DNA of 64,000 nucleotides. It comes from a virus. The position numbers and the translations under genes were made by a program. Every line of letters starts with the position of its first letter. Positions within the stretch are counted from its first letter, which is position 1. The notes under the pieces were generated by a model. That model was not told the DNA's origin, made no database searches, and worked only from the letters and a program-made list of their open reading frames with translations. The stretch is taken from positions 1 through 64,000 of IMG/VR virus record IMGVR_UViG_3300025151_000028; one strand, written 5' to 3'. Positions 1 to 64,000 of this stretch are shown piece by piece.

Positions 1-873
1 TATTTTTTCAGGTTCTGATTTAGCTGCATCAAGTGTAAGCTCACTTAACATTCTGTTTTGTTTAGCTCTAGCTAATGTTTCTTTTTGTGCTTTGAGTTGC
101 TCCTTAATAGATATTACATCACTAACAATAGGAATACCAAAGTCTTGCACCGCTTTAGAATTGTATATTCTTTGAGCTCCTTGTAAGAATGATTCAGGAC
201 TTCCGTCAGGATTATATCTACCCATTCTAGATGGTCCAGAATCTCCTAAATCAAAATCAAACTGAGGAGTACCTATTCCATCTTGACCTTTGGGCACTTC
301 GTGTGTATATCCTAACTTCTCCATTTTTAAATGATCCTCTAACTTATTAGCTTTATACCCCTTACCAGTTTTAGGATCATACATCATGTGAGGTTCAAAC
401 TTTTTAACCTTACCACCCTTTTTCATAGGAAGAGAGCCCATAATATCTGATGCACTACTTCCACCTTGACCACCACCAATACCACCACCAGATATTAGAC
501 CTTCTAGTCCACCTTCACCAAGAGCACTATTTAACATACTCATCAATCCACCACCAGAATCATCACCCTGTTGTTCCTGGCTTGCTGAAAGATAAGCCTG
601 ATCTTTCATATCTTCTATTGTTTCATCATAACTCTTTTGACCCATTTGTTTTGCCACTGTATCAAATAAGAAAGCCTCATCTATACGAGTGGGTGGGCGG
701 TTACCTTTAGGTGTTTTTATGTTTGGAATCATAGCTCCTATATTAGCCTTCTTAGCCATAAGTTTCTTTACAGCTTTTCCGTGCTTTTTCATAAAGGCTT
801 CCTCATTAGGAAACTTCTTGTAAAACTCTGCTTCAGACTTAACGCCTGCTATCTTTAAAAATTCAGCTTTCAT
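1..873 (-). CDS. Probable virion cargo protein, crAss-like (partial, 3' end beyond window)
   Basis: An open frame of 291 codons runs from an ATG at 873 to the left edge without a stop, so the C-terminus is missing. The N-terminus (EFYKKFPNEEAFMKKHGK, residues 15-32) is Lys-rich and amphipathic. I recall this type of start from proteins encoded after the muzzle gene in crAss-like phages. Residues about 105-135 are Gly/Ser-rich and probably flexible. The gene begins just after the stop of the 890-residue protein, so the two are probably co-transcribed. Packaging into the virion is inferred from position only; no enzymatic motif is visible. Confidence 0.6.
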   Translation of the reverse strand, partial: MKAEFLKIAGVKSEAEFYKKFPNEEAFMKKHGKAVKKLMAKKANIGAMIPNIKTPKGNRPPTRIDEAFLFDTVAKQMGQKSYDETIEDMKDQAYLSASQEQQGDDSGGGLMSMLNSALGEGGLEGLISGGGIGGGQGGSSASDIMGSLPMKKGGKVKKFEPHMMYDPKTGKGYKANKLEDHLKMEKLGYTHEVPKGQDGIGTPQFDFDLGDSGPSRMGRYNPDGSPESFLQGAQRIYNSKAVQDFGIPIVSDVISIKEQLKAQKETLARAKQNRMLSELTLDAAKSEPEKI

Positions 874-874
874 A

Positions 875-3547
875 TTAGTGGTATTTGTCTAACCAGCCGC
901 CTGGTTGTGGGGTGTTATAGTTTGTAAAGTTAGTCAATTGGTTTAACTCTACCAAAGATTTTCCATCTCTGGCCATAGGAAACTCTGTAACGCTGTTTCC
1001 TTTAAACTTGTAATCTTCTCCTGGTTGCATCACCTTTATATCACCAGCGTCAGATACTCCAAGTACAGGGTAGTTAACACCCTTCATTGTTATATTGTTG
1101 GAATTGATTTTAGTTACCTCTCCTGGATATGCTAATTGTCCTCTATTATCTTCTATCACACCACCTTCTTGAAACTTATCTAGCCATCCACCATCTTGAG
1201 CCTTCTGACAACTACCCTTACTAAAAGGTGTTTTACCAGCAACTGCTTTATATCCTGGCCAGCATCTTCCACCATTTTTCATTTGTGGTGCACCAATAGC
1301 AATAGGAGCTGCTACTGCAGGTAGAACTTTAAATAGATTCTTAAATGCTTCTTTATCTTTTATCATTTTAAAGAATCGTGGACTTACTGAGGTTTTACCT
1401 GCCTTACCGTCTGATATTATTTTTTTTATCAAATCATCAGAAACTTCATATTGTTTCTCTGTTCCCCAAAACTTTTTAGGTATGTAGTCCATTCTTAGTT
1501 CATCTATCCTTGCAGCAACTTCTTGTGGTCTAGATAGATATTCTATTGTTTCTGCTGTATCATCTCCTAAGTTCTTTATGTTTCCATAAACCTTTTCGAT
1601 GCTCTTTTTATTAGATCCTGTTAGCACCTTAGCATAGTCATCCGTCACTTGAGGAACAGCAGATTGAATTGTTCTAGCATACTCAGGTTTGGTAGCTCTT
1701 GCACCAGCATCCATTGCATGTTTGTTTTCATGCGCAACAGTTCTTCCAAGTCTCCAATTTCTTTGGGATAAATTCGGATAAGCTGATTCAAACCTAGGAA
1801 GAGAAATAAGTGCTCTATTTTCTGAAGCTCTAAAGAACCCTAATGTATTAGGATTATCAGCAAAATATTTTATATCATCAGCACTTGTAGGAGTCATCAC
1901 TTTAGTAAACCTTCCTGTTGCTTCTAGTTGATCTGCATTCATTCTAGCATTATTAGCGTAGTTTATCTTTTTAGCTCCTTCAACCATCTGGTCTTTTAAC
2001 CTTCTTAACACCATTGCATCATCAGCAAGTCTTGGAAAAGTTTTCTCAATATAAGACAAAGGCATAGCTAGTTCTCCACTTGCTGTAAATAGCTCTGGTT
2101 GTTTTCTTTTTAATTGTTCAAGTGATGAGTTATATAAATTTTGATTATTACGAAGTTGCCTAGTTAGTGCAGGATCATTAAACTGAAACGTAAAGTCATC
2201 AAACCTTGTTCTAAATCCTGGAGCTGACATCCAACTTTTAGTAAAGTCTGCAGCTTCATTAACAGGATTTTGATTATATCCTCTAAATAGCGATTTGAAT
2301 TTTCCTCCTTTTACTATTTCTTTAAGTTGTGTCAAACCCACTCTAGTGTCTGACAAAGGGTTAGTAAGATTAGCTGCTACTTTTTCAATTGAATTAAAAT
2401 CATTTAGAAGTGATTTTCTTAGTGAAGGTGCTGCTGCATCAACACTTGCATCTACTGGTCTATAGTTTCCAAATATATTCTTCTTATATAAATTTACTTG
2501 GTCTATAGGTATGTTTTGATTGGTAGCCATACTCCAATCAGAACCTTTATATCTTCTAAAAAACTTTGAAGCATCTGAAGGAATTTCAGCAACAACTCCC
2601 TTACCGTATTGATTAGCTACATTAAGACGTGGAGAAACATATAAATTATTAAATCTTTTTGCCATGTCAAATGGACCAACCATTGCTGGAGCAATTTGAT
2701 CTGCAGGTTTTGCTCTCAATACACCACTTGTTAAAGCGTCATCTAGTCCAGATTGTCCAAGACCTCTATAGTACATGTTTGGTTTGGATTTCAATGCATT
2801 CGTAAAAGGTGCCATAAGAGGTTTTTTAAACAAACCTGCACCTATGTATGTTGTGGGATCTGTTACTATATCAAGAGCAATTGCTCCAACTGGATTCTGA
2901 ATGTTTAATACTTGAGATGGTGTTCTCTGTGTATCATATGTAAGTGCATTTAAAAAGTTAGAATCTCTACCTCTTAATGCTTCTATACCCTCCACCATGA
3001 GTGATTGAGGAACTTGTAATGCAGATAAGGGTTGTTTTACTAACATACCTGTTACCATATCTCTGGTGTCTTCAGCTAGCCCTCTATCTGTTTGAGCAGC
3101 TCTTCTTACACCTCTACCAATTGGTCCTGGATCATTAAAATACTCTTTCTGCTGTGCAGAGAGTTTATCATACAAAGGATATTTCTCATAGTCTACACCT
3201 GCTGTAATAACTATCTCATCTAATGGATTAGGTACATCAGCAAATCTACCTTCTCTATATGCAGCTTCATATTCAGGTGTACCATACATCACTGTTCCAT
3301 CCTGAGCTTTCTTAGGTTCTTCAGGAGATGTTCCAGACGTACGTGCATACATCATACCAGACGCACCAGGAAGACTTCCTCCCATAGCAAACTTATCTAA
3401 CCAACCACCGTTCAGTTTTTTTAAAGGCGTAGCACCACCAGCAACAGCTCCAAAGAACTTCTTTTGTTTCTCTGTAAGCGCTTTACCTCGAACTGTTCCA
3501 TCTTCGAGTATCTTCTTTGCTTTATGTGCTGTTAAACCTTTTGCCAT
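875..3547 (-). CDS. Multidomain putative cargo/effector protein with ADP-ribosyltransferase-like and HExxH zincin segments
   Basis: 890 residues. Three copies of a GGWLDK(F/Y) motif lie near residues 47, 786 and 883, a motif I associate with crAss-like virion proteins. Residues about 258-355 contain YYRG (Tyr-Arg), a YVSPRLNVANQYG segment and an IPIDQVNLY strand, an order resembling the Arg and Ser-Thr-Ser regions of ADP-ribosyltransferases; this is weak evidence. Residues 606-610 are HENKH, a zinc metalloprotease HExxH motif, with a possible third ligand E676 in RPQEVAAR. A hydrophobic stretch lies at about 742-752. A Cys-containing segment (WPGYK..GK.PF..GSC) precedes the second GGWLDK. The ATG overlaps the end of the next upstream gene at 3547. 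Delivery into the host is inferred. Confidence 0.6.
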   Translation of the reverse strand: MAKGLTAHKAKKILEDGTVRGKALTEKQKKFFGAVAGGATPLKKLNGGWLDKFAMGGSLPGASGMMYARTSGTSPEEPKKAQDGTVMYGTPEYEAAYREGRFADVPNPLDEIVITAGVDYEKYPLYDKLSAQQKEYFNDPGPIGRGVRRAAQTDRGLAEDTRDMVTGMLVKQPLSALQVPQSLMVEGIEALRGRDSNFLNALTYDTQRTPSQVLNIQNPVGAIALDIVTDPTTYIGAGLFKKPLMAPFTNALKSKPNMYYRGLGQSGLDDALTSGVLRAKPADQIAPAMVGPFDMAKRFNNLYVSPRLNVANQYGKGVVAEIPSDASKFFRRYKGSDWSMATNQNIPIDQVNLYKKNIFGNYRPVDASVDAAAPSLRKSLLNDFNSIEKVAANLTNPLSDTRVGLTQLKEIVKGGKFKSLFRGYNQNPVNEAADFTKSWMSAPGFRTRFDDFTFQFNDPALTRQLRNNQNLYNSSLEQLKRKQPELFTASGELAMPLSYIEKTFPRLADDAMVLRRLKDQMVEGAKKINYANNARMNADQLEATGRFTKVMTPTSADDIKYFADNPNTLGFFRASENRALISLPRFESAYPNLSQRNWRLGRTVAHENKHAMDAGARATKPEYARTIQSAVPQVTDDYAKVLTGSNKKSIEKVYGNIKNLGDDTAETIEYLSRPQEVAARIDELRMDYIPKKFWGTEKQYEVSDDLIKKIISDGKAGKTSVSPRFFKMIKDKEAFKNLFKVLPAVAAPIAIGAPQMKNGGRCWPGYKAVAGKTPFSKGSCQKAQDGGWLDKFQEGGVIEDNRGQLAYPGEVTKINSNNITMKGVNYPVLGVSDAGDIKVMQPGEDYKFKGNSVTEFPMARDGKSLVELNQLTNFTNYNTPQPGGWLDKYH

Positions 3548-4410
3548 TACTTATATGATATTTGTGATGGTGTTACAATAAACTGACTTATAATGTGTGT
3601 TGTTGATGAGTCATCAAGTATATGTCTCACCTTTAAGTTTTTAGCTCTAAGGGTTGACTTACCAAATGATTTAGGACCATAATCCATATTAGATTGATTT
3701 ATAACTTTATCAATAGAAAGAGATTCACAAGATGTATTAAATAATGGTATCTGCTCATCTTTCTGTAATGCCCAGAATGTATTATACTGATAAAAGTTAT
3801 CACTTTTGGTGAATGTAATAGTCTTACTGTCATTATTTAATATAGGATATTGCATATATGCTGACAGATTATTTTCTGGCTTAGGAACAAGTTCTAACAA
3901 TCCTGTAGATTGTTGGCCATTATATAATACAGCCTTGTTAAACCATTTATCATCTATTTGTACCTTTCTATTACTATCAAAAGCTCCAGCTGTTGAAGGT
4001 AAGTATCTATACACTTTACTATAGTCTTTTACATTCTGAAGTATCTCATCGTTATATTTATAAGCAAATGGGTATTCTATAATGTAGGGTTCAATATTAC
4101 CATAGTAATAATTATATATCTGTGGATTCTTTAGATGTGTCCACAAACATCCTGTAGTATCTTGAGCATATTTAGCTTCCTGATATTCATCTATAGGAAT
4201 ATCTACAAGTTGTACAAATTTTTCAAATTTACAATCTCCGTTTGATCTAATTATAATTGATTGAATAATATCATCAACTTCAACAGTAATTCCATTTATC
4301 AAATCCTCTCTGCTCACACCCTCTAATAACACACCTCCTGATGGATCAAGTATGTCAAATGGGCCTGCGTTTGGTCCAGAAAAAGTTAATTTTATTACTA
4401 TTGTTTTCAT
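3547..4410 (-). CDS. Structural protein with small N-terminal fibre module
   Basis: 287 residues. The first ~60 residues (TIVIKLTFSG..AGPFDILD) match the repeated module found at the starts of the fibre-cluster genes near 14.7-22.8 kb: a beta strand, the G-P-F-D-(I/L) core, then a second strand pair ending near a Cys. This copy has lost the Y-S-D..F-T-T-P-F part. The remainder is a unique mixed domain without a motif I recognise. It lies one base after the muzzle-like gene. The module suggests a virion surface or assembly part; the function is unknown. Confidence 0.6.
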   Translation of the reverse strand: MKTIVIKLTFSGPNAGPFDILDPSGGVLLEGVSREDLINGITVEVDDIIQSIIIRSNGDCKFEKFVQLVDIPIDEYQEAKYAQDTTGCLWTHLKNPQIYNYYYGNIEPYIIEYPFAYKYNDEILQNVKDYSKVYRYLPSTAGAFDSNRKVQIDDKWFNKAVLYNGQQSTGLLELVPKPENNLSAYMQYPILNNDSKTITFTKSDNFYQYNTFWALQKDEQIPLFNTSCESLSIDKVINQSNMDYGPKSFGKSTLRAKNLKVRHILDDSSTTHIISQFIVTPSQISYK

Positions 4411-4411
4411 A

Positions 4412-7400
4412 TTAAACTGGGGGATTAGTAGTACTAGTTGTCGTTGTATAATCTGGACATGGTCCTATTAATGTTGCACCTATTATTCCTAGACCTGCAC
4501 ATACTATTTGTGTTTGTCCACTACCTAAACTTATTACTTGTTGCTGACCAAAACAATCTGTATAGTATGTTGCTATTGGTCCACTTACTTCATACTCATA
4601 GCAAGTTGGTGAAATTGTAGTAGTGCTAGTTGTAGTAGATGTGCTAGTACTTGTTGTGGTTGTATTTTCAATTCCACAATTTAGATATGCTGCTGATTGG
4701 CTAAGTGTTTTAAAATCTATAGGACTTGCATTTGGTGGAGGAAAATTAGGATCTGTTTCAGTTACATTAACAAGCCCTTGGATTGGGTCAAATATATATA
4801 ATATACTATCAATTAAAACTTTAATTATACAATCACATTCAAATAACATAATGCGTCCAGTGAGCTGTCCAAGACTTACATCTAATTCAACATTACCACT
4901 AGAGTAATCAAATTGTGTAATGTAGTAGTCTAGTCCGTCTTTAGATATTAAAACTAACTTATTTTCTTTAGTGTATAATAAATTACTTTCGACAACTCTA
5001 TTTAGTTGTATTTCAAATTGTACATTTACTACAGCTGTATTTGCTGTAATATCTATTTCTAGAATCTTCTGTGGAGCTGTAGTAGAATTTACACCTAATA
5101 ATACTGTATCACTTAGTGCAATGTTACCTGCAACACTTGGAGTTTCTCCATATGTTATATCTCTATTGAATGTTGCTGTAAATGGAGAAAGTGTAATGTC
5201 CCATTCTTTTATGTCTGTATCTATAGTCCATAACTTACTTGACGTAAAAGCAACACCTGTTGTTGCTGAGTATACAAATCCTGGAACATTTACATAACCA
5301 TCTTGTGAAGTAGAGTCTTCAGAACCTCCACTTACGTATAAACCTTCAGGGGTTACTGAAATAAATCCACAACATTCATCTAGTTCTGGTGGAGGAGCTA
5401 TAGTAGTAGTTGTACTTAAACAGGAATCACAATATTCTATTTGTTCAATTCTAGAATTAGAAGCTACATAAAAGACACTATCGGTATTTTCTGTATTAGA
5501 ATACCAACCTTCTGAAAGACCTTCACAATATGGAGCTATTGGATCCCAAACATATACTGCTTCACCTATATCATAACTATCATAAGAAACTTGTATATAA
5601 ATTCCTAATACATTTGGAGATATTAAATTCATTGCTCTACACGCATCTTGTGATGAGCCTGTACTAATTGTTGGAGATCCTCCAACTATTTGATATCCTT
5701 CTAAAAAACTATCAGTTATTGAATTCTCTGACGGAGTGTAGCATGGAGCTGTTGTAGTAGTAGTTATTGTTATTATTCCTGTACCACCAGTAAGTTCACA
5801 AAAAGTAGGTGTAACTTCACCACCCTCTATTACTAAATCTCTAAATGTACTAGTAGTTGTTGTAGTTGGAAATAGTGTTGTTTTTGTAGTAGTGGTGGTA
5901 GTGGTTGGTAAAGTAGGAGGTAATAACTCACCTGCTATAACTTCAAGATTTCCAAAACCATCACTTGTACAACATCCATTTACTCCTGAATAGAAGAAGT
6001 TATTCTCTCCTATGTAGAAGTTTGGAATATATGAATGAAAAGATATCCAACTCTTTGTGTTAAAGTCAAAAGAAATTGTCCAAGATTTATTACAGAAGTA
6101 TTTTTCATCTTCAAGATACACTATGTGTCTTGGAGGGTCACTTTTTGCAGTTGTAGTAGTAGTTGTTACTTGTACTGTTGTTGTAGTAGTAGTAGTTTTT
6201 CTTATTGTAGTACTAGTTGTAGTAGTACCATTAGTTGTTGTAGTTGTTGTTGTGTCTCCACAAGCACCCTGCACTATAAGACTTATATTACTATATACTA
6301 TTTGACGAGCACATATTTCAATACCTTGACAAATTGTAGAACCACATTCAAGTAAAATAGTTTCTACATAATCTTCTCCACAAGGAACATATTGTATATT
6401 TATAGTATCGTCAAATGGTTGACTTTTATATAAAGTACAAACTTGTGGTAAACGTGATGTTGGATCTGCTTGTGCAAAAAGAGGAGCTGCTGTTCCTTCA
6501 ATGTAGAACTCTCCTGTATCTTCATCATATTTAATATCATTACGAAGAGGGATATAATCACGCTTGGTAATAATTACTCTTTCAAACTTACTATCATAGA
6601 CACCATGTAGTCCTATACCATTGAAATGGTTGTCTGTAGGTACATTTGGGAAGTATTGTAATATTTCAAACGGTAAGTGATCTGCCATGAACCTATTTAC
6701 ACCAGAACCAAATGCTGTAAGATCTTGAACTTTAGTTCCTGAAACTAAGAACACTTGTCCTCTCTTAGCATCTACAGTGATTTGACCTTGAGGTATTTTT
6801 AGTAAGAATTTATTCTGGCTTCCTACATATCCTAAATCTGTTTCAGCAAAGTCAATTGGTGGAGAACTATCAAATAGTCTTGGGTTACCAATATATGCAG
6901 CTTGTGGATTACTTGTATCAATTGTGAGAAGGTTGTTATATAATAATGACTTGTTCTCAAATCGTGCAAGTATTGCTTTGTTTTGAATACCATCCAATGA
7001 TGTAAGGTTTCCATAGTTCTGTGGGAAATCATGGAACGATAATGCTCTGTAAACTAACCAGTTATTAACTCTAGAGTCAGCAGTTGTTATAGCTGCATCT
7101 GAATAAATAGCTCTAAATGGAAACACTGTGTAACATAAGTCATCTTTCCAATCTGGAGGTAGATGTGAGAATACATTTTCTTTATTCTGTTTAGAATATG
7201 TTACATTATAATAATATGTGTTATCCTGCGCAATAGGTACGTTTGTTTCTTGTAACCAATCATCAGGAATACCAGAACTTACATGAGGCCAGAAGTCCCC
7301 TTCTTTATTATTAAATGCTTGTCGTAAGTCTGTGTTGTATGTAGTTTCACAATAGAAGTTTGGAATACCATATGCAAATAAATACATATATCCATCATAG

Positions 7401-10400
7401 AAAGTTCTATATGATCCTCCTCCTGGTTCTATAGTAGATGGATCATTAGGACAATCAAAGTTGTGTGCCTTGTATGAAATTAAGTTTCTTACAGGAGTTG
7501 TACTACCACCATCTTCTAAATCATAATCTTCTAATATAGATCTTGCAGAGTGCCAATATCTTGGGTATCCAATATTACCAATCTCATCGTAAAATATATC
7601 ACTATCATCTGGAGCACCCACTCTATTATCTATAAAGTATGGAAGCTTTGTTTTAAATGCAAATCTAGAAATAAATGTATCCCCACCAAATATTGTAGAA
7701 GTTCCTGTGTCTTCTATAAGTGCTTGGTATCCTGTGTCAATAGTAGTATATGAATACATTTGTCCATATTGATTTGGAAAAATGTTTTTCATAGATGCAT
7801 AGTATGATACTACTGTAAGATCTTGTTCTTTTTCAGGAGTAGCACATGCACCTTTATTACCTATTGTAAATCTAGATTTATCTTCTATAAGTGGCTCCCC
7901 TCCACTAAGTAAACTAGGTGTTTGACTTGGAAAAGGTAAAGGGGGAACAGACACTGTATTACTACTAGGTAATTCTCTTTCCTCCAATGTTTTTATAAAC
8001 ACAGAAGTCTCTCTGTTCCAGTTATTTATAGAATACTCTTCTTTAGGACCTAACGATTGTACACCTGGTATCAAGTATCTAGTTAAATCTATATCCCTTT
8101 GTTTAATTCCTCCATTTATGTTATTACCTACATCAAAAGAATAATCATAGTTAGCTCTAGAATTAAACGACATTGCATAGTTCTTTCTTGTAATACCATT
8201 TATGTAGATAGTTAGATATGCTTGATATGCTGTAAACATTACACCAAGACTTTGTGGATTTGATAAATCAGCCATCTTTTTTGAACTATCTAATGCATCT
8301 TGCTGAGCTTCTTTAGAAAGAAGTTTATAGTTAGCATTATCTTTAACTTGTACCCAGTGAGCTTTTCCACCACCGAACATTACACTCTCAAGCTTTAATA
8401 CACTTCCTAAGAATGGTTGACCAAAAGATGTTTCTGGTGAATTAAATACTTGTCTGTATGTAATCTCTCCATCTTCTTGTTCTTCAATTGAAGGTTGAGG
8501 TTTTTCATCTTTACAGCCTAAAGACGATCTTCTACTTTTTGTTCTTCTTCCATACCACCCATTATTACTTGTACTATCTCCTTCATAATCAGAACCTTTT
8601 TTAACCCCTGGAGGATTTTCAACTTCTCCAGGATCAAACACTTCCTCTGGCATTAATGTCTGTCTAGGTCTACAACAATCTAGCCAACCAAGAGGTCCAG
8701 CCCAAACTCTACCACAATATGTTACGTCTGGTTCTGGTGCTCCCACTTCAGTAATAACTGTATATTTCTTTGAAGTACCTAACGCTCCATTATCAAACAT
8801 ATATTGTGTTCTAAATACCCCATTAACGTAAGGTGTATCATTCCAATCAGTGAATGGATCAAACCAACGTATTCTGTGTCCACATGAAGTAAGCGTATTA
8901 TCAGTAAATACTCTCCATACATCATAATTACCAGGACCAATTACCATCTTACCTAAAAGTGGAACAGGTCTTGTTAATGAACAGATTTCAACAACTTCAT
9001 CTAAGTCTATAACTGCTTGTGTCACTTTACCATTAAGTGCACTAGTATACTCAAATACACCCTGATTTTCATTTACTGTTACTTCAAGTCCTTGTATTAT
9101 TGCAAGAAAAGTACTTGTATCTGGTTCAGCTTCTGGTAAATACACCAAGTATGCTTCAGAGTCAGCACTCCATGCATTATTGTTTGCTAACACATATGGG
9201 TCTGAAGATAGGTCATTATATGGATAGTTAGGGTAGTAGTAGTCTTCTTCATCTCTAGTATACTTGTTTACATTTCTAAGTATACCTTTTGCTACTATAG
9301 ATTTGTTTGTTCCTCTGTCAGCTCTTACAATCTTGTAGGCAACAATATCATCTTTCTGATCTTGTGTTAATCCAGAATTTTGTATCAATGTATGCACCTG
9401 CGAATTATCTAATCGTACACCAATAGGAAACACAGCATCGTTCTGCATTGTAGGTACAATTTTATCATTGTCATACACTATTGGTCCGTTTTCTATAATA
9501 GGACTTACTGCTACATCTGGAAACTTGTGATGTCTAATAGGTTGTTCAGATAAATCTCCCCACACATCTGGTTCACAAGGATATGTTTCTGTTGATTCCC
9601 AGTATGCAAACTCACCGTATTCCCATGGTCCTTTATAGTTTGCATCATTAGATTGACCAACAGAAGGTCCTGTTACAGAAGCTGTATTATATATTTTCCA
9701 CCAAGGTTTAAATCCTACATCACCAGCATAGTAGTCAGGGTCTCCAATAAAATCGTTATTTTGATTAATTCCTGAATCAGCTACATCAGGATAAGCTTCG
9801 TTAGCACCCCTTTCTCTTCCTGGAATGTGGAAACCATCTGTCTGTTTACCATTCTTCAATAAAAATACAATTTCAAATGCATACACTTCATCACGCATGT
9901 ATCCACGAAGATTTACAGCATTTAATTCATCTGCATAATTTTCATCTGCTGGTATTCTGTATGTCTCCCAACCAAGTGTTATTTGATTTGCGATTGACTG
10001 ATAGTTAATCCTATCAATAGATGTAAGATTGTCCCAAACAAGAACATCTTGTACAGCTGTAACATCTTGTGCAATATCATAATATGGAAACTTTTCAAAT
10101 ATATCTGATATGGAAAGTTGTATAGGTGACTGATCTCCTCCTGTATAAGTTACTTCTCTTGTAGAATCTTCAATACTATATGTACCAACAATTTCAACTG
10201 AAGTTATGTTATTTATAGTTTTTATTACGGCTAAGTTGTAATATTCAAACTGTCCTGATAAATCTAAATTAGATATACCTACAACAATAGATTTTCCCAC
10301 TGGATAATCAAAGTTTACTGTTGTTGTAAACTCATCAGCAATAGGTAAAGGGTTAGTTACAGAATAGAATGAAGTAAGTTCGTTACCACTTGCGTCTGAG

Positions 10401-11068
10401 TATTGAATTGCAAACTGGTATGTACCTGCTTTTAAATTACCTATAGTTCTGATCTGAGTGATCATTAATTGAGGTATTTCAAAGTTAGGTTGAATTTTAA
10501 GCTGATTACAATCGAGCTGATCAGTTTCTGTAGAATTACAAATACTTCCCTCTGATGTTAGATTAATTACATAAGGGATATTTTCTATGTCTAAATATCT
10601 TCTAGGATTAACTCCATCTGTCCAGTAGAGTTCTGTTGTACAGTTTGTTATTCTATGTACAACTTTAGGGATTGGATGATTTACATCAAAGTTAAGACAA
10701 GGAGCATTTACAAGTGTTTGATATTGACAATCATTATTGTCCATAAATCCAATCTCGCTACCTCCTGTACTTGGGTTGGCTAAAAAGAATATATTCTTAC
10801 GTTTCTCAGGAATAAAATGAGAACCAATGAGCTTATATCCTGCAGGAAAATCTAAGCACAACTCATTACCTGGCTCATTCTGATAGTTTACAGAACTAGA
10901 GTCAAAGTTTTCTACAGCAGCATTTAAAGCATACGTAAGCCTTCCAGGACCAACTTGATTAATAGAGCTGTCTAGGTTTAATCCTGTCCTAGCAACACCT
11001 GCATTTAATCTAATGTTACCCTGCTTCTTTGTTTTGTCAGAATCTTTTTTTGATTGCTGTTTAGCCAT
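4412..11068 (-). CDS. Very large tail muzzle/stabilisation-like protein with poly-Thr-linked C-terminal segments
   Basis: 2218 residues, the longest gene here. The N-terminus (NIRLNAGVARTGLNLDSSINQVGPGRLTYALNA) is the type I associate with the crAss-like tail stabilisation or muzzle protein, which forms the distal tail tube. The first ~1600 residues are beta-rich with many Tyr, Asn and Asp. From about residue 1605 onward, runs of Thr (near 1607-1640, 1720-1740, 1765, 1890, 2135-2153, 2208-2213) split the end into small Cys-containing domains, some with propeller-like strands (SSKLWTIDTDIKEWDI). Gene order after the ring-like genes supports the call. The poly-Thr C-terminal extension is unusual and suggests an added receptor-facing part. 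Confidence 0.7.
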   Translation of the reverse strand: MAKQQSKKDSDKTKKQGNIRLNAGVARTGLNLDSSINQVGPGRLTYALNAAVENFDSSSVNYQNEPGNELCLDFPAGYKLIGSHFIPEKRKNIFFLANPSTGGSEIGFMDNNDCQYQTLVNAPCLNFDVNHPIPKVVHRITNCTTELYWTDGVNPRRYLDIENIPYVINLTSEGSICNSTETDQLDCNQLKIQPNFEIPQLMITQIRTIGNLKAGTYQFAIQYSDASGNELTSFYSVTNPLPIADEFTTTVNFDYPVGKSIVVGISNLDLSGQFEYYNLAVIKTINNITSVEIVGTYSIEDSTREVTYTGGDQSPIQLSISDIFEKFPYYDIAQDVTAVQDVLVWDNLTSIDRINYQSIANQITLGWETYRIPADENYADELNAVNLRGYMRDEVYAFEIVFLLKNGKQTDGFHIPGRERGANEAYPDVADSGINQNNDFIGDPDYYAGDVGFKPWWKIYNTASVTGPSVGQSNDANYKGPWEYGEFAYWESTETYPCEPDVWGDLSEQPIRHHKFPDVAVSPIIENGPIVYDNDKIVPTMQNDAVFPIGVRLDNSQVHTLIQNSGLTQDQKDDIVAYKIVRADRGTNKSIVAKGILRNVNKYTRDEEDYYYPNYPYNDLSSDPYVLANNNAWSADSEAYLVYLPEAEPDTSTFLAIIQGLEVTVNENQGVFEYTSALNGKVTQAVIDLDEVVEICSLTRPVPLLGKMVIGPGNYDVWRVFTDNTLTSCGHRIRWFDPFTDWNDTPYVNGVFRTQYMFDNGALGTSKKYTVITEVGAPEPDVTYCGRVWAGPLGWLDCCRPRQTLMPEEVFDPGEVENPPGVKKGSDYEGDSTSNNGWYGRRTKSRRSSLGCKDEKPQPSIEEQEDGEITYRQVFNSPETSFGQPFLGSVLKLESVMFGGGKAHWVQVKDNANYKLLSKEAQQDALDSSKKMADLSNPQSLGVMFTAYQAYLTIYINGITRKNYAMSFNSRANYDYSFDVGNNINGGIKQRDIDLTRYLIPGVQSLGPKEEYSINNWNRETSVFIKTLEERELPSSNTVSVPPLPFPSQTPSLLSGGEPLIEDKSRFTIGNKGACATPEKEQDLTVVSYYASMKNIFPNQYGQMYSYTTIDTGYQALIEDTGTSTIFGGDTFISRFAFKTKLPYFIDNRVGAPDDSDIFYDEIGNIGYPRYWHSARSILEDYDLEDGGSTTPVRNLISYKAHNFDCPNDPSTIEPGGGSYRTFYDGYMYLFAYGIPNFYCETTYNTDLRQAFNNKEGDFWPHVSSGIPDDWLQETNVPIAQDNTYYYNVTYSKQNKENVFSHLPPDWKDDLCYTVFPFRAIYSDAAITTADSRVNNWLVYRALSFHDFPQNYGNLTSLDGIQNKAILARFENKSLLYNNLLTIDTSNPQAAYIGNPRLFDSSPPIDFAETDLGYVGSQNKFLLKIPQGQITVDAKRGQVFLVSGTKVQDLTAFGSGVNRFMADHLPFEILQYFPNVPTDNHFNGIGLHGVYDSKFERVIITKRDYIPLRNDIKYDEDTGEFYIEGTAAPLFAQADPTSRLPQVCTLYKSQPFDDTINIQYVPCGEDYVETILLECGSTICQGIEICARQIVYSNISLIVQGACGDTTTTTTTNGTTTTSTTIRKTTTTTTTVQVTTTTTTAKSDPPRHIVYLEDEKYFCNKSWTISFDFNTKSWISFHSYIPNFYIGENNFFYSGVNGCCTSDGFGNLEVIAGELLPPTLPTTTTTTTKTTLFPTTTTTSTFRDLVIEGGEVTPTFCELTGGTGIITITTTTTAPCYTPSENSITDSFLEGYQIVGGSPTISTGSSQDACRAMNLISPNVLGIYIQVSYDSYDIGEAVYVWDPIAPYCEGLSEGWYSNTENTDSVFYVASNSRIEQIEYCDSCLSTTTTIAPPPELDECCGFISVTPEGLYVSGGSEDSTSQDGYVNVPGFVYSATTGVAFTSSKLWTIDTDIKEWDITLSPFTATFNRDITYGETPSVAGNIALSDTVLLGVNSTTAPQKILEIDITANTAVVNVQFEIQLNRVVESNLLYTKENKLVLISKDGLDYYITQFDYSSGNVELDVSLGQLTGRIMLFECDCIIKVLIDSILYIFDPIQGLVNVTETDPNFPPPNASPIDFKTLSQSAAYLNCGIENTTTTSTSTSTTTSTTTISPTCYEYEVSGPIATYYTDCFGQQQVISLGSGQTQIVCAGLGIIGATLIGPCPDYTTTTSTTNPPV

Positions 11069-11073
11069 AATTC

Positions 11074-12048
11074 TTAATTATTGCGTCTTCTTCTTGTACC
11101 GTATCTATTTGTACGAGTTGGAAGTTCATACTTGTTGAACCTGTTCAAGTCTTTTTTTATCCTCCTTTGTTTCTCCCAAGGAGTTTGTTTTTTAATTTCA
11201 ATCTCTGCTTCTATATACTTCTCATTATATTCTTGCTTATAATAAGCCAGCTTTTGTTGAAGTTGATTGAAAGTTTCATCATTTGTTTGATTAGTTAATG
11301 TTTCAAAAACTTTGAACTTAAGAAACGATTCAACATACTCTGCTATACGATAGTTATCAGGAACCAATTGATTTCCTGTTGTATCATATTCTGTAGCATA
11401 AAACATTAAGTGAACTACGCCATTTCTAAAATTAGTTACAAACTTATTATCTCTAATATCAAATGAATCATAGGTTGCAGATCCAGGAGTAAACTCTCTT
11501 ACAGGTGGTGCAAAGTTGTTCCAGTCATTTCTGTAACTTACATCACATTGTTTTCTTGTAGAAATGTTACCTGGTCTTAGTAAATAACTATGTCTATATG
11601 ATCTAGCTATCTCGTTGTTTGTTTTATACACTGCTTGAACTAATTCAGGCATACATGTACCATCACAACTTGGATGTTGACAGCTAGGATTATTACAAGG
11701 AGTTCCTCCTATAGTTAATGGAGATATTTGTATAGTTGTTGCATTAGCTGCTTGTGAGTAGAATGATGTAGCTGAAGGATAAGGATTTCCTGGTATCTCA
11801 GCACACATCCAAGCTTCTCTAACAGCATGAAAGTTATCTGGTAATCTTGCTTGAAAATCTTCAATAAACAACACTTGTTCACTTATTACATAAGTAGTTC
11901 TGCCTAGCTTTCTTAGACACTTGTCTAGATAGGTAGGGAAGAGCAAATCATCTACAGCACCTGTATCAAAGTAACTTTTGAGTTCTTCTTTTACAGTAGC
12001 GTATATAGGCTCTGGGGAAATAAAATTGTATTTATAGTAGTACGACAT
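11074..12048 (-). CDS. Ring/collar-like tail connector protein
   Basis: 324 residues. The start (SYYYKYNFISPEPIYATVKEEL) and the segment LDKCLRKLGRTTYVISEQVL resemble a crAss-like conserved structural protein encoded just before the muzzle gene; in that group such proteins form rings of the tail. A Cys-rich loop near residues 117-132 (CNNPSCQHPSCDGTC) could bind a metal. The C-terminus is helical and ends in a basic tail (RTNRYGTRRRRNN). It lies 5 bases upstream of the muzzle-like gene. The ring role is inferred from synteny and no fold is proven. Confidence 0.6.
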   Translation of the reverse strand: MSYYYKYNFISPEPIYATVKEELKSYFDTGAVDDLLFPTYLDKCLRKLGRTTYVISEQVLFIEDFQARLPDNFHAVREAWMCAEIPGNPYPSATSFYSQAANATTIQISPLTIGGTPCNNPSCQHPSCDGTCMPELVQAVYKTNNEIARSYRHSYLLRPGNISTRKQCDVSYRNDWNNFAPPVREFTPGSATYDSFDIRDNKFVTNFRNGVVHLMFYATEYDTTGNQLVPDNYRIAEYVESFLKFKVFETLTNQTNDETFNQLQQKLAYYKQEYNEKYIEAEIEIKKQTPWEKQRRIKKDLNRFNKYELPTRTNRYGTRRRRNN

Positions 12049-12051
12049 AAT

Positions 12052-12531
12052 TTATTTTTTCCATTCATGATACATGTGTTGGTATTTATCGTCAGTTTTT
12101 ATATAGTGTGATAATAATCTTGAGGTAATTCTTGAGGGTTTAAAGTACCATAATTCAGAGTTTCTAAATCTAGCGCTCTCTTTAAACCACATCCACCCAA
12201 AGAAGTATCCTTCTGTGTGATAGTTAAAGTTATATATAACTTTTCCTTTCTCTTTAGTTTTCTGCCAGTCAATAGGTAAGTTGACAAACTCTTTACCATC
12301 TACACCTTTCACTCTTCTTCTTTTCTTTTTGTTTATAGAAAATTGTCCAAGGCTACCTACTAACTTTTCTTTCTTTCCTGTTTCTAATATATAGTGTTTA
12401 AATGCATCATTATACTGATACAATATATTTCTCCACTCATCAAAAGACAGATTCACCAAAGGGTGTTTCTTACAGAAATCATTGTAGTTATCTTTACTTG
12501 CACTTCTCCAATCAACAGAGACTCTAGCCAT
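12052..12531 (-). CDS. Conserved crAss-like structural-region protein, unknown function
   Basis: 159 residues, basic and rich in aromatics. N-terminal half: DWRSASKDNYNDFCKKHPLVNLSFDEW, helical. A basic patch KKKRRRVKG follows, then a beta-rich part (YNFNYHTEGYFFGWMWFK). No catalytic motif is visible. It sits between two ring/connector-like genes with spacing of 3-6 bases, a position kept in crAss-like genomes as I recall them. It is probably a virion or assembly protein; the basic patch leaves nucleic-acid contact possible. Confidence 0.6.
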   Translation of the reverse strand: MARVSVDWRSASKDNYNDFCKKHPLVNLSFDEWRNILYQYNDAFKHYILETGKKEKLVGSLGQFSINKKKRRRVKGVDGKEFVNLPIDWQKTKEKGKVIYNFNYHTEGYFFGWMWFKESARFRNSELWYFKPSRITSRLLSHYIKTDDKYQHMYHEWKK

Positions 12532-12537
12532 TTGTTA

Positions 12538-13263
12538 TTAATTTGTAGGCTGGGCGTTTGGTGCTTGTCCATCTATTCCTTCGTTACTCATATCTGTCTT
12601 AATTTGAAAATATGTAGATAAAAGTTTTGTAGAAGTCATTGCAAGGACTTGTTGCTCTAAGTATCCAGGAAGTGCATATTCTTTATCCAGTGGGTTCTTA
12701 CATAGATCCTCTACAGAATAATTTGTGCCACAATCACAATCTGGATACATTATTTCATTAGGCACATCTTCTTCAAATAATGCTGCCAACCTTATTGATT
12801 TTAATAATGGGTTACTCACATATAAGTAACCATTAGATATCCAAAAATAACTGTCCTTTTTAATTATTCTAAGTTTCAGTATATTTAGATATCTGTTTAT
12901 TGTTATTTCTTTTAGTTTAGTACCTTTCCCTCCCATAGCGTTTATGGAGTAAACACCTTGAATTACATATTGATAGTTACCTTCTGATATTCTAGGTAGT
13001 TTAAATTTAGTTCTTGCTACAGTACAAGGGTCAGCATATTCACAACATTCTGAAATAGGAACTTCTACCATCTCTAAACAAGGAATGGTAGTAAACAGGG
13101 TATCGCTAGCCCATAACTTCCTTACATTGGTTTCTCTTTTGATTAACGTCAAGGCATTATTTCTTATTTCAGAAGCAATTGCTCTGTCTGTAATAAGTGC
13201 ATCAGTTGATAAAATCTTATGCGTAGATCGCACATCTGAAACCAATTTTCTTAATGTTGCCAT
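12538..13263 (-). CDS. Connector/tail hub-like structural protein
   Basis: 241 residues. The N-terminus is helical (LRKLVSDVRSTHKILSTDALITDRAIASEI). The middle is beta-rich, with a Cys cluster at about 90-98 (ECCEYADPC) and another at about 172-190 (DCDCGTN..EDLC). The C-terminal helix LEQQVLAMTSTKLLSTYFQ resembles the end of the 243-residue gene at 26715-27446, so both may be connector-type paralogues. It is tightly coupled to the phosphoesterase upstream (2-base gap) and the 159-residue gene downstream. The assignment rests on context. Confidence 0.55.
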   Translation of the reverse strand: MATLRKLVSDVRSTHKILSTDALITDRAIASEIRNNALTLIKRETNVRKLWASDTLFTTIPCLEMVEVPISECCEYADPCTVARTKFKLPRISEGNYQYVIQGVYSINAMGGKGTKLKEITINRYLNILKLRIIKKDSYFWISNGYLYVSNPLLKSIRLAALFEEDVPNEIMYPDCDCGTNYSVEDLCKNPLDKEYALPGYLEQQVLAMTSTKLLSTYFQIKTDMSNEGIDGQAPNAQPTN

Positions 13264-13265
13264 AA

Positions 13266-14504
13266 TTATATTCTTTCTTCAAATTCAGCCACCTTACCAT
13301 GCTCATTATCATAGACTAAAGCAAGAGCAGCTCGTACACTATGTACAAAGTTGTTATCTTTATGCCATCTATCTGTACCAGACAAACTAGGCATTTGTTG
13401 TATTCTAACCCCTTTTATTTCTTTAGCCATGTAGTGATGTTTATCACCTGTATGGACTTCTCTGTATTTAGCATCACCAAACATGGATGCATATTTTGGA
13501 TGAGTGGCAAATAATAGTGGTAGTTGATCTATCTTACAGTTCCCATGATGGTAACCTATAAATGTTTCACCAACTACAGTTGCTTTTATTAATCCTTCAT
13601 CTCTTATAAAACTTACATTCTTTTCATCTGTAAAGTATATATCTAATGCGTGTGCTAGGTAGAAAGACTTTGTTCTATCATGATTACCCTGGACTAATAT
13701 AACTTCTACATGATTAGAGTTTGCTTTTAACATCTTGATAGTATCTACAAGTATTGCAAAACCTAGTTCATACTCAGAAGAATAATCTAATATGGTATCT
13801 TGTGGTGTTCCGTTTGTTGTTGAATTTTGGTAGTTATCTGTATGAAAAAAGTCATTAGATATTGGAAATACCACCTTATCTATATCATAAACAGATTTTA
13901 CTTTATGCATCAACTTTTGAGCCACTTCGAAAAATCTTCTTACTCTCACTGCAGGGTTGTTATCACCATCAACATATCGCTTTGCTAAGTGATAATCAGA
14001 TAGAGATAACTCAACATCTGCAAAATCTTTACCACTTTTCTGTGGTGAGGGGATTGGAATGTAGTTTGATTTATAGTTCTCTAAAAACTTGCTGAAATCC
14101 TCAGCTGTGTAATCTTTTGGTGTCTTCCTCTTTGAAAATACTGAGGAAGTAAACTTTCCGCTTGGAAGTACTTTAGACCAGTAGTTTGTAATTATGTATT
14201 TGTCTAGGTCTATTTTGTGAAGCTTTGCTAGCTCTAGGTGGTCTTTGGGTTCATAATCAAGAGTGATTGTACTCTCTATAGTTCCCTTCTCATTGTTAAC
14301 CTTCTTTAGTGATTCAAAGGTTGTTGAATCGTTTGATGTTTTTAAGAATACCTCTCCTTCATCTTTCTCTCTACTTCTGATCTCCTTAATTAATTCATCT
14401 ACTTCATCTTCTGTTATGTTCAGCTTTTCAGCATAAAACTTTTTACTTTTCTTCCAGCCCAGTAGTCCCTCTAGCTGTCTGAGTAGTTTCTCATTGTACG
14501 ACAT
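13266..14504 (-). CDS. Calcineurin-like metallophosphoesterase with N-terminal helix-turn-helix
   Basis: 412 residues. The metal-binding motifs appear in order: D170-Y-H (LSDYH), N217-D218 (ISNDFFHTDN), G-N-H-D at 273-276, HH near 319-320 and the terminal H-x-G-D-x-H-H at 351-357. This is the calcineurin-like phosphoesterase pattern, which hydrolyses phosphomono- or diesters using two metals. Residues about 17-46 look like a helix-turn-helix (WKKSKKFYAEKLNITEDEVDELIKE), so the protein may bind nucleic acid. It is the first gene of the last late unit, preceded by a promoter-like site (14533-14565). It may process DNA or RNA ends during assembly; the substrate is unknown. Confidence 0.85.
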   Translation of the reverse strand: MSYNEKLLRQLEGLLGWKKSKKFYAEKLNITEDEVDELIKEIRSREKDEGEVFLKTSNDSTTFESLKKVNNEKGTIESTITLDYEPKDHLELAKLHKIDLDKYIITNYWSKVLPSGKFTSSVFSKRKTPKDYTAEDFSKFLENYKSNYIPIPSPQKSGKDFADVELSLSDYHLAKRYVDGDNNPAVRVRRFFEVAQKLMHKVKSVYDIDKVVFPISNDFFHTDNYQNSTTNGTPQDTILDYSSEYELGFAILVDTIKMLKANSNHVEVILVQGNHDRTKSFYLAHALDIYFTDEKNVSFIRDEGLIKATVVGETFIGYHHGNCKIDQLPLLFATHPKYASMFGDAKYREVHTGDKHHYMAKEIKGVRIQQMPSLSGTDRWHKDNNFVHSVRAALALVYDNEHGKVAEFEERI

Positions 14505-14532
14505 TTAATTGTGCTTTAGTTAAAAAATATTG

Positions 14533-14565
14533 TAAAGATATAAAATTTATTTTGGATATTACAAA
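14533..14565 (-). promoter_or_regulatory. Bacteroidota-type promoter for the phosphoesterase-to-muzzle unit
   Basis: On the minus strand, TTTG (14562-14565) is followed by a 21-base spacer and TATCTTTA (14533-14540). This matches the -33 TTTG and, in 7 of 8 positions, the -7 TAnnTTTG consensus of Bacteroidota housekeeping sigma. The site lies about 30 bases upstream of the ATG at 14504 and downstream of the terminator at 14614-14646, which makes good sense of transcription. Confidence 0.55.
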
Positions 14566-14613
14566 TAAATTTACTAAACCAGGTTATTATTTATAATCAA
14601 TTTAGTTATAAAT

Positions 14614-14646
14614 AAAAACTCCTAGGGCTACTAATAACCCTAGGAG
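14614..14646 (-). terminator. Rho-independent terminator of the fibre cluster
   Basis: A perfect 9-base stem, CTCCTAGGG (14619-14627) with CCCTAGGAG (14638-14646), has a 10-base loop. On the minus strand it is followed by TTTTT. It lies just after the last fibre-module gene. Confidence 0.8.
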
Positions 14647-14677
14647 AAGCCTTGTAAAACCAACAAAACAAGACTTT

Positions 14678-14905
14678 TTATACATTAATATCTAGGAATA
14701 TCCCTTCATCAATTGCCATAACTCTAATAACTGTTGCTAAATCAGGTATCTGATCAGTTGGATAACCATCTATTTTATCCTTACCTAACAACTCATCTCT
14801 AGTTACATTTGTTGCAAATGGAGCTGTAAAGTTATTTATGTCTGAGTAGAGATTAAACAAGTGAAGATCTTCACCTATTGTGTCTATTTTTATTAAAGCT
14901 GTCAT
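14678..14905 (-). CDS. Stand-alone fibre-module protein
   Basis: 75 residues consisting almost entirely of the repeated module (F-N-L-Y-S-D-I-N-N-F-T-A-P-F). The usual GPFDLYSD core has become HLFNLYSD. It ends with VIRVMAIDEG, equivalent to the last strand of the other copies. There is no poly-Thr linker or extra domain. It is the last gene before the terminator at 14614-14646. A free module could cap or decorate an assembly built of longer module proteins; that is inference. Confidence 0.65.
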   Translation of the reverse strand: MTALIKIDTIGEDLHLFNLYSDINNFTAPFATNVTRDELLGKDKIDGYPTDQIPDLATVIRVMAIDEGIFLDINV

Positions 14906-14911
14906 ATTGTA

Positions 14912-15148
14912 TTATGAAAATATGATTGCAACATTCTCAGAGTTTGTACACGTTCCAGTGTTTTGAACTTTTAGAATTGTTGTATTTTGATTTACTCCTA
15001 CATCAACACCAGCTGGTGCTATAAGAGATGACATTGAAACACCAGTTGCCACAGGAGTGGTGAAAAGATCACTATTTTCATATATATCGACAGGTCCTGA
15101 ATTAGCTCCGTATGGTGCTGTTATTTTTACATTTACGGTAAAAGCCAT
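14912..15148 (-). CDS. Stand-alone fibre-module protein
   Basis: 78 residues. The whole protein is one copy of the module: a strand (FTVNVKITAP), then SGPVDIYENSDLFTTPVATGV and a last strand TTILKVQNTGTCTN. The Y-S-D-x-D of other copies is Y-E-N-S-D here. No linker or extra domain is present. It is 6 bases from its downstream neighbour and of the same size class, which suggests tandem duplication followed by divergence. Confidence 0.65.
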   Translation of the reverse strand: MAFTVNVKITAPYGANSGPVDIYENSDLFTTPVATGVSMSSLIAPAGVDVGVNQNTTILKVQNTGTCTNSENVAIIFS

Positions 15149-15174
15149 ATTATATTGTTTTTAAGATTTATAAA

Positions 15175-16437
15175 TTAAATTGTACATATATCAACAGATG
15201 AATCAACTTGACCACTTGTAGATATTTCCATTGCAAATCGTGAACTACCTGATACTTCAAAAGCATGCCAAGGTTGTGAAGTATTACCTTGGAAAATACT
15301 AGTTCCTTGTGCATTCTGATAAAAGATAGAGCTACTAGTTGGTGCATTACTTGCATTAACGTTGGACACCCAAATATCTAGTGTTAGGTTTTGAGCACAT
15401 GCAGAAGTAGAACTTGTTTGTCCGAATGGACTCAACAATCCTTGTGTCAACCCACCCACTGTAGTAGTGGTGGTAGTTGTAGCTGCTGTTGAACTAGTCG
15501 TTGTTGTTTGAGAAGGTGCAGTTGCTGTTATAGTACCTAAATCACAAGCTCCTACAGCACTACTCGTAGTAGTAGTGGTTGTTGGTGCTGCTGTTGTAGT
15601 AGTAGTTGTTGTTGATGATGTGGTACTAGTAGTTGTTGTGTTTACTATAATATTACCAATAACCTCAAGATCTTCTGTAAGTCCACCTTTAGTAAACGAT
15701 ACATCTGAAACAAGTGAATTAGTTGCAGATTGAGTATCACTTAATATTACAGCTGGTGACCCAAGACCTTGTAACGTTGCTCTGTTTTGGAAAGTATGTA
15801 TTCCAGTCTTTTGATTTGTAACTATTACTTTTACTACTGCTCCTGTACCAACTAGAATCTCTCCTGATAATGGGTAATTAGATGCATCAATACTTTCCTG
15901 AACTTGAACAACATCGTTTACAAGTATTTGCATGCCTACCTGAAATATTTCAGAAGGTGTAGTAGTTGTAAGTTCCCAACCTAACTTCTCAGGAGTTCCT
16001 GTAGTAGTTGTGGTTGTTGTTGGTGCAGTGGTTGTTGTAGTTGTAGTAGCTGCTGTGGTAGTGGTTGTTGTTGTTGGTGCCACAGTAGTAGTTGTTGTAG
16101 TAGTAGCTGCAGTTGTTGTTGTGGTAGTTGTCGGAGCTACTGTTGTACTTGTGGTTGTTGTAGCTACCGTTGTTGTTGTTGTGGTGGTAGGTGCAACAGT
16201 TGTTGTTGTAGTAGTTGGACAATTAGTTGGTAAGTCAATACAATTTTCACATGTACCAACAGAGCAAACTCGTATAATCGTTGCTCCCATAGGAAGTGTA
16301 ACTGTATATCCAGCTACTAAATCTACAGCTGGGACTTGTGTTTCAAATGGAGTTGTGAATCCGTCCGCATCTGAATATAAGTCAAAAGGTCCAGCAGCGC
16401 CTCCAGGTGGAATGGTTATGGTTATTTGTATTAACAT
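15175..16437 (-). CDS. Module-bearing fibre/adhesin with long poly-Thr stalk
   Basis: 420 residues. Residues 1-65 are the canonical module (AGPFDLYSDADGFTTPFETQV ending IIRVCSVGTCEN). About residues 75-146 form a stalk of seven-Thr runs separated by VAP or AAT, a near-perfect tandem repeat. A central beta domain (about 150-265) follows, then two more poly-Thr linkers and a C-terminal beta domain from about 335 (LDIWVSNVNASNAPTSSS..FAMEISTSGQVD). No signal peptide is seen, consistent with virion assembly in the cytoplasm. I infer a host-facing fibre. The Thr-rich stalk could carry O-linked sugars or act as a flexible spacer. Confidence 0.7.
   Translation of the reverse strand: MLIQITITIPPGGAAGPFDLYSDADGFTTPFETQVPAVDLVAGYTVTLPMGATIIRVCSVGTCENCIDLPTNCPTTTTTTVAPTTTTTTTVATTTTSTTVAPTTTTTTTAATTTTTTTVAPTTTTTTTAATTTTTTTAPTTTTTTTGTPEKLGWELTTTTPSEIFQVGMQILVNDVVQVQESIDASNYPLSGEILVGTGAVVKVIVTNQKTGIHTFQNRATLQGLGSPAVILSDTQSATNSLVSDVSFTKGGLTEDLEVIGNIIVNTTTTSTTSSTTTTTTTAAPTTTTTTSSAVGACDLGTITATAPSQTTTTSSTAATTTTTTTVGGLTQGLLSPFGQTSSTSACAQNLTLDIWVSNVNASNAPTSSSIFYQNAQGTSIFQGNTSQPWHAFEVSGSSRFAMEISTSGQVDSSVDICTI
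16001..16216 (-). repeat. ACN trinucleotide tract encoding the poly-Thr stalk
   Basis: About 215 bases of (G-T-N)n on the plus strand, read as ACN Thr codons on the minus strand. Alanine, valine and proline codons interrupt it at regular intervals, giving a period of about 19 codons (57 bases). Codons vary among ACA, ACT and ACC, so it is an imperfect microsatellite. Length change by whole codons would keep the frame. Confidence 0.8.
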
Positions 16438-16440
16438 GGT

Positions 16441-16692
16441 TTAAGGTATTAAAGTTGTTGTTGTTGTTATATTTTCTAAAACTATATCCAAATAATTGAC
16501 GCACTTGCCTATAGACTGCACTCGTACAATGTTTGTGTAATCTGGAACTAGAGAACTAGTGTATCCATTTAACAAGTCAGTGCCTGATACATCTGTTTCA
16601 AAAGGCGTAGTGAAATTATCTACATCTGAGTATAAGTCAAATGCAAAGGTATCAGATCCCATTTGAGATATGGTTAGTAGTACGGTCATCAT
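16441..16692 (-). CDS. Short fibre-module protein with Thr tail
   Basis: About 83 residues: module core AFDLYSDVDNFTTPFETDVSGTDLLNGY, last strand NIVRVQSIGKCVN, then a short tail ending in five Thr. I prefer the ATG at 16692, which overlaps the stop of the upstream gene, or the next ATG at 16689, over the in-frame ATG at 16701: the start then aligns with the M-(T/L/I) starts of sister modules. The Thr tail resembles the beginning of a linker whose distal domain has been lost or was never present. Confidence 0.6.
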   Translation of the reverse strand: MMTVLLTISQMGSDTFAFDLYSDVDNFTTPFETDVSGTDLLNGYTSSLVPDYTNIVRVQSIGKCVNYLDIVLENITTTTTLIP

Positions 16693-17018
16693 TATGAACA
16701 ACAGTTATTATTAATGTTTGTTATTTGTGAGTTAATGTTTATTATCTGTTCTTTAATAGAAGCAATGTCACTAGTGTTAGTTGCAACTTGATTTTTTAAC
16801 TCGACAAGAACAGAGTCTATTTTTGATAATGCTACATTGATTGTATCACAAGCTTCCACACCAGATCCTGGAAGAGTTGGACCATCGTACACAACTGTGC
16901 TCGATACAGTACCATTTGTTCCACAGGAGTTAGTACATTCATTACATGTACTTGTGCATCCACAAGGGTTATTTAAAACTACATCAGTGCAGCAAGGGTT
17001 TACAGGTAGGTATGCCAT
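16692..17018 (-). CDS. Short coiled-coil fibre protein
   Basis: 108 residues. The N-terminal part is Cys-rich (CCTDVVLNNPCGCTSTCNECTNSCG), followed by a strand VVYDGPTLPGSGVEACDTINVALSKID. That segment resembles the neck of the collar fibre next door (VKYTGVDVPVLGIKNGDSLSY). The C-terminal half is a predicted coiled coil (ALSKIDSVLVELKNQVATN to the Asn-rich end), typical of a trimeric fibre neck. It probably trimerises. No receptor domain is present, so it may be an adaptor. Confidence 0.6.
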   Translation of the reverse strand: MAYLPVNPCCTDVVLNNPCGCTSTCNECTNSCGTNGTVSSTVVYDGPTLPGSGVEACDTINVALSKIDSVLVELKNQVATNTSDIASIKEQIININSQITNINNNCCS

Positions 17019-17029
17019 TTTATTTTGTT

Positions 17030-18136
17030 TTAAGGTATGTAAATTATATAATATACTCCACGTCCAGGTTGATAGTTCTCGTGAGATTGTCCACCACCTG
17101 TAGGATTAAGAGTAACAGTATGTGTATGTGGAGGAAGAGGGTCTGCATTAAACTGTCTTTGTCTAAAGGCATTACTTCCACCATCAAATCCTCCACCACC
17201 TGGTATGCTATCACCAATGTAAGGTCCTGCTGCCCACCCTGTAGGGGTTATTGTAGGTGTTGATGGTCCAATAGTAACAGCGTGTGTATGTGAAGGAATT
17301 TGTCCTTGACTCAAAACTATACCGTTACTACCTACTGGAGTTGATATTGTATAAGTTGGGTTATCAGGTTCAGCAGGATCTACAGCTGTGTCCATTTGTC
17401 CACCACTCATGCTTCCATCACTAGTTCCAACTAGCACTCTACCTCTTAAATCAGGGGTTCCATTTTCACCATTACATAAATATATACTTACCCAATCACC
17501 TATACCTGCTCCAGAAGCATCAAAGTTATTAAGAAATGCAGTACCTCCAGTAGCAGCAACAATTGAATAAGGAACCATTCTATTAGCAATAAGTTGTTGA
17601 CCTGGATCATTTTGTATATAGTTTTCAATATACGTATTTATATCTGAAATTCTAACATAAGTGTTTTCAACAAAATTTATAAAACCATTAAGTTGATCAA
17701 CTAGTGTACAAACTTGGTATATTACAGATTGTAGCACTACTTGTGTATCACTTGGATCTGAACCTACTGGTAAATCTATACAATCTAGGTCATAGTCTTG
17801 TGAATCTCCTCCTGAGCCTCCTCCTCCTGAAATTTGTTCTTCTAAACTACATAAAAACTTTACGATTCCTGTTAAGTAGTTATTTAATGAAAGGGGATTA
17901 CAATTGTCTAGTTCTGCTTGTAAACTTGGACATATATCTGTCTGTGGTATTACAGGAAATATTCCTGTACCATCAAGCGATGAGGTTAGAAAACCTATTA
18001 ATGACTGCTCTACATAAGATAGAGAGTCTCCATTTTTTATTCCTAGAACAGGGACATCTACCCCTGTATATTTAACGCATTTGTCTGAGGTTATCTCAGT
18101 ACATCCGTTATAGCAATTTGAGCAATTATTTGACAT
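17030..18136 (-). CDS. Tail fibre with phage tail collar domain
   Basis: 368 residues. A Cys-rich start is followed by an attachment segment (VKYTGVDVPVLGIKNGDSLS) and helical stretches separated by a Gly/Ser linker near 118-125. The C-terminal ~160 residues carry the collar pattern: a G-x-W-V-S-I-Y-L-C-N-G strand, T-P-D-L-R-G-R-V-L-V-G near 220, an I-P-S-H-T-H motif followed by a second H-T-H-T repeat, and a terminal YYIIYIP. This fits the phage tail collar family, where His pairs bind metal in trimeric fibres. A host-recognition role is likely. Confidence 0.8.
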   Translation of the reverse strand: MSNNCSNCYNGCTEITSDKCVKYTGVDVPVLGIKNGDSLSYVEQSLIGFLTSSLDGTGIFPVIPQTDICPSLQAELDNCNPLSLNNYLTGIVKFLCSLEEQISGGGGSGGDSQDYDLDCIDLPVGSDPSDTQVVLQSVIYQVCTLVDQLNGFINFVENTYVRISDINTYIENYIQNDPGQQLIANRMVPYSIVAATGGTAFLNNFDASGAGIGDWVSIYLCNGENGTPDLRGRVLVGTSDGSMSGGQMDTAVDPAEPDNPTYTISTPVGSNGIVLSQGQIPSHTHAVTIGPSTPTITPTGWAAGPYIGDSIPGGGGFDGGSNAFRQRQFNADPLPPHTHTVTLNPTGGGQSHENYQPGRGVYYIIYIP

Positions 18137-18149
18137 GGTATTTTATATT

Positions 18150-19472
18150 TTAACAAGGGTTATTTAATGTATCTGTTAGACCAACTTGCCAATAAGTTGC
18201 TCCATCACATTCTTTATTTATTTGATCACTTCCTCCAAGTTCAGTTACGTACTCTATTGAGTTTTCATTTACAACAGTAAATAAATCACCTGCATCAAGG
18301 CTAGTAATTCCTAATTGGTTAGCTACTTCATCTATTCTACAAGCCCATCCAACTTGATATGAATTAGGTCCACCGTCACATGATGAACCACCTCCAGCAA
18401 AAACTAGTCCAATTACTTTTATAGTTCCTCCTATATTAGCAATTAAAGCAGATCCTGAATCTCCACCCCTTACTGGGTTACAACAAAGCTCACTTGGATC
18501 TTGTGATGTAGGATCTTCTAAAGTAGGTTTAAAATATCCTATAATATCTTCCATTTCAATAAGAGTAGATACTCCTTGTCTTTTATATGAAATAGGAAAT
18601 CCTCCTGTTGTTGTAAAAATTCTCATGGGGCAACTAGCTCCACCTTTAGGACCTGTTGTTCTTCCTGAACTATATAATTCTGGATTACTTGTAAGAGCAT
18701 TATCTATTTCCGAAGTTGTAGCAAAAGGTAGATTACTTGTTATAACTGAATCTAGTCCTACTTGCTTCCAACTTTCAAAAAGACTTATAACATTAGATTT
18801 TAATGAGAATAATGCAGCATCTACATTATTTACTAATCCTGAACTCTGTGGGTGAACAGGAACATATCTCACACCTCTTCCAATTATATTTGCTGAGGTG
18901 AAGTATTCTGCCCAACTTCCTCCAGCAACAGTTCCTTCAGTTCCTTGATATATGTTATTTGTTGGATCATAATCATTTTGTATCACTCCAGATAAATCTC
19001 TAGAGTCTGTATAAAATGCATCTGCAATTGTAACATGATTATTACTAAGTCCTAATATTGCCCCTGTAGCAACATCTTTTACAACTAATCCAAATGTACC
19101 TACACTTGTGTTAGTATTGTTACTACTTATAGATATACCACCTTTAACAGGTCTTGTATATGATCTGTTAGGTATTGATGCTGATCCTGCGTTTTGACCA
19201 CATGCAGAATTACAAGTACCTAGTAGCTCTGGTTTACCTATTTCCACAATATCTGTTTTAATAGACTGACTTCCAACTTTCACTTCAGTTGGTATAATCT
19301 CATCATCAGACAATTCTGAAAGAGGTTTTTTCTTTTCAACACCACATACAACACTTAACTCTCCTGTACTAACTCCATTAGATGATTTATAACCATACCA
19401 CACAGAAGTAAGACCTGGATTTGATCTGCGAACCTCTCTTAATTTATCTTTTATTTTTTGTGTTACTTTCAT
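18150..19472 (-). CDS. Trypsin-like serine protease encoded in the fibre cluster
   Basis: 440 residues. The catalytic triad is readable: H146 in LSNNHV, D218 in NNVDAAL and S339 in GGDSGSAL. This is the chymotrypsin/trypsin fold pattern, best matching bacterial members with the NNHV, DAAL and GDSGS motifs. Residues 1-105 form an N-terminal extension with Cys pairs (CNSAC near 87-91) that could be a propeptide or virion anchor. No signal peptide or membrane segment is seen. It lies between two fibre genes with 10-14 base gaps, so it is probably made with them. It may mature the fibres or digest a host surface layer; the sequence does not decide. Confidence 0.8.
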   Translation of the reverse strand: MKVTQKIKDKLREVRRSNPGLTSVWYGYKSSNGVSTGELSVVCGVEKKKPLSELSDDEIIPTEVKVGSQSIKTDIVEIGKPELLGTCNSACGQNAGSASIPNRSYTRPVKGGISISSNNTNTSVGTFGLVVKDVATGAILGLSNNHVTIADAFYTDSRDLSGVIQNDYDPTNNIYQGTEGTVAGGSWAEYFTSANIIGRGVRYVPVHPQSSGLVNNVDAALFSLKSNVISLFESWKQVGLDSVITSNLPFATTSEIDNALTSNPELYSSGRTTGPKGGASCPMRIFTTTGGFPISYKRQGVSTLIEMEDIIGYFKPTLEDPTSQDPSELCCNPVRGGDSGSALIANIGGTIKVIGLVFAGGGSSCDGGPNSYQVGWACRIDEVANQLGITSLDAGDLFTVVNENSIEYVTELGGSDQINKECDGATYWQVGLTDTLNNPC

Positions 19473-19481
19473 AATTTATAT

Positions 19482-22400
19482 CTATGCTGGTGTTATAGGA
19501 TCAAACTTTATCCATATTGTACTAGGTCCTGATGGGTCAACAGTAGTAGTGGTAGTGGTAGTTGGGCTTGTTGATGGAATAAAAGATAAATTTCCATTAC
19601 ACTCACCTGCATTACTCCAAGTTCTTAAATATTGATTATTAAACTCTCCTGGGCCAAAGAATGCTGTGTTGTCATTTATTAATGTAGTATTGTAAGGGAA
19701 ATTTGTATCTATTTCATATAACTTAATACCACTTACAAGTATATACATTTTACCTTCATAAACAAACATCCATTGCGCACTTGTCTGGATAAAGTATCCA
19801 TCTGGTGATGTTCCTGCAATCTGTATGTCTGTTATATTTATTTCAAGTTCTATATCTAAGGTGGTGTAATCCCTTTGAACTATATAAAGTGGATCAGCAA
19901 CATCTTGAGTATCCATTCTCTGATATATTATTTTATTATTTGAAAATATCGGAGATGCCCAATAAGATCTATCACTTCCTAAAGTAAATAAAAAGGTCAA
20001 TGTATATGAACCATCTTCATTTATTACTAGTTTATATATTTTACCAGTACCTGGATTGTTATTTATATTAATAGAATTAAGCAGAAGAGTATTATCATCC
20101 ACTACACAAACTATTGAAGCTAGAAAATATTCATCAGCTGGCCAACTTATATCTATTACATTGTTAGGATCTGAGGTTTCAACAATAGACAAGTCGCTTA
20201 GGTTCCATCTCTTTATACTAAGTTTTTCGAGTGAACTATTTGTTAAATATTGGAACATAATATTTTGTGAACTACCTGAGCCTATTATATTCTCTGGAGG
20301 TGCACCAAAACTGTCTGGAAGATCAACAAATTGATATTGGTTAGAAAGTGGATTATAGCGATAAAATGAATCAACGCCACTCGTTCCTCTTGCAGGGCGT
20401 GCCCACGTACAAGTAGTAGTTTCAACATCTAGACAACCTAGTAATAGTGGTCCTCCAGTTGGTGCATCACCAGATATAGTTAAAATTGTAAAAGGTGTGC
20501 TAGAGCTTATAATAAATTCTCCATCACCTTCTGTATCATAATCTGGTACACCTCCACCTATTGTGTTTCCTTGAACTTGAACATTACATCCAACACTTAT
20601 TGATACATCAGGTGTTCCTGTATTTGTATCAAACGTATAAACATCTCCACCACTTAAGTCAGGTTGAGAGTTAAGTACAGCAGCTCTAATAGGAATATTA
20701 TTAACAGGTTGTGAAAAAGTTAGTGTAATAGTAAAATCAAAACCTCTAATACTTCTCAATACATTATTTGCAGGTGGATTAGATATTCCACTACATCCTT
20801 CTTGTGGTATACCTCCTACAGTATCTCCTGACCTCAGTTGCATATTACTTTGAGTAGCACTAGCTGTAACCTGAATTCCTGAATAAGTAAAAGTAGCAGG
20901 TCCTATATACACCCACTCACCTTCATCATTTTGTTCAGTTAATGCAGGTATCCATGTAGCTCCTTCACAATCATCATACTGAATATTAACATTTGCACAA
21001 CCAGTTGATGTATGTATCCAAACAGTATCATCAGCCACTGTACCTGACAGTGTAGCATTGTATGGTCCTGTTTGATCAATGTTATATACTTGAAGTGTTT
21101 CTGGTTGAATTACCTGTAATAATCCATTTACACCCCATACAGGCATAGCTTTACTTGTACTAGTCCACGCATTGGTAAATTCAGGAACACCACGCTGTTG
21201 TAAATTAATAACAGGTGATGATGATGTCCAAGAACTTAAGTCTAACCCTTCATATTGTCTTACACGGTTTGATGCATTATTAGGTGATTCATTTTCATAG
21301 TATCTACCAGAAAGAATAACATTGTCATCATTAGTAATAAACATTCCTGTAAGCTCTGTTGTAATTCCATACGTATTACCAAAACTTACAGTTGCTTTAT
21401 CTATTTTATTATTTTCATTTAGTAGAATGTTACCAGATGTAGAAATATCCCATGAGTAAACACCCATACTAGCTTCACCATCATCTCTTGCACCAAATCC
21501 TGCAAGTAACGTATTATTATCAGCAGTTGTAGCTATTGCAGTTATTTCACTTCCCCATATACCTCTGCTAGATAGATTATCTACATCAATAGATATTTCT
21601 CTAACAAAAGATAGAGTTGGTGTAGGACCAGATGTATCTATATCCCATTCTCTAATATATTGAAGTTCAGGTGGTCTAGCATTATTTACATTGAAATCAC
21701 CTACATAGAAATCAATAATTACTCCCCTCACATCTGTTGGAGATATATTAGTAAGTGCTAATTTTGAAATACCATTGTTTTCTGCTGTAATTTTAGTTGA
21801 TCCAACTTGAAAAGACCCATTTCCAGACTCCTGATAAGCTTGCATGTTAACTTGATTTGGACTTATCTGTATTGTTTCGTATGTAGGAATGTCTTGCTCA
21901 TCATCACCTCTAACACATTGTATAATCTGCTCACCTCTAATAGGAGAATCACTGGTTACAGATACAATCTCTATATCACCTTCTGTTCTTGGATCTCCAC
22001 TATAGCCCCATGCACTAGATATAAATTGAATACAGTTTATAGGAGGATCAAACTCCATAGTCAATTCTCCATTAACTTTTAATGCGAAACTTGCACTTGT
22101 ACTAGTATTTGTCTGATTTATGTAAAATCCATCACATAGGTCAAAAGTTCCTGGTGTTGAATCATATATTGGATCAGGACCATTAAATGTTGTAGTTAAC
22201 ACTACACCATTAGATAATGTTTTTGTTCCATTTCCTGTTACAGCATTAGGAAAACCTTCTGGATTAGTTATATCAATATTACCACAAGCTGCAGAAGATG
22301 CAGGATAGCTAGCTAACCATAACTTACTTGATGTAGAACAGATAGGTCTATTTATTCCTGAAGTGATTGTAAAATCATTAGGCACTAACACCACAGTTGA

Positions 22401-22817
22401 TGAGTTAGTATTGAAGTCGTATACAGCTATTTCTCCAGGGTTACCTCCATAAGTTGACCAAGTACATGGTGAGAATCCTGGATATCCAGTAGTAGTGGTA
22501 GTTGTAGTTTCTGGCGCAGGGCAAACAATTGTTCCACTAAAGTTACAGTCTGGTATTATACAATTAATCTCTCCAGAGAAATCACAATTTGGTGTAGCAC
22601 AGTTGTATATATCTGTTGTAAAGGGTGCACAATCTGCACCTAAATCTAACAATCTAACAGTTGTTGTTCCATCAGGAGCTACGACTTCATAACCTAATAA
22701 AAGGTCAGCCTTGCTTACATTTTGTGCAAATGGTGTAGTGAAACCATCAACATCAGAGTACAGATCAAAAGGACCTGACTCTGCACCTGCGAAACTTAAT
22801 GTTATAAATATTATCAT
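19482..22817 (-). CDS. Large module-bearing adhesin with propeller-like repeats
   Basis: 1111 residues. Residues 1-62 are the module (SGPFDLYSDVDGFTTPFAQNV). Cys-rich repeats (CDFSGEINCIIPDCNFSG) and a seven-Thr run near 104-110 follow. Residues about 185-378 are a beta domain (NPEGFP.AVTGNGTK.LSNGV.L) that is duplicated in the neighbouring vWA protein. Beyond this, strands of the type REWDIDTSGPTPTLSFVREI and DDNTLLLNS recur at intervals, suggesting beta-propellers or kelch-like blades. A second region near 650-790 again has C-x-G and beta strands. The C-terminus holds a poly-Thr run before the last ~15 residues. Probable receptor-binding protein. Confidence 0.65.
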   Translation of the reverse strand: MIIFITLSFAGAESGPFDLYSDVDGFTTPFAQNVSKADLLLGYEVVAPDGTTTVRLLDLGADCAPFTTDIYNCATPNCDFSGEINCIIPDCNFSGTIVCPAPETTTTTTTGYPGFSPCTWSTYGGNPGEIAVYDFNTNSSTVVLVPNDFTITSGINRPICSTSSKLWLASYPASSAACGNIDITNPEGFPNAVTGNGTKTLSNGVVLTTTFNGPDPIYDSTPGTFDLCDGFYINQTNTSTSASFALKVNGELTMEFDPPINCIQFISSAWGYSGDPRTEGDIEIVSVTSDSPIRGEQIIQCVRGDDEQDIPTYETIQISPNQVNMQAYQESGNGSFQVGSTKITAENNGISKLALTNISPTDVRGVIIDFYVGDFNVNNARPPELQYIREWDIDTSGPTPTLSFVREISIDVDNLSSRGIWGSEITAIATTADNNTLLAGFGARDDGEASMGVYSWDISTSGNILLNENNKIDKATVSFGNTYGITTELTGMFITNDDNVILSGRYYENESPNNASNRVRQYEGLDLSSWTSSSPVINLQQRGVPEFTNAWTSTSKAMPVWGVNGLLQVIQPETLQVYNIDQTGPYNATLSGTVADDTVWIHTSTGCANVNIQYDDCEGATWIPALTEQNDEGEWVYIGPATFTYSGIQVTASATQSNMQLRSGDTVGGIPQEGCSGISNPPANNVLRSIRGFDFTITLTFSQPVNNIPIRAAVLNSQPDLSGGDVYTFDTNTGTPDVSISVGCNVQVQGNTIGGGVPDYDTEGDGEFIISSSTPFTILTISGDAPTGGPLLLGCLDVETTTCTWARPARGTSGVDSFYRYNPLSNQYQFVDLPDSFGAPPENIIGSGSSQNIMFQYLTNSSLEKLSIKRWNLSDLSIVETSDPNNVIDISWPADEYFLASIVCVVDDNTLLLNSININNNPGTGKIYKLVINEDGSYTLTFLFTLGSDRSYWASPIFSNNKIIYQRMDTQDVADPLYIVQRDYTTLDIELEINITDIQIAGTSPDGYFIQTSAQWMFVYEGKMYILVSGIKLYEIDTNFPYNTTLINDNTAFFGPGEFNNQYLRTWSNAGECNGNLSFIPSTSPTTTTTTTVDPSGPSTIWIKFDPITPA

Positions 22818-22826
22818 CTTCTTTAC

Positions 22827-24755
22827 TTAGTTTTGATTTGTGGTTGTGGTTGTGGTTGGATTACATCCAGCTACTATCTGCTGTTGTATTTCTTGTGAAC
22901 TTGCATCATTGCTCCAACTTCCACCAGTTTGTTCTGCTAATTCTCTCCATGGATATATGCCATCTACAGTAGCTGAAGAACAACAAGGACTTCCTCCTAC
23001 TAGATCTACACCTTCACCTAAAACAAAATATTTAATTCCATTTGCCTGAGCATATGTAATCATACTTTGTATACCTTGCCAAGTAACTACGTCAAAGAAA
23101 TCTCTAGTGCTTCCTGGAAATTGGTCAGTTAATATAATAACATATTTTGCAACATTTGGTCTAAATGCTCCTCCAAAATTTGATTCTGTGACTAATTTAG
23201 CTGCATAGTCACTAGGTTCAGCAGCCAGAACGCCATTACCCATTCGAACACAACCATCTCCAGTTCCAGCTCCTCCATTTAATTTTTGAAGTTGTTGATT
23301 AAAGGTTGCTTGATTATTGTCACTAAAGGTTTCCCAAGCAGTAATAACTTGATAGAGATCATATGAAACAAAATCTGGATTTACACTTGGAGTAGGACCA
23401 TTTATAATTTTTTGACTAGAATCTAAATTTATGTAATCTGCACAATTTTGATAAAGAGAGTTGCTGTTCTGATACTCATCAGCAGTTACTAAAGATAATC
23501 TATATCCACCAGCACCTGACTGAGTAGAAATAGCATTTACAATACCTGCTATTCCTGCTTTTACATTTTCAACTATAGGATACATTGATGCTGTATAATC
23601 AAATACAAATGCTACATCCAATCCATCTGTACATGGAGTGTCTTCTGGAGTGGCAGTTGTAGTAGTTGTAGTTGTTGGAGCAACTCCACCACATGCATAT
23701 AAATCAAAGACTACACCAGCTAATGGAAGACTTGTATTGTTAGTTAATACTAATCTAGAGATACCTCCTGCTTCTGGTGTAATAACAGTAATTCCACTTT
23801 GTAAACTTGGACTAATTTGTACACCTGTTAAGTTAATTTGATTTTCATTAACTTGAGTTGTTTCATAAGTAGCAGTGGCTTCATTTAAGCTACAGCTAAG
23901 TAATGTTTCACCTACAATAGGATCTAAAGATGTTACAGTTACAGTTTCTGTCTCACCTAAGAAACTACTATATCCATATCCAGTACTAACAAGTGCTACA
24001 GAAACTACAGGTGGATCAAATTCTAAAACTATAGATCCTCCTATTACTAGAGGGAACTGAGTCTTATCAGTATCATTATATGTATTAACTAATACTCCAT
24101 CACACAATTCTTCTGTTCCAGGATCTGTTAATAAAGTAGGTGATATTGTTGGTCCTGTATAAGTTGTAGTTAATTGAACACCATTAGATAATACTTTTGT
24201 ACCGTTACCTGTTATACCATCAGGGAAACCTTCTGGTAAATTTGTATTAAAAGGTGTATCACACTGAGGTGGAGGTGGAATCTCTCTAACTTGGAAACAT
24301 CCTTCAACTCTACAATCTGGTAATATAGTAGTAGTAGTTGTAGTGGTTGTTGGTGGAATACAAATTATATTTCCACTAAAGTCACAAATTATTGGAGAAG
24401 TAGTAGTTGTTGTAGTTGTTGGGTTTGGTACTATAGGTATAGGGCATGTTGTTATTTCACATACCGTAGGTTCGTTACATTTAGGAACACATCCAGATGT
24501 TAAACGGATAATTTTACCAGCAATATCATTAACAGACAAAGATCCTCCATAATGGGGATTGCAGTATTTAAACGTTAATATACGTTTATATGCTAGTAAC
24601 TGAACAATTGAAGCAGCAGGAACACATTCACCTAACATGAATACAACATTATTGTATGCACCGTTAGCAAGCTCTGCTATCTTACAATCTATCTGTCTAA
24701 GTAAATCAGGTATCTTGTGACAATCCTGACAGTTTGTTAATCTGGGTGTTAACAT
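22827..24755 (-). CDS. Adhesin with von Willebrand factor A domain
   Basis: 642 residues. The N-terminal ~90 residues (CQDCHKIPDLLRQIDCKIAEL..IIRLTSGC) form a helical and beta attachment domain. Two poly-Thr linkers near 113-119 and 136-143 follow. Residues about 172-355 are the beta domain shared with the 1111-residue neighbour. After another Thr linker, a vWA domain starts at about 378 with a MIDAS-type motif D386-Y-T-A-S390 and, later, an I-I-L-T-D-Q strand. vWA domains bind ligands through a metal ion. The protein ends in a short Thr run. The gene overlaps the small zinc-ribbon gene at its start. Confidence 0.75.
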   Translation of the reverse strand: MLTPRLTNCQDCHKIPDLLRQIDCKIAELANGAYNNVVFMLGECVPAASIVQLLAYKRILTFKYCNPHYGGSLSVNDIAGKIIRLTSGCVPKCNEPTVCEITTCPIPIVPNPTTTTTTTSPIICDFSGNIICIPPTTTTTTTTILPDCRVEGCFQVREIPPPPQCDTPFNTNLPEGFPDGITGNGTKVLSNGVQLTTTYTGPTISPTLLTDPGTEELCDGVLVNTYNDTDKTQFPLVIGGSIVLEFDPPVVSVALVSTGYGYSSFLGETETVTVTSLDPIVGETLLSCSLNEATATYETTQVNENQINLTGVQISPSLQSGITVITPEAGGISRLVLTNNTSLPLAGVVFDLYACGGVAPTTTTTTTATPEDTPCTDGLDVAFVFDYTASMYPIVENVKAGIAGIVNAISTQSGAGGYRLSLVTADEYQNSNSLYQNCADYINLDSSQKIINGPTPSVNPDFVSYDLYQVITAWETFSDNNQATFNQQLQKLNGGAGTGDGCVRMGNGVLAAEPSDYAAKLVTESNFGGAFRPNVAKYVIILTDQFPGSTRDFFDVVTWQGIQSMITYAQANGIKYFVLGEGVDLVGGSPCCSSATVDGIYPWRELAEQTGGSWSNDASSQEIQQQIVAGCNPTTTTTTNQN

Positions 24756-24867
24756 AAGTTGATGTTGTTACTTCCTTATTAGAATTACCGTTACAATGAG
24801 CACATAGACCGTTAGTTAACTGACATCCACATCCTACTTTTGCACCACAATTTGCACACTGGGCCAT
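24706..24867 (-). CDS. 53-residue zinc-ribbon protein
   Basis: ATG at 24867, stop TGA at 24706-24708. The residues MAQCANCGAKVGCGC, then CAHC, contain two Cys pairs separated by about 18 residues, a zinc-ribbon arrangement. The last ~17 codons overlap the vWA gene start in another frame. Its position between two structural genes, with 2 bases to the upstream stop, supports a real gene. Small proteins of this pattern occur in phage late regions as I recall; the function is unknown. Confidence 0.6.
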   Translation of the reverse strand: MAQCANCGAKVGCGCQLTNGLCAHCNGNSNKEVTTSTYVNTQINKLSGLSQDT

Positions 24868-24869
24868 TT

Positions 24870-25442
24870 TTATCTAAAGTTTATTATGTAGTTGTTACCA
24901 TTACCAGTACAACCACAATTGGTTTTTATAAATTGATCAAGCATATCGCTTGCTTTTGTATATAACTTAAGAGCATCTTGTTCAGCACAATTATTTGCTA
25001 AAGAAATTGCTCCTTGAATAAAAAAGTTTATTGTGTTTAAATTTACACTAGCTTGAGTTTTAAGAGCACTATCGCACTCCATCAAGTCAAGTTTTAAAAA
25101 TGCACTGTCAAATTTCTCCTGTAATTTGTCAACACGCATAATAGTCTTCTCAACATAGTTTTTATATGCTGGAGCTATTGAATATTTTAATTTATATATA
25201 CCATCAGGTAAAGCTTGTTTGCAGCCATCTTCAGTTATTCCTAAAGTGTCTGATCCAAAGATGTTAGTTTCTGATGGTCGAAAAGGTAATATCTGTTTAC
25301 CAAAATTTGGTACTTCTATCTCAATTGTTGGAGCTGATACAATTGGTGGACTGTCTGGATAGACAGATGCATCTGTAACAGCAAGCAATAGAGTACTATA
25401 GGTAGGAGGTACTATAATATCTAATTGTAATGTGGCTGCCAT
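24870..25442 (-). CDS. Structural-region protein, unknown function
   Basis: 190 residues. The N-terminal ~85 residues are beta-rich (ATLQLDIIVPPTYSTLLLAVTD..PTIEIEVPNFGKQ). The middle and end are helical (YVEKTIMRVDKLQEKFDSAFLKL, NCAEQDALKLYTKASDMLDQFI), finishing with CGCTGNG. It follows a strong terminator, so it may start a new transcript or depend on read-through. I recall similar small proteins in crAss-like fibre regions but cannot name the role; a fibre adaptor is possible. Confidence 0.55.
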   Translation of the reverse strand: MAATLQLDIIVPPTYSTLLLAVTDASVYPDSPPIVSAPTIEIEVPNFGKQILPFRPSETNIFGSDTLGITEDGCKQALPDGIYKLKYSIAPAYKNYVEKTIMRVDKLQEKFDSAFLKLDLMECDSALKTQASVNLNTINFFIQGAISLANNCAEQDALKLYTKASDMLDQFIKTNCGCTGNGNNYIINFR

Positions 25443-25453
25443 ACTATTGTTTT

Positions 25454-25502
25454 AAAAAAAAATGCCAGAGGATATGAGTGTAAATCCTCTCACCTCTGGC
25501 AT
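25454..25502 (-). terminator. Strong rho-independent terminator after the abundant structural gene
   Basis: A perfect 10-base stem pairs ATGCCAGAGG (25462-25471) with CCTCTGGCAT (25493-25502). On the minus strand it is followed by a run of eight T (25454-25461). It lies 40 bases after the stop of the 380-residue gene. Confidence 0.85.
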
Positions 25503-25541
25503 AGGTTTATGTTAATGTTCTATCCCTACTTCTGACGCTGT

Positions 25542-26684
25542 TTAAGCAGCAGCAGTAGTTGTAGTTGTAATGCAAGTGTTGTCATCAGAAACTTGTCCTA
25601 AAGCATCTTCTAGGATTGGCTCAATCTTAGAAGCAATAGCACTTGTATCAGCATTAGGAACAGCAATGATTACAGTTGAGTCTTGGTGAATGTAATCTCC
25701 CCATTGATAAGCTGCCTTATCTAATTGGTTAAATCTAATGTAGTAGCTATCATAAACAACTCCATCAGTCACATAAGATTCAAAGTTCTCATTGTAGCCA
25801 CCCATTCTATATAGTGACTTTAAATATCCAGCTTGGTAGCTGTAGAAGTTCTTTTCTAATTGCTTGAATTCTTCAGATCCTCCAGAAGCATAAGATGCTT
25901 TTTGGACTACAGCAGAATTAGCAACGATATTACAAGCATCAGCAACAATAAAATCAGCAGTTGTAGCTGGTCCATCGTATACAAAAGTACTGAAGTACAT
26001 TCTGTCATACTCGAATGGGAATGCAGCAACATCACAAGGTTGACCATATTTAGTTAATGGTTTACCTTCGATTCTAAGTGTAGTTCCACCAACATTTTCA
26101 AAAGTAAAGAAACTGTTGAAAGAAACGTTGTCTGGATTATCTCCAGGAGCTTGTTGTTGTAATTTAGCAATTAAAGAGTTTATTAACGCATTAGTATCTA
26201 CGTCAGTACATACATCACCACCACACTCACAACATGGAGCATTTACAGTTACAGAACGTGTAAATCCATTGAAGTATAATGTATCAATGTAAGAAGAATG
26301 AGCACGTAATGTTAAAGTTACGATTTCACCACATTGTACTTTGAAGTCTGTTACATCAGTAATTTGATTAGCAGCAGTAGCACAACCTGATACTTTGTAC
26401 CATTCTGTTACATTTGAATTGCAGGAAGCACCAGCTGTTGGGCACCCTTTAATCTTGTCAGATCTTTTAGATCCTTGTAAATAAGTGTTTGCTCTACCTT
26501 GAGCGATGTAAATGTACTTTGCATCTGAAGCAGGGTTTGCTCCACCAGCAGCAGTTACAGTTGCATAATTTTGATCAAAGATTCCTACTTCACCAGCAGT
26601 TAAATCTTGAGTCGAACCAGAGCTAGGGACATCAGTTTGCCCTACTGGCACCACGAATAACGTGGTTAATGAAAAATCAGCCAT
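25542..26684 (-). CDS. Probable abundant virion structural protein with Thr-Ala tail
   Basis: 380 residues. An N-terminal beta domain (FSLTTLFVVPVGQTDVPSSG) contains Cys pairs (CCECGGDVC near 150). A second domain includes the segment FFTFENVGGTTLRIEGKPL, then a Tyr-rich stretch (YSYQAGYLKSLYRMGGYNENFESY). The protein ends in TTTTTAAA, a short version of the poly-Thr linkers. A strong terminator follows. In crAss-like phages a gene near here encodes an auxiliary capsid or major tail component; which one is unclear. Confidence 0.6.
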   Translation of the reverse strand: MADFSLTTLFVVPVGQTDVPSSGSTQDLTAGEVGIFDQNYATVTAAGGANPASDAKYIYIAQGRANTYLQGSKRSDKIKGCPTAGASCNSNVTEWYKVSGCATAANQITDVTDFKVQCGEIVTLTLRAHSSYIDTLYFNGFTRSVTVNAPCCECGGDVCTDVDTNALINSLIAKLQQQAPGDNPDNVSFNSFFTFENVGGTTLRIEGKPLTKYGQPCDVAAFPFEYDRMYFSTFVYDGPATTADFIVADACNIVANSAVVQKASYASGGSEEFKQLEKNFYSYQAGYLKSLYRMGGYNENFESYVTDGVVYDSYYIRFNQLDKAAYQWGDYIHQDSTVIIAVPNADTSAIASKIEPILEDALGQVSDDNTCITTTTTAAA

Positions 26685-26714
26685 TGTTTTATGATTTAAA
26701 GGTTAAAAATAATT

Positions 26715-27446
26715 TTATTCATTAGTTTGTATTCTGAATTGTGCACTTTGCACCGCACTAGCGTTTTCAGTATACATTGCAAGATTTTGAACTGTCAAAT
26801 CTAAAAGTTCATCTTCTAAATATGAAGCAAGCTCACAATCTTGATTAGTAGATGGATTTCCATCCATCATGACATAACCTGTTTTGTTAATATATACAGG
26901 ATATCTCATATACATTATGTAAATATCTTTGGGAGTAAATGTACCATCAGTATATATACTAATAGTGTTAGATGATATTGCATTCAACGTTTCTTGATAC
27001 TCAAAGCTAGGTTTGTAGTGATCATTATTAAGTAATAGAGATAAGTCTCCATGCTTACTTAAATCCTTGTTAATCCATATCTTACGATCTTTGCATTTAC
27101 CTTTATCAGCCAATATATAACTATCAACATAAAACATGTATTCAGGTTTTAGTGAAGTTAGATCAGCATCCCATTGATGTAGTTCGGTATTAGTTTCTTG
27201 TAGAGGTAGTGGTTGATTTGTAAAATCTATAACTAAATTTTGTAAATCTTCGTACCTTTTTTTAAAAGCATCAAACCCTAGTTTGTTAGGGATTGCAAAA
27301 CCATCAACTTTTTGTTTTATCAACTTAATCTGAGCCTCATTCAAAGCTAAGATCTTGTCTTCAAGTTGAATTTGTTGATGCTCGTTAGTTGATAGTTTAT
27401 TTAGTTTTTGGTCTATTTTGTATAATAAACTATCTACTGGTATCAT
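26715..27446 (-). CDS. Head-tail connector-like protein
   Basis: 243 residues. The N-terminal ~75 residues form long helices (LLYKIDQKLNKLSTNEHQQ, LKQKVDGF-type), with a beta-rich centre containing DPEYMF-like strands and a helical end (DELLDLTVQNLAMYTENASAV). That C-terminal helix resembles the one in the 241-residue gene at 12538-13263. It lies a few genes after the capsid gene, where crAss-like phages encode connector or ring components. No motif fixes the exact role. Confidence 0.5.
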   Translation of the reverse strand: MIPVDSLLYKIDQKLNKLSTNEHQQIQLEDKILALNEAQIKLIKQKVDGFAIPNKLGFDAFKKRYEDLQNLVIDFTNQPLPLQETNTELHQWDADLTSLKPEYMFYVDSYILADKGKCKDRKIWINKDLSKHGDLSLLLNNDHYKPSFEYQETLNAISSNTISIYTDGTFTPKDIYIMYMRYPVYINKTGYVMMDGNPSTNQDCELASYLEDELLDLTVQNLAMYTENASAVQSAQFRIQTNE

Positions 27447-27473
27447 TTATAAAAGAGTTTTAAAACTAGCCTC

Positions 27474-28442
27474 TTATACAGAAGCTAGTTTCTTTGTTTT
27501 CAACTTTTTTTCTAGAACTATTAAGTCTTCTTGATGATCTTCATCTACTAAATACTTTAATAATTCTTCTTCATCCATTGCTACTTCGTATTCACCTTCA
27601 TAGATTTTTCCACTTGGTTTAACTCTGTAGATTGAATGTTGAATAGCTTGTTTAATTAAATCTTTAATATGGAGTAAATTTTCTTTCATATCAGCAAATC
27701 TGTTAAATACTTCTACAGGATTTAATCCTTTAAAGCTTCCAGACTTAACTTCAGATTGTTTCAACATACTATCAACTTGGTTATATACAACTTCTTCTTT
27801 TGTCTCATCAGTTACAGGAAGTCCAAGTAGTCTTGCAACTTTCTTCTTCTTCTCAGGACTCATTGAGTCAAACTTGATAATAGCTTTGTTAATAAGCTGT
27901 TTTTTCTTGTAGACAATTGCATTTTCAATATCATCATTAACAATATAGAACTGTGTGTCTGCAGGAAATTCACCTCTTTCCCATGCTTGATAAGAAGATG
28001 CAACTGTTGGATGCACTCTTAACCATGCAAAAGCTAACTCTTGAAGAGGTTGAGTCAAATCAAAGAAGTTATCTCCATCTAAAAGTTTTACAGGTTGCAC
28101 ATGTAATGAATCATTTGCTCCTGTAGATAATGCATAGTTCCAGAATTTAGCTCTTGGTCCTAAGTCAATATCTCCTAAAGATGCTTGTAACTTATCTCTA
28201 AGTTCTGTAACACGCTCAATTTCTAGTTCTTTTTCAGTAGGATCTTGAATACGTTTAATGTATCCAGCAGTAGGGTCTAGCCCTGTTCTGTACTTACCGT
28301 CTAACTCTTTGTAAGGATATTTAAAAACTCCTGTTCCAGGAATTCTTGTCATCCCCATGTTAGCAAGATTACTATCCATCGTTTGCAATTGAGAACTGTT
28401 GTATTGTTTCTTGATAGTAGAAACTTTTCCTATTTTACCCAT
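27474..28442 (-). CDS. crAss-type conserved structural protein downstream of the capsid gene
   Basis: 322 residues. It starts GKIGKVSTIKKQYNSSQLQ and contains charged helices (PEKKKKVARLLGLPVTDETKEEV) and a C-terminal acidic/basic end (EDLIVLEKKLKTKKLASV). The segment LAFAWLRVHPTVASSYQAWERG is distinctive. It follows the major capsid gene after a 183-base structured gap, matching the position of a conserved virion protein in crAss-like genomes. I recognise no enzyme motif. Confidence 0.6.
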   Translation of the reverse strand: MGKIGKVSTIKKQYNSSQLQTMDSNLANMGMTRIPGTGVFKYPYKELDGKYRTGLDPTAGYIKRIQDPTEKELEIERVTELRDKLQASLGDIDLGPRAKFWNYALSTGANDSLHVQPVKLLDGDNFFDLTQPLQELAFAWLRVHPTVASSYQAWERGEFPADTQFYIVNDDIENAIVYKKKQLINKAIIKFDSMSPEKKKKVARLLGLPVTDETKEEVVYNQVDSMLKQSEVKSGSFKGLNPVEVFNRFADMKENLLHIKDLIKQAIQHSIYRVKPSGKIYEGEYEVAMDEEELLKYLVDEDHQEDLIVLEKKLKTKKLASV

Positions 28443-28538
28443 AATGTAGTTTAATTAATAATGTTATTGGTTTACTTTGTAGAATGCTCTGATTGAACAG
28501 GTAGAAACTTAATTCAGCATTCTTATGTCGAGAAGGGT

Positions 28539-28612
28539 GTCCCCTCTGAGGAGGGACAGTGTGGGATGAGGGGACTCTTCTCTGAGAAAGAGTTGACTAG
28601 GGAACAGTCAAC
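28539..28612 (-). promoter_or_regulatory. Hairpin cluster between capsid gene and next gene
   Basis: The 183-base gap (28443-28625) after the capsid gene is GC-rich for this genome. It holds a GTTGACT/AGTCAAC stem (28592-28598 with 28606-28612), an ACTCTT/AAGAGT stem (28574-28579 with 28588-28593) and a GTCCC/GGGAC stem (28539-28543 with 28553-28557). An 8-base pair GTCCCCTC (28539-28546)/GAGGGGAC (28568-28575) competes with the last two. No T-run follows, so it may attenuate, be processed or stabilise the capsid mRNA rather than terminate. Confidence 0.5.
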
Positions 28613-28625
28613 CGTAGATCTCTTT

Positions 28626-30179
28626 TTAGAACTGTGGAATCTCTTCGATAAGTACAGTTCTAGATAAATCCTCGATGAATACATCACAACGATCTTTCAT
28701 CCAGATTTCGTATCCTGGGAATTTATTAGCAGAGCTCATACCTTGAGACTTAGCAAAACCTAAGTGGTGACGAGTTCCATCAATATAACCCCAAGTCATA
28801 GAAGGTGCACCCTTCATACGTACCTCACGGATGTTGTTGATCATTGATCCATCAGACTGAGGAGAAACATCAAATACCATAAATACAGGAGTAGACTTTT
28901 TGTTTTGTCCAAATTCTAAGTTAGTTTGTGGTAAATCTAACTCTTTTAAGTGAACAAGTTCTACACGTCCAGTCTCACGAGTAACCATTGCATCAAATGC
29001 AAAGTTATAAGTGATAGACTGTCCTTCTCCTTGTAAGTATCTGTTTCCAGAATCAGCCATAAATGTTAATCCAGAGTTAAGTGCATCATCTTTAAGAGCT
29101 TGTTGGAATACATCGAATCCAGCCTCATTAGTGTACATTTTAACTCTACGATCTTTAACGTCTACTCGTCTATAGAATAAGTCTCCAAATACTGAACGAA
29201 TCAAGTTTGCAGAGAACTCACCTCTATTGTATTGTACTAAGTTTCCGTTATTTCTCATTCTGTGGTATACACCAGCAGAAGTTCTTTTTAATTCTTGTTT
29301 AGAACCGTTAGTCTTAACTGTTCCAGGCTTAGCCCAGATCATTCTCTTAACTTTCAATTCTAACATAGACTTACGCATCCAGAACTCAACGAAAGGCTCC
29401 CACTTAACATCATTACGAGTTAAAGGAAGTTGATTACGTCTTTGTGGAGCATATACTAAGATGTCTAATGCTTTACCTGAAGAGTCACGTAACATTTTGT
29501 CATCAGCCCATTCAGTAATTTTGTGCTCGTATCCATATGCAGAACCTAATGATTCAAACATAGTGATCTCTTCGCCTAATCTTGGAAGTCCTAATAAATC
29601 TTGGTCAAATTCTCCAATTGCAGCATCAACTAGTTCTAATTCGACACCAGTAGATAAGAAAGTGGAGCTTACAAAATCTACAGTTGGATTGTCACTTACT
29701 AATGTAAAAGTGTACAAGAATCCAGCATTCCAAGGCTGTGGATCTTTAATTACATAGAAACGTGGTCCATACTGACGAGTTCCTACAGATACGATAGCAT
29801 TTTTAGAGAATTCGTTAGTGTCAATTACTAATGTAAACTCTTGTCCATCGATACCTGGTTTAGCCATAGCAGCTGTTGAATCAGGAATGTCAATAATTTT
29901 TGGGAATTTGTAAGGTACAGCGATTTTCCATTTCCAAGCGTCACTGTTATTATCAATGTAATAAGGAGTGCTCTTGTTGATCATGTCAAGGAAATCATTG
30001 CTGTACAATGAAGATTGAGTATACAGACTGATAATCTTTTTATCATAGTCCGCAGGCTCAGTAGAGTGAAAAGACTCTAAGTGATTTGCGTCTGTTAGCT
30101 TTCCTACAGCACGCTTATCCATAGAAGCTACTCGTGCATAAGTAAAACCAGTTAGACCTGGGATTGTTTGAATTGCCAT
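28626..30179 (-). CDS. Major capsid protein, crAss-like
   Basis: 517 residues. It has the order and signature segments I associate with crAss-like major capsid proteins: AIQTIPGLTGFTYARVA at the start, SVGTRQYGPRFYVI..P.P.NAGFLYT near 130-155, and a C-terminal ALIVDRT-type end (EIWMKDRCDVFIEDLSRTVLI). Expected fold is HK97. No proteolytic prohead signature is evident. It lies after the acidic scaffold-like gene and is followed by a structured untranslated gap, consistent with very high expression. Confidence 0.9.
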   Translation of the reverse strand: MAIQTIPGLTGFTYARVASMDKRAVGKLTDANHLESFHSTEPADYDKKIISLYTQSSLYSNDFLDMINKSTPYYIDNNSDAWKWKIAVPYKFPKIIDIPDSTAAMAKPGIDGQEFTLVIDTNEFSKNAIVSVGTRQYGPRFYVIKDPQPWNAGFLYTFTLVSDNPTVDFVSSTFLSTGVELELVDAAIGEFDQDLLGLPRLGEEITMFESLGSAYGYEHKITEWADDKMLRDSSGKALDILVYAPQRRNQLPLTRNDVKWEPFVEFWMRKSMLELKVKRMIWAKPGTVKTNGSKQELKRTSAGVYHRMRNNGNLVQYNRGEFSANLIRSVFGDLFYRRVDVKDRRVKMYTNEAGFDVFQQALKDDALNSGLTFMADSGNRYLQGEGQSITYNFAFDAMVTRETGRVELVHLKELDLPQTNLEFGQNKKSTPVFMVFDVSPQSDGSMINNIREVRMKGAPSMTWGYIDGTRHHLGFAKSQGMSSANKFPGYEIWMKDRCDVFIEDLSRTVLIEEIPQF

Positions 30180-30205
30180 TTTATTCGTTTTAAATTATTA
30201 AATTA

Positions 30206-31495
30206 TTATAAAAACCATGAATTAGGTTTGGTCTTTTTGTTTGAAGCTTTAGAAGCTGACTTGCTCCTAGTTACTTGCCTAGCTACTTCCCCAAATAACT
30301 GATTGGACTTTTTAGTCACACCAGTTCTCTGTATAGTAGATAGGGTAGGATCTTTTTCTAATATCTTCATCAAAAGCCCCACCTTCACTTTCAGTTCATG
30401 GTTCTCAGGTCTTTTCAAATCTAAGATAGCACGATCAAAGTCAGTGAGATTTTCTCCAGCAGGAGTTTTCCACTTGTCTACTAATAGGAAGTCTTGTAGT
30501 TCGTTTGCTAAGTTAGGATTGATTGGAATACCATCAAACTCTTTTTCTTTTAGCTTGTCAGTTAAAATAGTCTGAACATTATTTATATATTGGTTCTTAA
30601 TAGCAACTTTTTGTTGTTGAACCTGTTCAGCCTCTTTATCTAGTTGTTGAAGCTTTTTAGCTTCATTCTTTACTAACACCTTATGATGTCTTGTAGATAC
30701 GGCTTCTAAATCACCGTAATTTTGTAATCTCTCGATTTCTTTACTTATGTCTTCTGGTTCAAATCCTTGATCAGCTAATGCTTGTTTCATTACTGATATT
30801 TGATTATTCTCTTTAGATAAGTCCATTTCACTAAAACTTACAATTTGATTGTATGTTCCGAAATACTCTTTAGGATCTACACCTTTTACAAAGATGGATT
30901 CAAAAGCCTGTTGGTAATCTTCTCCAAATTGACCAATGAAGTTTTGAACTATCTCAGATGCTCCTTTTTTCTTTTCAGCAGTAAATCTTTCTAGAAATTC
31001 TTCTGGAGTATTTATTGATACTTCTTCTTCCTCATTCTCTTTTGTAAAGACTCCTAAGTTGAACAAGTCATTAGCTAATGCAGTGAATTGACTTCCATCT
31101 ACCTGAGCTTCTTGTTCCTCTTCTTGAGACTCTTCAACTTTTTCTTCTTCAACTGTTTCCTTTTTTGCAACAGTTGTTTCTTCTTTTACTTCTTCTTCTT
31201 GTTCTTCTTCTGAATCACTTAAGAAGTCAGCTATCAAAGATTCTCCTGATTGTTTTTCTTCATCAGTTTTACCATCAACACTTTTTGGTGGTGTAATATC
31301 TTTACCTCTTGGAGGGTCATTATTTACTTCCTGTTTTGGAGAATCTATTTCATTTACTATAGGTTCAACATCGTCAGGATTACCTGAAGCAGTTTCTGGA
31401 GCAAGTAGATCATTCAACAATTGAGTATCTCCTGCACCAGCTTCAACAGTATCTTGAATACCGAAATCACCGAGTTTATCTAAATTATCAGACAT
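30206..31495 (-). CDS. Acidic scaffold-like protein preceding the capsid gene
   Basis: 429 residues. The first ~150 residues are disordered and very acidic (runs of Glu such as SEEEQEEEVKEETTVAKKE). The rest is helical, rich in Gln and Lys, and ends in a basic tail (RSKSASKASNKKTKPNSW). An acidic, helical protein placed just before the major capsid gene fits a scaffold. No protease motif is seen. A promoter-like site (31534-31564) lies 39 bases upstream of its ATG, so this gene and the capsid gene probably form a strongly expressed unit. Confidence 0.65.
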   Translation of the reverse strand: MSDNLDKLGDFGIQDTVEAGAGDTQLLNDLLAPETASGNPDDVEPIVNEIDSPKQEVNNDPPRGKDITPPKSVDGKTDEEKQSGESLIADFLSDSEEEQEEEVKEETTVAKKETVEEEKVEESQEEEQEAQVDGSQFTALANDLFNLGVFTKENEEEEVSINTPEEFLERFTAEKKKGASEIVQNFIGQFGEDYQQAFESIFVKGVDPKEYFGTYNQIVSFSEMDLSKENNQISVMKQALADQGFEPEDISKEIERLQNYGDLEAVSTRHHKVLVKNEAKKLQQLDKEAEQVQQQKVAIKNQYINNVQTILTDKLKEKEFDGIPINPNLANELQDFLLVDKWKTPAGENLTDFDRAILDLKRPENHELKVKVGLLMKILEKDPTLSTIQRTGVTKKSNQLFGEVARQVTRSKSASKASNKKTKPNSWFL

Positions 31496-31533
31496 ATGTA
31501 GTTGTATTTTGTTACGTATTTGGTTTACTTATG

Positions 31534-31564
31534 TAAAACTAAGTCAAGAGTATCTAATATCAAA
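31534..31564 (-). promoter_or_regulatory. Promoter-like site before the scaffold-capsid unit
   Basis: On the minus strand TTTG (31561-31564), a 19-base spacer and TAGTTTTA (31534-31541) match the Bacteroidota TTTG-N19-TAnnTTTG pattern in all but the last base. The 143-base gap (31496-31638) contains no gene. Its left end is 39 bases upstream of the ATG at 31495. Confidence 0.5.
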
Positions 31565-31638
31565 GTATATTTCATCCTTTCTTATAACTTTTTTGGATAA
31601 TATAGCATTAATATTTTCCCCTCTCCTAATTTAATTAA

Positions 31639-34224
31639 TTAGTTTTTCTTATTTCTACCTTTTGCATTTTCTTTTGCAACAGCAAGATCATTTGCTTGAT
31701 TGTCACGAGCTAATTTTATTTTCTCTCTTTCAATCTGTAATTTCTGCTGAGCTAAAGTATTTTTAGAATTTATATCAGCCATTTTGCTGTCATAATCCTT
31801 TTGAGCTTTTGTTTGCTGTGCAGCTAACTTTTCTATTTCTAATGCATCTGGTGAACCTGAAGCATCAAGATCAACACTTGCTCCACCTTCTTTAGACATT
31901 GCATTTATCATAGCAATCTCTTTCTTGTTTACACGATCTAGTTCGTTTTGTAAGTTTTCGTTAGCTTGTTTCTCTTGAGCCATTCTAGCAGCCTCTTGCA
32001 TCTGAGCTTGTGCAATCTGACCAGCTTGCTCTTGTTGTTTTTGTTGCAACTCCATCTGTTGTTGCTGTTGTTCAACTTGTCTATCTCTAAGATCTTTGAA
32101 AGTTTTCTTCATGTCTCTCATAGACTTAGTGCTATACAGTTCGATTACATCATAAAGTGTGCCACCGTTCTGAATAATAGCTTGAGACAACTGTCTAAGT
32201 TCATTAAACATTTGAGTATCTTCAGGTCTATTGGTTAAGAACACTTTTAAGTCACGAAGTTTCAAGTCTGATCCATTCACTTGAACAAATGCAGACTCTC
32301 CTTCGTTTGTTATATATGACAGGGTAGATTCTGGTTTAGAACTTTCAACATATAAAGATGCATCAATAATAGCTTGATAAAGTTGACCCATTACATACTC
32401 ATGAGCAATGAATAGAGGCTCTGTCTGAGAGTAACTTTGTGATAATGCTGTTTGTGTACCTGTGGCTGTTTCTGATGCAGCTATGGAGCCCATACGCTGT
32501 TTAGACATACCAATAAGTTCCCAACATTCTATCTTCATTTGTTGAGCTAGTGTATAACGAGCTTGTATCTCTTGTGTTCTTGTAAGATCCAGAGATGTAA
32601 ACTGGTTGAATGAGCTTGGACTCTTCAAGTTCTCTGGACTATCATCAACAAACACAACACCACGTTCACGAGCTTCCATTTCCCACATATCAAGTGCATC
32701 TTGTGCATCTCCATCTTTAGGAACAGGAATATGTCTAAGTGACATCAATTGTACCTTACCAACTTCTTTTTCTAGAAGCTTGTATAACTGATTCATACAG
32801 ACGTTATAAATAACTTGGAAAGGTTTCATTAGATCTACTAGAGATCGTGCCTCTGTGTTCTTTACTTCATACGTAGTACCTATAATTGGGCAATAGTTTA
32901 GAAGTTTATATGGCTTAACATGATAAATGTCTGGACCAATCTTAGTTCCTTGGTACCATTGGTTAACCCATCCCCATTCTAGAGATATTTGTGTAGGCAT
33001 ATCACCTGACTTGTATGTTTCATCTACAAGAGTTGATTGCTCATTACCTAATTCATCTGTATAAGTAAGTTTACCTATTTTTCTTTTAGATATCCAATAA
33101 CTTCTTATAACAACATATTTGTATCCAAATGAAGACACATTAGATGTAAGACCTAAAAAGTCTTGTAAGCCATCATTGTTCTCTTTCATCTCTGACTCAA
33201 TAATCATACGTGTTTGTAAGATTAATGGATCATATGTATCATAGTTTATAGAATCTATTCCAGGATCAACATTTGGATTACCAAGATTTGATTCTTGTAC
33301 ATCAATTAGTCCATAGTCTTGTAATGAACTTCTTAAATGATCAATCTCTTCTTTAGTTAGATCTGGAAAAGCTTCAATGATTTCTGAGATTTCCATAACC
33401 TCAACAGTACCAGCAGCATACGCTCCTTGTGATCTTCCTGTTGGGTCTGATATATATTTTTTATCTGGTGTTGTAAGAAACCAAGTGTTCTTTGGATTAG
33501 CCACCTCTATGTTAAATCCAAGCTTAGAGTTATCTTCATATATGTGGTAAAACTCTCTTGCAGATATTAGTAAATCTCTAAAAGCATCCTCTGACATTTC
33601 TTTTATGTTAAAGTCTGCTTTATTTGATGTAAGTGTGTGATTAGCCCACTTCTCAGCAACAGATGTATAACTGTCTAACTGATCTTTTACTTGCTCCATT
33701 GTTATTGCCTGAATATCTTCCATAGATACTTCTTGACCAGACATAGCAGCTTTTGCCATTACTTGTTGCTTAACTTGATTAATTACGTAAGCTTGTAATG
33801 TATCTGTCTTAAACTGTAACTCTTGAGCTTGACTATCATCATCAAATGCCTTAACTCTAAATGTGTCAGGACGTTTAGATATTTCACCTACTAGTTCATT
33901 TACAGGAGTGGTGATGATTGAATAGTGTTTTACATATGCAGGAAGATCAATGTCTTTCTCCAACATGTCTGTAAAACTTTTAACCTCTGGCTCATCAATC
34001 AAGAAATCTTCTTTTCTTAATATTCCTTTCATGAGATCATAGTTCTTTACAAACGTATCTCTATTTTTTACATATTCTGTATATGCTTTGTTTGCAAAGT
34101 AATCCATAGTATTCTTCACCCAACTATCATCTTTCTTCTGCTTCTCAGTTTTAAACTGGTCAGGAAATATGTTTAGGTAAGCATACTTGATATTGTCTTC
34201 TTTTGTATATCTTATAATTGCCAT
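31639..34224 (-). CDS. Portal protein, crAss-like
   Basis: 861 residues, directly overlapping the end of the terminase gene (ATG at 34224 shares a base with the previous stop). The middle contains the long stem and wing type segments of portals (YKVVIRSYWISKRKIGKL; ARYTLAQQMKIECWELIG). The final ~150 residues are Gln-rich coiled coil (EQQQQQMELQQKQQEQ). Position between TerL and the scaffold-like gene is decisive. It forms the dodecameric ring through which DNA is packaged. The long helical tail is larger than in many portals. Confidence 0.85.
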   Translation of the reverse strand: MAIIRYTKEDNIKYAYLNIFPDQFKTEKQKKDDSWVKNTMDYFANKAYTEYVKNRDTFVKNYDLMKGILRKEDFLIDEPEVKSFTDMLEKDIDLPAYVKHYSIITTPVNELVGEISKRPDTFRVKAFDDDSQAQELQFKTDTLQAYVINQVKQQVMAKAAMSGQEVSMEDIQAITMEQVKDQLDSYTSVAEKWANHTLTSNKADFNIKEMSEDAFRDLLISAREFYHIYEDNSKLGFNIEVANPKNTWFLTTPDKKYISDPTGRSQGAYAAGTVEVMEISEIIEAFPDLTKEEIDHLRSSLQDYGLIDVQESNLGNPNVDPGIDSINYDTYDPLILQTRMIIESEMKENNDGLQDFLGLTSNVSSFGYKYVVIRSYWISKRKIGKLTYTDELGNEQSTLVDETYKSGDMPTQISLEWGWVNQWYQGTKIGPDIYHVKPYKLLNYCPIIGTTYEVKNTEARSLVDLMKPFQVIYNVCMNQLYKLLEKEVGKVQLMSLRHIPVPKDGDAQDALDMWEMEARERGVVFVDDSPENLKSPSSFNQFTSLDLTRTQEIQARYTLAQQMKIECWELIGMSKQRMGSIAASETATGTQTALSQSYSQTEPLFIAHEYVMGQLYQAIIDASLYVESSKPESTLSYITNEGESAFVQVNGSDLKLRDLKVFLTNRPEDTQMFNELRQLSQAIIQNGGTLYDVIELYSTKSMRDMKKTFKDLRDRQVEQQQQQMELQQKQQEQAGQIAQAQMQEAARMAQEKQANENLQNELDRVNKKEIAMINAMSKEGGASVDLDASGSPDALEIEKLAAQQTKAQKDYDSKMADINSKNTLAQQKLQIEREKIKLARDNQANDLAVAKENAKGRNKKN

Positions 34225-36245
34225 TATGAAAAAAGTTTATTTTTCTTTCTATTAAACAATCCTCTGGACTGTGTAAATAGTTTATTTTTTTTGTTTCGGT
34301 TGACCATAGATGTTAATCTTATGTCCTGTTGCTCTCCTACTTTTCCAAGAATAGGATCTAGTTTCATAGCTAGCGCAATTGCTAACTCAGCTGCAATGAT
34401 TCGGTCAAAGTTACCTGATTCATTGTACTGTATCATTTCTTCTAGTAGTACAGGATCTAACACTTTAGCCATACCTTTAGTTTGAGAAATAACCTCACCA
34501 TCTTCGTTAGTCTCAGAGTGTACAATTTCTTCTGTATACTTCTTGAGACAACCATGTAGGAAATCTCTAATCTTTTCTGATGATCTATGTATACCATAGT
34601 CACGTCTTACGGTAGTATTTGGTACTATTTCTTTCAACCATGTAGGTTGTCTTTCCAAATATTGAGCATCTCCTTTACTTATCATGTGATCTATAAAGGA
34701 TATCTCATCATTTTCACACAATGCTCTAGCATTGTAGTATTTTATTAAGTATCGTGCTTGGTTTTCCCAGGTTTCTTTCTTATCTGGACGTGCACAATAG
34801 CTCGCTACAAACATATCTTGGTATTTTTCACCAGATATAGCATGCATACGTTTATATATGTATACTGATCCTAATGATGAACTATATGCTGATTTACCCT
34901 GTCTATAAGGGTCAATACCTGCAACATATAGGCCATATGGTGGATTATCTACAGGAAATTCATAAATAACTACAGGAGCATCTTTTAAATCTGTATGTTT
35001 TAGTGGAAAGTTAAGAATAGGGCGTTTGTCTGTAAATTCATGCTTTACACCAGCACCATCATCATATAATATAACAGGAGTTCCTGTTCTTTCACCTTCT
35101 ATTAGTCTATGCTTCTGACGTTTAGCTGCTTCTATATCAAAGATGTTTGTATCTTCATTTAAGAATATATCATCTACCTCTTGTGGGTAGTACATCTTTT
35201 CTTTTAGATATGCTAATCTATCACCTGCTTTCTTAAGACGCTCTAAGTTAGTATTAGTTACTTCTGTAGCCTTTTCTTCATTAGATACCATCATAGGTAC
35301 ATCATGTAGCAAAGAGCTCTTAGGTTTATCTAAAAACGCACCTAGTGTAGAATCTTCCTTAGCTTCCATTCTATACTTGTGAGAAATAAACAATCCATGT
35401 ACACGCTTCTCATCTTTTTCATTATTGTACGTAAGAAAATTAAAATTATCTACGTCAAACATCAAAGTTTTAGCATCCATGAATTTTTTCATGTCTCCAC
35501 CTGTTCCTGTAAGAATAGGACTACATCCCCACCCAAATGGTGTTGTAAATCCAGGAACAGCAGCTTGGAAACCTCGTAAGAAGTTACCTTTACCAATTTC
35601 ATCAATGATTAGTCTACGAGGTTTTGTACCTGCAATAGCTTCTTCATTATTACCTTCATCTAAGTTACGAATAAGGATCTGTGAAAATGGTACACGTTCA
35701 CCACCTCTAGTCTTAATACCAAGTGTTACTTGATTCTTCCAGTTATCTTCTACCCTTTGCCATCTCCACGCTTTAGGTAAGAAGTTAAGTCCCTTATCTA
35801 TCTTATCTGTAATAAGTTTGATATCAGGAGCATTAAGACCTGCAATGATGTTTTGTGAGTTTTCATCAAATGTAGCACCTTGTGCAATATAACTTGCTTC
35901 AATTACAGACTTAGCAAAACGTCTGATTCCTAGTATAACAAGTCCTTTTTTCTCTTTGTTAGCTCTATCTATTTCATTTGTAACTAACCATTCATTGTCT
36001 CTAAGTAGTGGATTAGCATACTTCTGGTTAATTCTACCATACTCATCTATAACATCTACTTCTGTGTGCCAAACGTTTAAATGCCAGTATAAGAATGGAT
36101 TTATATATACTCCATCCATCATACAACCATTCATACATAACTCTTTATGGTAGTTAAAGAAAGATCTGTATTCTTCAGAATCTGCATCTGGAATACGCTT
36201 TTGATTGATAAACCAATCTTTATAATCTACACTGTGTAGTTTCAT
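34224..36245 (-). CDS. Terminase large subunit
   Basis: 673 residues. A Walker A-like motif G106-I-R-R-F-A-K-S113 (the R-rich variant typical of phage terminases) and a Walker B RLIIDE with D215/E216 are readable. A coupling-type LTGTGGD follows near 242-248. The nuclease half has a first Asp in VAGIDPYRQGKSAY near 440, ALCENDEISFIDHM and a C-terminal Asp in DRIIAAELA. It cleaves and translocates DNA into the prohead. It overlaps the portal gene by a base. No small terminase subunit is recognised upstream. Confidence 0.93.
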   Translation of the reverse strand: MKLHSVDYKDWFINQKRIPDADSEEYRSFFNYHKELCMNGCMMDGVYINPFLYWHLNVWHTEVDVIDEYGRINQKYANPLLRDNEWLVTNEIDRANKEKKGLVILGIRRFAKSVIEASYIAQGATFDENSQNIIAGLNAPDIKLITDKIDKGLNFLPKAWRWQRVEDNWKNQVTLGIKTRGGERVPFSQILIRNLDEGNNEEAIAGTKPRRLIIDEIGKGNFLRGFQAAVPGFTTPFGWGCSPILTGTGGDMKKFMDAKTLMFDVDNFNFLTYNNEKDEKRVHGLFISHKYRMEAKEDSTLGAFLDKPKSSLLHDVPMMVSNEEKATEVTNTNLERLKKAGDRLAYLKEKMYYPQEVDDIFLNEDTNIFDIEAAKRQKHRLIEGERTGTPVILYDDGAGVKHEFTDKRPILNFPLKHTDLKDAPVVIYEFPVDNPPYGLYVAGIDPYRQGKSAYSSSLGSVYIYKRMHAISGEKYQDMFVASYCARPDKKETWENQARYLIKYYNARALCENDEISFIDHMISKGDAQYLERQPTWLKEIVPNTTVRRDYGIHRSSEKIRDFLHGCLKKYTEEIVHSETNEDGEVISQTKGMAKVLDPVLLEEMIQYNESGNFDRIIAAELAIALAMKLDPILGKVGEQQDIRLTSMVNRNKKNKLFTQSRGLFNRKKNKLFS

Positions 36246-36248
36246 GTT

Positions 36249-36578
36249 TTACTTTCTGTTCTTGTAGAAGTCTTCTGCCATTGCTCCTAATTGAGCACCA
36301 CCCCTTGTCTCCACTTTTTTCTTTTCTTCTTTTTCACGTAGTTTATCTACTTGTTCAAGAAGAGCTAAATAATTCTTCATAGTGTCTTGTACAAACTTAC
36401 CTTGACTTTCAATAGATGCAACTACCATAGGTATCACACCACCAGATTTAGTTTCTTTGTACTTAACTCTATCTTCTAATTCATGAAGAGGATTAGCATC
36501 AACATATTCTTTCCAAGAACTAAGTTGTTGTTCTGCCCAATCAAGTTCAGCATTTATGTATGTAGTTTTTTTTGCCAT
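36249..36578 (-). CDS. Small helical protein before TerL, possible packaging partner
   Basis: 109 residues, highly charged. N-terminus KKTTYINAELDWAEQQLSSWKEYV, followed by a helical segment ending in a coiled coil (YLALLEQVDKLREKEEKKKVE). It lies 3 bases upstream of the terminase gene. A small, helical gene here could be a terminase small subunit, but I see no helix-turn-helix. Alternative: a structural chaperone. Function unproven. Confidence 0.55.
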   Translation of the reverse strand: MAKKTTYINAELDWAEQQLSSWKEYVDANPLHELEDRVKYKETKSGGVIPMVVASIESQGKFVQDTMKNYLALLEQVDKLREKEEKKKVETRGGAQLGAMAEDFYKNRK

Positions 36579-36631
36579 TTATGTTTTGTTCGTTCCACCC
36601 ATCTTCCCAATATATAAAGATGAGATCACTA

Positions 36632-36913
36632 TTAATATCCATCATCGTCATTTAGTTCATGAACATTACTGATTCTCATACCATCTCGTAGTATTTTATC
36701 TATCTCAGACTCATCATGAGGTACGTCCATATCTATACTAATTTGATATTTCTGTAATGTGTGATATAGGTTTTTATCTGTTAATCCCCACAAATACTTA
36801 GTTTCTAGTCCATCAAATGATGTAGCTAAGTGTTTTCCTAAACTCAAGGAAGGGTGATCTCTTTTAAGTTCTGCTAGTAATTTAATTATTTTGTGATAGT
36901 ATGTTGCACTCAT
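36632..36913 (-). CDS. Small conserved early-late protein, unknown
   Basis: 93 residues. The segment SATYYHKIIKLLAELKRDHPSLSLGKHL is helical, followed by YLWGLTDKNLYHTLQKYQISID and an acidic end (NVHELNDDDGY). There is no Cys and no catalytic motif. It lies 2 bases from its upstream neighbour and 53 bases from the next gene. I cannot assign a function. Confidence 0.5.
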   Translation of the reverse strand: MSATYYHKIIKLLAELKRDHPSLSLGKHLATSFDGLETKYLWGLTDKNLYHTLQKYQISIDMDVPHDESEIDKILRDGMRISNVHELNDDDGY

Positions 36914-36915
36914 GT

Positions 36916-37188
36916 TTATATCAGATCATTTATGTCTTCATCAGATATAGGGTTTATATCTTCTTCAGGTGGTTTAACTTCTGTAAGTAAGTATTCTGGA
37001 TCTGTTTCTTTTGTTTCTGATTGACCATCATAATATTCAGGTCTAACTGTAACTTTTATTACATCATTTTCTGAATCCTCTCTTGGTTCCCCTTCTATGT
37101 CAATGAAATCTGCTCCTTCTTCATATAACTGAGTGAGTACATGGATGAGTGATGTTACTGGTATTTTATTTAGCCTTAGATGCTTCAT
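36916..37188 (-). CDS. Small acidic protein, unknown
   Basis: About 90 residues from the internal ATG at 37188 (MKHLRLNKIPVTSLIHVLTQLY), or 98 from the ATG at 37212. I prefer the shorter start because it reduces overlap with the zinc-ribbon gene upstream. The first half is a helix, then a strand (ADFIDIEGEPREDSENDVIKVTVR) and a very acidic C-terminus (PPEEDINPISDEDINDLI). Unknown function; possible DNA mimic or chaperone given the acidity. Confidence 0.5.
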   Translation of the reverse strand: MKHLRLNKIPVTSLIHVLTQLYEEGADFIDIEGEPREDSENDVIKVTVRPEYYDGQSETKETDPEYLLTEVKPPEEDINPISDEDINDLI

Positions 37189-37465
37189 GTTTCTTATATT
37201 CTTGTTCTTCAATATCTGTTAATACAGCTTTCCATTTGTTTATAGGGCAAGAGCATGATAAACATTTACTCTTTGCAGAGAGTGTACAACCGCAACTTAT
37301 ACAGTGTGCATCTGGTCGTACAGTGGAGTGATTCTTAGAATGATGTTCACATTCATTACATATTGCTAGGCGTTCTGCACTCACCACAGCTATCTGCTCC
37401 TTTAGTTTCTCTGGAGGTAGGATGTTGTTTCTCCAACCTTCATATATCTCCTTTATCTTTATCAT
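37166..37465 (-). CDS. Zinc-ribbon protein of the late leader region
   Basis: 99 residues. Cys motifs: C-x2-C (ICNECEHH) near 36-39, then HCISCGC and KCLSCSCP, a double zinc-ribbon arrangement, followed by a conserved-looking KWKAVL segment. The first ~30 residues are helical. It overlaps the ends of both neighbours by 25-50 bases, as in tightly packed phage leaders. DNA or RNA binding, or structural zinc, are both possible. Confidence 0.6.
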   Translation of the reverse strand: MIKIKEIYEGWRNNILPPEKLKEQIAVVSAERLAICNECEHHSKNHSTVRPDAHCISCGCTLSAKSKCLSCSCPINKWKAVLTDIEEQEYKKHEASKAK

Positions 37466-37805
37466 CTAATTTTGGTTTTAACGACATTAACGTCAGGTTT
37501 AGTCTACTAAGCTTACTCTTTATGTAATTTAATTTTTTTTCTGGGGTATTCTCATCTGCTATCATCTTCTCATACCCAAGTTTAATATCTTCAAGCTTAC
37601 TTACATGTTTCTTTGCTTTCTTCTTGTTGAATAGAAACTTACCAAATCCAGAGAGCTCTACACTGTTGTTTGTCTTTAAAGCATCATGTACACCATCAAA
37701 CTGATGTGTTATCACCTGGTTTATCACTCTTTCTGATATCACCATCTTTGTTGACATCTTCCTCACTATCCACTCTCTGAGCGTCATGTCTTTCGGTTTC
37801 TTCAT
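37440..37805 (-). CDS. HU/IHF-like DNA-binding protein
   Basis: 121 residues. The segment VINQVITHQFDGVHDALKTNNSVELSGFGKFLFNKK matches the helical body and first strands of HU/IHF proteins, including the G-F-G-x-F turn. The usual DNA-contacting arm is replaced by a basic segment (KKKAKKHVSKL). A long helical extension follows (MIADENTPEKKLNYIKSKLSRLNL). It overlaps the upstream winged-helix gene by 110 bases. crAss-like phages encode an IHF-subunit-type protein near here, and it may bend DNA for replication or packaging. Confidence 0.75.
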   Translation of the reverse strand: MKKPKDMTLREWIVRKMSTKMVISERVINQVITHQFDGVHDALKTNNSVELSGFGKFLFNKKKAKKHVSKLEDIKLGYEKMIADENTPEKKLNYIKSKLSRLNLTLMSLKPKLDDKDKGDI

Positions 37806-38154
37806 AGTGCGCTATCTTTACTACTAAGTTTAAATTTTTTTTGAAGTCTAAAACGATGATGGGATTGACCTTCACCTTACCTGACTCCTTTACAAATATA
37901 CCTATCTTCTTAAGCTTAGATACAATATTGTTGATTGTTGCTGTTGTTGTTTTGTACTTGTCACAAAATTGTGTTCTTGCATTGGCATAAGATATCGTAC
38001 CCTTAACAGCTGTAAATGCTACCAACTCAATCTCACGTTTGGTAAGACCAAGATTGTTTATAGCTGATAGTATAGAATAATACTTTTGAGCTATAGCATA
38101 CTCATCACTTAAGCTTTTCTGTAGCTTTTGAATGACTATCTTTCTTTCTTCCAT
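37696..38154 (-). CDS. Winged-helix transcription regulator
   Basis: 152 residues. The helical start (RKIVIQKLQKSLSDEYAIAQKYYSILS) is followed by a winged helix: NLGLTKREIELVAFTAVKGTISYANARTQF, then recognition helix KYKTTTATINNIVSKLKKIGIFVKE and a short wing KVKVNPIIVL. It is the first gene of the leftward block, next to the divergent control region, so it is a good candidate for a late-gene or switch regulator. The last ~35 residues are charged and overlap the HU-like gene in another frame. Confidence 0.7.
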   Translation of the reverse strand: MEERKIVIQKLQKSLSDEYAIAQKYYSILSAINNLGLTKREIELVAFTAVKGTISYANARTQFCDKYKTTTATINNIVSKLKKIGIFVKESGKVKVNPIIVLDFKKNLNLVVKIAHYEETERHDAQRVDSEEDVNKDGDIRKSDKPGDNTSV

Positions 38155-38188
38155 GATTTAGTTGTTCTTATTATACATATGTACACTA

Positions 38189-38196
38189 CAAATATA
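38189..38196 (-). promoter_or_regulatory. -7 element near the winged-helix gene
   Basis: The minus strand reads TATATTTG, a perfect TAnnTTTG element about 35 bases upstream of the ATG at 38154. I see no good TTTG at the expected -33 position, so this is a partial match. Confidence 0.35.
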
Positions 38197-38314
38197 CAAT
38201 AAATATTTTAATGTTCTACATCTCTCTGTTTTTCAATGCTATATTATGTATAACATTTCTTTTTTCCTTTTCTTGGGACTCGATAAGTGGTATTAACTAA
38301 GCCCACCCACCCAC

Positions 38315-38347
38315 CAAAGGTATAACATTTTTTTGATACGTTACAAA
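38315..38347 (-). promoter_or_regulatory. Bacteroidota-type promoter for the leftward block
   Basis: On the minus strand TTTG (38344-38347), a 21-base spacer and TACCTTTG (38315-38322) give a full match to TTTG-N21-TAnnTTTG. The G-rich repeat GGTGGGTGGGTGGG follows at once, in the initial transcribed region. This is the best candidate start of the leftward transcript. Confidence 0.6.
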
Positions 38348-38494
38348 TTTTGTGCAAACTTTTTTTTCTAAAAGGGCCCACCCCATCGTGTGCATAAGAG
38401 AAGAGACCCCTCCCCACAGAGACCCCACGCATAAAAAGCAGGGTTGGGATAGTCCCCCCTCATTAATAAGTCTAACATTAAAAACAGAAAGAAA

Positions 38495-38884
38495 ATGGCT
38501 TTAGAATTTAAATTGTACGAACGTACCGAAAGAACTGAATTAGGAACTGTTGCTGAACTAACAGGTGTTGGTGGCAAAATTGGTTTATTACCAACTAACT
38601 TTAACAATCACGACAAGCGTGTTGTTATTATTATGAAGAAAGCTGATGGCACAAGTGCCCAAGTGGTTTGTTCTTCTAACGTAAGTAAGGGCTTACGAGC
38701 TAAGGAAATTACCCTCAGCCAAGTGCAGGGCTTTCCAATCGTTGAACAAATTACGCCTGATGGCGAAATCATCAACATTGTAACAATGCCAAGTGGTGGT
38801 GCTCTTGTCGAGTTCAATGTTACTAACGAGGTTGCTGAATACCAAGCACCAACGTTTGACCCAAGCGAGTTGGTTGCTTTCTAA
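38495..38884 (+). CDS. Isolated, compositionally distinct small protein, unknown function
   Basis: 129 residues, beta-rich: ALEFKLYERTERTELGTV, then KRVVIIMKKADGTSAQVV and EITLSQVQGFPIVEQITPDG. It is preceded by the control region and followed by two hairpin terminators, so it is probably monocistronic. Codon use is richer in C and G (GCC, CAG, CTC, AGC, GTC, CGT) than in the A/T-rich neighbours. That could mean strong expression or recent acquisition. The beta content suggests a small nucleic-acid-binding or barrel protein; I do not recognise the family. The leader (AACAGAAAGAAA) is purine-rich. Confidence 0.75.
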   Translation: MALEFKLYERTERTELGTVAELTGVGGKIGLLPTNFNNHDKRVVIIMKKADGTSAQVVCSSNVSKGLRAKEITLSQVQGFPIVEQITPDGEIINIVTMPSGGALVEFNVTNEVAEYQAPTFDPSELVAF

Positions 38885-38901
38885 GCAATCAATTAGTTCA
38901 G

Positions 38902-38927
38902 GAGGGAGGGTAACACCTCTCTCTTTT
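38902..38927 (+). terminator. Terminator of the isolated gene
   Basis: An 8-base stem with one G-T pair, GAGGGAGG (38902-38909) with CCTCTCTC (38916-38923), precedes TTTT. It begins 18 bases after the stop. Confidence 0.65.
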
Positions 38928-39021
38928 ATATATAGGGTGGGATAAAAGAAAAGGGTGGGCATTTAAAGCACAAAATAGTTTATTTTGGTAAATGTTTCAT
39001 AACTTTTTGTGTGTATGTAAG

Positions 39022-39050
39022 AGTGGATGTGTTCACAGTATCCACTTTTT
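39022..39050 (+). terminator. Second, tandem terminator-like hairpin
   Basis: AGTGGAT (39022-39028) pairs with ATCCACT (39040-39046), with an inner TGT/ACA pair, and is followed by TTTTT. It lies about 120 bases after the first terminator and could stop read-through. Confidence 0.6.
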
Positions 39051-39229
39051 ACCACCTTTTACCACCTTATAAAAACCGAGATGTATAATAAATATATATA
39101 GCAATAAATAAAACTTTCATCCAATTGCAGGTGTTTGCCTTAAAAATTAATGGACATCAGGCTTAAAGATAACCAACATACAAGGATTGCAACCTTGTGA
39201 GAGTTTTTAATTTAAAGATAAGTAACATT

Positions 39230-39319
39230 ATGAAAAGAAATGATGACACATGCAACACAGCAGTACTTATACTCACTATACTATGTGTTGTTATGTACTT
39301 CTTAGGTAAATATACATGA
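39230..39319 (+). CDS. 29-residue single-pass membrane peptide
   Basis: ATG at 39230, stop at 39317-39319. A polar start (MKRNDDTCNTA) is followed by a hydrophobic stretch (VLILTILCVVMYFLG), so a membrane-spanning peptide is likely. It is the first of a series of small plus-strand genes, with the next ATG one base after its stop. Too short to assign a role. Confidence 0.5.
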   Translation: MKRNDDTCNTAVLILTILCVVMYFLGKYT

Positions 39320-39320
39320 T

Positions 39321-39455
39321 ATGGAAGATGATTTTGATTACCAAGGACGTTCTAAGAAGCGTTATGAGAATAACATGAAGATTGGTTGTCTTATAGCTAT
39401 ACTCTTTTGGGGTTTAGTTATAACTATCTTCTTATACAAAATGTTTTGGGCATAG
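39321..39455 (+). CDS. 44-residue single-pass membrane protein
   Basis: A charged N-terminus (MEDDFDYQGRSKKRYENN) precedes a transmembrane segment (IGCLIAILFWGLVITIFLY, residues 21-39). It starts one base after the preceding peptide gene. Two tiny membrane proteins in tandem suggest a membrane-directed function, for example early modification of the envelope. The role is unknown. Confidence 0.55.
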   Translation: MEDDFDYQGRSKKRYENNMKIGCLIAILFWGLVITIFLYKMFWA

Positions 39456-39477
39456 AATGGCTATTAAGCAATAATCA

Positions 39478-39539
39478 GGTGGTGCATCACCCAACGCTGC
39501 AGGAGAGCATGAGCGCAGCCTTCTATGCTTCAAAGCATA
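39478..39539 (+). other. Three consecutive hairpins between small genes
   Basis: Within the 119-base gap (39456-39574): GGTG/CACC near 39478-39491, GCTGC/GCAGC (39496-39500 with 39515-39519) and ATGCTT/AAGCAT near 39525-39538. No T-run follows, and a tRNA fold does not fit. It may be a small RNA, a processing site or a translation-control structure. Confidence 0.4.
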
Positions 39540-39574
39540 TTAATAAATACGTTTAACTAATAAATACAACAACG

Positions 39575-39721
39575 ATGAGAACAATTAAGTTAACACCTGT
39601 ACAGTTTTACAGGTTTAGAAAGGTTGCACTTCTTTATGGAGTGCTATTTATGTGTAACATATCACAAGGTGTTTACACAGTGGAAGCTAATGATGATAAT
39701 TTAGAACAAATAGGTTATTAG
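39575..39721 (+). CDS. 48-residue small protein, possible membrane segment
   Basis: A start MRTIKLTPVQFYRFRKVALLYGVLFMCNIS is basic then hydrophobic, consistent with a signal-like or membrane-interacting helix, followed by a polar end (EANDDNLEQIGY). It ends 2 bases before the next ATG. Role unknown. Confidence 0.5.
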   Translation: MRTIKLTPVQFYRFRKVALLYGVLFMCNISQGVYTVEANDDNLEQIGY

Positions 39722-39723
39722 TC

Positions 39724-39972
39724 ATGGCTCAAGAAGAAATGTTTGACATAGAGTATTCCAATGTGGTACTCTTTGTTACAGGATGTTATAGTCCTGCAGA
39801 AGCAAGAGTAGATTACTATCCAGATGGTTCAGGTTATCCAGGTTCACCAGCTTCATTTGAAATGAACAAGATTCAATGTGGTAGACAAGACATCATGGAC
39901 TTACTAAGTGGTAGTCAGCTTGATGAGATAGAGAAATTAATACTAAATACACACTACAATCATGAGTATTAA
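39724..39972 (+). CDS. 82-residue small early protein, unknown
   Basis: Beta-type start (EMFDIEYSNVVLFVTGCYSPAEARVDYYPDGSGYPG), then a helical end (DIMDLLSGSQLDEIEKLIL). A DYYPDGSGYPGSPA loop lies in the middle. The next ATG is inside its last codons. Similar short proteins are frequent in phage early regions; I cannot name the role. Confidence 0.5.
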   Translation: MAQEEMFDIEYSNVVLFVTGCYSPAEARVDYYPDGSGYPGSPASFEMNKIQCGRQDIMDLLSGSQLDEIEKLILNTHYNHEY

Positions 39973-40108
39973 AGAACATAAGGTGCTTGCAACAGGTTTG
40001 CATTGCATTACAGACAAGAAAGGACGTGTACATGTTTACACAGAGAAAGAGTATAGCCTCCTAACATGGTGGTATAAAATCAAATCTAAATACTTTGGAC
40101 ATGGATAG
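39962..40108 (+). CDS. 48-residue small protein
   Basis: ATG at 39962, stop at 40106-40108. MSIKEHKVLATGLHC is followed by a basic, aromatic C-terminus (LLTWWYKIKSKYFGHG). It overlaps both neighbours (11 bases at the start, 14 at the end), a packed arrangement that supports translation. Function unknown. Confidence 0.45.
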   Translation: MSIKEHKVLATGLHCITDKKGRVHVYTEKEYSLLTWWYKIKSKYFGHG

Positions 40109-40283
40109 ATATAAGAAGAATCTCAAGGTAGAAGATGACAAGGTGTACAGTTATGATACACATGTTGCTACAATTGATCAGGAAGCTGAACAGCTTCTTG
40201 TTCATGGAGTGTGGTCAGTTACAACAACTAAACATGTTAACTATGTTGCACAAGAGTATGGATTAAGAAAAAGATACACATGA
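40095..40283 (+). CDS. 62-residue small protein upstream of the radical SAM gene
   Basis: Beta-rich and charged (LKVEDDKVYSYDTHVATIDQEAEQLLVHG) with a basic C-terminus. The radical SAM gene starts inside its last codons, so they are probably translationally coupled. No motif is visible. Confidence 0.5.
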   Translation: MDMDRYKKNLKVEDDKVYSYDTHVATIDQEAEQLLVHGVWSVTTTKHVNYVAQEYGLRKRYT

Positions 40284-41113
40284 TTAAGACACAGAAAACA
40301 CGTACACTAGTTACGAAAGATAACAACAATAGTGCTAATTGCATTGCTCCAAACCTCATCTATGGTTGCTTTGGTGGTTGTGTGGACACATATTGTTACA
40401 TGTCTAGGTATAATGGACGTAGAGTGTTTGTAAACACAAATGTAGAAGACATATTTCAATCTGTTGTTGAGTGGGAGAAAGGATTCAATAAGGTTCCAGA
40501 CCAACAGGATCCAATCTACACTATGGTTGACGTAGCATGCAATACAGACTTAGTGCTTATGCAAAAGCATATGCCTGAGTCTTTGCATGACTATTTGAAG
40601 CGTTATGATGACCATCCACAGCTTAACAGTACAATGGCTACAAAGTATCCAGCGCTGTTAAAGCTTGATGTTACACATTTCAACAAGCCACCAAGAGTGC
40701 GTGTTAGCCTTATGCCACAAACATATTCTAATGTATTAGAACCTAAGATGCAGAAGATATCATCTCGTATAGAGGATATTGATCGCTTGAAAGACTTAGG
40801 ATGGCAAGTGCACATAAACTATTCACCTGTTGTGTTCCAAAGAAGATGGATACAGGAGTATGATGAACTGTTTGCAGAGGTGAAACGTGTAGCAGGTGTG
40901 AACAAGTGTGAAGTGATAGTGCTCACTAATCATAGGAATCAGATGGCTAAAGCATCACCAGAAGCACAAGAGATGATGAAATACAGCTGTGAGATCAAGA
41001 ACAACAGTGGTGTGATGCGTTATCCAATACGTGATAAGACTAAATTGCTTTCAAGATGGAAGCAGTTGTACAATAAATACTTTGAATTAAACACAATTAG
41101 ATATATATTTTAA
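40280..41113 (+). CDS. Radical SAM protein of the spore-photoproduct-lyase-like type, atypical cysteine spacing
   Basis: 277 residues. The segment IAPNLIYGCFGGCVDTYCYMSRYN (about residues 22-45) is the Fe-S cluster loop: C30, C34 and C39. The spacing is C-x3-C-x4-C, not the usual C-x3-C-x2-C. A related N-P-Y-x-G-C..G-C..Y-C-Y-(A/S)-R pattern occurs in SplB-like photolyases and other radical SAM enzymes. The DLGWQVHINYSPVVF and VIVLTNHRNQM strands fit a partial barrel. It may repair or modify nucleic acid, or alter host metabolites; the substrate is unknown. Confidence 0.75.
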   Translation: MIKTQKTRTLVTKDNNNSANCIAPNLIYGCFGGCVDTYCYMSRYNGRRVFVNTNVEDIFQSVVEWEKGFNKVPDQQDPIYTMVDVACNTDLVLMQKHMPESLHDYLKRYDDHPQLNSTMATKYPALLKLDVTHFNKPPRVRVSLMPQTYSNVLEPKMQKISSRIEDIDRLKDLGWQVHINYSPVVFQRRWIQEYDELFAEVKRVAGVNKCEVIVLTNHRNQMAKASPEAQEMMKYSCEIKNNSGVMRYPIRDKTKLLSRWKQLYNKYFELNTIRYIF

Positions 41114-41114
41114 A

Positions 41115-41348
41115 ATGGAAAATTACAGAAGAGTAAAAGGTTATGAGTTTGAGTTTATAGACCAAGGACCAGATGATAGATTCTATCAGTGTCGTGGTGA
41201 TGTTTATTATGATGATGATCATGATGAGATACCTGAACCAGGTTTATGGAAAGCAGCTCTAGAATTAGAACAACAATTAAAAGATGAGGGTTATGTTGCA
41301 GAGGCAAACCACTCTGAGAAAGGATGGGTTGAGGTGTGTCTGCTTTAA
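41115..41348 (+). CDS. 77-residue acidic protein, unknown
   Basis: Acidic and compact (DQGPDDRFYQCRGDVYYDDDHDEIPEPGLW), with a helix (KAALELEQQLKDEGY) near the end. It starts just after the radical SAM gene. The GTG of the next gene lies inside its last codons. Function unknown. Confidence 0.5.
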   Translation: MENYRRVKGYEFEFIDQGPDDRFYQCRGDVYYDDDHDEIPEPGLWKAALELEQQLKDEGYVAEANHSEKGWVEVCLL

Positions 41349-41701
41349 TTAGTGTAATTGAATGGAATACTGGACAGTCATTTCATTCTAAGAATCTAGC
41401 AGCTAGTTACTTCAACATACCTTATTCCTTAGTTACCAAGAGTATTAAGAAGGATGTAGAGGTTATTACTAAAAGAGGTAAGAAGCTTAGATTTACAACA
41501 GGTGGGTCAACAAGAGTTAGATCTGCTGTACACAAACCAAAGACTGAAGATGGTAAGACATTAAACTTTGGTAAGCATAAAGGAACTCAAATGAGGGACA
41601 TACCAACACAATACTTAAAATGGGCATATGATAATGTAAGCAGATGTCCAAAGTGTGTTGAGCAAGAATTAATAAAAAGAAAAGAAATACTAAATAGATA
41701 A
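41336..41701 (+). CDS. DNA-binding protein with NUMOD-like start and ExoX-like C-terminus
   Basis: 121 residues with a GTG start at 41336; no in-frame ATG lies near. The N-terminus (ISVIEWNTGQSFHSKNLAASYF) resembles small helix-turn-helix modules that follow homing endonuclease-type NUMOD domains. The C-terminal half, LNFGKHKGTQMRDIPTQYLKWAYDN, matches the short F-G-K-H-K-G...Y-L-x-W domain of exonuclease X-like and quorum-regulated factor families. It ends with a C-x2-C. It may be a small nuclease accessory. Confidence 0.65.
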   Translation: MSALISVIEWNTGQSFHSKNLAASYFNIPYSLVTKSIKKDVEVITKRGKKLRFTTGGSTRVRSAVHKPKTEDGKTLNFGKHKGTQMRDIPTQYLKWAYDNVSRCPKCVEQELIKRKEILNR

Positions 41702-41705
41702 AAAA

Positions 41706-41879
41706 ATGGAAGGAATAAAAGATTTACCAGAAGAAATGGCTAGCAACAAACAGCCATTCATTATGTGCCCATCTTGTTTTAAAGGAGGCATTAAGTTTAA
41801 TTACATCACTAATGAGGGATCATGTGACCATTGTGGTACAAGATTCACTAAACATGGTGATAGTATAAGATTTGTGTGA
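41706..41879 (+). CDS. 57-residue zinc-ribbon protein
   Basis: ATG at 41706, stop at 41877-41879. Cys pairs CPSC and CDHC are separated by about 18 residues, giving a zinc ribbon. The start is preceded by an A-run. Only one base separates its stop from the next ATG. It probably binds DNA or another protein; unknown role. Confidence 0.55.
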   Translation: MEGIKDLPEEMASNKQPFIMCPSCFKGGIKFNYITNEGSCDHCGTRFTKHGDSIRFV

Positions 41880-41880
41880 T

Positions 41881-42348
41881 ATGTGGATAGCTTGTGAATT
41901 AGTATTCCGTCACTATAATCCTAAGGAGTTAGAGCAGGGAATGTTATTCATGAACGAGCTAAATCCTGGGAATGAAGCGAAGGAACAAGTAGAAGTGTGG
42001 GCCCTCAAAGAAGAAGGTATACACAAACAAATAAGTTATGACATGATGGTATTTGAATGTGGGTTTCCTGTTCAACCATGGATTATTACAGATGATGGCA
42101 GAATAGCTGCTATACCAGAAGAAATAGGTTGGTTTGATCCAGGTAAACGTTCAGAAGAACTAATACCATTCACAATAACTGAAATGAACTTCATCATGCA
42201 AGAGTTTGATGGACTACTAGAAATCTTTGTTAACGAAGATGAACTAGAGAAAGGGATTGTAGATCCTGTGTACGAAGATAACTTGGTGATTCTCAGATTC
42301 TTAACTGATGATGAGGATGCAGAAGAGTTATATTTTGAAGAAGAATAA
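41881..42348 (+). CDS. Conserved acidic protein, unknown
   Basis: 155 residues from the ATG at 41881; an in-frame TTG at 41872 would overlap the upstream stop, so I prefer ATG. The sequence is acidic, with a W-I-A-C-E-L start, a helical centre and an acidic end (FLTDDEDAEELYFEEE). No catalytic motif is visible. It lies between two zinc-ribbon genes. Function unknown. Confidence 0.55.
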   Translation: MWIACELVFRHYNPKELEQGMLFMNELNPGNEAKEQVEVWALKEEGIHKQISYDMMVFECGFPVQPWIITDDGRIAAIPEEIGWFDPGKRSEELIPFTITEMNFIMQEFDGLLEIFVNEDELEKGIVDPVYEDNLVILRFLTDDEDAEELYFEEE

Positions 42349-42350
42349 TT

Positions 42351-42479
42351 ATGGAAGAATTAAGTAATTGCTGTGGAGCTTCTAGATGGGGTGAAACAGA
42401 CATATGCTCAGATTGTAAAGAGCATGCAGATTTTGAACCAGATGAAGACTGGGATAACGAAGTAATAAATAAAAGATAA
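42351..42479 (+). CDS. 42-residue zinc-ribbon peptide
   Basis: MEELSNCCGASRWG is followed by CSDC and an acidic tail (EPDEDWDNEV). The CCGA...C-x2-C pattern is a miniature zinc ribbon seen in many phage genomes. It starts 2 bases after the upstream stop. Unknown role. Confidence 0.5.
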   Translation: MEELSNCCGASRWGETDICSDCKEHADFEPDEDWDNEVINKR

Positions 42480-42483
42480 TAAA

Positions 42484-43056
42484 ATGGGAGTAGATATTTA
42501 TGGTAAAGCACCTAAGCTTATAGGCAAGAGGCCTGAATTAGACTTTGATGATGATAATCTTACCGATGAACAGAAGAAAAACTATTGGGAAGCATTAGAA
42601 AAGTGGGAAAAGAAGAATCCTGGTTACTATTTTAGGAGTAACTGGTGGGGTTGGAGACCAATAGTTATGTTGTGTGCACACGCAGCAGAGCAACATAGAT
42701 TGGAGTTTAACTTTGATGCATGGATGGGTAATGATGGACTAGGATTGGACAACTGGCAAGAGTGTAACGCTCTAGCAGATGCATTAGAGATCTCTATTGC
42801 TGAAGAGGAGAACCTAAAAGATGATGAGGATACTATATATTGTAATATGGGATCTTGGTCTCAATCAGGTGGTCTTATGGTTGACCAAGACACAGTGGAG
42901 AAACTTAATGAAGACTATCCTTATGGTTCAATTATGTTTACCAGCATAGTTACTGATGATGGAAATGTTTATTATCCTTCACACGGTACACCTCTTTGGT
43001 TAATAAATTCATTTATTAATTTTCTTAGAAATTGTGGTGGGTTTTCTATTTGGTAA
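42484..43056 (+). CDS. Conserved phage protein of the MGVDIYGK type
   Basis: 190 residues. The start MGVDIYGKAPK and the segment YYFRSNWWGWRPIVMLCAHAAE are a recurring phage pattern that I recognise as a widespread family without a known function. The middle is acidic. It ends in a hydrophobic helix (WLINSFINFLRNCGGFSIW). It probably acts during early infection. A promoter-like site begins inside its last codons. Confidence 0.6.
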   Translation: MGVDIYGKAPKLIGKRPELDFDDDNLTDEQKKNYWEALEKWEKKNPGYYFRSNWWGWRPIVMLCAHAAEQHRLEFNFDAWMGNDGLGLDNWQECNALADALEISIAEEENLKDDEDTIYCNMGSWSQSGGLMVDQDTVEKLNEDYPYGSIMFTSIVTDDGNVYYPSHGTPLWLINSFINFLRNCGGFSIW

Positions 43057-43079
43057 TCTAACTAAATTTATTACTTTTG
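43049..43079 (+). promoter_or_regulatory. Promoter before the polymerase region
   Basis: TTTG (43049-43052), a 19-base spacer and TACTTTTG (43072-43079) fully match the Bacteroidota consensus. It lies 21 bases upstream of the ATG at 43101 and should drive the polymerase unit. Confidence 0.6.
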
Positions 43080-43100
43080 TAAACTCACCAATAACGTAGT

Positions 43101-43298
43101 ATGAAGTTTATAACCTTTTTAATTAGATGGGTAGCAGGCAATTTGTCTATACCTTTCTGGGTAGTAGGGCATATACACTTATCTATACATGATTTTCATG
43201 ACCTATACGAAGTAATTAGTAGTGTAGGCATGAATATCATTGTAGCAATTGGATTTTATTTAGAATGGAGAGACGTAAATAAACAAGAACATGAATGA
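43101..43298 (+). CDS. 65-residue membrane protein with two hydrophobic segments
   Basis: Two hydrophobic stretches: FITFLIRWVAGNLSIPFWVVGHI and SVGMNIIVAIGFYLEW. The end is charged (RDVNKQEHE) and overlaps the polymerase start by 8 bases. It may be a small membrane partner of replication, or an early membrane modifier; the role is inferred. Confidence 0.55.
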   Translation: MKFITFLIRWVAGNLSIPFWVVGHIHLSIHDFHDLYEVISSVGMNIIVAIGFYLEWRDVNKQEHE

Positions 43299-45249
43299 CG
43301 TAATTATATATGATATAGAAACTATGCAAGAGTGCTTCATTGTTGTATGTATGCAACCTGAGAAGACACCTCGTAGCTTTGTAGTAAGCAAGTGGCAGAA
43401 CCAACTGGATGCATTTGTAAAATATACAGACACACACAAGGAAGCATATTGGGTAGGTTATAACAACTTACGTTTTGATGGTCAGGTAGTTGAATGGATA
43501 CTCAGAAACTATGAGCAATGGCATGATTGTACAGGACTAGAGATATGTGCTAAGATTGCACAGAAGGCTCAGGATGTTATACATGATGCTAACTTTGATG
43601 TGTTTGCTGAATATAGAGAGTATGAGCTTACACTCAAGCAACTTGATTTGTTTAAGATTCACCATTATGACAATAAGAACAGACGTGTAAGTCTGAAGAG
43701 GTTAGAGTTTGAGATGGATCTTGAAAACATTGAAGAGATGCCTATACATTATGCAAAGACAGGACTAACAAGAGATGAGGTGTTCTTATCACTACAGTAC
43801 TGTTTCAATGATGTTGATGCAACTTATGAGTTTTACAAGATAACTCTTGGTGATACAGATCATCCACTATACAAGGGTAATAACCAGATACAACTAAGAA
43901 AAGATATTGAAGAGGAGTTTGGTATACCTTGTTTAAACTATTCAGATAGTAAGATAGGGGATGAGATAATCAAGAAGTATTATTGTGAGGAGAAAGGTAT
44001 AGATATACGTGAGCTTCCTCGCAAGGGTTACTTCAGAAAGAGTATAAACCTAAAGAATTGTATAGCACACTATGTAGAGTTTGAAACTGAACAGCTACAA
44101 AAGTTTCTTGAGACTATTAAGAAGCTTAAGTTGGGCCTTCAGGATGACTTCAAAGAGCATATACATTTCTATGACAATGTCTATTCATTTATGAAAGGTG
44201 GTCTTCACACAGAGAACAAGCCTGAAGTATTTGAAGAAGATGAAGAGTATGAAATCATTGACTGGGATGTAGCTAGTTACTATCCTGCTATTATTATTAA
44301 TAGTGAGAAGTATCCTGCTCATCTAGGAAAGGAGTTCTTGCGTGGGTATAAGCAAATGTTTGAGAAAAGACTAGAGCTTAAACCACAGGCCAAGAGTGAC
44401 AGGAGAATCAAAGGAATCGTAGGAGCACTTAAACTTGCAGTTAACTCTGTGTATGGTAAGTCATCTGATATGAATTCATGGATATATGATAGGCAACTAA
44501 CTATGTTCACCACTATAACTGGTGAGCTTAGTTTGATGATGCTTATTGAGAAATATGAACTGAATGACATACATGTGATCTCTGCTAACACAGATGGTGT
44601 AACGATTAAAGTGAGAAAAGACTTGATTCCTAAGATGCATGAGATAAACAAATGGTGGTGTGATGTTACACAGTATGTACTGGAGCGCACAGACTACACA
44701 AAGATTATCTTCTCAACAGTTAATGACTACCTGGCTATCATGCCAGATGGGTACATAAAGAAGAAAGGTGACTTTCTTACAGACTTTGAACTACATAAGA
44801 ATAAGTCTGCACGTATTGTACCTATAGCACTAGAGCAGTATTATGTAAATGGTATACCTGTTAAGGAAACAATCATTAATCATAAGAACTTGTATGACTT
44901 CTGTATTAGAAAGAAAGCCTCTAAAGACTTTCACTATGAAGGAGTTGATGCATCTAATGCTATAACTAAATATGATAAGCTCATCAGGTACTATGTAGGT
45001 AAGACTGGTGAGAAAGTTTACAAAGTGAAGAACGAGTCTTCTAATAGCAAAGCTGCTAAAAGAAGTCAAGTAGAGGCTGGTGAGTGGAAGTGTTATGTAT
45101 GTAACACTCTTCCTTCCAACTCTCCAGTGGACAATGTAAACTATAATTATTATATAGACAAAGCAGAGAGTATGATAACTAAAATTTTGACCAACGGTAA
45201 GCGTAAGAAGAGTACGTTTATCCCTGGTCAACTAAATCTTTTTGGTTAA
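43291..45249 (+). CDS. Family B DNA polymerase
   Basis: 652 residues. Exonuclease motifs: D8-I-E10 (Exo I), N58..D63 (Exo II, NNLRFDG) and Y170-C-F-N-D174 (Exo III). Polymerase motif A is D326-x-A-S-Y-Y-P (DVASYYP), motif B is K381-x3-N385-S-x-Y388-G, and motif C is S-A-N433-T-D435-G. In motif C the first Asp of the family's D-T-D is Asn. The size and motif set fit a proofreading family B polymerase, as in some crAss-like groups. The C-terminal ~100 residues include a C-x2-C. It lies in an early operon with helicases and SSB. Confidence 0.9.
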   Translation: MNDVIIYDIETMQECFIVVCMQPEKTPRSFVVSKWQNQLDAFVKYTDTHKEAYWVGYNNLRFDGQVVEWILRNYEQWHDCTGLEICAKIAQKAQDVIHDANFDVFAEYREYELTLKQLDLFKIHHYDNKNRRVSLKRLEFEMDLENIEEMPIHYAKTGLTRDEVFLSLQYCFNDVDATYEFYKITLGDTDHPLYKGNNQIQLRKDIEEEFGIPCLNYSDSKIGDEIIKKYYCEEKGIDIRELPRKGYFRKSINLKNCIAHYVEFETEQLQKFLETIKKLKLGLQDDFKEHIHFYDNVYSFMKGGLHTENKPEVFEEDEEYEIIDWDVASYYPAIIINSEKYPAHLGKEFLRGYKQMFEKRLELKPQAKSDRRIKGIVGALKLAVNSVYGKSSDMNSWIYDRQLTMFTTITGELSLMMLIEKYELNDIHVISANTDGVTIKVRKDLIPKMHEINKWWCDVTQYVLERTDYTKIIFSTVNDYLAIMPDGYIKKKGDFLTDFELHKNKSARIVPIALEQYYVNGIPVKETIINHKNLYDFCIRKKASKDFHYEGVDASNAITKYDKLIRYYVGKTGEKVYKVKNESSNSKAAKRSQVEAGEWKCYVCNTLPSNSPVDNVNYNYYIDKAESMITKILTNGKRKKSTFIPGQLNLFG

Positions 45250-45512
45250 TGAAAAAGAGAGCTAAGATAAATAGAGGTAATATAACTAGACATCTTATTG
45301 AGTATCAGTTAGATATGGTTGGAAAGCGATTAGTAGACACATTAGATGATGACAAATGGTATTTCAACTGGACAATGACAAGAGAACAATATAATGAGTT
45401 CTATAAGTATGCTATAAGGACACTTAAGAAGGTGTTTAAGTTTAACACAAATAAAGCAAAAGAAACGTTCGACTGGTTCTATGAACAATTCGGACTAAGA
45501 ATTAAAAATTAA
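45249..45512 (+). CDS. Small basic helical protein beside DNA polymerase
   Basis: 87 residues, basic, with long helices (NITRHLIEYQLDMVGKRLVDTL; FKFNTNKAKETFDWFYEQFG). Its ATG overlaps the stop of the polymerase gene, so it is probably coupled to it. A processivity or accessory role is possible but not shown by any motif. Confidence 0.5.
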   Translation: MKKRAKINRGNITRHLIEYQLDMVGKRLVDTLDDDKWYFNWTMTREQYNEFYKYAIRTLKKVFKFNTNKAKETFDWFYEQFGLRIKN

Positions 45513-45530
45513 CAATTAAAATCAATAATT

Positions 45531-45773
45531 ATGAACAACGGAGTATTATTATTCACAATCCTTGTAATGCTAGTAGGACTAGCTTACACAATGTATGCAG
45601 TTTTCTTTGATAGCCAAGAGCTACCAGAACCAACACCAAAGCGTAAGAGAGGTAGACCAAAGGGAAGTAAGAATAAGGTCAAGAAGACTAGTATAATAGT
45701 TAACAAACCAAAACGTGGTCCAGGTAGACCTAAGGGATCTAAAAACAAGAAGAAGAATGTCAAAGCTAATTAA
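45531..45773 (+). CDS. Membrane-anchored AT-hook protein
   Basis: 80 residues. A transmembrane segment (residues 4-26, VLLFTILVMLVGLAYTMYAVF) precedes two AT-hook motifs, KRKRGRPKGSKNK (37-49) and KRGPGRPKGSKNK (61-73). AT-hooks bind the minor groove of A/T-rich DNA, which suits this genome. The combination suggests that phage or host DNA is tethered at the membrane. It is in the replication operon, just after the polymerase. The overlap of its last codons with the next gene's start suggests coupling. Confidence 0.75.
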   Translation: MNNGVLLFTILVMLVGLAYTMYAVFFDSQELPEPTPKRKRGRPKGSKNKVKKTSIIVNKPKRGPGRPKGSKNKKKNVKAN

Positions 45774-45981
45774 CGAAGACTGGGAACATGCAGCTTATGC
45801 TAATGATAAGATGTATGAAGGAGAGCGAAAGTATAGAATGGAGCTCGAATGGCAAGAGTGGGAACACGAACAACAAAAGAAGAGAAAGAAACCTGCTACT
45901 ATAGTGGTAGAAAAACCAGTAAAAGATGAGAATGCACATATCCCCACAAGTATTCAAAGAACTCATCAAAAAAAGCTATAG
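45757..45981 (+). CDS. Small charged coiled-coil protein
   Basis: 74 residues from the ATG at 45757, which overlaps the end of the AT-hook gene; a GTG at 45715 would lie well inside it, so I reject that start. The sequence is highly charged and helical (YRMELEWQEWEHEQQKKRKKP). It may pair with its neighbours as a structural replication factor. Function unknown. Confidence 0.45.
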   Translation: MSKLINEDWEHAAYANDKMYEGERKYRMELEWQEWEHEQQKKRKKPATIVVEKPVKDENAHIPTSIQRTHQKKL

Positions 45982-46555
45982 TCTTGATCTGATTTATTTG
46001 CTCAAATTGATAGAAGAGCAGTATGACATACAACCTTTATATGAGGATAGTATGAAGATTGCTGCTCTGTATCAGAGCTTAATAAGAAAAGGACTGATAA
46101 CTAAGGATGAGGAGAAGATAACAACTATTGGTAAAGATTTACTGAAGTTTGTTACTGATGAGAATACTAAAAAGATAATAAAACGTAAACCAATAACAAC
46201 GGACTTTGAAGAGTGGTGGAAACAATACCCTCCTACAGATTCATTTACTATCAATGGTAAACAGTTCAAGGGAACTAGATCATTGCGTAGAGGTAAAGAG
46301 GAATGTAGGAGAAAATTTAAGACTATCATAGAGGAAGGAGAATACACTGCAAAACAACTAACAGATGCTCTAAAGTATGAGGTAAACCAAAAGGTTGAAC
46401 GCTCAGTACGTGAGAGAAAAAATATAATGAGTTTTATGCAGGGCTCTATCCCTTATTTGAATCAACGAACATTTGAAAGCTTTATAGAGCTCATGGAGCA
46501 GAATAAAGATCAAGATGATGTAAGTGCAAACTCAGGAGGTCCCACAGATATTTAG
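45926..46555 (+). CDS. Conserved crAss-like protein upstream of DnaB-like helicase, candidate helicase loader
   Basis: 209 residues. Helical start (VFKELIKKSYSLDLIYLLKLIEE) and a segment FEEWWKQYPPTDSF, then TRSLRRGKEECRRKFKTII. W-W-x-x-Y-P and the R-rich segment resemble the C-terminal domain of phage DnaB loaders and replisome organisers. It overlaps the previous gene by 56 bases. I cannot exclude an internal start at 46051. The helicase gene follows after two tiny genes, supporting a loader role by position only. Confidence 0.5.
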   Translation: MRMHISPQVFKELIKKSYSLDLIYLLKLIEEQYDIQPLYEDSMKIAALYQSLIRKGLITKDEEKITTIGKDLLKFVTDENTKKIIKRKPITTDFEEWWKQYPPTDSFTINGKQFKGTRSLRRGKEECRRKFKTIIEEGEYTAKQLTDALKYEVNQKVERSVRERKNIMSFMQGSIPYLNQRTFESFIELMEQNKDQDDVSANSGGPTDI

Positions 46556-46558
46556 ATT

Positions 46559-46702
46559 ATGCAAAACACACTAGAATTTAACGAGTGGATGAAAAAGATT
46601 AGAAGCAATTATTATTCAGACGACAGACAGATGAATAATGCTTTTGAGAAACTAAGAAAAATAGCAAACAATAAAAATTATAAAGATGAAGATAATATTT
46701 AG
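46559..46702 (+). CDS. 47-residue small helical protein
   Basis: ATG at 46559, stop at 46700-46702. Charged helices (LEFNEWMKKIRSNYYSDD, AFEKLRKIANN). The next ATG (46686) lies inside its last codons. No motif; probable small regulator or chaperone. Confidence 0.45.
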   Translation: MQNTLEFNEWMKKIRSNYYSDDRQMNNAFEKLRKIANNKNYKDEDNI

Positions 46703-46802
46703 TATAATACTATGGTTAGTAGTAGCAAGAGTAATGATATGGCTAGGTGGATACATATGGCCTGAGGATAGAGATAACTTTGATAACAATTTAAGATACT
46801 AG
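46686..46802 (+). CDS. 38-residue membrane peptide beside DnaB-like helicase
   Basis: MKIIFSIILWLVVARVMIWLGGYIW is hydrophobic, a single membrane segment, then a polar end (RDNFDNNLRY). Its stop is one base before the helicase ATG. It may be a membrane-linked replication component; inferred. Confidence 0.5.
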   Translation: MKIIFSIILWLVVARVMIWLGGYIWPEDRDNFDNNLRY

Positions 46803-46803
46803 C

Positions 46804-47868
46804 ATGAGCTTTGAACTACTAAAGAAAGAAGTACAAAAAGGTATCGATGGCCGTAATGGTGGTATACCTATGGGTTTTGATAGGCTCAATAGGTACGTAG
46901 GTATCAGAAAGTCTATGTACTATCTTATTGGTGGTCTAACTGGTTCAGGTAAGACTAGTTTTATTGATGATGCTTTTGTTCTTAATCCTGTAGATTGGGC
47001 TCTATCAGAAGAAGGTAGAGCTTCAGGTATTAAGGTGAAGGTGTGGTATAGATCTATGGAGCGTAGTAGAACTTACAAGTTTGCTAAGTGGACTTCACGT
47101 AAAATATTTCTAGACCAGGGTATAATAATACCAGTTAATAAACTACTTGGTTGGACAGAGAAGATGACTAAAGATGAGCATGACTTATTTCTAATGTACG
47201 AAGACTACATGAATGAACTATCAGAAATTGTTACAATCATTGATGGTCCTGAGAATCCTGTAGGTATCGCTAAAGAGCTCAAAGCATATGCACTAGAGCG
47301 TGGTGAGATAGTACAAGAGAATAAGTATAACAAAATATATGTTCCAGACGATCCTAATGAGATAACTCTTGTTGTGTTGGATCATATTGGCCTACTTAAG
47401 ACTACTAGAGATCAACCAACAAAGAAACAAGCTATTGATAAGATGAGTGATGAGCTTAGATATGCTCGTGACTTCTATGGTCATAGTCCTGTTGTTGTTA
47501 GTCAGTTCAACAGATCTATATCTAATCCCATCAGGATAAAGAATGGTGATGTTGAACCACAGCTAGAAGACTTTGCTGACAGTTCTACCACTCAAAACGA
47601 TAGTGATGTGTGTATGGCCTTATTTGACCCTATGCGTTACAATGTTGAAGATCCATCTGGGTACAATCTAGGTAAACTTAGAGATGACTTTGGTGGTAAG
47701 TATTTTAGAAGCTTAAGATTAATCAAGAACAGTTATGGTGAAGATGATATCAGAATTGGTCTTGCATTCTTGGGCCAGATAGGTATGTTTAAAGAGCTAC
47801 CTAGACGTAGAAACATAACTGATGCAGACTATGAGTCTGTAGTAAACAAATCATTTTTTATATCATGA
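46804..47868 (+). CDS. DnaB-like RecA-fold helicase
   Basis: 354 residues. Walker A G44-L-T-G-S-G-K-T51. Walker B is LVVLDHIG near residues 198-205. The QFNRSI segment near 235 resembles motif H4 of the replicative helicase. It lacks the N-terminal primase-binding domain of DnaB, as in short phage helicases. Its stop overlaps the next gene's ATG by four bases. It probably unwinds DNA at the fork. Confidence 0.85.
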   Translation: MSFELLKKEVQKGIDGRNGGIPMGFDRLNRYVGIRKSMYYLIGGLTGSGKTSFIDDAFVLNPVDWALSEEGRASGIKVKVWYRSMERSRTYKFAKWTSRKIFLDQGIIIPVNKLLGWTEKMTKDEHDLFLMYEDYMNELSEIVTIIDGPENPVGIAKELKAYALERGEIVQENKYNKIYVPDDPNEITLVVLDHIGLLKTTRDQPTKKQAIDKMSDELRYARDFYGHSPVVVSQFNRSISNPIRIKNGDVEPQLEDFADSSTTQNDSDVCMALFDPMRYNVEDPSGYNLGKLRDDFGGKYFRSLRLIKNSYGEDDIRIGLAFLGQIGMFKELPRRRNITDADYESVVNKSFFIS

Positions 47869-48950
47869 CATTAAGAGATAAACGACAAGCAGAGTTTGCT
47901 GATATGTGGTGGAATCATGGAAAGTTTGGGATCCTAAACTTATGTCCGAGGTTTGGTAAGATAAGAACTACAATTAACATCTTGAAGAAGATGAAACCTA
48001 ACTGTAGTATCCTTATTGCCTATCCTGATAACAAGATTAAACAGTCTTGGATAGAGGACTTTGAGGAGATGGACTATGAGAATGATAATATTACATACAC
48101 AACACACCTGTCTATACATAAGCACACAGGTACAGAGTTTGACATAGTTGTTATTGATGAGATACATCTACTATCAGAAGCACAGATAGGTGCATGTGTA
48201 GATTTGTTCTCTATCAATGATAATATACTTGGCCTCACTGGTACACTATCTAGATGGACAAAGCGTACACTTAGAGATGACTTATCACTATCTGTAGTTG
48301 CAGAATATCCTATTGAAAAAGCAATTGAAGAAGGTGTTATAGTTGACTACCAGATAACCGTAGTGAAGGTGCCACTAGATAACATTGTTCGCAATGAGTA
48401 TGGAAAGAAGAAAATCAAGAAGACAGAGTTGCAACAGTTTAAGTATCTATCAGGTACTATAAACAGAATGATGTATAGTGGTGGTAACACTATGTTTATG
48501 AGACTAGCAAGGATGCGTCTCATCCAGAGTAGCTTAGCTAAGCTAAACAAAACCAAACAACTGTTAAATCAGTATAAGGATGAGCGTGTTCTTGTATTTT
48601 GTGGTACTACAAAGATAGCAGATAGTCTAGGTGTACCATCACATCATAGTAAATCTAAGGATAAAGATGCCTTTAAGAGATTTGCTGAAGGTGAGGGTAA
48701 ACACATGGCTGTTGTGAAGATTGGTAATACAGGAATCACATATAAACCATTAAACAAGGTTATTATAAACTATTTTGATAGTAACGCAGAGAATCTTGCA
48801 CAGAAGATTAATAGATGTATGGCCATGGAGTACAATACTCCTGATAAAAAAGCGGACATATACATCATCTCTTCTCAAGAGAATGTAGAAGAAAAGTGGC
48901 TTAATAAAGCACTAGAATTCTTTGATAAAAAGAAGATAAATTACGCATAA
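47865..48950 (+). CDS. SF2 helicase, DEIH type
   Basis: 361 residues. The helicase motif order is present: Walker A-like C-P-R-F-G-K-I-R-T near 27-35 (a degenerate G-x-x-x-x-G-K-T), VVIDEIH (motif II), LTGTLSRW (motif III), a VLVFCGTTKIAD segment (motif IV) and Q-K-I-N-R-C-M (motif VI). Fits UvsW-like or other phage DNA helicases. The coupling to the DnaB-like gene (four-base overlap) suggests recombination-dependent replication or branch migration. Confidence 0.8.
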   Translation: MTLRDKRQAEFADMWWNHGKFGILNLCPRFGKIRTTINILKKMKPNCSILIAYPDNKIKQSWIEDFEEMDYENDNITYTTHLSIHKHTGTEFDIVVIDEIHLLSEAQIGACVDLFSINDNILGLTGTLSRWTKRTLRDDLSLSVVAEYPIEKAIEEGVIVDYQITVVKVPLDNIVRNEYGKKKIKKTELQQFKYLSGTINRMMYSGGNTMFMRLARMRLIQSSLAKLNKTKQLLNQYKDERVLVFCGTTKIADSLGVPSHHSKSKDKDAFKRFAEGEGKHMAVVKIGNTGITYKPLNKVIINYFDSNAENLAQKINRCMAMEYNTPDKKADIYIISSQENVEEKWLNKALEFFDKKKINYA

Positions 48951-48955
48951 TTTCG

Positions 48956-48963
48956 TATATTTG
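48956..48963 (+). promoter_or_regulatory. -7 promoter element before the RecA-like ATPase gene
   Basis: TATATTTG is a perfect -7 match, 33 bases upstream of the ATG at 48997. I see no clean TTTG at the expected -33, so the site is partial. The preceding TTTTCGTATATT-like sequence also occurs before the rIIB-like gene. Confidence 0.4.
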
Positions 48964-48996
48964 TCAAGTTAATAATTACATAATAAATAAATAAAA

Positions 48997-49665
48997 ATGA
49001 GTTCAAAATTAATTGGAATTGTTGGTGAAACTGGGACAGGTAAGTCAACAGCGATTAAACATTTAGATCCTAAAGAAACGTACATTATCAATGTTGCAAA
49101 GAAAGAATTGCCCTTCAAAGGATCAGGCAAGCTTTACAATGCTGATAACAAAAACTACAAAGAGGTAGATGATCCTACACAAATCACAAGACTTCTAAAG
49201 ACTCTCTCTGAGAAAGCACCACACATTAAAAACGTGGTGATAGAGGATAGTAACTATCTTATGGGTTTCCGTATGGTAGAGAAAGCTACAGAAACAGGCT
49301 TTATGAAGTTTAGTGTAATGGCTAAAGACATGGTTGACATGTTTAGAACAGCTAGAGCATTACGTGATGACATGTGTATATTTTATTTCTCTCATCCAGA
49401 AACAATAGAAGATGCTGGTGAGATAATAGGATACAAAATTAAAACTGCAGGTAAATTAATTGACAATCAAGTATTGTTAGAAGGATTATTAACTGTATGT
49501 TTGTATACACATGTAGAGGAAACAAAGGATGGAGCAAACTATTATTTCTTAACTAATCGTTTTAGAAAGAAACCTGCTAAAAGTCCTGATGGTATGTTTG
49601 AAGAAACAAAAATACCTAACAATCTACAGCTAGTAAAAGACAATGTAATAGAATATTATAATTAA
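48997..49665 (+). CDS. RecA-like AAA ATPase, possible Sak4-type single-strand annealing or recombinase
   Basis: 222 residues. Walker A G10-E-T-G-T-G-K-S-T18. VVIEDSNYLMG is a Walker B-like segment. CIFYFSHPETIE fits the sensor-type strand. It has the size of the small phage RecA-like proteins (Sak4 and related), and it lies directly before the SSB-like gene. It probably acts in recombination or repair. I cannot distinguish it from an AAA clamp-loader-type ATPase by eye. Confidence 0.7.
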   Translation: MSSKLIGIVGETGTGKSTAIKHLDPKETYIINVAKKELPFKGSGKLYNADNKNYKEVDDPTQITRLLKTLSEKAPHIKNVVIEDSNYLMGFRMVEKATETGFMKFSVMAKDMVDMFRTARALRDDMCIFYFSHPETIEDAGEIIGYKIKTAGKLIDNQVLLEGLLTVCLYTHVEETKDGANYYFLTNRFRKKPAKSPDGMFEETKIPNNLQLVKDNVIEYYN

Positions 49666-49683
49666 TAATTAAAATTAAAATTT

Positions 49684-50565
49684 ATGAGTACAATTGGAGG
49701 AGTAAAAAGAGAATCCGCAATCAACAGTGAAAACACAGCTTACCCAAAAAAGGTGGGCTTATTTGAAGCAGACATAATTGCAATTAACCCAACTATAGAA
49801 GAGTATAGTACATTGCTAGGAATGGAACTTAATCCAGAAAGCAAAGCTACTGAGTATCTAGGTACTACTAAAGATGGTAATACATATCTTCGTGTGGATG
49901 TATGGTTAAAGCAAATCAAGACAGAGAATCAATTCAAGGTGAGTTTCTTCTTGGAAGATAAAGAAAGAGAGAACCGTGATGGGACTAAGAAACAGTATAT
50001 AAACAGTGTAGGTATGACAGCTTGGGCTGCTGATGAGAATGACTTATGGGACTGGTTTACTAATGGACGTGACTATCGTGTTGCATATGTTGGTGAGGAA
50101 GACTTATATGAGTTTGTTCGTACTTGGTTAGGTAAGTTGGATTATCGTCATGCAGATACAGTTCTACAGCTAGACTGGAAGAAACTTATGCGTGGTAATA
50201 TTGGTGACCTTAAAAGTGAGGTAAATGGTGAATGGTGTAACACTGTTGTAGCACTAGCAACTGTAGTTGTTAAAGAGCGTGATGGTGAGACTAAAGAATA
50301 CCAAGGTATCTACAACAAAGGTTTCCTATCTGGATATACAATGAAACAGTTTAGACTGGTTGATTATACAGACAAACGTACACTTGATAGTCTTAGATCT
50401 AGAAAACCACGTGAACTTAAACCACATGAAAGATTTGTAGTTCGTGTGAGTGGTGAGTATGGTTGTAAAGACTATTACATTCTAAAAGAAATTGAAGAGT
50501 ATAACCCTGGTGATAATCTTGTCGCCTCTGATAGTTATATATCAGATGATGGGTCAGACTACTAA
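49684..50565 (+). CDS. Single-stranded DNA-binding protein-like
   Basis: 293 residues. Beta-rich core with conserved-looking strands (GNTYLRVDVWLKQIKTENQFKVSFF) and an acidic C-terminal end (DSYISDDGSDY) typical of SSB, where it recruits partners. It is preceded by the RecA-like ATPase and followed by a terminator and primase. A call from fold appearance, tail and context; no zinc finger is seen. Confidence 0.6.
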   Translation: MSTIGGVKRESAINSENTAYPKKVGLFEADIIAINPTIEEYSTLLGMELNPESKATEYLGTTKDGNTYLRVDVWLKQIKTENQFKVSFFLEDKERENRDGTKKQYINSVGMTAWAADENDLWDWFTNGRDYRVAYVGEEDLYEFVRTWLGKLDYRHADTVLQLDWKKLMRGNIGDLKSEVNGEWCNTVVALATVVVKERDGETKEYQGIYNKGFLSGYTMKQFRLVDYTDKRTLDSLRSRKPRELKPHERFVVRVSGEYGCKDYYILKEIEEYNPGDNLVASDSYISDDGSDY

Positions 50566-50585
50566 CCAAACCAATGTATAATAAG

Positions 50586-50616
50586 AGCCCTCTTCAGAAA
50601 TGTTGAGGGCTTTTTT
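50586..50616 (+). terminator. Terminator after the SSB-like gene
   Basis: A 7-base stem AGCCCTC (50586-50592) with GAGGGCT (50605-50611) and a 12-base loop precedes six T. It lies 20 bases after the stop of the SSB-like gene. Confidence 0.8.
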
Positions 50617-50628
50617 AATATAAAACTT

Positions 50629-51636
50629 ATGATAAAGGGAAAGAAGTATGTACGTGTAAGTGCAGAGTTAATACTATCTAAAATATCAGAGTATGATATC
50701 TTCAGGTTTTATATGCCCAGTAAGGATTGGAAGTTAGGACAGGCAACATATTCTCCATTCAGAGATGAGAGGAATCCATCATTTCTAGTTGGAGTTAGAG
50801 GAGATACTATAATGTTTATTGACTTTGGTGATACTAGTATGAAAGGAGATTGTTTTGAGTTCGTAAAGAAGCTCTACAACATTCCTACATTTCATGAAGT
50901 GCTAATTAAGATTGATAATGATTTTAACTTAGGAATAAGTTCAGGATCTGATTCAAAAGAATACAAGAAGATAATTAAGTCTTACTCTCAACCAGAGCTG
51001 GTGAGTAAAGATTATTCTTTTATTCAGGTGAAGACTAGAAACTTCACACATGAAGAGTTAGCTTATTGGAATGAATACTATCAAGACATTGAAGATCTCA
51101 AAGCTAATAATGTATTCTCAGTTGCTGAGGTGTATCTAAACAAGAAGCGTATTGTTATACCAGACAATGAGCTTAGGTTTGGGTATCTCTATGATGGCCA
51201 CTGGAAGATATACAGACCATTCTCTGATAGAAGATGGAAATGGATGCCTAATAATGTACCAATCACCGCTATGGATGGTAAAGATGACATCAAGAATTGT
51301 GATGTTGCATTTATCAACAAGAGTAAGAAAGACTACATGGTTATGAAGAAACTATATCCATGCTGTTGTGCTGTTCAGAATGAAGGTATGGGTTGTTTCT
51401 CTGATGAGAATGTACAATTCTTACTGGATAACTCAAACAGACAAATACTATCATTCGATAGCGATGAAACAGGTGTATCTAATAGTAAGAAGATTACTGA
51501 GATGTTTGGATTTGACTATTGTAATGTACCCAGAAAGTTCCTAAAAGATGGAATTAAGGACTGGGCAGATCTTGCAAGAGTTCACGGACTAAAAGTAATA
51601 GAAGAATATTTAATAAATAAAAACATAATACAATAA
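50629..51636 (+). CDS. DnaG-like primase
   Basis: 335 residues. The N-terminal segment SPFRDERNPSFLVGVRGDTIMFIDFG matches the primase zinc-binding domain fold, but the usual zinc ligands are not present. Residues about 230-320 form a TOPRIM-like core (KKDYMVMKKLYPCC; SFDSDETGVSNSKK; KDWADLAR), with acidic metal-binding residues. The gene starts 12 bases after the terminator and ends 2 bases before the next gene. It would make RNA primers for the DnaB-like helicase. Confidence 0.8.
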   Translation: MIKGKKYVRVSAELILSKISEYDIFRFYMPSKDWKLGQATYSPFRDERNPSFLVGVRGDTIMFIDFGDTSMKGDCFEFVKKLYNIPTFHEVLIKIDNDFNLGISSGSDSKEYKKIIKSYSQPELVSKDYSFIQVKTRNFTHEELAYWNEYYQDIEDLKANNVFSVAEVYLNKKRIVIPDNELRFGYLYDGHWKIYRPFSDRRWKWMPNNVPITAMDGKDDIKNCDVAFINKSKKDYMVMKKLYPCCCAVQNEGMGCFSDENVQFLLDNSNRQILSFDSDETGVSNSKKITEMFGFDYCNVPRKFLKDGIKDWADLARVHGLKVIEEYLINKNIIQ

Positions 51637-51638
51637 AA

Positions 51639-52433
51639 ATGAAAAGAGCAATTACAACTGCTGTTGAGGCTAGAAATATTATGCTATCAGCACCAATACC
51701 CAAAGAAACAAAGACCTACAAACCTGTAAGTCATCAAGAACTTATAGATTTAACGCTTGAGAGTATATATCAATCAGGGTATACACTTGAAAAGCAAACC
51801 TATTCTACAGCAAGAGAGGGTAATGTAGCAAACGGACGCTACACTATATCTAATGTTGGAGATAGTGAAATGAAACTACAGATAGGTTGGCAAAACAGCT
51901 ATGATAGAAGCTTAGCGCTTAAGTTTGCACTTGGTACAAGTATTATTATTTGTTCTAATGGTATGGTCAAAGGAGATCATGGAGCATTCAGAAAGAAGCA
52001 TCAAGGAGACATACAAACATTTACACCAGCAGCTATATCAGAATATATTAAAGGTGGAGGTGACGCTTTTGAAGACTTACAAAAGGATCGTGATATGTTA
52101 AAGCAATACGAAGCTACAGATAAGATTCAAGCAGAAGTGATAGGTAGTTTGTTTCTTCAAGAGGAAATCATTTCATCATCACAACTAAATATAATTAAGA
52201 AGGAACTCAAAACTCCAACTCACAACTATAGTGCAGAAGGAAGCATGTGGGAGCTGTATAACAATGTTACATTTGCTATGAAGCAATCACATCCATCAGA
52301 TTGGATGCAAGATCATATAGATGTTCATAACTTCTTTATTAATCACACCAATAATATTACTCAAGAGGTGAAAGCAGATGCAGATATGTTTGCAGCTGTA
52401 CTTAAGAATCAATTAGATATGTTTGAATCATGA
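51639..52433 (+). CDS. DUF932-like phage protein
   Basis: 264 residues. Beta-rich N-terminal half with the segment IIICSNGMVKGD, typical of DUF932/plasmid-like proteins, followed by helices (NFFINHTNNITQEVKADAD). It has no nuclease signature. Such proteins occur in phage replication regions and their role is unclear. It lies between the primase and a small gene with close spacing. Confidence 0.6.
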   Translation: MKRAITTAVEARNIMLSAPIPKETKTYKPVSHQELIDLTLESIYQSGYTLEKQTYSTAREGNVANGRYTISNVGDSEMKLQIGWQNSYDRSLALKFALGTSIIICSNGMVKGDHGAFRKKHQGDIQTFTPAAISEYIKGGGDAFEDLQKDRDMLKQYEATDKIQAEVIGSLFLQEEIISSSQLNIIKKELKTPTHNYSAEGSMWELYNNVTFAMKQSHPSDWMQDHIDVHNFFINHTNNITQEVKADADMFAAVLKNQLDMFES

Positions 52434-52663
52434 CAGTTAGTGAATATGTAAACAACCTTGTACAGTTGTTAAAAAAAGATCCTGAGATAGGTGAATTAGA
52501 AGTAATCTATTCTCAGGACGCAGAGGGTAACTCTTACGAGAAGGTATTCTACACTCCATCACTCATGAAGACAGATGGATTAGAGAATGCATATGTCACA
52601 GGGGTGAGAAATATAGACCCATATGAGATAGATGTAGAAACAAGTGCATTATGTATTAACTGA
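52430..52663 (+). CDS. 77-residue small conserved protein
   Basis: Helical start (SEYVNNLVQLLKKDPEIGE) with a beta segment VIYSQDAEGNSYEKVFY. The first ATG overlaps the previous gene's stop by four bases and the epimerase ATG follows its stop by one base, so it is well embedded. Unknown function. Confidence 0.5.
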   Translation: MTVSEYVNNLVQLLKKDPEIGELEVIYSQDAEGNSYEKVFYTPSLMKTDGLENAYVTGVRNIDPYEIDVETSALCIN

Positions 52664-52664
52664 T

Positions 52665-53540
52665 ATGGGAGGAATAGTAGTAACAGGAGGTGCAGGATTC
52701 ATAGGATCTCATCTCGTTGAAAGATTGGAAGAGCTCAATAAACAAGTATCAATAATTGATAACTTCAGTACTGGCAAGATGCTAAACTTTTCAAATCTGC
52801 ATTACAAGCCTTATGTAACGATTTATGAATTAGGAAGCGATAGTTGGGGTGAATTGCATGATGTTATAGGGCTTGAAACTCTTATTCACTTAGCTGCACC
52901 TGTATCAGTTGAAGAGAGTTTGTCAAACCCAGATAAATATCATCGTCAAATTGTAGAAGGTAGTGCTCAGTTGTTTGATTGGGCAATAAGGAATGGCTGT
53001 AAGAACATAGTGGTAGCATCAACAGCTGCTGTATATGGAGATACAGAAACATTTCCTACAACAGAAGATAGTAAGTTATCTCCTAGATCACCTTATGCAT
53101 CATGTAAACTAGCAATGGAAGAGCTTTGTACAAAATATGATGCAAACTTTTCAGTGCTAAGATTCTTCAATGTATTTGGAGAAAGACAGAAAGAGAGTGG
53201 AGGATATGTATCAGCTATACCTATATTCTATAAACAATATGGAAACCGTGATAGCTTAACAGTTACAGGAGATGGTCAACAGACCAGAGACTTTATATAT
53301 GTTAAAGATGTTGTTGATGCTATTATAGCTTCAATAGGTTGCAATGGTGTTTGGAATGTAGGATCTGGTGAAGAGGTTAAGATTATAGATGTGGCTAAGG
53401 CATTTAGTGACAATATAGAGTTTATACCTGCTAGAAAAGAAGCTAAGCGGTCTCTTAGTGATATAACAAAGATAAAAGAAGACTTGGGATGGTCTCCACA
53501 AGTAAGTTTAATTAATTGGATAAAATCAATAAAAAAATGA
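52665..53540 (+). CDS. NAD-dependent sugar-nucleotide epimerase/dehydratase
   Basis: 291 residues from the ATG at 52665; the upstream GTG would lie inside the preceding gene. T7-G-G-A-G-F-I-G-S-H is the Rossmann NAD-binding motif. S-T near 119-120 and Y144-A-S-C-K148 form the catalytic pair of the extended short-chain dehydrogenase/reductase family. It resembles GalE-type UDP-sugar 4-epimerases. The substrate is not decided. It may supply a sugar for modifying DNA, fibres or the host surface. Confidence 0.85.
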   Translation: MGGIVVTGGAGFIGSHLVERLEELNKQVSIIDNFSTGKMLNFSNLHYKPYVTIYELGSDSWGELHDVIGLETLIHLAAPVSVEESLSNPDKYHRQIVEGSAQLFDWAIRNGCKNIVVASTAAVYGDTETFPTTEDSKLSPRSPYASCKLAMEELCTKYDANFSVLRFFNVFGERQKESGGYVSAIPIFYKQYGNRDSLTVTGDGQQTRDFIYVKDVVDAIIASIGCNGVWNVGSGEEVKIIDVAKAFSDNIEFIPARKEAKRSLSDITKIKEDLGWSPQVSLINWIKSIKK

Positions 53541-54259
53541 AATGGGATAATTTTAAAGAACACTTCCACCCATCGTGGCACGGTAAAATGAAACCATTTA
53601 TAGAAAGCAATGAGTGCGATGAGATATATGCATTCTTGAAGAAAGAGAGTAAGAGGGGCAAGCAGATTGCTCCTCTGTCATCTCAGGTCTATAGATGTTT
53701 CAAAGAGACACCACTTGGTGAAGTGAAAGCAGTGATTGTGGGCATGTGTCCCTATCACACATTTAAGAATGGATTACCTGTAGCAGATGGTCTGCTTATG
53801 GGTTGTTCAGTGACAGGTTATGTACAACCTTCTCTAAAGCAATTTTACAATGCACTTGAGAACGAGTTTCACAGAGGTCTTAATCTGAGTTATGATCCAT
53901 CTCCTGATGTAACCTATCTAGCAGAGCAGGGAATACTAATGCTTAACGTAGCGCTCACCACTGAGAAGAACAAAGCTGGTAGTCACATAGATATATGGGA
54001 ACCGTTTACAAAGTATTTGTTTGAAGAGGTTCTTAATCCGCTAGGTGTACCATATGTTTTTCTTGGTAAAGATGCTGGTAGATACAAAAGGTATGCAGGA
54101 ATATTTGCTCACACATTTGTTGTGAGTCACCCAGCTAGTGCTTCTTACAAAGGAGTTGATTGGGATAGTGAGGGTGTGTTTACAAAAGTGGATACACTAA
54201 TTTATGAAAACAACGGATTTAGCATCAACTGGTTAAAAGATGCAGAAGATCCATTTTAA
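53537..54259 (+). CDS. Uracil-DNA glycosylase-like protein with catalytic Asp replaced by Cys
   Basis: 240 residues from the ATG at 53537, which overlaps the previous stop. The fold signature is readable: G69-M-C71-P-Y-H74 in place of the G-Q-D-P-Y-H water-activating loop, L-N-V-A-L-T near 136-141, AGSH near 147-150 and a terminal S-H198-P-A-S-A-S loop (normally H-P-S-P). The catalytic Asp is Cys71 here, so uracil excision may be weak or absent, or the protein may bind altered bases. The gene order suggests a link with DNA replication. Confidence 0.8.
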   Translation: MKWDNFKEHFHPSWHGKMKPFIESNECDEIYAFLKKESKRGKQIAPLSSQVYRCFKETPLGEVKAVIVGMCPYHTFKNGLPVADGLLMGCSVTGYVQPSLKQFYNALENEFHRGLNLSYDPSPDVTYLAEQGILMLNVALTTEKNKAGSHIDIWEPFTKYLFEEVLNPLGVPYVFLGKDAGRYKRYAGIFAHTFVVSHPASASYKGVDWDSEGVFTKVDTLIYENNGFSINWLKDAEDPF

Positions 54260-54270
54260 AAACAGAAACA

Positions 54271-54612
54271 ATGATAAGAGGAACATTAACAGAAGATCCT
54301 GGTATATTAGAACCAGGAGATGAGATTATTACTTGCCATGGCTCAGAGATGAGATGTTATGTAATAGAAGAAATACCACGAGTTAGTAAACTAAAAACAT
54401 GGCATAACGGTAGAACACGATACATAGCTGTAAAGTCTAGAGCTGCTTTGACACAAAAGACCACTTCACATGTAAATCAATGGACTGGTAAAACTTATAC
54501 TCACACTTATAAAACGTATGAGTTCAGAGTGCCTAATGAGAATGATCCAATAATAAAAGTGGATCTAAACTGGAAACAAATATATATAATTAATAAATTT
54601 AAAAATGGATAA
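54271..54612 (+). CDS. Small beta-barrel protein, unknown
   Basis: 113 residues. The segment EPGDEIITCHGSEMRCYVIEE looks like a small beta-barrel (SH3- or KOW-like). Basic residues RAALTQKTTSHVNQW are in the middle. The end is IKVDLNWKQIYIINKFKNG. It is followed by a similar small barrel gene that overlaps it. Function unknown. Confidence 0.5.
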   Translation: MIRGTLTEDPGILEPGDEIITCHGSEMRCYVIEEIPRVSKLKTWHNGRTRYIAVKSRAALTQKTTSHVNQWTGKTYTHTYKTYEFRVPNENDPIIKVDLNWKQIYIINKFKNG

Positions 54613-54889
54613 CACAGTAAACAGACCGATTAAGAAAGAAGAACTTCAAGTGGGAGATGAAGTTATTGTACGAGGTGTAGACCTCAACTACATGCAAATT
54701 GTAAGGCCACCTATGCCAAAACAATACAAAGACTATCAAGGAAACCCTTACACAGGATACACATCAGCTGTATGTAATAGAATCAACAGTAAGTTTGGTA
54801 GGAAATGGAATTCAGATGATAAACAGAATGTAAGATTTGACTTTGAATATAAGTCAATCTGGTTAGTAAAACGAGGAGATAACAATTAA
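54605..54889 (+). CDS. Small beta-barrel protein, unknown (paired with previous)
   Basis: 94 residues. LQVGDEVIVRGVDLNYMQIV is a small-barrel-type start, resembling the preceding gene. It ends FDFEYKSIWLVKRGDNN. The two genes overlap by eight bases. They may have arisen by duplication or may interact; no function is visible. Confidence 0.5.
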   Translation: MDNTVNRPIKKEELQVGDEVIVRGVDLNYMQIVRPPMPKQYKDYQGNPYTGYTSAVCNRINSKFGRKWNSDDKQNVRFDFEYKSIWLVKRGDNN

Positions 54890-54904
54890 TAAATAAGAAC
54901 AGAA

Positions 54905-57190
54905 ATGAGATTAGAAAATCAAAAACAATCAAACGTCCTAGAAACAGGACCAGCTAACAAGAGCATAGGAATGTCCCTAGACTTAGATTCTGCACAGGTA
55001 TTGATGCAGATGTTAAGTAAGAATCTGTATTCAGATGCAATAGGCTCTACAGTTAGAGAGTGTGCCAGTAATGCACTGGACAGTCATAGAAGAGCAGGAG
55101 TGAATAAACCTATCGTGGTATCTCTTGTAAGAAATGACAGTAACAATTATGAATTCTCTGTTGAGGATTTTGGTGTTGGTCTAGACGCAAATGATGTAGA
55201 GAAGATTATCAGTAAGTATGGTAAGTCTACAAAGCGTGATAGTGATACAGAGCTTGGTATGATGGGTCTTGGTTTCAAGGCCCCTCTAGCTTATGCTAGT
55301 AGCTTCTACTTTAGATGTAGAAAAGATGGTGTAGAGCGTAAGTATATGATGTATGAAGGTGAGGAAACTAACACTATTGATCTAATATATGAGAAACCAA
55401 CAACAGAAGGTAATGGTGTTAAGGTGATTATACCTATCAAGTGGGGAGATCGTTGGGACTTTACAAGTAAAATTAAAGAGCAGCTTGCTTATTTTGAGCA
55501 TGTGTATTTTAATGTGGATGATGTAGATAATAACTTTGTGATTCATAGATCCAACTTGTTTCAGTTCTCTGAGCTATCTTCTGACAACTATCTGCATGTA
55601 TGTCTTGATGATGTATACTATCCACTAGACTTTAAGAAGCTTGATATAGATAGAATAGAAATACCTGTAGGATTGAGACTTAGTTTGACAGATGGTGTCT
55701 TTCCTACACCAAACCGTGAGGCTCTTAGGTATACACCTGAAGCAAAGAAAGCTATTCTAGAAAAGATTAAACGCTTTGCTAATGTAATGACACAACGTTA
55801 CAATCAGTCAGTCACTGTAAATAGTGATGTGTATGCTGTATTGAAATACTATACAAATAGCAGTAGATATATCAAGATGTTTGGTCAGGAGTTTGACTAT
55901 AATCAGCTTGCTAAGTTTGCTACAGCTAGAATTGCTACACCTAAAATACCTGGTGTAAATACACTGGAGTTGCATACACTAAGTAATTATTCATTTACTA
56001 CACTTCTTAAAAACTACAGACGCTCATACAAATATGAGAATGGTAGAATGTATGAAATTAAATCTGATAACACTTGGGCAGCACGTGTAGAGTGGGATGC
56101 AAAAGATAGAAGACACTATATACTTAATGGTGACATGCGAGGAAACAAGAAGGCCTATCTAAGAGAACTTGCAGAAGACCATGAATCTAGATGTGTGTAT
56201 TTTATTAAGGAGAAATCAAAAAAGGATTACGTAAAACTTAAAGGGGCTCAGGGATACAAAGATCTTCTGAAGCTTAACAACTATCCTAAGGATCAGTGGA
56301 GAACTGTACTCAAAGAGTGGAGACACATTGAGAGTCTTTTACTTGCTGATCTTGTTGATGCTGATGCTATTGAGGTGCCTCAAGACTGGCTAGATGCTAG
56401 AAAGAATAATAAGGTGGCTAAGATGAAAGCAACTAAGGCTGCTAAAGGTGCAAAGCTTGAAGGTGATTTCAATTGTAAGATGGCTGATAATCTTCTTAGA
56501 TATAATAGTGGTAGAAACTGTAAGTTTGTAGCTAATCGTTTGAATACTAAGGATATTGAAGAGGGTAGTACAGTGTATCTCTACACACATCATGATAACT
56601 TTATGGTTCTTGATAACATGTATGAGGACACTAGAAAGCTAAACATTAAATACATCACACTGTCTCAACGAGAACTAAAGATTATTGAAGACTCAGGAGA
56701 GACAATTGACAATCTTGTGTCTTATGATGATTTTATTAAAGGGCATGAGTTGTTTGTTAAGATAGTTACAGCTGTACGTATTCACAGATTCGCTAAGAAG
56801 TATAATGATGTATTTGAAAAGAGAAGCTATATAAAGCAAGTTAATGAAGAACTTGGAGAAAATCTAGAAGATCTTTCAACATATCGAAATGATTATCTAC
56901 ATTCTGGTAAGTACACCGAGTTTGGTGATCTTGATGCTTTGGTAAACATTGCTACAGAGAACAAGTTGTTTGATGCAAACTTTTATGTTTTACAAGAGAA
57001 GGTGCACCAGACACTACGCACTCACTACTATTTCAATACACTTGCAAAGGTGATGGGTTATCAACACCTCAATGGGGAAATCCTAGATTGTATGGCACAA
57101 CTAATGACATGTAATGGATTAGAAGTGAACGAAGACTATGAGTATAACTATCTAAAGGAAGCGCTGAAAGACAGCGAAGAAACAGAGTAA
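54905..57190 (+). CDS. rIIA-like GHKL ATPase
   Basis: 761 residues. ATP-binding motifs of the GHKL fold are readable in the first ~140 residues: RECASNALDSH (N box), VEDFGVGLD (G1 box) and GLGFKAPLAYASSF (G2 box). The remainder is helical and beta-rich with a charged insert near 490-510 (KATKAAKGAKLEGD). The T4 rIIA protein protects against exclusion by lambda Rex. rIIA- and rIIB-like genes are commonly side by side, as here. The protein probably acts at the membrane or against host defence. Confidence 0.8.
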   Translation: MRLENQKQSNVLETGPANKSIGMSLDLDSAQVLMQMLSKNLYSDAIGSTVRECASNALDSHRRAGVNKPIVVSLVRNDSNNYEFSVEDFGVGLDANDVEKIISKYGKSTKRDSDTELGMMGLGFKAPLAYASSFYFRCRKDGVERKYMMYEGEETNTIDLIYEKPTTEGNGVKVIIPIKWGDRWDFTSKIKEQLAYFEHVYFNVDDVDNNFVIHRSNLFQFSELSSDNYLHVCLDDVYYPLDFKKLDIDRIEIPVGLRLSLTDGVFPTPNREALRYTPEAKKAILEKIKRFANVMTQRYNQSVTVNSDVYAVLKYYTNSSRYIKMFGQEFDYNQLAKFATARIATPKIPGVNTLELHTLSNYSFTTLLKNYRRSYKYENGRMYEIKSDNTWAARVEWDAKDRRHYILNGDMRGNKKAYLRELAEDHESRCVYFIKEKSKKDYVKLKGAQGYKDLLKLNNYPKDQWRTVLKEWRHIESLLLADLVDADAIEVPQDWLDARKNNKVAKMKATKAAKGAKLEGDFNCKMADNLLRYNSGRNCKFVANRLNTKDIEEGSTVYLYTHHDNFMVLDNMYEDTRKLNIKYITLSQRELKIIEDSGETIDNLVSYDDFIKGHELFVKIVTAVRIHRFAKKYNDVFEKRSYIKQVNEELGENLEDLSTYRNDYLHSGKYTEFGDLDALVNIATENKLFDANFYVLQEKVHQTLRTHYYFNTLAKVMGYQHLNGEILDCMAQLMTCNGLEVNEDYEYNYLKEALKDSEETE

Positions 57191-57192
57191 TC

Positions 57193-57227
57193 ATGTGGGA
57201 GATTGTTTGACAGTCTCCCATATTTTT
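57193..57227 (+). terminator. Terminator after the rIIA-like gene
   Basis: TGGGAGA (57196-57202) pairs with TCTCCCA (57214-57220), extended by outer A/T and G-T pairs, and is followed by TATTTTTC. It lies just after the stop. Confidence 0.65.
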
Positions 57228-57237
57228 CGTATATTAA
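57206..57237 (+). promoter_or_regulatory. Promoter for the rIIB-like gene, overlapping the terminator
   Basis: TTTG (57206-57209) lies in the terminator loop. A 20-base spacer leads to TATATTAA (57230-57237), a partial -7 match. The ATG at 57261 is 23 bases on. The same overlap is seen at 58780-58809. Confidence 0.45.
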
Positions 57238-57260
57238 TAAATAAATAACAATTAAAAAAC

Positions 57261-58775
57261 ATGAGTAAATTTTTAAGTTTGGAATGGTTCAAAAACAAAG
57301 TGGACCATTCAGTAGAGAAGGTAATTGAGAAGAAACTTGATACCTTAATGAACCAGCAAGATGAAGCAGCTGGACAACCATTTAGCAGTGCTAAGTTGGT
57401 AAATGATGTACTAACTATTGTGATGAATGATGGTTCTGTAATTACTAAGATGGATGCTACGGAAGATCATTATGCAGCTGTACAGCTAGCAAAGAATGTA
57501 GCAGACTTATATTCTATTGTTAGTGATCCTAGTGTTGTTAGTGAGAAAATTGAAGAGGAGAAAAGGATTGCAAGACTTTTAGCTCTTCGTGAAGGACTTT
57601 CTATTCTAAGAGAGAGTGGTGAGTTTACAGTGGATGGAGATAGTGTATACTTCAAAGGTATATCCAGGTCTCTACCACAACTACTAGTCGAAGAACTTAT
57701 CGATGAGGTGAGTCGTGCTAAAGAGTTGGGTATTCCACTAAATGATTATGATGGATATCAGTCTCTCAAGAGATTCTTTATGTGGTGTGCACTTAATCCA
57801 AGAGCTGAGGTGGCACACGAGCTATACAGATTCTTGAAAGAGAACAGCTTCCGTATCACTAAGCAGGGATTCTTTGTAGCACTACGTAATGTTGTTACAC
57901 TACATGGATCTCCAGAGCTTGTACACTTCATCTCTAATACATACAACAAAGTGAAAGCTGTATGGAAGAAGAGTCCAGATGACTACACTGTGTTCCTACA
58001 AAATGGTGAATACAAACTTGTGCATGATGACAAGTTATACCGTGAAGAAACACGAACCAGTACAGTTTGTAAAGAGTGCTGGGGAGAAGGTGGTTACTAT
58101 AATTTTGATGATACATATGCTGATCAAGATGAATGGGATGAAACAGAGTGGATAGAATGTGATAATTGTGGTGGAACAGGTGAAGTGGAAGAGTATGAGT
58201 ACACAACAAATGTTATGGTGGACCATGGAGAAGAGATAGGTAAACTTACAGCTCTATATCTAGACCTACCTAATAGACATGAGAATCGCTTCACAGATGA
58301 TTGGACTAAAACATTTGACATACGTGTAGGTAAGGTGGTTAACATGCCTAAAGAGCAGTGTAACTGGTCAACACAAGATTGTGCTGCAGCTGGTTTACAT
58401 TTTACTTCTGACCAGATACACTATGTAGGATGTGGTGATCAGTCTGTTCTAGTTCTTATCAATCCTATGAAGGTTGTTGGTATTGGGACACACAAGGGTA
58501 GATGCTATGAGTATTTGCCAATCATGACTGTACCAAGAGATGAGGCTACAGAGATTCTTCATGACAATCAGTTTGACACTCTACAGCTTGATGAAGAGTA
58601 TGCAATCCGTGAGCTTGAGGATCTAGAAGCTAAGGTTCAGGAAGGGTTTGTATCTGAAAGTTCTAAGTATGAATTCAATTTACCAAATGTTAGCAGTGCT
58701 GACATACGTAATATTGTAGGAAGCTTAGAAGATATGAAGGCTGAGATACGAGACAGAGTTGTATCTTTAGATTAA
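57261..58775 (+). CDS. rIIB-like protein with inserted DnaJ-type zinc finger
   Basis: 504 residues. The segment NPRAEVAHELYRFLKENSFRITKQGFFVALRNV matches the rIIB pattern and is followed by a C-terminal GLHF-type motif (CAAAGLHFTSDQ near residues 375-388). Residues 270-307 contain C-x2-C-x-G-x-G twice (C270/C273, C300/C303), as in the DnaJ zinc finger. This insert is not in the T4 rIIB I know. The gene lies directly after rIIA-like; the pair may act together against host defences. Confidence 0.75.
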   Translation: MSKFLSLEWFKNKVDHSVEKVIEKKLDTLMNQQDEAAGQPFSSAKLVNDVLTIVMNDGSVITKMDATEDHYAAVQLAKNVADLYSIVSDPSVVSEKIEEEKRIARLLALREGLSILRESGEFTVDGDSVYFKGISRSLPQLLVEELIDEVSRAKELGIPLNDYDGYQSLKRFFMWCALNPRAEVAHELYRFLKENSFRITKQGFFVALRNVVTLHGSPELVHFISNTYNKVKAVWKKSPDDYTVFLQNGEYKLVHDDKLYREETRTSTVCKECWGEGGYYNFDDTYADQDEWDETEWIECDNCGGTGEVEEYEYTTNVMVDHGEEIGKLTALYLDLPNRHENRFTDDWTKTFDIRVGKVVNMPKEQCNWSTQDCAAAGLHFTSDQIHYVGCGDQSVLVLINPMKVVGIGTHKGRCYEYLPIMTVPRDEATEILHDNQFDTLQLDEEYAIRELEDLEAKVQEGFVSESSKYEFNLPNVSSADIRNIVGSLEDMKAEIRDRVVSLD

Positions 58776-58779
58776 TTAA

Positions 58780-58809
58780 TTGGGGGATAGCATTTATTTT
58801 GTATATTTG
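58780..58809 (+). promoter_or_regulatory. Promoter before HNH gene, overlapping terminator
   Basis: TTG (58780-58782), a 19-base spacer and TATATTTG (58802-58809) match the Bacteroidota consensus. The -7 element lies inside the loop of the terminator stem. The ATG at 58833 is 24 bases on. Confidence 0.55.
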
Positions 58810-58818
58810 TTATCCCCC
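58782..58818 (+). terminator. Terminator-like stem after the rIIB-like gene
   Basis: GGGGGATA (58782-58789) pairs with TATCCCCC (58811-58818), with a 21-base loop, followed by TTTAATTT. The promoter for the next gene lies within it, so folding of the upstream RNA and new initiation share the DNA. Confidence 0.55.
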
Positions 58819-58832
58819 TTTAATTTAAACTT

Positions 58833-59234
58833 ATGGCAAAAAAGACAGTAAGAAAACCAAGAGTGCCACGTACTAGAAATGCTGGAACAATGACAGAATC
58901 AATGTTCTGGTCCATGATTAGGAGTGCTCTAAGACAGAAAAGCAGATGGTGGAAACCAATTGCTGAATGTAAGAAGTTAGCAAGAAGAGCGTACAAGGGA
59001 AAAAACAAAAGACAGAAGTGGGAATATCTATGTAATAAATGTAAGAAGTGGTATAAGAGTGATCAAGTTAATGTTGATCATATTGAACCTGCAGGTAGTT
59101 TGAATTGCTCAAACGATCTTCCAGCTTTTGTAGACACTCTATTTTGTGAACAGGATAACTTACAGGTTCTTTGTAAAACATGTCACGATCAAAAAACTAA
59201 CTTAGAAAAACAATTAAAACAATTTAAAAAATGA
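58833..59234 (+). CDS. HNH endonuclease
   Basis: 133 residues. A basic N-terminal half (KKTVRKPRVPRTRNAG) precedes the zinc-bound HNH core: C-N-K-C near residues 67-70, VDHIEPAGS near 82-90, then N-L-Q-V-L-C-K-T-C-H-D-Q-K-T near 112-126. It may be a free-standing nuclease (homing type) or a packaging nuclease; it is far from the terminase, favouring the former. It overlaps the next gene by four bases. Confidence 0.85.
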   Translation: MAKKTVRKPRVPRTRNAGTMTESMFWSMIRSALRQKSRWWKPIAECKKLARRAYKGKNKRQKWEYLCNKCKKWYKSDQVNVDHIEPAGSLNCSNDLPAFVDTLFCEQDNLQVLCKTCHDQKTNLEKQLKQFKK

Positions 59235-59443
59235 ACCACTTTATGAAACCAAAGCATTACGAATCAACATCTGAACAGGATGTAATTGATTTCTGCCAAG
59301 CTTATGATTTATCTTTTACGAAGGGGAATGTAATTAAATACATTACTAGAGCAGGTAAAAAGGGTGATGAACTACAAGACTTACACAAAGCCTTGGATTA
59401 TATACAAAGAGAAATAAAATTTATTAAAAACAAACAGAGATGA
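59231..59443 (+). CDS. DUF3310-like small protein
   Basis: 70 residues. KPKHYES, SFTKGNVIKYITRAGKKGDELQDLHKALDYIQRE is the DUF3310 pattern, common in phages (sometimes called nucleotide kinase). The true function is not clear. It overlaps its neighbours by four bases at both ends, so it is in an operon. Confidence 0.8.
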   Translation: MNHFMKPKHYESTSEQDVIDFCQAYDLSFTKGNVIKYITRAGKKGDELQDLHKALDYIQREIKFIKNKQR

Positions 59444-60495
59444 TAAAGGGACAAACAAACACAGAAGCAAACTATAGGGCTGTCATGTTAGACAGCTCTA
59501 GTTCTTTAAAGGACTTTTCACTTGATAGAAAGAAATATTATAGAAAATATATCCTTAATGAACCAATTAACGAGAAAGAAACAGCAGCTGCTAATATGGG
59601 TAGACTTGTAGAAACCATGTTGTGGGAACCAGAACTATTTGATGAGAAGTTTATGTTATCAAACTGTGCAACTACACCTACAGGACTTATGTTAGAATTT
59701 GTAGAGGCACTATATCGTGTCACTAGAGATGCTACAGATGAGTCTGGAGAGGTTACTAGAGATTTTGAGAGCTTATCAAGAGAAGCATATGACATATCTT
59801 CTTTCAAGATAAAGTATGAGGCTGTTATCAAGAAGTTCGTAGGCAGTGATGCAGAACTTTACTATCATGAGATTAGAAAAGTGAGAGCAAATAATCTAAC
59901 TGTAGTTAATAACCTAGAGATCACTATGGCTGAAAAGATTGTACAGACACTTAAATCAAGTTCTGTAACTTCTCACATTGTTAACCTTGTTAGTAGTGCA
60001 AGATACAGTGCTTTTTGTCAAGTGCAAGTTGAAGATTATCCTGTAGATGGACACTCTTTCAAGTCTATGATGGACTGGGTAGTGGTAGATCATGATGCTA
60101 AAACTATTCAGGTGTATGACTTGAAATGTACATGGAATGTAGAGAACTTCTTTGAAGAATACTATCTATATAGAAGAGCATTTATTCAAGCATTCTTGTA
60201 TAAGAAAGCTGCACAACACATGGCTAATGATGACATGTTAGAATACTATGGGTATGAGGTACTTAATCCTAGATTTATTGTTTGTGATAGTGCAAACTTC
60301 TATAGTCCAATAATATATACATTGTCTGATGAAGACATGAGTGATGCTTACCTTGGTTTTCAATACAAGGGTAGAACTTACACTGGTGTGAAGAGTCTGA
60401 TTAGTGATTTGAAATGGGCAACAGAGAATAACATGTGGGACGTTAGCCAAGGAACATTCGAGGCTAATGGAGTAGTTAATATACGTAATAGATAA
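59440..60495 (+). CDS. PD-(D/E)XK exonuclease, RecE/lambda-exo-like
   Basis: 351 residues. The N-terminal segment ANMGRLVETMLWEPELFDEKF resembles RecE-type exonucleases. The catalytic pattern is D212 (MMDWVVVD) with D227-L-K229 (YDLKCTW), a D-x(n)-D-x-K arrangement. A Gln-containing helix follows (RRAFIQAFLYKKA). It probably degrades or resects DNA for recombination with the SSB and RecA-like proteins. Confidence 0.8.
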   Translation: MIKGQTNTEANYRAVMLDSSSSLKDFSLDRKKYYRKYILNEPINEKETAAANMGRLVETMLWEPELFDEKFMLSNCATTPTGLMLEFVEALYRVTRDATDESGEVTRDFESLSREAYDISSFKIKYEAVIKKFVGSDAELYYHEIRKVRANNLTVVNNLEITMAEKIVQTLKSSSVTSHIVNLVSSARYSAFCQVQVEDYPVDGHSFKSMMDWVVVDHDAKTIQVYDLKCTWNVENFFEEYYLYRRAFIQAFLYKKAAQHMANDDMLEYYGYEVLNPRFIVCDSANFYSPIIYTLSDEDMSDAYLGFQYKGRTYTGVKSLISDLKWATENNMWDVSQGTFEANGVVNIRNR

Positions 60496-60497
60496 TA

Positions 60498-61049
60498 ATG
60501 AAACTTAAGAAAACAATAACAAGCATATTTATGGTGCCAACTCTAATGGTTCCAAAGAACGCATTGAAACAGAATGGGTTCATAAATGCTTATTTAGATG
60601 ATGTAGAACGAGATTTTAAATATGATGACGTTGTTTATCTCTTGTTCTTACCCACTGATGTAGCAAAATTTAGAGAATTCCTCGATGGAGAATATGAACG
60701 TACCACCTCTATCATCGAGGATTATGATTATGAAGGTGGTTTTGTTGTGTTAGTATATAAACTTAATCCAGACTTTGATATAGACTTTTATTTAATTAGA
60801 CAAGGTAGATATTCTGAAACAAGTGAGAAGTTTCAAAAGATATTTCCAAAGGTTATAAAGATTAAAAAGCACGGACTACACAGAGATGAGATTAGTCTTC
60901 AATACAGAGTGTTTAATAAAACAGATGACATGATAGAGTATTGGGAAGATAAGCTCGGTATAGAGTGGGACGATAGTCTTGAAGTATGGGAAGGGTTTGA
61001 TGAAAGTAAAGAGATACTTGACATAAACAAACTAAAAAAAAAGTGTTGA
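60498..61049 (+). CDS. Conserved hypothetical protein, unknown
   Basis: 183 residues. Beta-rich start (KKTITSIFMVPTLMVPKNALKQNG) and an acidic, helical C-terminus (DIIKIKKHGL; DDMIEYWEDKLGIEWDDSLEVW). No active-site pattern. It lies 2 bases after the nuclease gene and 18 bases before the next gene. Function unknown. Confidence 0.5.
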   Translation: MKLKKTITSIFMVPTLMVPKNALKQNGFINAYLDDVERDFKYDDVVYLLFLPTDVAKFREFLDGEYERTTSIIEDYDYEGGFVVLVYKLNPDFDIDFYLIRQGRYSETSEKFQKIFPKVIKIKKHGLHRDEISLQYRVFNKTDDMIEYWEDKLGIEWDDSLEVWEGFDESKEILDINKLKKKC

Positions 61050-61067
61050 ATTAACAAAAAAATAATT

Positions 61068-61466
61068 ATGGATGCAGAAAAACTAATGAATGAAAATCCT
61101 CTTACAAAAGCTAAACTAAAAGAGTGGTTTTTAGATAAACTTATGGCTTCAGCAAACGAGTTCAAAGAAGATGATTCTTTTAAAGAATTTATGATTAACT
61201 CTGGTATTACAGATGATCAAATAACAAGAGTATTTAAAGATGGTGGTAGAGCCAGTTTAGATATGTTTGATGAGAATGATGTAGTAGTAAACATAATACA
61301 TGACTGGAAGACAAAGAAGTTCTCTTATCGTATAAATGATGAGAAACAGACTGGTAAATACTCTTTAAGAAAAGAAGCAGAGAAGCATGCAATGCAGAAA
61401 GCTGTAACTATTCTTGAGTCAAAATTAACTGAAAATAAGGAAACAAATGACAACCCAGAGAATTAA
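61068..61466 (+). CDS. Small charged protein, unknown
   Basis: 132 residues, helical and charged (MDAEKLMNENPLTKAKLKEWFLDKLMASANEF; EAEKHAMQKAVTILESKLTE). A W-K-T-K-K-F-S-Y segment suggests a small beta part. It overlaps the next gene by 20 bases. Function unknown. Confidence 0.5.
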   Translation: MDAEKLMNENPLTKAKLKEWFLDKLMASANEFKEDDSFKEFMINSGITDDQITRVFKDGGRASLDMFDENDVVVNIIHDWKTKKFSYRINDEKQTGKYSLRKEAEKHAMQKAVTILESKLTENKETNDNPEN

Positions 61467-61833
61467 AGAACTAGTAGAAGATTACTTTAATCTAGATCTA
61501 TCAGAGAAGACCAGAAAGAGAAATGTAGTTCACATTAGATTCTTATATTACAACTTGGCCTATAACCATGCGTCAGATGGTATGAGTTTAACTGCTGTAG
61601 GTAACACTATTGGTGGTTTTGATCACGCTACTGTGCTGTATGGCCTTAGACAATACAAGAACTTATATGAATTCGATAGAGCTTTTAGAAACAGAATCAA
61701 TCCATTTCTTAATGAAGTGGAGGAAGAACTTAATAAAAGTAGCATCGAAGGTAAGAGAACTATACATAGACAAATAAGGAGAATGAAGGAAAGAATCTTT
61801 CAAATGGAGAAACAATTAGAGGAAATATCTTAA
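61447..61833 (+). CDS. DnaA domain IV-like helix-turn-helix protein
   Basis: 128 residues. SLTAVGNTIGGFDHATVLYGLRQYKNL (about residues 49-75) resembles the DnaA C-terminal DNA-binding signature (G-G-x-D-H-x-T-V). The N-terminal helices and C-terminal coiled coil (ERIFQMEKQLEEI) are not DnaA-like. There is no AAA ATPase domain, so the protein could occupy DnaA boxes or act as an origin or regulatory factor. A start overlapping the previous gene is expected here. Confidence 0.7.
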   Translation: MTTQRIKELVEDYFNLDLSEKTRKRNVVHIRFLYYNLAYNHASDGMSLTAVGNTIGGFDHATVLYGLRQYKNLYEFDRAFRNRINPFLNEVEEELNKSSIEGKRTIHRQIRRMKERIFQMEKQLEEIS

Positions 61834-61848
61834 ATTTTACAAATAATT

Positions 61849-62013
61849 ATGAGAACAATTGGAAAAATTATAGTAGATTTGCTTTCCAGCAATCACATTT
61901 CAGCTGAGGAAGCTGAATTATTGATCACCCACCTTTCAGAGAATAAAAGACCTTCAGGTTATCAACCTGGATGGACTTCTAGTCCCTATTGGTATCAAAC
62001 AACCACATTATGA
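61849..62013 (+). CDS. 54-residue small protein
   Basis: ATG at 61849, stop at 62011-62013. Helical start (IGKIIVDLLSSNHISAEEAELLITHLSE), then a Trp/Tyr-rich tail (YQPGWTSSPYWYQTTTL). It overlaps the next gene by four bases. Function unknown. Confidence 0.5.
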   Translation: MRTIGKIIVDLLSSNHISAEEAELLITHLSENKRPSGYQPGWTSSPYWYQTTTL

Positions 62014-62339
62014 GAACAGCAAAACAATTTAATCAGACATATGAATTAGTTTGCACTGGAGAAGGACTTACAATAGAAGTGCCTGCTGTAGTACAGTTCT
62101 TAAACTTAGCATTCATAGACTTCTTGAGAATAGAGGGATTTGAATATAAAGAAATCTCAACAATTCGTGGAATACCTAGAGTTGATACTAATCTTCCAGA
62201 TCTTATGCCTTATATAGGTAGAGTAATTCAATCAGAATTGGAAGAAAAGATATCGCTCATGTTAAAGGTTGAGTTTGAAATCGAAGAAAGGTTAAGATCT
62301 ATAAACTTAGACAAAAACGGTAACCCATTAACACTATGA
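62010..62339 (+). CDS. Small conserved protein beside nrdB
   Basis: 109 residues from the ATG at 62010, which overlaps the preceding stop; an upstream in-frame start at 61989 would lie inside the preceding gene. Segment IEVPAVVQFLNLAFIDFLRIEGFEYKEIS. It is probably helical. It overlaps nrdB by four bases. Function unknown. Confidence 0.5.
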   Translation: MRTAKQFNQTYELVCTGEGLTIEVPAVVQFLNLAFIDFLRIEGFEYKEISTIRGIPRVDTNLPDLMPYIGRVIQSELEEKISLMLKVEFEIEERLRSINLDKNGNPLTL

Positions 62340-63316
62340 ACAAAAACATTTTTATGCCAAGGGTCAATATTCTCCCATATGAATATCCACAATTACTAGA
62401 CTACAAAGATGCTATCAGACATTCCTACTGGATAGATACAGAATTCAACTTTACAGAAGACATACAAGACTTCAAGGTAACCATCTCTAATGAAGAGCGT
62501 GATGTTATCAAGAAGACTATGCTTGCTATTGCACAAATAGAAGTCAACGTAAAAACATTCTGGGCTGATATGTATAAGCGTATGCCTATTACAGAGATTG
62601 GGGATGTGGGGATGACATTTGCTGAGTCAGAAGTTAGACACAAAGATGCATATGCTAGACTATTGAGAATACTTGGCCTTGAAAAAGAGTTTCAAAGTGT
62701 TATAGAGGTTCCAGCTATAGAGGGTAGACTTAAGTACCTAAAAAAGTACTTAGATGGTACAAGATCTAGAGACAATAAAATGTATACTAAGTCTGTATTA
62801 TTATTCTCTTTGTTTATAGAGCACGTAAGTTTATTTAGTCAGTTCTTAATTATGATGAGCTTTAACAAAGAAAGAAATGTACTGAAAGGTATATCTAATG
62901 TTGTTGAGGCTACCAGTAAAGAAGAAGAGATACATGGTAACTTTGGTGCTGAGATAATTAATATTATCAAGAAAGAAAACCCTGAGTGGTTTGATGATGA
63001 GTTTGAAAACTTAATATATTCAGCATGTAAGAAAGCTTACAAAGCTGAGTGTGGTATATTAGATTGGATCTTTGAAAAAGGAGAGCTTAACTTTCTACCT
63101 AAAGAAACAATTCAACACTTCATCATGAATCGATTCAATAATTCTTTGAAGAAGATTGGAATGAAACCAATATTTGATGTAGATAAAGAACTAATTGCAT
63201 CAACAAAATGGTTTGACATAGAAATCACTGCTACTAAAGAAGGAGACTTCTTTTATAAAAAGCAGGTAGATTATAATAAAAAGAGTAAGAGTATAACTGT
63301 AGACGATTTATTTTAA
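62336..63316 (+). CDS. nrdB: Ribonucleotide reductase small subunit (class I)
   Basis: 326 residues. Diiron-site motifs are readable: IAQIE69 (first Glu), E99-V-R-H102 with Y106 in the tyrosyl-radical position (E-x2-H-x3-Y), E near LFSLFIEHV, and E-E-I-H-G near 200-205. The C-terminal end (SITVDDLF) resembles the NrdA-docking tail. It supplies deoxynucleotides for phage replication. The order nrdB then nrdA is unlike Escherichia coli but common in phages. Confidence 0.93.
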   Translation: MNKNIFMPRVNILPYEYPQLLDYKDAIRHSYWIDTEFNFTEDIQDFKVTISNEERDVIKKTMLAIAQIEVNVKTFWADMYKRMPITEIGDVGMTFAESEVRHKDAYARLLRILGLEKEFQSVIEVPAIEGRLKYLKKYLDGTRSRDNKMYTKSVLLFSLFIEHVSLFSQFLIMMSFNKERNVLKGISNVVEATSKEEEIHGNFGAEIINIIKKENPEWFDDEFENLIYSACKKAYKAECGILDWIFEKGELNFLPKETIQHFIMNRFNNSLKKIGMKPIFDVDKELIASTKWFDIEITATKEGDFFYKKQVDYNKKSKSITVDDLF

Positions 63317-63317
63317 A

Positions 63318-64000
63318 ATGGAATATAAAAGATATTACTGGCTTAACGAAGACAGTAGAACATTTTTGTCCAGAGGATATCTAGATGAATCCCCTGAGCA
63401 AAGAGTAAGAGATATAGCTAACATTGCTGAAAAGTATTTAGCTATTAAAGATTTTGCTTGTAAGTTTGAAGACTACATGGCAAAAGGATACTATTCACTA
63501 TCAACACCTGTATGGATTAACTTTGGTAAACAGAAAGGTTTACCTATTAGTTGTTATGGATCTAATGTAGATGATACACTAGATAGCATACTTAATGCAG
63601 GCCGTGAAATAGGTATGATGTCTAAGTATGGTGGTGGGACAAGTGCCTACCTAGGTAACATTAGACCAAGAGGAACTAGTATTAGTACTGGTGGACAAGC
63701 TGATGGGCCTATTCACTATGCTAGAATGTATGACACTGTAGTAGATGTATGTAAACAATCTGCTGCTAGACGTGGAGCATGTGCTGTATACTTACCTGTA
63801 GAGCACGCAGACATAGAAGAGTTTCTAGATATTGGTACAGAGGGTAATCCTATTCAGAATCTTCAGTATGGTGTAACAGTTAGTGATGCCTGGTTGAAGA
63901 GTATGAAAGCTGGTAGTAAAGAGAAGCGTAAGATATGGGCCAAGATAATCCAAAGACGTAATGAGTTTGGATTTCCATACATTATGTTCTCAGACAACTC
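63318..64000 (+). CDS. nrdA: Ribonucleotide reductase large subunit (partial, 3' end beyond window)
   Basis: 227 codons from the ATG at 63318 to the right edge, one base after the nrdB stop. Recognisable: YSLSTPVWINFG, LPISCYG (the redox Cys of the active site), GGGTSAYLGNIRPRG and the GACAVYLPVEHADIEEFLD segment, all typical class I large-subunit residues. The ATP-cone allosteric domain is not present, since the protein starts close to the active-site region. The C-terminal part and radical-transfer residues lie outside the window. Confidence 0.92.
   Translation, partial: MEYKRYYWLNEDSRTFLSRGYLDESPEQRVRDIANIAEKYLAIKDFACKFEDYMAKGYYSLSTPVWINFGKQKGLPISCYGSNVDDTLDSILNAGREIGMMSKYGGGTSAYLGNIRPRGTSISTGGQADGPIHYARMYDTVVDVCKQSAARRGACAVYLPVEHADIEEFLDIGTEGNPIQNLQYGVTVSDAWLKSMKAGSKEKRKIWAKIIQRRNEFGFPYIMFSDN

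Follow-up and report, generated by a model that had tools for sequence, protein, structure and literature searches.

A predicted membrane anchor joined to HMGA-like AT-hooks in a small protein of a phage replication cassette

Does a protein of 80 amino acids, encoded amid the replication genes of an uncultured marine-type phage and combining a predicted membrane segment with AT-hooks, hold DNA at the membrane, and does it bring the replication machinery there as well? The protein is the product of the open reading frame at 45531-45773 on the plus strand (reading MNNGVLLFTILVMLVGLAYTMYAVFFDSQELPEPTPKRKRGRPKGSKNKVKKTSIIVNKPKRGPGRPKGSKNKKKNVKAN; reference record IMGVR_UViG_3300025151_000028) in the window, that is, the whole stretch of 64,000 nucleotides that was analysed. 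Both roles had been suggested in a sequence-only reading of this DNA. The gene and its parts are as follows.

45531..45773, plus strand: membrane-AT-hook protein gene (open reading frame; in the slot at 38/49 loci of the family B-type DNA polymerase, PolB; dN/dS mostly 0.1-0.5)
45537..45608, plus strand: codons of the single predicted membrane helix, residues 3-26 (Kyte-Doolittle maximum 2.21; AlphaFold2 helix)
45630..45680, plus strand: AT-hook 1, residues 34-50, PTPKRKRGRPKGSKNKV (15/16 match to HMGA1 2EZD/2EZE; GRP.GSKN in all 30 slot proteins)
45711..45752, plus strand: AT-hook 2, residues 61-74, KRGPGRPKGSKNKK (P in place of the first arginine of the core; read from the sequence)

After a single N-terminal hydrophobic stretch, with a 19-residue Kyte-Doolittle maximum of 2.21, come a short linker, acidic and rich in proline, and then a basic tail in which GRPKGSKNK occurs twice. 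In the AlphaFold2 model, based on an alignment of 30 sequences, residues 3-26 form one helix (mean pLDDT of 93 for residues 11-20) and the protein beyond residue 26 is unstructured. Relatives were sought at 49 PolB-anchored environmental loci from IMG/VR, read downstream of the polymerase, and a membrane-plus-hook protein occupies the same slot at 38 of them, giving 30 distinct proteins. All 30 have a membrane segment near the N-terminus (hydrophobicity 1.80-2.95), with 0-1 lysine or arginine residues before it and 11-27 after it (0 and 20, respectively, at L104, which carries an identical copy of the window protein). By the positive-inside rule, this asymmetry predicts that the tail of the window protein and its slot relatives lies on the cytoplasmic side, with the N-terminus outside.

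The protein had been described as one membrane segment followed by two GRPKGSKNK hooks; both elements are present, but the second hook lacks the full R-G-R-P core. Hook 1 (KRKRGRPKGSKNK) has this core in a basic setting, and in a search of solved structures its stretch PTPKRKRGRPKGSKNK shares 15 of 16 residues with the HMGA1 AT-hook peptide PTPKRPRGRPKGSKNK (2EZD/2EZE, E=0.0017). This peptide is the second of the DNA-binding domains of HMG-I(Y), and its NMR structure was determined on AT-rich DNA. The 17-residue HMGA1 stretch PTPKRPRGRPKGSKNKG is nearly identical to the phage PTPKRKRGRPKGSKNKV, and the likeness takes in the C-terminal GSKNK extension. Of the three HMGA1 hooks, the second has the highest affinity for DNA, owing to adjacent polar and basic residues (PMC11354804, a 2024 review). 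Hook 2 of the phage protein reads R-G-P-G-R-P, that is, GPGRP only, and from its sequence is expected to bind DNA less well than hook 1. The resemblance of hook 1 to HMGA1 most likely reflects convergence, not common descent.

Searches with the 80-aa protein placed it in no known family. Besides HMGA1, the PDB gave just weak receptor stretches, and the AT_hook profile PF02178 gave no match at E<=1, the motif being very short and HMMER filters discarding weak matches. Pfam and PHROG families gave no usable match; in PHROG 38176 the hook alone was aligned (residues 31-52 against 42-63 of 163, E=6.3e-4), leaving the family profile uncovered. Among described phages the window protein had no match at E<=0.1, and the protein of a close relative, searched at E<=10, had no more than four matches, all of them short (about 20-28 residues). 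The pairing had been called rare, and a hook joined to a membrane anchor is indeed unusual, while single GRPKGSKNK hooks are themselves very common in environmental phages.

A chance reading frame or a chance motif is very unlikely, judging from the sequences of the relatives, because the slot is conserved, the lysine and arginine pattern is kept, GRP.GSKN is invariant in all 30 slot proteins, close pairs of these proteins have dN/dS mostly of 0.1-0.5, and synonymous codon variation is seen at the hook among the slot genes. The membrane segments are unlike each other across subclades (MNNGVLLFT..., MEISTIQVV..., MEIKTVISV..., MDNNHITIV...). A freely varying membrane sequence combined with a fixed GRP.GSKN is expected if the protein has two jobs, namely to be in the membrane and to hold DNA. 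Relatives have one or two hooks, the number switching often on the PolB tree, and within the subclade of the window protein no conserved surface was found besides anchor and hook.

The gene had been assigned to a replication operon, and its surroundings bear this out. From about 39.2 to 63.3 kb, plus-strand genes are packed nearly contiguously (gaps of at most 70 bases), and this run includes the genes for PolB, a DnaB-like helicase, a second helicase, a Sak4-like protein and a primase; the terminase, portal and major head protein genes are on the minus strand. The nearest members of the run are listed below.

43101..43298, plus strand: 65-aa protein, membrane nature doubtful (Kyte-Doolittle maximum 1.54; reading frame conserved)
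43291..45249, plus strand: PolB, upstream in the same operon (PHROG 1252, E=1.9e-138)
45249..45512, plus strand: conserved 87-aa protein between PolB and the membrane-AT-hook gene (order kept in relatives)
45757..45981, plus strand: conserved 74-aa charged protein, its start overlapping the end of the membrane-AT-hook gene
46686..46802, plus strand: 38-aa single-span membrane protein, same operon (Kyte-Doolittle 2.39; kept in most relatives)
46804..47868, plus strand: DnaB-like replicative helicase (Pfam DnaB_C, E=1.6e-13; PHROG 19, E=8.3e-15)

In relatives the slot order is PolB, the 87-aa protein, the membrane-AT-hook protein, the 74-aa protein and a 209-aa protein. Of the two tiny membrane proteins said to flank the gene, the one at 46686-46802 stands, but the product of 43101-43298 is no clear membrane protein. 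Two further tiny single-span proteins (39230-39319 and 39321-39455; hydrophobicity 2.19 and 2.53) open the plus-strand run, and rIIA- and rIIB-like genes lie in tandem (54905-57190 and 57261-58775) after the replication genes. Between 38400 and 52500, 12 terminator-like sites were observed against 4.9 expected by shuffling (sd 2.0). On the minus strand, at 14678-22817, several proteins have a common N-terminal stretch like FDLYSDVDNFTTPF, which is found at the starts of 15175-16437, 16441-16692 and 19482-22817 and in similar form in 14678-14905; it is a repeated domain, and these are likely virion proteins. The closest described relatives of the major head protein are from Flavobacterium psychrophilum phages (about 23% identity) and a Leptolyngbya phage (26%), and a search for bacterial genomes carrying the PolB, made to find the host, returned none.

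The gene is missing at 11 of the 49 PolB loci (L117-L121, L123-L126, L142 and L143), which still have PolB and, in most cases, the neighbouring small genes. No hook pattern was found in the records of these loci; some of the records are fragments, and there are records of 51 and 42 kb among them. On the PolB tree, the label 'absent' takes two changes in the best tree, and the starred branches force only one. Because these 11 relatives do without it, the gene looks like an accessory to the replication cassette and not a fixed or obligate part of the replisome. AT-richness was considered as a driver of its presence and ruled out, as the mean G+C is slightly lower in relatives without the gene (0.333) than in those with it (0.352).

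The 80-aa protein probably ties DNA to the inner side of the cell membrane, as the earlier reading had suggested; that it is a membrane-anchored DNA binder encoded among the replication genes has good support from sequence, through the anchor, the predicted topology, the near-exact HMGA1 hook, the conserved slot and the purifying selection. We give slightly better than even weight to the fuller reading that it is a DNA-membrane tether holding AT-rich DNA, most likely newly replicated phage DNA, at the inner membrane during early replication. This small protein would cross the inner membrane once, with the N-terminus outside and the C-terminus in the cytoplasm, and its flexible tail would bear a strong HMGA-type AT-hook and a weaker second hook. 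Many copies would be spread across the membrane, each gripping the minor groove of A/T tracts, so that many weak contacts might add up and keep the DNA near the membrane in the early replicative phase of infection. Membrane insertion, DNA binding, phage rather than host DNA as the target and a benefit to replication are what we infer from these features. The genome had been called very A/T-rich, which does not hold, as the window is 65% A+T and thus not extreme. A/T tracts of six or more occur about 18 times per kilobase in the window, so the phage DNA would offer many binding sites, as presumably would that of the host; such tracts are not special to phage DNA, and hence the hook need not prefer it.

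The earlier suggestion of a membrane-bound replisome is no more than plausible. In this case, the protein would bind PolB, the helicase or the 87-aa or 74-aa neighbour and so fix the replication complex at the membrane. The fixed position of the gene between PolB and the DnaB-like helicase speaks for such an anchor, as does its overlap with the gene of the 74-aa neighbour, which suggests coupled translation; the loss of the gene from loci that retain PolB and mostly its small neighbours, together with the lack of a conserved surface besides anchor and hook in the subclade of the window, makes it unlikely, if worth keeping in mind.

Less probable still is a takeover of the host, in which the tail would attach to the nucleoid of the cell and either draw host DNA to the membrane or silence it there, like a membrane-bound H-NS-like silencer. 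AT-hooks recognise A/T tracts in any DNA, related RGR motifs are used by H-NS and Lsr2 (PMC10011098), and the gene lies among many small genes without an assigned function, but it is conserved alongside replication genes. H-NS and Lsr2 silencers combine an oligomerisation domain with a C-terminal RGR/AT-hook-like domain, and the 80-aa protein differs from this build in that the AlphaFold2 model consists of a helix and a disordered tail, with no oligomerisation domain and no Pfam match.

We consider it improbable by a wide measure that the target of the basic tail is RNA or anionic lipid and not DNA, the protein then acting at the membrane on transcripts or ribosomes. The tail is highly basic, and RNA can be bound both by AT-hooks and by the extended AT-hook (PMC11354804), but simple charge attraction would not need the GRP.GSKN that all 30 proteins keep. 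Furthermore, in studies cited in PMC11354804, RNA binding of HMGA1 is assigned to its first hook and not its second, and it is the second that hook 1 matches, judged by its RGRPKGSK sequence. A holin- or lysis-timing-like protein with an incidental basic tail would suit the size and single span, as in small holins, and the rIIA- and rIIB-like genes of the same genome, but a location inside the replication cassette and an invariant hook beside a variable membrane segment make this very improbable.

The preferred reading, a DNA-membrane tether, might extend beyond this family. A linker module, KRAR.KKG...DD.STP..NEAW.GG, is present in 16 of the 30 slot proteins and absent from the window protein, and in the form RAR..KG...DD.STP..NEA[WY] (the NEA module) it recurs in many small marine-phage proteins of varied build and also in proteins of Roseobacter, Vibrio and Synechococcus phages. 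Examples are as follows.

L007, 2775-3101: NEA-module protein
L009, 5800-6111: NEA-module protein
L033, 2062-2259: NEA-module protein
L090, 5944-6117: NEA-module protein

The motif is an undescribed one. Proteins with this module belong to no Pfam family and have only weak and sporadic PHROG matches. Many of them have no span and carry instead a short W/F/K-rich N-terminus, such as MGIWNKFVNFMVGEP or MFNWIKNLFFGEE, with RGRPKGSKNK at the end; in one (L087, 5069-5386) the module occurs twice in tandem before the hook. Some very short proteins, 37-42 aa long, are made up of an N-terminus rich in aromatic residues and the hook RGRPKGSKNK at the C-terminus; MKWLLSSYWWSLLMGKKAPSKRGRPKGSKNKPKKTKAK is an example. 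Their starts are at L153 5942, L167 927, L177 48, L188 1990 and L206 4596, the one at L153 being near terminase and portal genes. Several of the small hook proteins lie near replication or recombination genes, their larger neighbours including genes for DNA polymerases, exonucleases and Sak4, and for one group those for terminase and portal. When loci were gathered solely by the DNA pattern of the hook, with thresholds chosen by the analyst, a span or amphipathic N-terminus was found in 16 of 25 clusters of small C-terminal-hook proteins, which may share ancestry, versus 92 of 538 other small ORFs from those loci (odds ratio 8.6, p=6e-7). This enrichment comes largely from NEA-motif proteins (4/13 outside these and the family of the window protein), and thus independence is not claimed.

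It is a tentative lead, which we hold with less than even confidence, that marine phages have a class of micro-proteins not yet described, to which the window protein belongs as one branch, and that members of the class staple the DNA of phages from several unrelated lineages to the membrane. In the proposed build, either a span or a short amphipathic helix would make the N-terminus membrane-seeking, the RAR..KG...DD.STP..NEA module would often be present, and an HMGA-like AT-hook would lie at the C-terminus. DNA organisation during replication is poorly known in tailed phages besides phi29, and an anchor and an HMGA-like hook alone make a minimal, testable DNA-membrane tether; if related builds serve alike in several marine-phage lineages, membrane attachment of phage DNA might be a general theme.

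As far as sequence searches tell, no described phage protein has the anchor and AT-hook build. The p16.7 protein of phi29 has a folded homeodomain-like part, and such a domain is absent from the 80-aa protein, whose tail is modelled as unstructured and is AT-hook based. Replication of phi29 at the membrane is proposed to be anchored via the small proteins p1 and p16.7 (PMC4974454). Of these, p16.7 is a membrane protein that binds single-stranded DNA and terminal protein; its proposed role there, recruitment of the viral DNA to the membrane, is similar to that proposed here. The 80-aa protein would likewise have an N-terminal span and a cytoplasmic DNA-binding part, as predicted from the 30 proteins and the modelled helix at residues 3-26. 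No sequence relation between the two was seen, and they are not taken to be homologous; the DNA primase gene of the window genome argues against protein priming of the phi29 type. In EBNA1 of Epstein-Barr virus, too, AT-hooks serve to attach the viral genome to part of the cell, according to work cited in PMC1950889, there to chromosomes in the nucleus and here, as proposed, to the membrane. An AT-hook protein of a PM2-like element of Ralstonia eutropha is proposed to serve replication of the viral element, and the description in PMC1950889, as far as it goes, mentions no membrane segment. HMGA1 itself is soluble and nuclear. It carries three hooks and no span, unlike the phage protein with its membrane segment and, among relatives, one or two hooks. 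In plant AHL proteins, a type-I AT-hook is defined by an RGRP core with Gly-Ser-Lys-Asn-Lys after it, as in the phage hook; these proteins are larger and nuclear and have a PPC domain, unlike the 80-aa phage protein. Set beside these systems, what is new is the union of AT-hook and membrane anchor in one protein of a phage replication cassette.
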